Of a DNA stretch of 21,255 nt, positions 1 to 21,255 are shown piece by piece (positions within the stretch are counted from its first letter, which is position 1; each line of letters opens with the position of its first letter). The notes under the pieces were generated by a model. The model had not been told where the DNA came from. It was given only the letters and a program-made list of their open reading frames with translations, and did no database searches. Source of the stretch: a virus; IMG/VR virus record IMGVR_UViG_3300027714_000157, positions 1 to 21,255 of that record; one strand, written 5' to 3'. The position numbers and the translations under genes are program-made.

Positions 1-26
1 TAATTGTTAATAACTTTAAAAAATAA

Positions 27-58
27 GTGAGTCAGGATTTTCCTGGTTCACTTTTTTT
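27..58 (+). terminator. Rho-independent terminator
   Basis: An 11-bp hairpin (arms 27-37 and 41-51, two G-T wobbles, loop TTT) is followed directly by seven T. It would end transcription of whatever lies upstream of the window. The flanks (aaaataagtga on the 5' side, T-tract and next 22 nt on the 3' side) recur at 6607-6664, where the hairpin itself is different. Confidence 0.85.
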
Positions 59-80
59 GTTTATATTTACATATAACAAA
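51..80 (+). repeat. 30-nt intergenic repeat, copy 1 (copy 2 at 6635-6664)
   Basis: These 30 nt are identical to 6635-6664 and cover the last base of a terminator hairpin, its T-tract and the candidate promoter. Perfect identity across about 6.6 kb while the hairpin stems differ suggests either constraint on the promoter part or recent duplication. Confidence 0.85.
52..80 (+). promoter_or_regulatory. Candidate promoter linked to terminator (copy 1)
   Basis: The T-tract and the following GTTTATATTTACATATAACA are identical to 6636-6664. TATAAC (72-77) could be the -10 element; it lies 17 nt before the ATG at 95, exactly as in the second copy before the ATG at 6679. There is no convincing -35 at 17 nt, since that position falls in the hairpin and T-tract. 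Promoter function is inferred from conservation and equal spacing. Confidence 0.5.
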
Positions 81-94
81 TAATCAAACACTAT

Positions 95-247
95 ATGGAA
101 TTAAAAGAATTACAAATCTTATTAGAACGAGCAGCAGATAATATTAGATATGCTCAACCACAGGATGAAACACAATGGGCATACAACGAAGGTATGGAAG
201 ATCTTGCAATCGAATTAGAAAACTTAATAAATAATAAAAACAAATAA
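95..247 (+). CDS. Small hypothetical protein (50 aa)
   Basis: ATG at 95 opens a 50-codon frame beginning MELKELQILLERAADN and ending in TAA at 245-247. It is a short acidic, mostly helical-looking protein with no recognised motif. Support comes from position: it follows the terminator and candidate promoter with the same 17-nt TATAAC-to-ATG spacing as the gene at 6679, and the next gene starts 7 nt after its stop. Function unknown. Confidence 0.6.
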   Translation: MELKELQILLERAADNIRYAQPQDETQWAYNEGMEDLAIELENLINNKNK

Positions 248-254
248 ACAAACT

Positions 255-464
255 ATGGCTATTTCACACAAACACCCCTGGGAATTTAAACAAGAAGCAA
301 AAATCGTAGAAAACCCATCTAAAGAAGAATTTGCTGAAATTCACGCAAGAGCAGTTAAAAACAATGAAAAGGAGATAGTTAGATCGCCATACACATTGAT
401 AGACGGAATTCCTCATAAATTTTGTGCAAAAAGAGGATGGGTAGCTTTAACTAAAATGAGTTAA
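255..464 (+). CDS. Hypothetical protein (69 aa)
   Basis: The protein begins MAISHKHPWEFKQEAKIV. It is mixed in charge, with one Cys (FCAKRGW) near the C-terminus, and has no signal peptide or membrane segment. The start follows an A-rich leader (aacaaactATG) like its neighbours. It is probably co-transcribed with the 50-aa gene upstream; the GAAAC/TATAAT promoter just after it starts a new unit. I do not recognise a family. Confidence 0.6.
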   Translation: MAISHKHPWEFKQEAKIVENPSKEEFAEIHARAVKNNEKEIVRSPYTLIDGIPHKFCAKRGWVALTKMS

Positions 465-470
465 AAACTA

Positions 471-498
471 GAAACATTCCAATATTTATTAGTATAAT
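471..498 (+). promoter_or_regulatory. GAAAC-N17-TATAAT promoter, copy 1
   Basis: GAAAC (471-475) and TATAAT (493-498) are separated by exactly 17 nt. The same pair with the same spacing occurs at 9027, 13410 and 20006. TATAAT ends 17 nt before the ATG at 516, giving a short leader. The unit it would drive holds the DUF6378-like gene, dUTPase and the N-terminal polymerase half, so a middle promoter for nucleotide and replication genes is inferred. Confidence 0.65.
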
Positions 499-515
499 AA
501 CCAAACACGAAAAGA

Positions 516-791
516 ATGAAAAGTATATTAGAAGAAGCAAATGATATTGTAAATAACCGAAGCGAAGAAGCAGATAGAGCTTACGGCCCTTTTTCAGAAG
601 GAATGGATCGAGCTGCAATGATCTTTCAAGGAATGACAGGATTTGAAGTAACAGGAGAACATATGTATAAAGCGTTAGTTGCCCTTAAATTCTCTAGAGA
701 ATCATATAATCACAAGCGTGATAATCTATTAGATGCGGTTGCATATATCCAAGGACTAGATAACTATGTTAACGACAATAATAATATTTAA
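516..791 (+). CDS. DUF6378-like phage protein (91 aa)
   Basis: The pattern of residues (an N-terminal ILEEA helix, SEEADRAYGPF, a central ITxED-like 'VTGEHMYKALVALKFSRE' segment and C-terminal HKRDNLLDAVAYIQGL) resembles the small all-alpha proteins grouped as DUF6378, common in phages and often near nucleotide-metabolism genes. The biochemical role of that family is not established to my knowledge. It is the first gene after the GAAAC/TATAAT promoter and lies 11 nt ahead of the dUTPase gene. A link to nucleotide pools is plausible from context only. Confidence 0.65.
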   Translation: MKSILEEANDIVNNRSEEADRAYGPFSEGMDRAAMIFQGMTGFEVTGEHMYKALVALKFSRESYNHKRDNLLDAVAYIQGLDNYVNDNNNI

Positions 792-802
792 AATAAAAAC
801 AA

Positions 803-1270
803 ATGGCAAATATAGATAATGAATGCAAAGATCTAGAAGTTAAAGATTTCTATGATAAATCAACAACACACTTAGAAGATATCATGTCTCATCAAAAAAA
901 CATGCAAGAGAAAACGTATGGTTTTAACTTTGAGGATATGACAATTAGAGAAATCATGGATTTCTGGCATGTTAATACGCACGCTGTTGTAGATGAAATT
1001 CATGAAATGACTGATGCCCTTGGAGGTATTAAAGATGGAAGTGGAAACGCGGTATGGAAATACTGGAAAAAAGACTTCACAAAATATAATACATTAAAGA
1101 TTTCTGATATGTCTGAAGGAGACAAAAAAGAATTGTATATGGAATGGGTAGATATTCTACACTTTTTTATCAATTATGCTGCTTCAATTGGATTAGATGC
1201 TAAAACAGCATACAACTACTACTTCGCAAAAGCTGAAGAGAATGTTCAACGCCAGAAAAACAATTATTAA
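803..1270 (+). CDS. dUTPase, all-alpha dimeric type (155 aa)
   Basis: Likely hydrolyses dUTP to dUMP and pyrophosphate, keeping uracil out of phage DNA and feeding dTMP synthesis. The all-alpha NTP-pyrophosphatase signature is visible: an ExxE metal-binding helix (EIHE, residues 65-68), a following KYWKK segment, a second ExxD helix within EWVDILHFF (E114, D117), then YYFAKAEENVQRQ. These match the dimeric dUTPase (dUTPase_2) pattern rather than the trimeric Dut beta-fold. Its TAA overlaps the polymerase ATG by one base (TAATG), indicating translational coupling. A dCTPase or MazG-like specificity cannot be excluded. Confidence 0.75.
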   Translation: MANIDNECKDLEVKDFYDKSTTHLEDIMSHQKNMQEKTYGFNFEDMTIREIMDFWHVNTHAVVDEIHEMTDALGGIKDGSGNAVWKYWKKDFTKYNTLKISDMSEGDKKELYMEWVDILHFFINYAASIGLDAKTAYNYYFAKAEENVQRQKNNY

Positions 1271-2667
1271 TGATATTAGATATCGAACAAAGAGAAAAAG
1301 ACATTATTGTATCTTATTATGATAAGGAAGGAAAGGTAGCTTACAAGCAATATCCAATCGCCCAATTCCAAAACTGGTATATATGTGGTGAAAATGAGAA
1401 AGGTGTAAGTACTGATTTTAAGAATTGGGATGGTCGTCCAGTAAAATTAGGATACGCCCGCCAATTCAATAAGTTCTCTCTTAATTATTTTATTGATGGT
1501 TTACCAGCAAGAGATAAAGAAGAAATCTTAGCATACAATATGCCTAAAACATATTTTGTCGATATTGAAACTGAAATTGTTGATGGATTTCCAAAAGCTG
1601 AAGAAGCTAAAAGTAGAATTCTTTCATTCTCAATTATCACGCCAGAACGTAAAGCAATTGTATTAGGATTGGAAGATATGGATTCTAAAAGTATTAAGAA
1701 GATCCAAGACGATACTAACGAGTACTTCAAAGACCTTGATATGGATTGGGAATTTAAATACCATAAGTTCAATACGGAATATGATATGGTATATACGTTC
1801 CTGATGAAGTTCTTGCCTAAATTCCCAATGATGACAGGATGGAACTTTATTAACTATGACTGGCAATATATCGTTAATCGATGTAAAAGATTACAGATAG
1901 ATATATCAGAAGTTGGTATGACAAAGAGCGTTGATAGAAAGGACAGTAGACCTTTACATATTGGAATCTTAGATTACATGCAGTTGTATGATAAATATGA
2001 TCGTAGTGTGAAAGTAAAAGAGTCTAATTCACTTGATTATGTTTCAGGTCAAGTATTAAACTTAAAAAAGATTAAATATACTGGAGGATTACAGGATTTA
2101 TATAGAGACAACTTCGTTAAATATATCTACTACAACGTAGTCGATTCAGTTTTAGTCTATTATATTGACCAAAAGCTAAAGTCAATGGAAGTTCTATTAA
2201 CTCTAGCAAATATTACACAGATGCCTTTATATAAAGCAGCTTCACCAGTGGCAGTTACTGAATCCATTATGGCAAGAAAACTTGCAGAACAAGGAATGAG
2301 AATTGGAACTGAAAGAAAGGAAGATGGCGAAAAAGACGGTCAATATGTAGGAGCTTATGTTAAGGAACCAATCTTAGGATTTTATGAAGGTGTAAGTGCA
2401 TTTGATTTTGCTTCACTATATCCTTCAATAATGAGACAGTTTAATATTTCACCAGATGCATTTATTGAACAAGTACATAAAAGTGAAGTAGCTAAACGAA
2501 GAGAAGACACTAACGTTATTGTTTGTGATAATGGTGTAGTTTATTCGAAAGAAGATTCTATCCTTAAAAAGATTCTAGGAGATCTATATGATCAGCGTAA
2601 GGATTACAAGCAAATGTCATATGAGTTTTTTACAAAGGCTGACAAATTAAAGAAAAGATTATCATAA
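1270..2667 (+). CDS. 43A: DNA polymerase family B, N-terminal half (gp43A-like)
   Basis: This 465-aa protein carries the 3'-5' exonuclease and the first polymerase motif of a T4-type replicative polymerase. ExoI is YFVDIETE (D98, E100), ExoII is GWNFINYDW (D197), ExoIII is YNVVDSVLV (D292), and motif A is DFASLYPSI (D379). After motif A comes DLYDQRKDYKQM, matching the start of the T4 fingers (NQRKEHKG), then a normal stop at 2665-2667. Motifs B and C are absent here and lie in the separate gene at 9841, 7.2 kb away. Both halves together give 864 aa, close to the 898 aa of T4 gp43. No intein or intron sequence is seen at the break. It should work only as a complex with the second half. Confidence 0.9.
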   Translation: MILDIEQREKDIIVSYYDKEGKVAYKQYPIAQFQNWYICGENEKGVSTDFKNWDGRPVKLGYARQFNKFSLNYFIDGLPARDKEEILAYNMPKTYFVDIETEIVDGFPKAEEAKSRILSFSIITPERKAIVLGLEDMDSKSIKKIQDDTNEYFKDLDMDWEFKYHKFNTEYDMVYTFLMKFLPKFPMMTGWNFINYDWQYIVNRCKRLQIDISEVGMTKSVDRKDSRPLHIGILDYMQLYDKYDRSVKVKESNSLDYVSGQVLNLKKIKYTGGLQDLYRDNFVKYIYYNVVDSVLVYYIDQKLKSMEVLLTLANITQMPLYKAASPVAVTESIMARKLAEQGMRIGTERKEDGEKDGQYVGAYVKEPILGFYEGVSAFDFASLYPSIMRQFNISPDAFIEQVHKSEVAKRREDTNVIVCDNGVVYSKEDSILKKILGDLYDQRKDYKQMSYEFFTKADKLKKRLS

Positions 2668-2709
2668 TATCTTAAAGGTAACGGGAACTATTTATTTGTA
2701 ATAGAAATA

Positions 2710-2720
2710 TATAATATCTA
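2710..2720 (+). promoter_or_regulatory. Possible promoter -10 upstream of nrdB
   Basis: TATAATATCTA is identical to the -10 region at 20028-20038, but no GAAAC lies 17 nt upstream; the nearest match is GGAAC at 2684-2688, 21 nt away. The predicted leader of about 60 nt holds a small hairpin (AAGGTC 2730-2735 with GGCCTT 2745-2750). Weak evidence. Confidence 0.35.
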
Positions 2721-2787
2721 CAAATTAATAAGGTCTTTAAACAAGGCCTTTATTAGCCTATAAAGAAAATTAAATAGAATATAAAAG

Positions 2788-3801
2788 ATGAGCAACTCTA
2801 AATTATTTAAAGAGAGATTAGAATATAAACCTTTTGAATATCCTGAATATTATACAGAAGGTTGGTTAAAACAAATGCAAGCATTTTGGTTACATACTGA
2901 AATTTCAATGCAAGGCGATGTTAAAGATTGGAATGAAAACCTAACACCATCAGAAAAGAACTTAGTTGGAAATATCCTTTTAGGATTTGCACAAACTGAA
3001 TGTGCTGTTTCAGACTACTGGACAGGAATGGTTACTAAATGGTTTCCAAAATGGGAAATTAAACAAATGGCAATGGCATTTGGTTCCCAAGAAACAATAC
3101 ATGCGACTGCATATTCATATTTAAACGAAACATTAGGACTTGATGATTTTTCAGCATTCTTACATGAACCTGCAACTGCAGAGAAATTTGAACACTTAAC
3201 ATCAGTTGAAGCTGATTGGACTCATGAGGATTTAGAAACAAATCCAAAGGCTAGAAAACAAGTTGCAAGATCATTGGCAATCTTTTCAGCATTTGCTGAA
3301 GGAGTTTCATTATATTCATCGTTTGCAGTATTATACTCTTTCCAAATGAGAAACACATTAAAGGGTATTGGACAACAAATGAAGTGGTCAGTTAGGGATG
3401 AATCCTTACATTCTAAAATGGGATGTCAGTTATTTAGACAAATGTGCACGGAATACCCTGAGCTACACGAAGACGTTAAGAGTGACGTTCTTAGAGCTGC
3501 AGAGCTTATGGTTGAAATGGAACACAAATTCATTGATATGATATTTGAACAAGGTGATTTAGAAAACCTTAAAGCAAATGATCTAAAACAATTTATATTA
3601 AAAAGAACAAACGAAAAGATTGCTGAACTAGGATATACTAAAGGACCATTCATGGAATACGATGAAGATTCTGCAGGTGAACTAGATTGGTTTTATCATT
3701 TAACAGGAGGAACAACACATACAGATTTCTTTGCAGTAAGACCTACAGATTATTCTAAGGCTGGTGAAGATGAGAACTGGGACGAAGACGAATTATTTTA
3801 A
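2788..3801 (+). CDS. nrdB: Ribonucleoside-diphosphate reductase, beta subunit (class I R2)
   Basis: It supplies the radical-generating di-metal subunit that, with NrdA, reduces ribonucleotides to deoxyribonucleotides. The carboxylate/histidine ligands and radical tyrosine are visible: E71 (QTECAVSDYW), E102 and H105 with Y109 (QETIHATAY), E171 (FAEGVS), and E205/H208 (RDESLH). The first ligand is Glu where E. coli R2 has Asp84. The 337-aa length and acidic C-terminal tail ending DEDELF, the segment expected to bind NrdA, are normal. nrdA follows 13 nt downstream, so they form an operon in beta-alpha order. Confidence 0.95.
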   Translation: MSNSKLFKERLEYKPFEYPEYYTEGWLKQMQAFWLHTEISMQGDVKDWNENLTPSEKNLVGNILLGFAQTECAVSDYWTGMVTKWFPKWEIKQMAMAFGSQETIHATAYSYLNETLGLDDFSAFLHEPATAEKFEHLTSVEADWTHEDLETNPKARKQVARSLAIFSAFAEGVSLYSSFAVLYSFQMRNTLKGIGQQMKWSVRDESLHSKMGCQLFRQMCTEYPELHEDVKSDVLRAAELMVEMEHKFIDMIFEQGDLENLKANDLKQFILKRTNEKIAELGYTKGPFMEYDEDSAGELDWFYHLTGGTTHTDFFAVRPTDYSKAGEDENWDEDELF

Positions 3802-3814
3802 AACATTATAAACT

Positions 3815-5644
3815 ATGAGTAAAGAAATTAAAAACCAAGGAGCGGAACTTGGCTGGGAATTAGGAACTGATTTTCCAACATGGGCAAATACAGAAATATA
3901 CGTTAAGACAATTAGTAACGGATATTTATTGCCAAATGAAACACCTAAAGATGCATACTGGAGAGTAGCAACTACAGTTGCAAAAAGATTAGATAAACCA
4001 GAATTAGCAAGTAAGTTTTTCGACTATATTTGGAAAGGTTGGTTAAACCTAGCAAGCCCAGTGCTTTCAAATACAGGAACAGAGAGAGGATTACCAATCT
4101 CATGTTTTGGTATTGATGTCGCAGATTCTATATATGATATTGGAAACAAGAATTTAGAATTAATGTTACTTGCAAAACACGGTGGTGGTGTTGGAGTAGG
4201 AATTAATCAAATTAGACCAGCTGGTGCTAAAATTACAGGAAACGGAACAAGCGATGGTGTATTACCATTTGCTAAAATATTCGATTCAACTATTCTTGCA
4301 ACTAGCCAAGGTTCAGTTAGAAGAGGAGCATCGAGTGTTAATATAGATATTGAACATGATGATTTCTGGGAATGGTTAGAAATTAGAGAGCCAAAAGGAG
4401 ATGTAAACAGACAATGTTTAAATTTACACCAATGTGTTGTAGTTTCTGATGGATTTATGCAAAAGGTGAAAGCTGGAGATAAAGAAGCAAGAAAAAGATG
4501 GACATCAGTTATTAGAAAACGTAGATCTAGTGGAGAACCATATATAATGTATAAAGGAAATGTAAACAATGCAAATCCAGAAGCTTATAAGCAAAATGGT
4601 CTTAAAGTTTACATGACAAACATTTGTTCTGAAATTACACTACACACTGACGAATCACATTCATTTGTATGTTGTTTAAGTTCTTTAAACTTGGCAAAAT
4701 ATGAAGAGTGGAAAGATACTGATTTAGTTTATACTGCTACTATATTTTTAGATGGGGTTCTTACGGAATTCATCAATAGAGCAAAATACATGAGAGGTTT
4801 TGAAAACAGTGTAAGATCTGCAGAAAAAGGCAGAGCATTAGGATTAGGAGTTTTAGGATGGCACACTTATTTACAAGATAAGAATATCCCATTTGATTCT
4901 TTATCAGGTCAATTTGAAACAAGAAAGATATTCTCTCAAATCAAAGTTGAAAGTGAGAGAGCAAGTAGAGATTTAGCAACAGAATACGGTGAGCCATTAT
5001 GGTGTGTTGGAACAGGAATGAGAAACACACACTTAAGAGCTATTGCACCAACTGTTAGTAATTCTAAACTAAGTGGAAACAATTCACCAGGTATTGAACC
5101 ATGGGCAGCAAATGTTTTCACAGAACAAACTGCTAAAGGAACATTTATTAGAAAGAACCCAACATTAGAAGCAGCATTAGATTCTATTAGTAAAAATACT
5201 AAAGCAACATGGGATCAAATCCTAAGAGATGGTGGAAGTGTTTTAGGACTAGATTGGATTGGAGACTATTACGTACAGACAGGTACTAAATCTGATCATG
5301 CAGGCGGATTAGGAAAGCCAATTACTAAAAAACAATTAGATAAATTAACACAACTGGTTCAAAAGGATTATATTCCAATGGAAAATGTTTTCAAAACGTT
5401 TAAAGAGATTAATCAATTAGAACTTGTAAAACAAGCAGGTGTAAGGCAGCAATACGTTGATCAATCAGTAAGTTTAAATTTAGCCTTCCCTACAGAAGCA
5501 GAACCTAAATTTATTAATCAAGTTCATTTAGAAGCGTATGATCAAGGTATCAAAACCTTATACTATATGAGAACTGAATCAGTATTGAGAGGAGATATAG
5601 CAGCACAGGCAACCGATCCGGATTGTCAAGCATGTGATGGATAA
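3815..5644 (+). CDS. nrdA: Ribonucleoside-diphosphate reductase, alpha subunit, no ATP-cone
   Basis: Catalytic subunit of class I ribonucleotide reductase. Visible residues: C97 in LPISCFG (substrate-side redox Cys), N269/C271/E273 in TNICSEI (active-site radical Cys and partners), C286 in VCCLSSLNL (second redox Cys), Y583-Y584 in LYYMRTES (radical-transfer tyrosines) and a C-terminal C604-x-x-C607 for re-reduction by thioredoxin or glutaredoxin. At 609 aa it is much shorter than E. coli or T4 NrdA (about 750-760 aa). The N-terminus enters the ten-helix domain directly, so the ATP-cone activity site is missing and dATP shut-off is not expected. It follows nrdB and ends before a hairpin-rich spacer with a terminator. 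Confidence 0.95.
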   Translation: MSKEIKNQGAELGWELGTDFPTWANTEIYVKTISNGYLLPNETPKDAYWRVATTVAKRLDKPELASKFFDYIWKGWLNLASPVLSNTGTERGLPISCFGIDVADSIYDIGNKNLELMLLAKHGGGVGVGINQIRPAGAKITGNGTSDGVLPFAKIFDSTILATSQGSVRRGASSVNIDIEHDDFWEWLEIREPKGDVNRQCLNLHQCVVVSDGFMQKVKAGDKEARKRWTSVIRKRRSSGEPYIMYKGNVNNANPEAYKQNGLKVYMTNICSEITLHTDESHSFVCCLSSLNLAKYEEWKDTDLVYTATIFLDGVLTEFINRAKYMRGFENSVRSAEKGRALGLGVLGWHTYLQDKNIPFDSLSGQFETRKIFSQIKVESERASRDLATEYGEPLWCVGTGMRNTHLRAIAPTVSNSKLSGNNSPGIEPWAANVFTEQTAKGTFIRKNPTLEAALDSISKNTKATWDQILRDGGSVLGLDWIGDYYVQTGTKSDHAGGLGKPITKKQLDKLTQLVQKDYIPMENVFKTFKEINQLELVKQAGVRQQYVDQSVSLNLAFPTEAEPKFINQVHLEAYDQGIKTLYYMRTESVLRGDIAAQATDPDCQACDG

Positions 5645-5657
5645 AAACTAAAAATAG

Positions 5658-5702
5658 CCAACCTGAAACACGGTTGGATTTTAGGACCGTTTTAGTTAAC
5701 GG
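5658..5702 (+). other. Hairpin-rich spacer downstream of nrdA
   Basis: CCAACC (5658-5663) can pair with GGTTGG (5672-5677), and CCGTT (5687-5691) with AACGG (5698-5702). A competing pairing, CGGT (5671-5674) with ACCG (5686-5689), overlaps both. With the strong terminator hairpin at 5706-5739 this makes a compact structured 3' region. It may stabilise the nrd message or be a small RNA; no known RNA family is recognised. Confidence 0.4.
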
Positions 5703-5705
5703 CAC

Positions 5706-5745
5706 GGGGTAAGAAAAGGTTCGCTACTATTCTTACCCCATTTTT
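5706..5745 (+). terminator. Terminator after nrdBA
   Basis: A perfect 10-bp stem, GGGGTAAGAA (5706-5715) with TTCTTACCCC (5730-5739), is followed by A and five T (5741-5745). It separates the reductase operon from the accessory block. The 14-nt loop is larger than usual. Confidence 0.75.
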
Positions 5746-5749
5746 ATGT

Positions 5750-5758
5750 AGATATATA
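5750..5758 (+). promoter_or_regulatory. AGATATATA late-like promoter candidate, copy 1
   Basis: AGATATATA directly after the nrd terminator matches the motif upstream of the genes at 7192, 18046 and 19190. It is only 5 nt before the ATG at 5764, whereas the other copies are 23-29 nt before theirs, so either that gene is nearly leaderless from here or the signal mainly serves the gene at 6003. Confidence 0.35.
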
Positions 5759-5763
5759 AGTAT

Positions 5764-6000
5764 ATGAAATTTAACGATAGAGATTTAGATAGAATTATAG
5801 AAATGGCATGGGAGGATAGAACTCCTTTTGAAGCTATTGAATTTCAATTCGGTATTAAAGAGAACGATGTTAGAAAGATAATGAGATCTAACATGAAAGA
5901 ATCTAGTTTTAAATTATGGAGAGAAAGAGTCAAAGGTCGTAAGACTAAGCACTTAAAATCTAATCCATCTACAAGATTTAAATCACAAAATCAAAAATAG
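5764..6000 (+). CDS. TIGR03643/DUF2805 family protein (78 aa)
   Basis: The sequence RIIEMAWEDRTPFEAIEFQFG, then ENDVRKIMRSNMKESSFKLWRERVKGRKTKH, matches the small bacterial family TIGR03643 (DUF2805), frequent in Bacteroidetes and Proteobacteria chromosomes. The residues look like a helix-turn-helix (FEAIEFQFGIKENDVRKIMR) followed by a basic tail, so nucleic-acid binding is plausible but not established. The family is better known from cells, which suggests acquisition from a host. Its TAG lies 2 nt before the ATG of the next gene, so the two are co-expressed. Confidence 0.8.
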   Translation: MKFNDRDLDRIIEMAWEDRTPFEAIEFQFGIKENDVRKIMRSNMKESSFKLWRERVKGRKTKHLKSNPSTRFKSQNQK

Positions 6001-6002
6001 AT

Positions 6003-6596
6003 ATGAAACACATAAAATTATACGAAGAGTTTATTAACGAAGCGACTAGCGGTGAATTAATAAAACCAAAGAGAGGTAAAATTACACAGTTTAATCATAA
6101 GAAATATCCAGAATTATCTGGAGAATTCTTTGACTTGATCTCAACAGCATACGCTGCAATTGGAGGACATGCAAAGATTAAATCTCCGGAAGATGTTTTC
6201 GCAGATCCAGATTGGAATTATTGGGAAGGACTAGATATTCACGGAGATGAAGATTTCGATATGGTAATGTTTGGTAAAAAAACTAGATTTGGTGTAAAGT
6301 ATTCAGGAGTTGGCCATGACGGAAGTTCACCAGCAAAGAGAGAATACATAGCAGCTCGAGGTAGGGATCTTAATAAGTTAGGATTTTACATTGAAGTTTC
6401 AGGTAAAATAGCAGAGATATTATTAGATTCATATAATGTACCTGTAGTTAGTAATGAAGATGAAGTTGAAAAAGTATTAGGTAAAAAAGTAGATTGGATC
6501 GGAATAAAAGAAGGATCACCCGGAACAGGATGGTATTCTAGAAAGTTAGGTGGTAAAATGCACGACAAGATATTATTAGGAAGACCTAAAATTTAA
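6003..6596 (+). CDS. Candidate capsid-targeted internal protein 1 (197 aa)
   Basis: The N-terminus MKHIKLYEEFINE|ATSG belongs to the family shared with the genes at 7192, 7636, 8297 and 8583. It resembles the T4 internal-protein capsid-targeting sequence MKTYQEFIAE|A, with an (I/L)xE|A site at residues 11-14 (I-N-E|A), the type cut by prohead protease gp21. The rest (residues 14-197) is a soluble mixed alpha/beta domain with WNYWEGLDIHGDEDFD, GVKYSGVGHDGS, FYIEVSGKIAEILL and a C-terminal GWYSRKLGGKMHDKILLG; I cannot assign an activity. There is no membrane segment. A terminator follows. Packaging and cleavage are inferred from the motif. Confidence 0.8.
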   Translation: MKHIKLYEEFINEATSGELIKPKRGKITQFNHKKYPELSGEFFDLISTAYAAIGGHAKIKSPEDVFADPDWNYWEGLDIHGDEDFDMVMFGKKTRFGVKYSGVGHDGSSPAKREYIAARGRDLNKLGFYIEVSGKIAEILLDSYNVPVVSNEDEVEKVLGKKVDWIGIKEGSPGTGWYSRKLGGKMHDKILLGRPKI

Positions 6597-6610
6597 AAAA
6601 TTAAAAATAA

Positions 6611-6642
6611 GTGACATAAAGTTTTTTTATGTCGCTTTTTTT
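6611..6642 (+). terminator. Rho-independent terminator
   Basis: A 10-bp stem, GTGACATAAA (6611-6620) with TTTATGTCGC (6626-6635, one G-T wobble), is followed by seven T. The promoter-like sequence 6636-6664 begins in its T-tract, as at 27-80. Confidence 0.85.
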
Positions 6643-6664
6643 GTTTATATTTACATATAACAAA
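6635..6664 (+). repeat. 30-nt intergenic repeat, copy 2 (copy 1 at 51-80)
   Basis: Perfect 30-nt match to 51-80. The identity starts at the last hairpin base and ends 14 nt before the start codon. Confidence 0.85.
6636..6664 (+). promoter_or_regulatory. Candidate promoter linked to terminator (copy 2)
   Basis: Identical to 52-80. TATAAC (6656-6661) lies 17 nt before the ATG at 6679, the same distance as in copy 1. Likely drives the hydrolase ORF as a unit separate from the upstream accessory genes. Confidence 0.5.
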
Positions 6665-6678
6665 CAAATAAGATAACG

Positions 6679-7611
6679 ATGAAAATAGCTTACTTACATG
6701 GATTAGAATCCACAATCGATCAAAAGGATCCAAAGATTCAATTTTTAAATAAAAGTTTTGAAAAGGCGTATATGCCATCTATAAACTATAAGGATAATAA
6801 AACTTTTGATAAGTTATACAAGAACATTAAATCATTAAATCCAGATCTTATTGTAGGATCTTCAATGGGAGGATATGTTTCTTATTTAATTGGAAGCAAA
6901 TTATCAATTCCAGTTCTTTTATTTAATCCAGCAATGATTGGTAGGACATTCGATCCTGTTGTTGATGATTCAGGTTTAAAAAAGACTAGAATCGATATAC
7001 GATTCGGTAAAGGTGATTCAGTAATTATAGGAAAGGACGTTAGATCTTTCTTTAAAGAGAACGGAGTATCGTATAATCACACAGGATATGACGGAGGACA
7101 CAGAGTTCCCACTGATGTATTTATTAATAGTATTAAAGAAGTGCTAGGAATGAATGAGATATATAATAAAACAGAAAACAGTCAACTTAAAATGAAACAC
7201 ATTAAACTATTTGAAGATTTCACAAGAGAAACTCAACACGAACAAGATTTTGCAGGGATGCAAGCTGATAAACTTGGAATAACAAGAGAAGAATACACTG
7301 CTCATTATTTAAGTGAAGCAAAAGCAGTATCTGCAAAAAACGAACCTTTCAAAGTAAAGGGAATAGGATTTACATACACTGAACAACAGGGTAAATTTTA
7401 TGGAGCTTATTTATATGATGTTGCAAAAACATCAAACGTAAATCATAAAGTTAAATTTGGATTAGACGAAATACAGTCTTTTCTAAAATCTATTAAAATC
7501 ACTGATGAAGTACCTTATTATTATGAAGAAAAAGAATTAGATGCTTTATGTAAACAAATAGCAAAAAAAGGTATTGTATGTGATCATGATGACGCAATGG
7601 ATATATCTTAA
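6679..7611 (+). CDS. Alpha/beta hydrolase fused in frame to a capsid-targeted protein (310 aa)
   Basis: Residues 1 to about 158 form a small alpha/beta hydrolase of the YqiA/UPF0227 esterase type: N-terminal YLHGLES, nucleophile elbow GSSMGG (S62), LLFNPAM, a candidate acid in FGKGDS (D113), and H141 in GGHRVP. At M172 the frame runs without a stop into MKHIKLFEDFTRE, the same leader that begins the neighbouring proteins. The hydrolase ends naturally around residues 158-170, so the long frame is either a true fusion or a hydrolase gene that lost its stop next to a separate gene starting at 7192. The second reading is favoured by a promoter-like 17-mer at 7157-7173. A terminator and repeat-linked promoter precede this gene. 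Confidence 0.75.
   Translation: MKIAYLHGLESTIDQKDPKIQFLNKSFEKAYMPSINYKDNKTFDKLYKNIKSLNPDLIVGSSMGGYVSYLIGSKLSIPVLLFNPAMIGRTFDPVVDDSGLKKTRIDIRFGKGDSVIIGKDVRSFFKENGVSYNHTGYDGGHRVPTDVFINSIKEVLGMNEIYNKTENSQLKMKHIKLFEDFTRETQHEQDFAGMQADKLGITREEYTAHYLSEAKAVSAKNEPFKVKGIGFTYTEQQGKFYGAYLYDVAKTSNVNHKVKFGLDEIQSFLKSIKITDEVPYYYEEKELDALCKQIAKKGIVCDHDDAMDIS
7157..7173 (+). promoter_or_regulatory. AGATATATA late-like promoter candidate, copy 2 (inside ORF)
   Basis: AGATATATAATAAAACA is identical over 17 nt to 19158-19174, upstream of a probable structural gene. It lies inside the hydrolase-fusion frame in the poorly conserved linker region; AGATATATA ends 26 nt before the ATG at 7192, compared with 23 and 29 nt at 19190 and 18046. 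This supports a separately expressed gene at 7192. Confidence 0.55.
7192..7216 (+). repeat. 25-nt leader repeat (second copy at 7636-7660)
   Basis: The first 25 nt of the coding sequences at 7192 and 7636 are identical and encode MKHIKLFE. Related but diverged copies open the genes at 6003, 8297 and 8583 and the remnant at 8971. Nucleotide identity suggests recent duplication or gene conversion of the leader, separate from the unrelated cargo sequences. Confidence 0.8.
7192..7611 (+). CDS. Candidate capsid-targeted internal protein 2 (139 aa, internal start)
   Basis: Nested in frame at the end of the 6679-7611 frame. It begins MKHIKLFEDFTRET, and its first 25 nt are identical to those at 7636. 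Position 13 is R-E|T with Thr at P3, not I/L, so it is a poor protease site; the next match is YLSE|AKAV at residues 40-44, which would give a 42-residue propeptide. The remaining domain (FKVKGIGFTYTEQQGKFYGAYLYDVAK, then FLKSIKITDEVPYYYEEKEL) looks like a compact alpha/beta fold of unknown function. The choice of this start rests on the shared leader and the upstream 17-mer. Confidence 0.6.
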   Translation: MKHIKLFEDFTRETQHEQDFAGMQADKLGITREEYTAHYLSEAKAVSAKNEPFKVKGIGFTYTEQQGKFYGAYLYDVAKTSNVNHKVKFGLDEIQSFLKSIKITDEVPYYYEEKELDALCKQIAKKGIVCDHDDAMDIS

Positions 7612-7635
7612 TATTAAAACTAATTAAAACTAATT

Positions 7636-8283
7636 ATGAAACACATTAAACTATTTGAAGCCTTCTTAAATGAAGCAGTTTCTTTTGATAAAAAAGGAAT
7701 CAAAGCTAAATTAGAAGATAAAGTTAGAATCGCTAAGATCGCCGTTGAAAAATGGGGCGGTAGTTATAAAAAAACTTTAGCAGAAGTTGAAGCAGCTGCA
7801 AAATCTGGTAAGTTACCAAGTTATAGAGAACCTTTAATGGTCCAAGGTGACGAAAAACAAGATGCATATGATATATTCCAAGGAAGAAATGCTAATCAAT
7901 TAGCAGAAAAGATTTCTAAAGTAATTAAGAAATATAAGAAATATGAAGTTGATCAATCTTCAACTGGCGCAGCTGGCGGATGGTCTGGTTCAATGAGATC
8001 TACTGTAGGTGGAGAAATTAAAGGTCGGGCAAACTTTAATCCAGGTGGTAGAAGAGATTTCTTAATCGCAGTAACATGCGGTAGCGGTATCGATTCAAAG
8101 ATTAAAGACAAGATGTTCCAAGAAATATATGAACTAATGTTTGTATTAGATCAATATAACTCATCGGACGGCGGTATTATGTTTGATCATTCATCAGGAA
8201 CTAACTATGACACGATTGGATTAACTAACGATAGTTATCAATTTAGTAACGGTAGTCAACTAATGCAAATAATGAATACATAA
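7636..8283 (+). CDS. Candidate capsid-targeted internal protein 3 (215 aa)
   Basis: N-terminus MKHIKLFEAFLNE|AVSFD fits a prohead-protease site L-N-E|A at residues 11-14. The predicted mature part is Lys-rich and helical up to about residue 95 (KAKLEDKVRIAKIAVEKWGG, then QLAEKISKVIKKYKKYEV), followed by a Gly/Ser-rich segment (STGAAGGWSGSMRSTVGGE) and a mixed C-terminal region. No enzymatic motif is recognised. The leader DNA is preceded by a tandem 10-nt repeat (ATTAAAACTA at 7613-7622 and 7623-7632). It starts 24 nt after the preceding gene and probably shares its transcript. Confidence 0.8.
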   Translation: MKHIKLFEAFLNEAVSFDKKGIKAKLEDKVRIAKIAVEKWGGSYKKTLAEVEAAAKSGKLPSYREPLMVQGDEKQDAYDIFQGRNANQLAEKISKVIKKYKKYEVDQSSTGAAGGWSGSMRSTVGGEIKGRANFNPGGRRDFLIAVTCGSGIDSKIKDKMFQEIYELMFVLDQYNSSDGGIMFDHSSGTNYDTIGLTNDSYQFSNGSQLMQIMNT

Positions 8284-8296
8284 ATATAAAATAATT

Positions 8297-8563
8297 ATGA
8301 AACATATAAAAGTATTTGAACAATTTGTATCGGAAGCAAACAATATCTCACAAGAAGGTTACTCGTTAAATCAATTAGCAGATGGTCAAATTGGAGGAGT
8401 TCTAGCTACTGAATTTCAAAATGAACATGATTTAGATATCGATGATATCACAAGAGCTATTACTCACACTAAAGAAATTACTAGATACGAACTTAGAGAT
8501 ATTATTAATGGTACTGCTCCAAAATCAAAGATTAAAAGTTTTTTAAAACAATATACAAAATAA
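8297..8563 (+). CDS. Candidate capsid-targeted internal protein 4 (88 aa)
   Basis: N-terminus MKHIKVFEQFVSE|ANNIS again has the leader; the candidate cut is V-S-E|A, with Val in place of Ile/Leu at P3. The mature part would be about 75 residues, largely helical and acidic in the middle (NEHDLDIDDITRAITHTKE) with a basic C-terminus (KSKIKSFLKQYTK), similar in size to small T4 internal proteins. Function unknown. It sits 13 nt after the previous gene and 19 nt before the next. Confidence 0.75.
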   Translation: MKHIKVFEQFVSEANNISQEGYSLNQLADGQIGGVLATEFQNEHDLDIDDITRAITHTKEITRYELRDIINGTAPKSKIKSFLKQYTK

Positions 8564-8582
8564 TAAAAATAAAGTAACTATA

Positions 8583-8966
8583 ATGAAAAAAGTACAATTA
8601 TTCGAAAATTATATAAATGAAGCGGCATCTTTTGATGTATTAGTTAATGAGCCTTTTGATATAAAGGACGAGAAAAAAGCACAGAAGCAATTTAAGATTG
8701 ACGCGAAACCTATCACAATGGTAGATGCTGATGGAGAAATTACAGAAGATATGACGGATGTAACTGTTGTTTTTAGTAATGGGGATTCTGCAAGCTACAC
8801 ATGGGAGCAAAACTTCGGTAACTCTAGTAATATGGTTATTTCACCAAAAGGATCATCAGATATTGACGTTACTAATCAAATAGAGAACTATCTTGGTTCA
8901 ACAGGTACTGTTATTGGAGATATTGGATTAATCTATAAAGATTGGAAACTAGGAAAAATCAAATAA
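8583..8966 (+). CDS. Candidate capsid-targeted internal protein 5 (127 aa)
   Basis: N-terminus MKKVQLFENYINE|AASFD is a diverged form of the leader with the site I-N-E|A intact at residues 11-14, which suggests the protease site is what is kept. The remainder is acidic and beta-rich in appearance (ITMVDADGEITEDMTDVTVVFSNGDSASYTWEQ), unlike the other members. Function unknown. A seven-residue remnant of the same leader and a terminator follow. Confidence 0.75.
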   Translation: MKKVQLFENYINEAASFDVLVNEPFDIKDEKKAQKQFKIDAKPITMVDADGEITEDMTDVTVVFSNGDSASYTWEQNFGNSSNMVISPKGSSDIDVTNQIENYLGSTGTVIGDIGLIYKDWKLGKIK

Positions 8967-8970
8967 TAAT

Positions 8971-8994
8971 ATGAAACATGTAAAACTACACTAA
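8971..8994 (+). pseudogene. Vestigial leader MKHVKLH-stop
   Basis: ATG at 8971 encodes MKHVKLH followed by TAA (8992-8994). The first six residues match the MKHIKL leader of the upstream genes, after which the terminator stem begins. It looks like the stump of a sixth family member whose cargo was deleted, though a seven-codon chance match in AT-rich DNA is possible. Confidence 0.5.
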
Positions 8995-9020
8995 ACCAGG
9001 ACTTCAATCCTGGTTTTTTT
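8993..9020 (+). terminator. Terminator ending the internal-protein cluster
   Basis: CCAGGA (8996-9001) pairs with TCCTGG (9008-9013), extended by AAA/TTT to 9 bp, with loop CTTCAA and a run of seven T (9014-9020). It separates the MKHIK block from the clamp gene. Confidence 0.9.
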
Positions 9021-9026
9021 ATTTTT

Positions 9027-9054
9027 GAAACTTTTTACTTATTTTGTTTATAAT
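9027..9054 (+). promoter_or_regulatory. GAAAC-N17-TATAAT promoter, copy 2
   Basis: GAAAC (9027-9031) and TATAAT (9049-9054), 17 nt apart, lie just after the terminator and 30 nt before the clamp start. The downstream ACCTAAATA resembles ATCTAAATA after the copy at 20006. Likely drives clamp, polymerase C-half, UvsX and the following genes. Confidence 0.65.
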
Positions 9055-9084
9055 ACCTAAATATAATTAACAAATCTAAAAAGT

Positions 9085-9837
9085 ATGAAAATTACAATTA
9101 ACAAAGTAGATCAAAACAGTTTCACTAGCTTTATCAACAGATTAAAAGTTATTGACTCATTCGTTTACTTTAAAATTAAAGACGGTGTAGTTCAAGCTTC
9201 AGCTTACTTACCACAAAGAGATGCTGTAAAGCATCACAGAGTTCCAGTTGAACACATGTTCCAAATTGCTGAACCAATTACAACTGAAAAAGAATTAAAG
9301 ATCGCTTTCTTTGATGCAACTAAATTAACAGATGCATTCAAGCAATTCGAATACGATTCTATTCAAGGTGAAATTGAATTCATCGAAAACGCAGACGATT
9401 TTGTAGCAACATCATTTAGAATTTTTAATGATGAATTAGAAATTAACCTTGCATGTTCAGAACCATCTTTAGGATATAAAGATCTTACAGATTCTCAAAT
9501 TGCAACAATTTTTAATGTTGAAGAAGCAAACTATAAGTTTGACATGGATCTATCTACATTAAATAAAGTTAAAAGCCTATTCGGATTAGATAAAGAAGAA
9601 ACTTTCTCTATCGAAGCAAATGGAAAAGGAGTTAAATTAACTGGAAATACTTACAACATGTTAGTTACCCCAGACTATGATGGAAAAGCAGGTGGAAAGG
9701 TTACACTATTTAAAAAATACTTAAATTTATTAGACAAAGAAGATTATACAGCTAATGTAATGGACAATAGAGTCGTGTTAAGATCAAATGAATCTGAAAC
9801 ACTATTAACAATAGCAACTTGTCAAACAGCTGAATAA
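9085..9837 (+). CDS. 45: Sliding clamp (gp45-like DNA polymerase processivity factor)
   Basis: Length (250 aa) and composition fit a T4 gp45-type clamp (T4: 228 aa): alternating beta-strand and helix segments, a TxLxDAFKQF helix region near residue 90, and a C-terminal module LSTLNKVKSLFGLDKEETFSIEANGKGVKLTG typical of clamp domains. Sequence identity to T4 is too low to place by eye, so the call also rests on position: the gene lies 3 nt before the polymerase C-terminal half, and in T4 gp45 heads the replication operon. The expected ring would tether polymerase and also serve gp55/gp33-type late transcription. Clamp-loader genes 44/62 are not in this window. Confidence 0.75.
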   Translation: MKITINKVDQNSFTSFINRLKVIDSFVYFKIKDGVVQASAYLPQRDAVKHHRVPVEHMFQIAEPITTEKELKIAFFDATKLTDAFKQFEYDSIQGEIEFIENADDFVATSFRIFNDELEINLACSEPSLGYKDLTDSQIATIFNVEEANYKFDMDLSTLNKVKSLFGLDKEETFSIEANGKGVKLTGNTYNMLVTPDYDGKAGGKVTLFKKYLNLLDKEDYTANVMDNRVVLRSNESETLLTIATCQTAE

Positions 9838-9840
9838 CAT

Positions 9841-11040
9841 ATGTCGGATATAACACAACTACTAGAGAAGCCAGAATCTGAGCTTAGTGATGCTGAAACA
9901 AGGGACCTTATTGAACACTATTCAATGATGTCTGCGAAATACACAGCGTATGAGCAAGCAGTTAAAGTAACATTAAACTCGATTTATGGTGCCTTTGGGA
10001 ACAAATGGTTTCACTTCTTCAATTTAGATATTGCAGAATCAATTACAATACAAGGCCAAGGAGCAATCCTTTATTCTGAGAAAATATTGAATAAGTACTT
10101 TCAAGATTTCTGGATGAAAGATACCGCAGTACATGAGTACTTTAATATTAAGGTAGTTAATAAACTTGTAAAACCATCAGTTGTTTATATCGATACAGAT
10201 TCTTGCTATGTTCAGTTTGAGGAAATGTATGAATCTATTGAATGGCTTGGAGAAAAGCTAACAATTGATAAGTTCATTATGAGACTATACAATTTTAGAA
10301 TCAAAGACTATATTACAAAGTGTATGGCAAAGTACGCTGAAACAACAAATACAGATAATTTCTTGTATTTTGATTTAGAGACTATTGCATATTCAGGTAT
10401 TTGGTTAGCTAAAAAGAAATATTTACAAAACATAGCCTGGGAAGATAAGCTTGATGAAGAAGATAGATATCCAACCTTATCTAAAATAAAAACGATAGGG
10501 TTTGATACTATTCAAAGTTCAACACCAGCAGTGGCTCGTAAGCATTTAACAGAAGCACTTAAATTAGTATTGTCTGAAAAACCAACATCCGATCTTCTTA
10601 AGAAATTAGTAGAGTATTTGAAAAAATGTAAGAAGGAGTTTAAGCTAGTTGACGTTGATCAGATTGCATTTAACAAAAGAACTAATAATATTGAGAAGTA
10701 TATCGTTGATGACACTATCGAGTTCCAGATTGGTTCTAAGTGTCCTCCTAATGTTAAAGCAGCAGGATTCTATAATTTCTTAATGAATACCAATCCTAAA
10801 TACAAGAATAAGTATAAAATGATTGGTAACGGAGAGAAGTTAAAGTTATATCACTGTAAACATTCAACTTGTGATATGTTCGCATATATGCCAGGAGATC
10901 ATCCATATGAGATAGCACCAGAGATTGATTATGAACTTCAATTCGAAAAGAGTGTAATTGATCCTTTAAATAGAGTATTGAAAGCATGTAGTTTACAGAC
11001 TCTAAATAGAAACTTAATTTATTCAACATCATTATTTTAA
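9841..11040 (+). CDS. 43B: DNA polymerase family B, C-terminal half (gp43B-like)
   Basis: This 399-aa protein completes the polymerase at 1270-2667. Motif B is KVTLNSIYG (K42, N46, Y49, G50) and motif C is YIDTDS (D118, D120), the catalytic aspartates that join D379 of the first half. Further C-terminal palm and thumb segments match T4 gp43 (KSSTP-like QSSTPAVARKHL; a KC-P segment 'GSKCPPNVKAAGFYN'). Its first ~40 residues (SDITQLLEKPESELSDAE and onward) fall where T4 has the fingers tip, so the split is in the fingers hairpin. The C-terminus ends STSLF, recalling the SLFDMF clamp-binding end of T4 gp43. ATG follows the clamp stop by 3 nt, suggesting coupled synthesis with the clamp. Confidence 0.9.
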   Translation: MSDITQLLEKPESELSDAETRDLIEHYSMMSAKYTAYEQAVKVTLNSIYGAFGNKWFHFFNLDIAESITIQGQGAILYSEKILNKYFQDFWMKDTAVHEYFNIKVVNKLVKPSVVYIDTDSCYVQFEEMYESIEWLGEKLTIDKFIMRLYNFRIKDYITKCMAKYAETTNTDNFLYFDLETIAYSGIWLAKKKYLQNIAWEDKLDEEDRYPTLSKIKTIGFDTIQSSTPAVARKHLTEALKLVLSEKPTSDLLKKLVEYLKKCKKEFKLVDVDQIAFNKRTNNIEKYIVDDTIEFQIGSKCPPNVKAAGFYNFLMNTNPKYKNKYKMIGNGEKLKLYHCKHSTCDMFAYMPGDHPYEIAPEIDYELQFEKSVIDPLNRVLKACSLQTLNRNLIYSTSLF

Positions 11041-11041
11041 T

Positions 11042-11242
11042 ATGAAACCAACATTTTACGAAACAGTATCAAGTATTGTTAAATCAACCCCTAATAATAT
11101 GAGTTTAGGAGATTCAATCAGATCTTTAGTTAATAAGATAGAATCTACAGTATCTACATTAGAAGAACCAAACAATAAGGTTACGAATCAACTAACGATA
11201 TTTGACGAAATAGAAGAAAGACAACATGAATACAGATCCTAA
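11042..11242 (+). CDS. Small hypothetical protein with a clamp-binding-like motif (66 aa)
   Basis: The gene begins 1 nt after the polymerase C-half and overlaps the next gene by 17 nt, so it is part of the replication operon. It is helical and Ser/Asn-rich, with NQLTIFDEIEER near residues 48-59. QLTIF fits the bacterial clamp-binding pattern QLxLF, so an interaction with the phage or host clamp is possible. No family is recognised; the motif is short enough to be chance. Confidence 0.65.
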   Translation: MKPTFYETVSSIVKSTPNNMSLGDSIRSLVNKIESTVSTLEEPNNKVTNQLTIFDEIEERQHEYRS

Positions 11243-11423
11243 AAAATTAACTGAAAATTTATCAAAAGAACAATTAATCAAAGTTCAGAAGTATCAAGAA
11301 ATTCATATGAGATTAAGATTACTTAAATCACAAATGGTAGATATACAAGAAGAAACTCACGATTTAATTACTGAACTTGATAAAATGAGATTAAAAGAAA
11401 ATAAAAACAAAGACAATGGCTAA
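11226..11423 (+). CDS. Small coiled-coil protein (65 aa)
   Basis: Residues 12-58 are almost continuously helical with heptad-like Leu/Ile spacing (LSKEQLIKVQKYQEIHM, then LRLLKSQMVDIQEE), suggesting a short coiled-coil. The C-terminus is Lys/Asn-rich. It overlaps the upstream gene by 17 nt and uvsX by 8 nt, indicating coupled translation. By position it might be a small recombination or replication accessory protein, but there is no motif to support a specific role. Confidence 0.65.
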   Translation: MNTDPKKLTENLSKEQLIKVQKYQEIHMRLRLLKSQMVDIQEETHDLITELDKMRLKENKNKDNG

Positions 11424-12525
11424 AAAAGATTTCACATTTGACGATTTAAACAAACAGCTTGCTGACTTAAACCCGTTAGGATCTGTAATGGATCAATCAA
11501 ACTTCTCAGAAGTTACAGAATGGATTCATACTGGAAACTATCACTTAAACGCTTGTGTTTCAGGTTCCCTTTTTGGAGGCTGGCCAAACAACAGATCATG
11601 TTCAGTGGCAGGCCCTTCAGGAACCGGTAAAACATTCCTTACATTAAATTCAGTAAGGGAAGCAATTAACATGGGTTATAGTATAATCTATTATGATTCA
11701 GAAGCAGCAGTTGACAAAGAACAAATGATTAAGTTTGGTATTGATATTACTAAAGTTAATTATCAACCAATGAATACTGTTCAAGACTTTAGAACTTCTA
11801 TTACTACAATTACGCAGAAAATGCAAGAGATCAAAAGAAACGGAGGTAAAATTCCAAAGCTAATGATTATTTTAGATTCTGCAGGTAACTTAGCAACTAG
11901 AAAGGAAATTGATGATGCAGCATCTGGTAGTGAAAAATCAGATATGACTCGTTCAAAGATCTTAAAATCTATATTTAGAATTATAATGACGCCACTTGCT
12001 GATTTAAAGATTCCATTTATATTTACAAACCATACATACCAATCACAATCATTTATTCCAATGCAAATTGCAGGTGGAGGAACCGGTCCAGAATACGCAG
12101 CATCAATAGTGCTTATGTTAGGAAAGGCTCAGCTAAAAGACGGTGCTGATAAAGTTGGTATTATTGTAACTGCAAAACCTTCAAAGAATCGTTTCGCAAA
12201 ACCAACTCCAATTAAATTCCACTTGAACTTTAGTGAGGGTATGAATCCTTATGTTGGATTAGAGCAATATGCTACTTGGGATATTTGTGGAATTACAAAG
12301 GGATCAATTGAAAAAGGAAAGAAAGTTCCTAAGGCAACTGCAAGAGGATGGATTTGCGAACACTTAGATGAAGCAGTTCCAAATAAAGAATTCTTTACCG
12401 ATAAAGTATTTACTAAAGAGGTATTAGAAAGAATTGAACTACATATCAAACCTTTATTTAATTATAATTCAGAATCAAGTTCATTAGATATCGAAGAAAT
12501 GTTAAATGATACGGTAGAATCATAA
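11416..12525 (+). CDS. uvsX: UvsX/RecA-like recombinase
   Basis: ATP-dependent strand-exchange protein that forms filaments on single-stranded DNA for repair and recombination-dependent replication. Visible features: Walker A GPSGTGKT (residues 66-73, K72), a YYDSEAAVD segment with the likely catalytic glutamate E96, Walker B LMIILDSAG (D154), and a later GGGTGPEYAASIV region. The 369-aa length is close to T4 UvsX (about 390 aa). The C-terminus is acidic. Placement between polymerase and helicase mirrors T4 (43, uvsX, 40, 41). It overlaps its neighbours on both sides by 8 and 1 nt. Confidence 0.92.
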   Translation: MAKKDFTFDDLNKQLADLNPLGSVMDQSNFSEVTEWIHTGNYHLNACVSGSLFGGWPNNRSCSVAGPSGTGKTFLTLNSVREAINMGYSIIYYDSEAAVDKEQMIKFGIDITKVNYQPMNTVQDFRTSITTITQKMQEIKRNGGKIPKLMIILDSAGNLATRKEIDDAASGSEKSDMTRSKILKSIFRIIMTPLADLKIPFIFTNHTYQSQSFIPMQIAGGGTGPEYAASIVLMLGKAQLKDGADKVGIIVTAKPSKNRFAKPTPIKFHLNFSEGMNPYVGLEQYATWDICGITKGSIEKGKKVPKATARGWICEHLDEAVPNKEFFTDKVFTKEVLERIELHIKPLFNYNSESSSLDIEEMLNDTVES

Positions 12526-12836
12526 TGAAGGTAGATGTTCATAAAATAACAGAAGATAAATTACCTATAAAATATATACTAGGCGTTCAGGAGAAGTTAG
12601 AAGCTTTTCCTGATGCTTTTGATATTTTATACATATTCATTAATGAAGCAGTAAAGCGACCAGATAGACAAAAGGAAACATTTACTCGACATGCTTTAAT
12701 GAAATACTTTTCTAAAGGAAATCACGATAACGCGTCCGAAGGCCTTAAGAAAGCAATACAACTTGGATTAATAGAACAAACTAAGTTTGAGGAAGGAAAA
12801 GAAACATACGAAATAAAAATAAACCCATACATATGA
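12525..12836 (+). CDS. Hypothetical protein, possibly winged-helix (103 aa)
   Basis: It starts in the TAATG overlap with uvsX and ends in an ATGA overlap with the oxygenase gene. The C-terminal half reads as a winged-helix-like arrangement: ETFTRHALMKYF, then NASEGLKKAIQLGLIEQTKFEEGKETYEIKIN, i.e. helices followed by a beta-wing. This would suit DNA binding or a protein-interaction role in replication or recombination. In T4 a small gene (40) sits here, but I see no clear similarity. Confidence 0.7.
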   Translation: MKVDVHKITEDKLPIKYILGVQEKLEAFPDAFDILYIFINEAVKRPDRQKETFTRHALMKYFSKGNHDNASEGLKKAIQLGLIEQTKFEEGKETYEIKINPYI

Positions 12837-13405
12837 TAGCAGTATTTGACGACTTTATAAAAGACGAAACATTATTAAAAGAAATAGCAGAAGCAGGGGA
12901 TTCATTTTTCTATCCAACTGGACAATATACTTATTGGAAAGGATGGTGGACTAAAGAACCAGAGACTGTTAAACAGAGATTAATTAAATATATTTGGAAT
13001 GATAACTTACCAATTAACTTAGGTGGGGAATTAGACGGATTCGAACATTGGACAGGTATTCAAAGAGCAGATAAAGACGGTCGTAGAAATTATTTAGAAT
13101 TACACTTAGATGATGATGTAATGCTTCGTGAAAAGAAAGGTGAGAGAATGTTCCCAGTTTTTGGTTGCGTTTATTATCCAGCAGGTTTTGAATTCGAAGG
13201 TGGAGATTTACATATCTATACTGATGGTGAGCAATCAAGCCCGGAGGTTATTAAAACCAAACCAAACAGATTAGTTATTTTTAATCCAGGTTCAGTTATA
13301 CATGGTGTTGATAAAGTAACAAAAGGAATTCGTGGAGCGATTGCAATCAATGCATGGGCTGATGAACCTTGGTCAGTTGGACAAGGTCATATTACATTAG
13401 AATAA
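12833..13405 (+). CDS. 2-oxoglutarate/Fe(II)-dependent oxygenase (190 aa)
   Basis: Likely a non-heme iron dioxygenase that couples 2-oxoglutarate decarboxylation to hydroxylation. The double-stranded beta-helix signature is clear: iron ligands H91 and D93 (LELHLDDD), a GCVYYPAGFEFEGGDLHIY strand pair, distal H157 (GSVIHGVD), and 2-oxoglutarate-binding R167 (GIRGAIAINAW). This is the prolyl-4-hydroxylase-like subgroup, seen in several T4-like marine phages; the substrate is unknown. It is translationally linked (4-nt overlap) to the gene after uvsX, inside the replication block. It ends before the promoter for the helicase. Confidence 0.85.
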   Translation: MIAVFDDFIKDETLLKEIAEAGDSFFYPTGQYTYWKGWWTKEPETVKQRLIKYIWNDNLPINLGGELDGFEHWTGIQRADKDGRRNYLELHLDDDVMLREKKGERMFPVFGCVYYPAGFEFEGGDLHIYTDGEQSSPEVIKTKPNRLVIFNPGSVIHGVDKVTKGIRGAIAINAWADEPWSVGQGHITLE

Positions 13406-13409
13406 GATT

Positions 13410-13437
13410 GAAACAAATTAACATTTATCTTTATAAT
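13410..13437 (+). promoter_or_regulatory. GAAAC-N17-TATAAT promoter, copy 3
   Basis: GAAAC (13410-13414) and TATAAT (13432-13437) are 17 nt apart and lie in the 52-nt gap before the helicase gene; TATAAT ends 20 nt before its ATG. The spacer shares AACATTT with the copy at 20006. Likely drives helicase, the gp33-like gene, gp47 and gp46. Confidence 0.65.
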
Positions 13438-13457
13438 TAGTATAAATAAAACAATAT

Positions 13458-14771
13458 ATGAAATTCGGACAAGACTTTGAAAAAATCTTTTTTAAACTAT
13501 CCCTTACTAAGCCAAAATACTTAGAAACTATTAAGAAAGGTTTTTACTCTTCTGATGATATTGATACTTTACACTATTTAGCATCTAAATTCTACGAGAA
13601 ATTCCACGAAACTCCTTCTAAGGATCAAATGTTAGTTCTTACAAAGAATCCAAAGATCAAAGGTAAAATAGAGGAAGATATCGTTGATATCATATACAGC
13701 GTAGATTTAGTTAATTATGATGATGAATGGTTAACATCAACAGCAGAGTCTTGGATTAAATGGAGAAACTTTGATAGTACCTTAATGGATACGATCGAAT
13801 ATGTTAAAACAACTGAAGTTACTCCAGAGAATACAGATTCAATTATTCAAAAGGTAAAGACATTAATTAATGATAGAAACTCTATTGTATTTAATTCAGA
13901 TATTGGATTAGATTTCTTTAAAGCAGAGGATCACTATAGTGAACAAAGAGTTAAAGTAAGTACTGGATATCATTTTTTAGATAGAGTTCTTAACGGAGGT
14001 TATGACAAAGACGGTTCTTTAGTAGTTTATGTAGGAGAACAGAATATTGGTAAATCAATCTTTTTAGCGAATGATGCTGCTAATTTTGTAAAGATGGGAG
14101 TTAATACCGCATTCGTTTCTGCGGAGATGGCTGCACATAAGGTAATGAAACGTATCGGAGCAAATATGTTGACAATTCAAATGAATGATTATGAGGAAAA
14201 AGCAAAGAACGTAGAATTAATGAAAAGAAAGATTGAAACCGTTGGAGATGGTTTAACACCCCCCGGTCAATTATTCATTAAACAATTTCCAACATCACAG
14301 GCAACAGTTACCGATATCGAAGCTTATTTAAAACAAATTGAAGAAGAGCGTAAGATTAAACTAGGTGCAATCGTTATTGATTATATTAACATTTTAGCAA
14401 ATTATAGAGCACCTAACTCTGAAAACATGTATTTAAAAATTAAGCAAATCGCTGAAGATTTAAGAGCAATGGGAGTAAGAAACGGATGGTTAATAGTTAC
14501 AGCAACTCAGATTAATAGAAATAACTATAACTCCAGTGATATTGGAATGGGAGATGTTGCGGAATCAGCAGGTCTTTCACACACTGCAGATTTAATGCTT
14601 GGAATTATTCAAGATGATATGATGAGAGCATCAAACGAATACTGGTTAAAGATATTAAAGATTAGAGATGGTGAAGGTAAGGGAGTTAAATGTAAATTAG
14701 ACATTAACTATAATTACATGAGAATAACAGAAACAGACGAAGTGTCTAATTCAAACATACATAGTTTATAA
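13458..14771 (+). CDS. 41: Replicative DNA helicase, DnaB/gp41-like
   Basis: Hexameric 5'-3' helicase of the replication fork. The RecA-like C-terminal domain shows Walker A GEQNIGKS (residues 193-200, K199), Walker B AIVIDYINIL (D308), and a VTATQINRN segment with sensor Gln351 and arginine-finger candidate R354. Residues 1-150 form a helical N-terminal domain. At 437 aa it is close to T4 gp41 (475 aa). The order uvsX then gp41 is T4-like, but a primase gene is not seen in the window. The stop overlaps the next start (TAATG). Confidence 0.9.
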   Translation: MKFGQDFEKIFFKLSLTKPKYLETIKKGFYSSDDIDTLHYLASKFYEKFHETPSKDQMLVLTKNPKIKGKIEEDIVDIIYSVDLVNYDDEWLTSTAESWIKWRNFDSTLMDTIEYVKTTEVTPENTDSIIQKVKTLINDRNSIVFNSDIGLDFFKAEDHYSEQRVKVSTGYHFLDRVLNGGYDKDGSLVVYVGEQNIGKSIFLANDAANFVKMGVNTAFVSAEMAAHKVMKRIGANMLTIQMNDYEEKAKNVELMKRKIETVGDGLTPPGQLFIKQFPTSQATVTDIEAYLKQIEEERKIKLGAIVIDYINILANYRAPNSENMYLKIKQIAEDLRAMGVRNGWLIVTATQINRNNYNSSDIGMGDVAESAGLSHTADLMLGIIQDDMMRASNEYWLKILKIRDGEGKGVKCKLDINYNYMRITETDEVSNSNIHSL

Positions 14772-15214
14772 TGAGAACAAAAAGAGATAAAATATTCGAT
14801 AATACTTTCGAAGAGACAGAATACGAATTTGATACATCAATGACATTTGAGTTATCCCCTAGGGTAGTTGATAATAGACCAGAAGAAGATAAAATTGAAG
14901 CTAATTTAATAGCTGAGAATATACACTCTTTAATCTCAAACTCTAGATATAAGAAATTTAATGAGATTGATGATTTTCAACAAACTGTTAAATTAAAAAA
15001 AATAGACATCAATGAAGTCTATGAATTTATATCAGATGAAACTAGAGACGATCATTCATTGGTTGATGTATTTTCAGAGTTATGTGATTACTTCAATATA
15101 AACCCTACTCGTTTTTATCAATCACTTGGTAATAAATTCAAAGAAGAGTTAATAGAACAATTAGATGACAGAACAGACATCTTAAGAAAAAAGAATATAA
15201 ACAGACTATTTTAG
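14771..15214 (+). CDS. Possible late-transcription coactivator (gp33-like), 147 aa
   Basis: The C-terminal half, LVDVFSELCDYFNINPTRFYQSLGNKFKEELIEQLD, has the helical arrangement of T4-type gp33 proteins (helix, a short turn such as 'CEKNNIEVE', helix, then 'LKEKLxxEA'). gp33 connects gp55-bound RNA polymerase to the sliding clamp at late promoters. The C-terminus ends RKKNINRLF; a hydrophobic end such as RLF could be a clamp-binding tail. The first 70 residues are acidic and probably flexible, making it longer than T4 gp33 (112 aa). It overlaps the helicase stop by one base and precedes gp47 by 1 nt. The assignment is by pattern only. Confidence 0.45.
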   Translation: MRTKRDKIFDNTFEETEYEFDTSMTFELSPRVVDNRPEEDKIEANLIAENIHSLISNSRYKKFNEIDDFQQTVKLKKIDINEVYEFISDETRDDHSLVDVFSELCDYFNINPTRFYQSLGNKFKEELIEQLDDRTDILRKKNINRLF

Positions 15215-15215
15215 T

Positions 15216-16331
15216 ATGATCGACGGTAAAATCTTAAAAAGACCTGTAAAGAGGATTTGGATTTTAGGTGATATGCACTTAGGCGTAAGATCAAATTCAA
15301 TGGAATGGCTAGAAATCCAAAAGGATTTTTATGAAAATCAATTTATACCAACCCTCAAAAAGAATGTAAAGCCTGGCGACATATTAGTTCAGGTTGGTGA
15401 TGCATTTGATAATAGACAAAGCATAAACTTAAAGGTATTACATTATGCTGTAGGTCTTTTTGAAAGACTTGGTGAAATATTGCCAGTTCATGTTATTTGT
15501 GGAAACCATGATATATGGGCTAAGAAAAGTAATGATGTTACTTCAATTGATAGTTTAAAATGGATTCCCAACGTTGCTATCTATAAAGAACCTAAAGAAT
15601 TTAAATGGGCAGATAAAAGAGTATTGTTAATGCCATGGAGAAAGGACACTGAACATGAGGTTGAAACTCTTGCAGAATTTCCACATTCAAATATTGTATT
15701 TTGCCACTCGGAAGTAAGGGGTATTAAACTAAATGCAAAGGTTACTAATTTACATGGGGTTGAGGCAAACTCATACGATAATTATATTGCAGTTTACTCA
15801 GGGCATATACACTATAGACAAACTAAGGGTAGGTTAAGAATGGTTGGAGTTCCATATCAATTAACAAGATCGGATGCAAACAATGCAAAAGGATTTGATC
15901 TCGTTAATTTAGAGACTATGGAAGAGACCTTTTTCGAGAATGACAGATCACCAAAGTTTATTAAAACGTATCTTACAAGTCTTTATAACGTGCCCTTGGG
16001 AGAGTTTAAAGATCAAATACGCAACAACTTTGTAGACTTATTCGTACCATCGCATATTGCAGCTTCTAATTCGTTATCTCGATTGATTAATACAATCCAA
16101 TCTGTTAGTCGAAAGGTAGAACCTAACATATATGAACAAGATACGTTTATCGATAAGGATATGTATGATATGGAAGAAATAGAGGAACTCTATAAAAACT
16201 ATAACATAATGCATCTTTGTAACATGTATATTGATGGAATGTCTCACGATGATGAAACAAAACTACAGATTAAAGATAGAATAAAGAAATTGCATGATCT
16301 ATGTGCATATAACTATGATAGCGACCACTAA
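15216..16331 (+). CDS. 47: Recombination endonuclease subunit, Mre11/SbcD-like (gp47)
   Basis: Metallophosphoesterase nuclease that with gp46 resects DNA ends for recombination-dependent replication and host DNA degradation. All metal motifs are present: GDMHLG (D19, H21), VGDAFDNR (D62), CGNHD (N97, H98, D99), FCHSEV (H164) and SGHIHY (H197, H199). The 371-aa length is near T4 gp47 (339 aa). It overlaps the gp46 start by one base, the usual gp47-gp46 order. Confidence 0.93.
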   Translation: MIDGKILKRPVKRIWILGDMHLGVRSNSMEWLEIQKDFYENQFIPTLKKNVKPGDILVQVGDAFDNRQSINLKVLHYAVGLFERLGEILPVHVICGNHDIWAKKSNDVTSIDSLKWIPNVAIYKEPKEFKWADKRVLLMPWRKDTEHEVETLAEFPHSNIVFCHSEVRGIKLNAKVTNLHGVEANSYDNYIAVYSGHIHYRQTKGRLRMVGVPYQLTRSDANNAKGFDLVNLETMEETFFENDRSPKFIKTYLTSLYNVPLGEFKDQIRNNFVDLFVPSHIAASNSLSRLINTIQSVSRKVEPNIYEQDTFIDKDMYDMEEIEELYKNYNIMHLCNMYIDGMSHDDETKLQIKDRIKKLHDLCAYNYDSDH

Positions 16332-18004
16332 TGAAGATTCAATCAATAGAGTTTAAGAATTTTGCAAGTTATGGTAATTCAATTCAAAAATTAGAATTTG
16401 AGGATGATTCCTCTGAGTTATTTCTAACACTAGGTAAAAACGGACACGGTAAAACCACAATTGCTAACGCGATTGTTTATGCGTTATACGGTAAAGTTGA
16501 AGGTGTTAAAATGGCAGATTTACCAAACAGAATAAATAAAGAATTATGGGTAAAGATTAATCTACAATGTGGAACTACTGAAGTTAGCATTGAAAGAGGA
16601 CTAGCACCTGGTAAATTTGAAGTTCGTTTAAACGGGATTGAGTTTGATAAAGCCGGTAAAAGATCTGTACAGGAATATTTGGAAGAGGAAATCTTTGGAA
16701 TTCCATATCATGTATTCAAAAACATCATTATTCTTTCAGTAAATGATTTTAAGTCATTCTTAACAATGACTAATCATGATAAGAAACAAATTATTGATCG
16801 CATGTTTGGTTTCTCTATATTAAATGAGATGCAACGTCAGATTAAAGAAGAACGTAAAGGATTGAAAGTTGACATAGATGTATATGAACGTGAATTAAAA
16901 TCTATTAACGAGAACATAACATCGGTTAATATGCAATTGAATGAATTGATGGCAGAGTCAAATCAAAAAGACAAGGCAAAAATTCAAGAGTTAAAAGATA
17001 CTTTAGTTAGATATTCTGAAAACAAGACAAAGTTATCAAATGCACAAAAATCAATAGCTGAAAGTGTTAAAAGTATTAAAACAGATTTAACTGATGCAGG
17101 ATCTGTAAAAACTTCATTGGAATTTGAATTAAAATCTTTAAAAAACAAATTAAAGTTATACGAAAACAATGCATGTCCTACTTGTGAAAGTCCACTTGAA
17201 GGTGAATTCCATATAGATCGTAAGACTGAAATGGAAACTAAAGCAAATGAATTACCTTCTCAAATAGAAGATGCAACTATTAAATTAAAATCTATTAATG
17301 ATTCTATTGAATCTTTTAGATCTAAGGATATTTTAATTAGAGATAAGGTTTCTACTATTAATACAAACATCAATAACCTTAAGAGAGAATTACTTAAGAT
17401 TAAAGATTCTTTAGCAAAAGGATCTGATTTCTCTCACATGAAACAATTGATATCTAATTTCGAAACTCAAGAAACTGAAAAGATAGGTGCAAAATCAAAG
17501 GTTAATGCAGACTATTATTTCTTAGAAAATCTAGAAGAAATATTAGGAGAAGATGGTGTAAAGAATCTTGCAGTTAAAACAATACTACCAGGATTAAACA
17601 CAAATATCGCCGCAATGATTCAGACAATGCACTTGCCATTTCATATTCGTTTTAATGAAAAGTTTGATTGTATAATTAATCATTTAGGTGAAGAAATTAA
17701 CCCAATGACCCTTTCAACTGGAGAACGTAAGAAAGCAGATTTTATTATTATTATAGCAATCATTAAAATATTAAAACTAAGATTCCCACAATTAAACCTA
17801 CTATTCTTAGATGAGTTATTAAGTTCAGTTGACGCGGATGGTGTTCACAATATTCTTAAAATATTAAGTAAGGTAATTAAAGAAGCAAAGCTAAATACAT
17901 TTATTATCAATCACTCAGTATTACCAAGAGAAGTATTTGATAAAGAGATTCATATTTTTAAAGAGAATGGTTTCTCAAAGTTTGAAGTAACAAAAGTAGA
18001 TTAA
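16331..18004 (+). CDS. 46: Recombination endonuclease subunit, Rad50/SbcC-like ATPase (gp46)
   Basis: SMC-type ATPase partner of gp47. Walker A GKNGHGKT spans residues 35-42 (K41). A coiled-coil arm occupies about 170-280 and 295-390, with the zinc-hook CPTC (C282, C285) at its tip. The C-terminal lobe has the ABC signature LSTGE (461-465), Walker B LLFLDE (to E495) and D-loop SSVDADG. The 557-aa length matches T4 gp46 (560 aa). The pair gp47/gp46 would form the ATP-gated nuclease. There is no terminator after the gene; a late-like signal begins 4 nt later. Confidence 0.93.
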   Translation: MKIQSIEFKNFASYGNSIQKLEFEDDSSELFLTLGKNGHGKTTIANAIVYALYGKVEGVKMADLPNRINKELWVKINLQCGTTEVSIERGLAPGKFEVRLNGIEFDKAGKRSVQEYLEEEIFGIPYHVFKNIIILSVNDFKSFLTMTNHDKKQIIDRMFGFSILNEMQRQIKEERKGLKVDIDVYERELKSINENITSVNMQLNELMAESNQKDKAKIQELKDTLVRYSENKTKLSNAQKSIAESVKSIKTDLTDAGSVKTSLEFELKSLKNKLKLYENNACPTCESPLEGEFHIDRKTEMETKANELPSQIEDATIKLKSINDSIESFRSKDILIRDKVSTINTNINNLKRELLKIKDSLAKGSDFSHMKQLISNFETQETEKIGAKSKVNADYYFLENLEEILGEDGVKNLAVKTILPGLNTNIAAMIQTMHLPFHIRFNEKFDCIINHLGEEINPMTLSTGERKKADFIIIIAIIKILKLRFPQLNLLFLDELLSSVDADGVHNILKILSKVIKEAKLNTFIINHSVLPREVFDKEIHIFKENGFSKFEVTKVD

Positions 18005-18007
18005 TTT

Positions 18008-18028
18008 AGATATATACTAATATATAAA
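18008..18028 (+). promoter_or_regulatory. AGATATATA late-like promoter candidate, copy 3
   Basis: AGATATATA (18008-18016) followed by CTAATATATAAA lies in the 41-nt gap before the gp15-like gene; AGATATATA ends 29 nt before the ATG. It differs from the GAAAC/TATAAT class, with no GAAAC at the right distance, and recurs before other structural or packaged-protein genes. It may serve the role TATAAATA has in T4. Confidence 0.5.
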
Positions 18029-18045
18029 AATAATTAAAAAACAAT

Positions 18046-19149
18046 ATGGCATCATATAACCAGCGGTTTAATAGCGATGATTCAGTAATAAGACACGTTA
18101 TTATTGGATTATTAGCTGATTTAAATAACAAGGTTTATTTTTACAGACAAATGGATGCAGATAATAGAACTGCAATCGATATTCCTTTTTATTATTCTAT
18201 AACGGGGGATGATCAGTTTCTAAGAGATAATTTCTTATTCTCAACGGCTTCTGGACCAGACTGTCATCCTAGCACTTCATTTGCGGATGGTAACTATGAT
18301 GTAGTTCCAAGAGGGGTTGTAAATCTAACAGGAATGTCAATAGACGCAGATAAGTTAGTTAACAAAAGAAATGTAGGCTCTTATACTAAAATGAATAGTG
18401 ATGGAGCTATGGAAGGTTATACTGCAGAATTCGAAATGATTCCAATTACATTATCAGTTGATCTTGAAATATTAGTAAGTTCTACATTAGATGCTTTTAA
18501 AATAACTGAAAGATTAATTAAGACACTATATAAGTCTAATAGTTTTAATGTAGAGGTTGGTCACTTAAATGAAGCAACATATAGATTAAATTCTTATTAT
18601 GCTATTCCAGAAGATTTTGAAATTCAAACTCCAATAGATTTTACATTTGAAGATAAGGATAAATACAAAATAAGTTTCCCAGTTGAAATTAATTCATTTA
18701 TACCTTCTTTCGACTTTGATTCAGAACGACATGTTGGTAATAGAATGTTTGAAATATTAGCATCTACGATACCTACAAATGACAACACAACATCAGGTTC
18801 AATTGAAACCTCTAAGATAACAGAAGATGCTCGAACAGGCGTTATTATTAATAAAGTTCTTAAAACAGAATCAGACTTTAATCAAGGAAGTAATCCACAA
18901 GAACCTTCAGGTTTAGATAATGTAACGCAATTAGATAGTATTAAAAACACTGGATTAGTTGTAATTCAAAACGGATCATATAACCAAGAAAAGATATTAA
19001 TATCAACAGCTGGAGAAGTCACAATAGATACTTCTAATTTCGCAGGAGCATCTACTATTTCAATTTTAGAAGGCGGTGCAGTTAATATTAAATTCTACGA
19101 CGGGCAGTGGTATATTATAAGCTCTTCAAATACAACTATAAATTACTAA
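18046..19149 (+). CDS. 15: Tail sheath stabiliser/completion protein, gp15-like (367 aa)
   Basis: Structural protein expected at the top of the contractile tail. The first ~245 residues follow the layout of T4 gp15: an N-terminal 'IRHVIIGLLADLNNKVYFYR' helix, a 'DIPFYYSITGDDQFL' segment (T4: 'VPITYASKEHFM'), a 'VVPRGVVNLTGMSID' segment (T4: 'ILPRINLHLVDFSY'), then 'MIPITLSVDLEILVSSTLDAFKITERLIKTLY' (T4: 'MIYELSIFTRYEDDMFQIVEQIL'). Residues from about 250 to 367 form an added Thr/Ser-rich, beta-looking domain (TIPTNDNTTSGSIET, ending GQWYIISSSNTTINY) absent from T4 gp15 (272 aa). Preceded by a late-like signal. The fit is by pattern, so a neighbouring tail-completion protein of the same fold is possible. 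Confidence 0.65.
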   Translation: MASYNQRFNSDDSVIRHVIIGLLADLNNKVYFYRQMDADNRTAIDIPFYYSITGDDQFLRDNFLFSTASGPDCHPSTSFADGNYDVVPRGVVNLTGMSIDADKLVNKRNVGSYTKMNSDGAMEGYTAEFEMIPITLSVDLEILVSSTLDAFKITERLIKTLYKSNSFNVEVGHLNEATYRLNSYYAIPEDFEIQTPIDFTFEDKDKYKISFPVEINSFIPSFDFDSERHVGNRMFEILASTIPTNDNTTSGSIETSKITEDARTGVIINKVLKTESDFNQGSNPQEPSGLDNVTQLDSIKNTGLVVIQNGSYNQEKILISTAGEVTIDTSNFAGASTISILEGGAVNIKFYDGQWYIISSSNTTINY

Positions 19150-19157
19150 ATTAACTA

Positions 19158-19174
19158 AGATATATAATAAAACA
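19158..19174 (+). promoter_or_regulatory. AGATATATA late-like promoter candidate, copy 4
   Basis: AGATATATAATAAAACA is identical over 17 nt to 7157-7173. AGATATATA ends 23 nt before the ATG at 19190. It gives the gene at 19190 its own start site in addition to read-through from the gp15-like gene. Confidence 0.55.
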
Positions 19175-19189
19175 AAAACAATAAATAAT

Positions 19190-19948
19190 ATGACAACTAA
19201 CATTTTAGCACCTTTCTCTACTAATGAGAATACGTCTACGTTTTATGTTAACGGAAGATTATTCGAAATGAATGATAACGTTATCACTGAAATAGAAAGA
19301 ACATCAGATTCTAATATGAATTCAGCAATTGCTGCTTTTGAATCTTTTGAATTTTCAAACGAAAAAGTAACATGGTTTTCTGGATCTTCTAAATTCGTTT
19401 ATAGCTTAACTGAAGGAACATTTACAAACAACGGAACTTTAATTTCTGAAGGAACATTTACAAACAATGTACTAGCATCTGGATTAGTAAGATATGAAAA
19501 CAAAGGAACTGCTGAATTATTTGCTTCACTTCCAACATTAGTTGAAAACTTTGTAGTATTAGATTTCGCAGCAACATTTGAAGGAAATTCAAATACAGTT
19601 AATGTATTTAAAATCGAAGAAAAAGTATATGTTTCTAGATTTAATAACGATAATAGAATTGGTAAATTCTTTGAAGCAACTGCAAACGAAGCTTCTACAT
19701 ATATTACAGAACAGACTGGTGAAAACGCACAATCTTTCTTAACAGAATTATTAGAAGGTGAACAGGCTAATCAAGCTGAAAAAGCATCAACAATTGAAAC
19801 ATACCAAGATATGGTAGCATTCTTAAAAGATCAAAGAGGTTTATTAGCTGAGGCTGATAAGTCTATCACAGAGATTAAAGCAGCAGATACCTTAATAAAT
19901 GAGGAAATCTCAGCATGGGAATCTAAAATTGCTGAATTACAATCTTAA
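19190..19948 (+). CDS. Unknown, probable virion protein with coiled-coil end (252 aa)
   Basis: I do not recognise a family. Residues 1-170 are Asn/Thr/Phe-rich and beta-like, with an imperfect 12-residue tandem repeat beginning EGTFTNNGTLIS and EGTFTNNVLASG at about residues 75-98. Residues 175-252 are acidic and helical (FLTELLEGEQANQAEKAS through KAADTLINEEISAWESKIAEL), suggesting a coiled-coil. There is no signal peptide and no Cys. The gene has its own late-like promoter and a strong terminator, i.e. a single-gene unit between a tail protein and gp55, which fits an abundant structural or decoration protein. Function is inferred from context only. Confidence 0.7.
   Translation: MTTNILAPFSTNENTSTFYVNGRLFEMNDNVITEIERTSDSNMNSAIAAFESFEFSNEKVTWFSGSSKFVYSLTEGTFTNNGTLISEGTFTNNVLASGLVRYENKGTAELFASLPTLVENFVVLDFAATFEGNSNTVNVFKIEEKVYVSRFNNDNRIGKFFEATANEASTYITEQTGENAQSFLTELLEGEQANQAEKASTIETYQDMVAFLKDQRGLLAEADKSITEIKAADTLINEEISAWESKIAELQS
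19412..19467 (+). repeat. Imperfect 36-nt tandem repeat within the 19190 gene
   Basis: GAAGGAACATTTACAAACAA occurs at 19412-19431 and again at 19448-19467, exactly 36 nt (12 codons) apart and in frame. It encodes EGTFTNN twice, a probable repeated beta-hairpin unit. Confidence 0.85.
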
Positions 19949-19971
19949 TTTCATAGATAATTAAACATGAA

Positions 19972-19999
19972 AGAGAGATCCTAACGGGTCTCTTTTTTT
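19972..19999 (+). terminator. Terminator after the 19190 gene
   Basis: AGAGATCC (19974-19981) pairs with GGGTCTCT (19986-19993, one wobble) around loop TAAC, followed by a T-tract to 19999. It insulates the 19190 gene from the gp55 unit. Confidence 0.9.
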
Positions 20000-20005
20000 C
20001 ATTTA

Positions 20006-20033
20006 GAAACAAAACAACATTTCTATGTATAAT
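20006..20033 (+). promoter_or_regulatory. GAAAC-N17-TATAAT promoter, copy 4
   Basis: GAAAC (20006-20010) and TATAAT (20028-20033) are 17 nt apart and directly follow a terminator; TATAAT ends 20 nt before the gp55-like ATG. Having the late sigma under the same signal as clamp and helicase fits a middle-to-late cascade. Confidence 0.65.
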
Positions 20034-20053
20034 ATCTAAATAAAGAAATAACA

Positions 20054-20428
20054 ATGGCTCGTAAGAAAAATTACTTAAATAATAAAGACCTATATGCTCA
20101 GATGGTTCTATCAAAGGACGCGGATAAGCTAACACCAACAGCCGAGAAGATGTTAATTCTTCTAGCTGAGAAAACAATTAATAAAATGAGATATGTGAGT
20201 GAGGACGATAGAAATGACTGTCTTCAATTCGCAATGTTAGATTTATTAAAATATTGGAGAAACTTCAATCCTAAATATCCAAATGCATTTGCATACTTTA
20301 CAGAGATTGCAAAGAGAGGATATGCTAAAGGATGGAACAAGATACACCCTCAGAAATACAAAGGAACTATATCAATCACAGGTTCTAGTGATAACGGAGG
20401 AGAACATTCAGGAATATACACTCTTTAA
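20054..20428 (+). CDS. 55: Late-transcription sigma factor, gp55-like (124 aa)
   Basis: Likely the phage-encoded minimal sigma that directs host RNA polymerase to late promoters. It opens YLNNKDLYAQMV, matching the T4 gp55 start (YVNNKELLQAI), then a region-2-like stretch: DDRNDCLQFAMLDLLKYWRNFNPKYPNAFAYFTEIAKRGYAKGWNKIHP (T4: '[39 protein letters not shown]'). At 124 aa it is shorter than T4 gp55 (185 aa), with a reduced C-terminus ending SGIYTL in place of the T4 clamp-binding end. It sits 6 nt before gp4. Confidence 0.82.
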   Translation: MARKKNYLNNKDLYAQMVLSKDADKLTPTAEKMLILLAEKTINKMRYVSEDDRNDCLQFAMLDLLKYWRNFNPKYPNAFAYFTEIAKRGYAKGWNKIHPQKYKGTISITGSSDNGGEHSGIYTL

Positions 20429-20434
20429 TTACTA

Positions 20435-20923
20435 ATGTCAATAAAGAATGTTAAACCAACTAAAAATTCAGGATTCAGTCAAGGATATTATCATCCAAAG
20501 TTTCCAGAAAAATATATAGGACCCCAGCCGATAATTTATAGAAGCTCATGGGAAAATAAGTTTTGTATATGGTGTGACATGAATGATAAAGTAATTAATT
20601 GGTCAAGTGAGCCTGTTGAAATAAAATACTGGTCAAGGCAAACTAATAAAGCACATAAATATTATCCAGATTTTTATTTTAAACAATTACAACAAGATGG
20701 AACACATAAAGAGTATTTAGTTGAAATAAAACCAAAATCACAGATACAGAAACCTCAACCACCTAAGAAAAATTCAAAAAAGGCTTTAGCGTCTTATAAA
20801 TTCTTAGCAGAGGCATATGTAAGAAATATGGATAAATATAATGCGGCTAAAACATTTAGTGAAGGCCGAAATTGGAATTTCATAGTACTAACAGAAGACA
20901 CAATATTGAATGGGTTACGTTAA
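20435..20923 (+). CDS. 4: Head completion nuclease-like protein, gp4
   Basis: T4 gp4 (also called gp50/65) is needed to finish heads so that tails can attach. The N-terminal motif GYYHPKFPEKYIGPQPIIYRSSWE matches the T4 form (GRYHPQHPQKYVG, then YRSSWE). PD-(D/E)xK nuclease-fold residues are visible: E40 (SSWE), D79 (YYPDFYF) and E97-x-K99 (LVEIKP). The 162-aa length is typical. Start overlap and spacing place it between gp55 and the next gene, whose ATG lies 14 nt inside this gene's end. Confidence 0.88.
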   Translation: MSIKNVKPTKNSGFSQGYYHPKFPEKYIGPQPIIYRSSWENKFCIWCDMNDKVINWSSEPVEIKYWSRQTNKAHKYYPDFYFKQLQQDGTHKEYLVEIKPKSQIQKPQPPKKNSKKALASYKFLAEAYVRNMDKYNAAKTFSEGRNWNFIVLTEDTILNGLR

Positions 20924-21255
20924 GGACAGAATAAAGGAACTATCAAGAACAGCAGGTAGTAAAAAGAGAGCCCGTAAAAACGCTGAAACTTGGTTTGCTG
21001 AAAGTTCTGCTAGTAGAAAAATAGTAGAGGTAAAAGCTACTAGATCAAGATTCCAATCTGGTAAAATATATGTGTTTGATTATAGTCCTATGACTGAGAA
21101 TCTTCCATGGTATGATGAAAAACCAGTTGTATTGGCTTTAGAGGGAGTTGAAGATAATGACTTAGGTGTAAATTTAAATCTATTACCAATTAGTGTTAAA
21201 GAACAATTATTAGATGATTTATACACTAGAATGGGAGGACCTATTAAAAGTGCAT
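20910..21255 (+). CDS. Conserved T4-like phage protein, partial (gp2- or other virion-associated candidate)
   Basis: ATG at 20910 overlaps the end of gp4 by 14 nt; the frame is open to the window edge (115 codons), so the gene is truncated by the window. It begins MGYVKDRIKELSRTAGSKKR, has a basic N-terminal helix region, then SGKIYVFDYSPMTENLPWYDEKPVVLAL and LGVNLNLLPISVKEQLLDDL. This 'PxTxxLPxYDxxPxV...GxNLxxLP' arrangement is a recurring pattern in T4-like phage proteins whose name I cannot fix. In T4 the neighbours of gene 4 are genes 2 (DNA end protector) and 53; it does not look like gp53. Treat the function as open. Confidence 0.7.
   Translation, partial: MGYVKDRIKELSRTAGSKKRARKNAETWFAESSASRKIVEVKATRSRFQSGKIYVFDYSPMTENLPWYDEKPVVLALEGVEDNDLGVNLNLLPISVKEQLLDDLYTRMGGPIKSA

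Follow-up and report, generated by a model that had tools for sequence, protein, structure and literature searches.

A common leader on unrelated proteins

What role could a common beginning play on proteins that otherwise share nothing? The question is raised by a 21,255-nucleotide stretch of viral DNA (hereafter the window), a fragment of a T4-like phage from a large, uncultured clade, in which five open reading frames with unrelated bodies have in common a 13-residue leader, MK[HK][IV][KQ][LV][FY]E.[FY]..E (Table 1). An earlier note on this DNA had read the leaders starting at 6003, 7192, 7636, 8297 and 8583, and a sixth remnant, as capsid-targeting sequences (CTS) of the T4 kind that are removed between E and A. 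The five leaders and the remnant are present as claimed, and the E/A sites (a slash marks the predicted cut) lie where they were described, including, for the member at 7192, a possible site further in, L40-S41-E42/A43. One correction concerns this member: its ATG lies inside a longer open frame, and because the in-frame fusion of esterase and leader protein is conserved in four genomes (the window, L194, L225/G001 and L238), translation could either begin within the frame at 7192 or run through it in a single polypeptide. In G001, the body of leader protein 2 directly follows the leader, as MKHVQLFEQFVSE/AKAIS.

Table 1. Features of the leader-bearing island in the window
Feature	Position	Strand	Remarks
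Variable cargo island	5645..9084	+	between nrdA and sliding clamp
Leader protein 1, 197 aa	6003..6596	+	leader MKHIKLYEEFINE/A, codons 6003-6041; predicted cut INE/A at 6041/6042
Esterase and leader protein 2, one 310-aa open frame	6679..7611	+	UPF0227/YqiA-like part 6679-7191, leader protein in frame behind
Leader protein 2, 139 aa if internal ATG used	7192..7611	+	begins MKHIKLFEDFTRET...; leader MKHIKLFEDFTRETQ; probable cut YLSE/A at 7317/7318
Leader protein 3, 215 aa	7636..8283	+	leader MKHIKLFEAFLNE/A, 7636-7674; predicted cut LNE/A
Leader protein 4, 88 aa	8297..8563	+	leader MKHIKVFEQFVSE/A; predicted cut VSE/A; body found nowhere else
Leader protein 5, 127 aa	8583..8966	+	leader MKKVQLFENYINE/A; body found nowhere else
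Leader remnant, MKHVKLH and stop	8971..8994	+	ATGAAACATGTAAAACTACACTAA; sequence
Inverted repeat and T run, terminator-like, closing the island	8995..9024	+	sequence only

A chance likeness of the leaders can be ruled out from position-specific scores and shuffled sequences. All five window leaders score 29-39 bits with the leader PSSM, and across seven sequences 107 ATGs of open reading frames of at least 50 residues exceeded 10 bits, whereas the 32,316 ATGs at the head of shorter frames gave no such score. The leader was absent from all 40 dinucleotide shuffles of the window.

Distribution among relatives

Sampled contigs yielded 428 distinct leader proteins in 165 cargo clusters, 144 of which include a leader above 25 bits; a common short N-terminal leader on otherwise unrelated proteins, as expected of a T4-type CTS, is therefore found. 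When seeds were chosen only on leader residues 1-7 (n=93) and residues 10-13 were then examined, 84 had F10 and 81 had E13, and in 79 it was at residue 13 that the first [ILV]xE ended. A strict DNA pattern of the leader occurs in at least 119 stretches of viral contigs and in none of 257 Gb of bacterial and archaeal genomes, and for want of bacterial matches the host could not be assigned by this means. No report of the leader string was found in the literature, nor, within open-access papers, of such a CTS set in marine T4-like phages.

The locus between nrdA and the sliding clamp carries one to five leader genes in 22 of 67 comparable loci and none in the others, and in many loci the gap is only 145-240 bases. 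Bare leaders comparable to the window remnant, MKHVQLFEQFIK or the variant MKYVQLFEQFIK followed by a stop codon, are seen in two relatives (L010 and L012). As read from these genomes, cargos are exchanged among close relatives.

Correspondence with the T4 targeting sequence

In the T4 sequence MKTYQEFIAE, mutants show that residues 4 and 7 govern targeting, and residues 8 and 10 processing (PMC9026906). T4 Y4, F7, I8 and E10 align with leader residues 7, 10, 11 and 13, so that the spacing of these residues is met by [FY]7, F10, [VIL]11 and E13, and the proposed likeness to T4 holds at the four positions that have been mapped by experiment. The T4 IPI leader is longer and ends in ITE/A, resembling the member at 7192.

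The leader in the head gene cluster

Among the conditions under which, by the earlier note, the reading would fail is the lack of a related leader on other prohead components; the note also called for a search for a gp21-type protease. The outcome favours the reading. An S77 (gp21-type) prohead protease is found in 15 of 18 long relatives and also in the nearest contigs, and the gene order in relatives is portal, acidic leader gene, S77 protease-scaffold fusion and major capsid protein. The leader sits on the acidic gene, core-like in character, that immediately precedes the protease: a relative whose UvsX is 99% identical has MKHVKLFEQFHSLDE/A there, and no head cluster that was read lacks the leader, or a variant of it, on the gene lying between those for portal and protease. 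In four genomes the leader's cut motif is enriched in the scaffold portion. Thus the (I/L)xE motif, found on the gene in the gp67 position, on the scaffold and at internal junctions of fused proteins, is shared with the core and scaffold, as a T4-type signal would require. The window's own protease and core gene are unseen because the fragment ends, judging by synteny, about 1 kb before the portal. For the major capsid protein itself, no cut site could be aligned with that of T4 gp23; a conserved KLYE/D was noted, though not at an alignable column.

These observations bear on the possibility that the leader addresses a site outside the head (membrane or replication site) or governs stability, its T4 likeness being convergent. 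In its favour, localisation data are lacking and nothing in T4 closely matches leader residues 1-6; the leader, or a variant, in the gene that separates portal from protease and the conservation of the cut motif at fused junctions, however, are hard to accommodate, and we regard such a role as very unlikely.

Fused junctions and the level of conservation

Some cargos are found fused inside longer proteins, where the front of the leader is lost and [ILVMF]xE is kept at the junction. This motif lies within 3 residues of 68 of 90 internal junctions, as against 18.3% at random, and the strict motif is present at 55 of 90, as against 7.5%. The fused forms tell the targeting half of the signal from its cutting half, in line with the T4 mutants.

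They also help to decide whether it is the DNA of the leader that is conserved, as a seam for recombination or an element of translation start, the peptide being of no importance in itself. Bare leader remnants at island ends, a codon bias at residues 2-6 (AAA, CAC, CTA) and plain recombination of cassettes could all be taken in this sense. However, leader codons show synonymous variation at every varied position, with some bias in the vicinity of the start, exchanges are conservative (I/V, F/Y, H/K), residues 10-13 are conserved at a remove from the start codon, and [ILVMF]xE is retained at junctions that have no start codon. Given the synonymous variation and the junctions, purely DNA-level conservation is unsupported and we consider it the least credible of the explanations weighed; on the evidence of the sequences, the leader is conserved at the protein level.

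Nature of the cargos

The bodies of the window proteins resist annotation. Searches of Pfam, PHROGs and NCBIfam gave nothing convincing for the five cargos, except that the N-terminal half of the 6679-7611 frame is a UPF0227/YqiA-like esterase (Pfam PF05728, E 3.1e-8). PDB sequence searches found no match for the proteins at 6003 or 7636. For the former, an 11-member alignment and an AlphaFold model (pLDDT 69.6; residues 1-10 at 34) are available, and the best-ranked Foldseek and VIA matches of the body are mostly GNAT acetyltransferases, all of them weak (best Foldseek E 0.012; VIA Z 7.1, rmsd 3.4, 125 aligned). No sequence match to GNAT was obtained in Pfam, PHROGs, NCBIfam or PDB sequences, and a GNAT-like fold is only weakly suggested by the model. 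The protein at 7636 has orthologues in L238, L175/G003, L162 and L225, each with its own leader; its model (pLDDT 74.1) had no match in a structure search of the PDB, and tblastn in isolate phages found none.

The cargos of relatives are more telling, and include Acb1-like, Tad3-like, Nudix, ATP-grasp and kinase families. Two of these are, by sequence membership, Acb1-like (anti-CBASS) and Tad3-like (anti-Thoeris), their activity being inferred. The Acb1-like proteins match PF23474 at 31.3 and 31.5 bits (cut-off 27) and carry the two HxT motifs of 2H phosphoesterases, HCTLLYG and HMTVAYL. Out of 11 Acb1 matches in 47 records, nine have a leader above 15 bits, and the remaining two have xNE or a degenerate leader ahead of the domain. 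Tad3-like proteins match PF25185 at 69-79 bits (cut-off 27) in three records, with a leader on two and none on the third. The anti-defence role suggested in the earlier note is thus upheld for a few cargo families of relatives (Acb1, Tad3) and for none of the five window cargos.

A further possibility is that proteins are anchored at the prohead core by the leader and that the cargos aid head assembly or DNA condensation, then stay or are degraded without being delivered. T4 IPIII and gp67 do have assembly roles (PMC9026906), the leader is found on the core-position protein, and some cargos are acidic, scaffold-like or repetitive. Cargo turnover among close relatives and the presence of enzyme, Acb1-like and Tad3-like cargos, however, are difficult to square with most members being structural, and this remains an unlikely explanation, if one that deserves more weight than an address outside the head.

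Proposed role of the leader

We consider it very probable that the leader is a T4-type capsid-targeting propeptide whose cargos are packed, cut and delivered with the DNA; the co-packaged cargos are then probably injected effectors. Its aromatic front half (K-L-[FY]-E-x-F) would bind the prohead core or scaffold during head assembly, and any protein behind it would thereby be built into the head. The S77 protease would cut after [ILV]-x-E and free the cargo within the capsid, from which it would leave with the DNA at the next infection to act in the new host ahead of phage gene expression. The cargos would be accessory, swapped singly or in blocks between variable islands, with some fused into polyproteins that retain only the part of the signal needed for cutting. 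That cargos are packaged, cut and injected, and what each of them does, including cyclic-nucleotide hydrolysis by Acb1, is inferred. Several points count against the explanation: there is no virion proteomics to draw on for the clade, the window's own protease and core gene are unseen, the capsid cut site does not align with that of T4, the leader is longer than the T4 tag, and one Tad3-like protein lacks it. Motifs resembling late promoters (TATAAATA and variants) likewise occur no more often before leader genes than before others, a comparison that is in itself uninformative.

A wider claim, which we favour only slightly, is that a whole large and widespread clade of T4-like phages uses the leader as a general packaging code, pre-loading each virion with tens of anti-immunity and host-takeover proteins, single or as polyproteins and swapped through dedicated islands. 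In that case injected anti-defence proteins could be predicted straight from metagenomes by reading only the leader. A tag on more than 100 cargo families of abundant, uncultured phages offers a sequence handle for proteins acting in the first moments of infection, and with Acb1-like and Tad3-like proteins behind it, the idea that ready-made CBASS and Thoeris inhibitors are carried in becomes directly testable.

Comparison with known systems

Sphingomonas phage PAU, an isolate, has a leader of its own, MK[TS][LI]xxL[YF]E (16 forward matches, none in the backward control), which opens many of its head-region genes, several with KLNE/A. Two leader-bearing proteins, gp142 and gp154, are annotated as internal capsid protein by the depositors, the basis being unstated and the bearing on cutting and injection only indirect; gp70, annotated likewise, lacks the PAU leader. 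Unlike the clade's leader, that of PAU has a different front half and many members miss the NE/A end; the capsid proteins are only 31% identical. A cut of the PAU capsid protein at LME/N (521 aa) comes within one residue of its published mature length of 520 (PMC5646251) and is not exact. Lak-A2 has no leader of the clade or PAU form, and Tenacibaculum phage PTm1, searched with the PAU form only, has none. The ejection proteins of SPN3US and phiKZ similarly show many head propeptides and a gp21-like protease cutting after Glu (PMC5694885); their propeptides, however, often exceed 100 residues, and phiKZ has S/A-x-E as its cut motif (PMC9026906).

The closest likeness is to the T4 internal proteins IPI, IPII and IPIII, the targets of which are known for a few only. 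Both sets combine a short N-terminal tag on unrelated small bodies, the spacing of targeting and processing residues, the (I/L)xE cut motif, a gp21-type protease and variable accessory loci. T4 Ip1-3 enter the host by injection and inhibit type IV restriction enzymes; beyond the leader they share no homology, a homologous body being no condition of belonging in T-evens (PMC12373910). The clade's leader, at 13 residues, is three longer than the T4 sequence and has a different front half, its conserved K5 and L6 being without T4 counterpart. Near-complete relatives carry about 7-28 tagged proteins, compared with three in T4 and at least 10 types in T-evens (PMC12373910). Unlike in T4, cargos extend to the Acb1-like, Tad3-like and enzyme families listed above, fused polyproteins occur, and the tag is also on the protein in the gp67 position. 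T4 gp67 is likewise a small acidic protein encoded between portal and protease, but lacks a leader of the clade form, and the clade gene is equated with it by position only, homology not being shown. The set belongs to a known kind, the internal proteins of T4; what looks new is its scale, the range of cargos, the polyprotein form and the location in islands.

The leader and its putative cut site

The window, with a GC content of 31% over its 21,255 bases, is a viral fragment with T4-type genes (a split DNA polymerase, NrdA/B, sliding clamp, UvsX, gp46/47-like proteins and a tail-sheath stabiliser), all named by eye except the stabiliser and UvsX. Its interval between nrdA and the sliding clamp contains DUF2805, five ORFs opening with a common 13-residue leader ahead of unrelated bodies (the cargos), and a leader remnant. 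The earlier note had placed these ORFs and their putative cut sites correctly, except that the start at 7192 is an internal ATG of a longer open frame encoding an esterase. Esterase, leader and cargo also share one frame in the related contigs L194, L225/G001 and L238, and the esterase is free-standing in the relative G003; the window's frame may yield one polypeptide or two. ORFs starting with MPSTSKAQQRLMGMAY or a close form in four contigs (L196, L202, L241 and L274), DUF3008-like by eye, similarly continue through an internal Met-leader and a cargo in the same frame, resembling this fusion.

Features of the window and of related viral contigs
Sequence	Position	Feature	Remark
Window	1270-2667; 9841-11040	gp43-type DNA polymerase, apparently split into two ORFs	nrdB, nrdA, cargo island and sliding clamp in between
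Window	6003	Leader ORF, body 1	GNAT-like fold in a predicted model, leader unordered; weak evidence
Window	6679-7611	Open frame, leader of body 2 from 7192	First half UPF0227/YqiA-like esterase
Window	7636	Leader ORF, body 3	No match found for body
Window	8297	Leader ORF, body 4
Window	8583	Leader ORF, body 5
Window	8971-8994	Leader remnant	MKHVKLH, then stop
L100	4337-6184	Fused prohead protease and scaffold ORF	24337-26184 in G003
L132	12108-14165	Fused prohead protease and scaffold ORF	G009
L010	7532	Bare 12-residue leader	MKHVQLFEQFIK, then stop
L012	148	Bare 12-residue leader	MKYVQLFEQFIK, then stop
L233	2414	Leader frame of nine residues	MKHLKLFES, then stop
L203	5421-6242	Leader protein, annexin-repeat-like body	By eye only
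L257	1669	Leader protein, annexin-repeat-like body	By eye only

When a leader PSSM was run over seven sequences, 107 ATGs of ORFs of at least 50 aa exceeded 10 bits; of 32,316 ATGs opening a shorter frame not one did so, and no leader arose when the window was shuffled 40 times. Some of the scored proteins had served to train the PSSM, and the weight rests on the short-frame and shuffle controls. The downstream half of the leader is still fixed when seeds are chosen by residues 1-7 alone: F10 is present in 84 and E13 in 81 of 93 such seeds, the first [ILV]xE ends at residue 13 in 79, and the P1' residue is mostly A, K, S or G. The leader codons show synonymous variation, codon choice being somewhat biased close to the start.

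Some cargos follow a leader in one genome and form part of a longer ORF elsewhere. Of 90 distinct junctions of this kind, all lacking a Met-leader, 68 have [ILVMF]xE no more than three residues from where the cargo begins, compared with 18.3% of random positions in these ORFs; for a stricter motif the figures are 55 of the 90 and 7.5%. Examples include LTNE|AKSEVYPEE at a junction in G011 versus INE|AKSEVYPEE behind the leader in G004, and the pair ESFMNE|AKDSTRDE versus FVNE|AKDATRDE. Because the junctions lack phylogenetic independence and several involve a shared cargo family, these counts are higher than the number of events; nevertheless the putative cut motif recurs across many unrelated fusions. 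The fused forms have lost the front half of the leader and retained the cutting half, as expected if one targeting tag per polypeptide suffices.

Head genes of the relatives

The gp21-type protease that the earlier note wished to see sought was found, with Peptidase_S77 above cut-off in 15 of 18 relative records; where complete, the gene is a single open frame of ~615-690 aa that includes a scaffold-like part, acidic and coiled. In four genomes this part is enriched in the cut motif (strict form 9-11, versus 2-3 in shuffles). Three 234-236-kb relatives (L096, L097 and L098) have a second, smaller S77 match, a 132-aa frame far from the head cluster. A related leader on another likely prohead component, whose absence would have counted against the proposal, was also encountered: an acidic gene between portal and protease, directly upstream of the latter, bears the leader or a variant. 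In a contig whose UvsX is 99% identical to the window's and whose DNA is 90% identical to the window's right end, it begins MKHVKLFEQFHSLDE|A; by synteny the window stops ~1 kb before the portal.

Cargo island and spread

Both flanks are present in 67 loci, the window among them. In 22 of these, the interval from nrdA to the clamp contains between one and five leader genes, whose cargos differ; the remaining loci have none there, many with gaps of 145-240 bases. The window's cargos are absent from this site in loci with 97-99% UvsX identity. The block of 6003, esterase fusion and 7636 lies elsewhere in the genome in G001 and L238, adjoining other leader and polyprotein genes, and bodies 4 and 5 were found only in the window.

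A total of 80 loci were obtained as UvsX relatives, and six near-complete genomes encode 7-28 leader proteins each. The strict leader DNA pattern occurs in at least 119 stretches in IMG/VR; bacterial and archaeal genomes totalling 257 Gb have none. In all, 428 different leader proteins group into 165 cargo clusters, of which 100 have a single member. A variant, MKYIQTY[KD]DFLxE, is found in the 462-kb LR756500. The bare leaders of L010 and L012, comparable to the window's remnant, are followed by terminator-like sequence; the L233 frame, which relatives read on as FESWINEA, is possibly a decaying gene. Prevotella Lak phages and Tenacibaculum phage PTm1 are among the closest named relatives when UvsX or the capsid protein is compared, so a Bacteroidota host may be suggested, as a fair guess and no more.

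Cargo families

Most cargos matched no family. In relatives, Acb1 is matched (31 bits versus a cut-off of 27), nine of 11 such matches in 47 records having a leader above 15 bits; FLNE|G (L281) or a degenerate leader ending VNE|K (L287) precedes the domain in the remaining two, and nearly all members retain both HxT motifs. Tad3 (E 9e-22) has the leader in two of three matches. Further matches comprise a zeta-toxin-like kinase, lysozyme, PAP2, DUF5824, NUDIX, Lcl_C, ATP-grasp and, behind a weak leader, DNA ligase. These assignments are memberships by sequence, and activity is not shown. The L203 and L257 bodies resemble annexin repeats by eye (DGMGTDEDALTAAIKS).

Comparison with known systems

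In T4, the ten residues MKTYQEFIAE of IPIII are enough for incorporation, and mutants assign residues 4 and 7 to targeting and 8 and 10 to processing (PMC9026906). The proposed likeness to this sequence is borne out, as [FY]7, F10, [VIL]11 and E13 of the leader have identical spacing. A follows E13 in the four straightforward window members, and the apparently longer 7192 leader resembles that of IPI, which is longer and ends ITE|A. ORF families of 450-1000 aa (L108, L124, L142, L151, L227 and others) start MNFNQFLNE or MA..NKIKSFKSF and have repeated ESVVNEA-like sites, the MNF start being spaced like YQEFIAE.

The related capsid protein of Sphingomonas phage PAU (31%) has an LME|N site within one residue of its N-terminally sequenced, 520-residue mature form (PMC5646251). 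PAU has its own leader, MK[TS][LI]xxL[YF]E, with 16 sites in the forward direction and zero in the backward control; two proteins bearing it, and gp70 without it, are labelled 'internal capsid protein' by their depositors, who marked capsid features too, the basis of these notes being unstated.

All sequence-testable defining features of T4 tagged internal proteins that were tested are present. The leader is very probably a cleavable capsid-targeting propeptide working as in those proteins, although packaging and cutting are not shown. Delivery of most cargos into the host is reasonably likely, injection likewise not being shown, and our judgement is evenly divided on whether inhibition of immunity is a major function. 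In this clade a single ORF encodes both protease and scaffold, which are separate genes (21 and 22) in T4, and the acidic leader gene occupies the interval held there by gp67 and gp68. The kind is already known, because several tagged proteins with anti-restriction roles occur in T-even phages, where at least ten have been reported (PMC12373910); as far as the open-access literature shows, the form and scale of the tag, the cargo range, the tagging of the core protein, the fusion into polyproteins and the hotspot are new.
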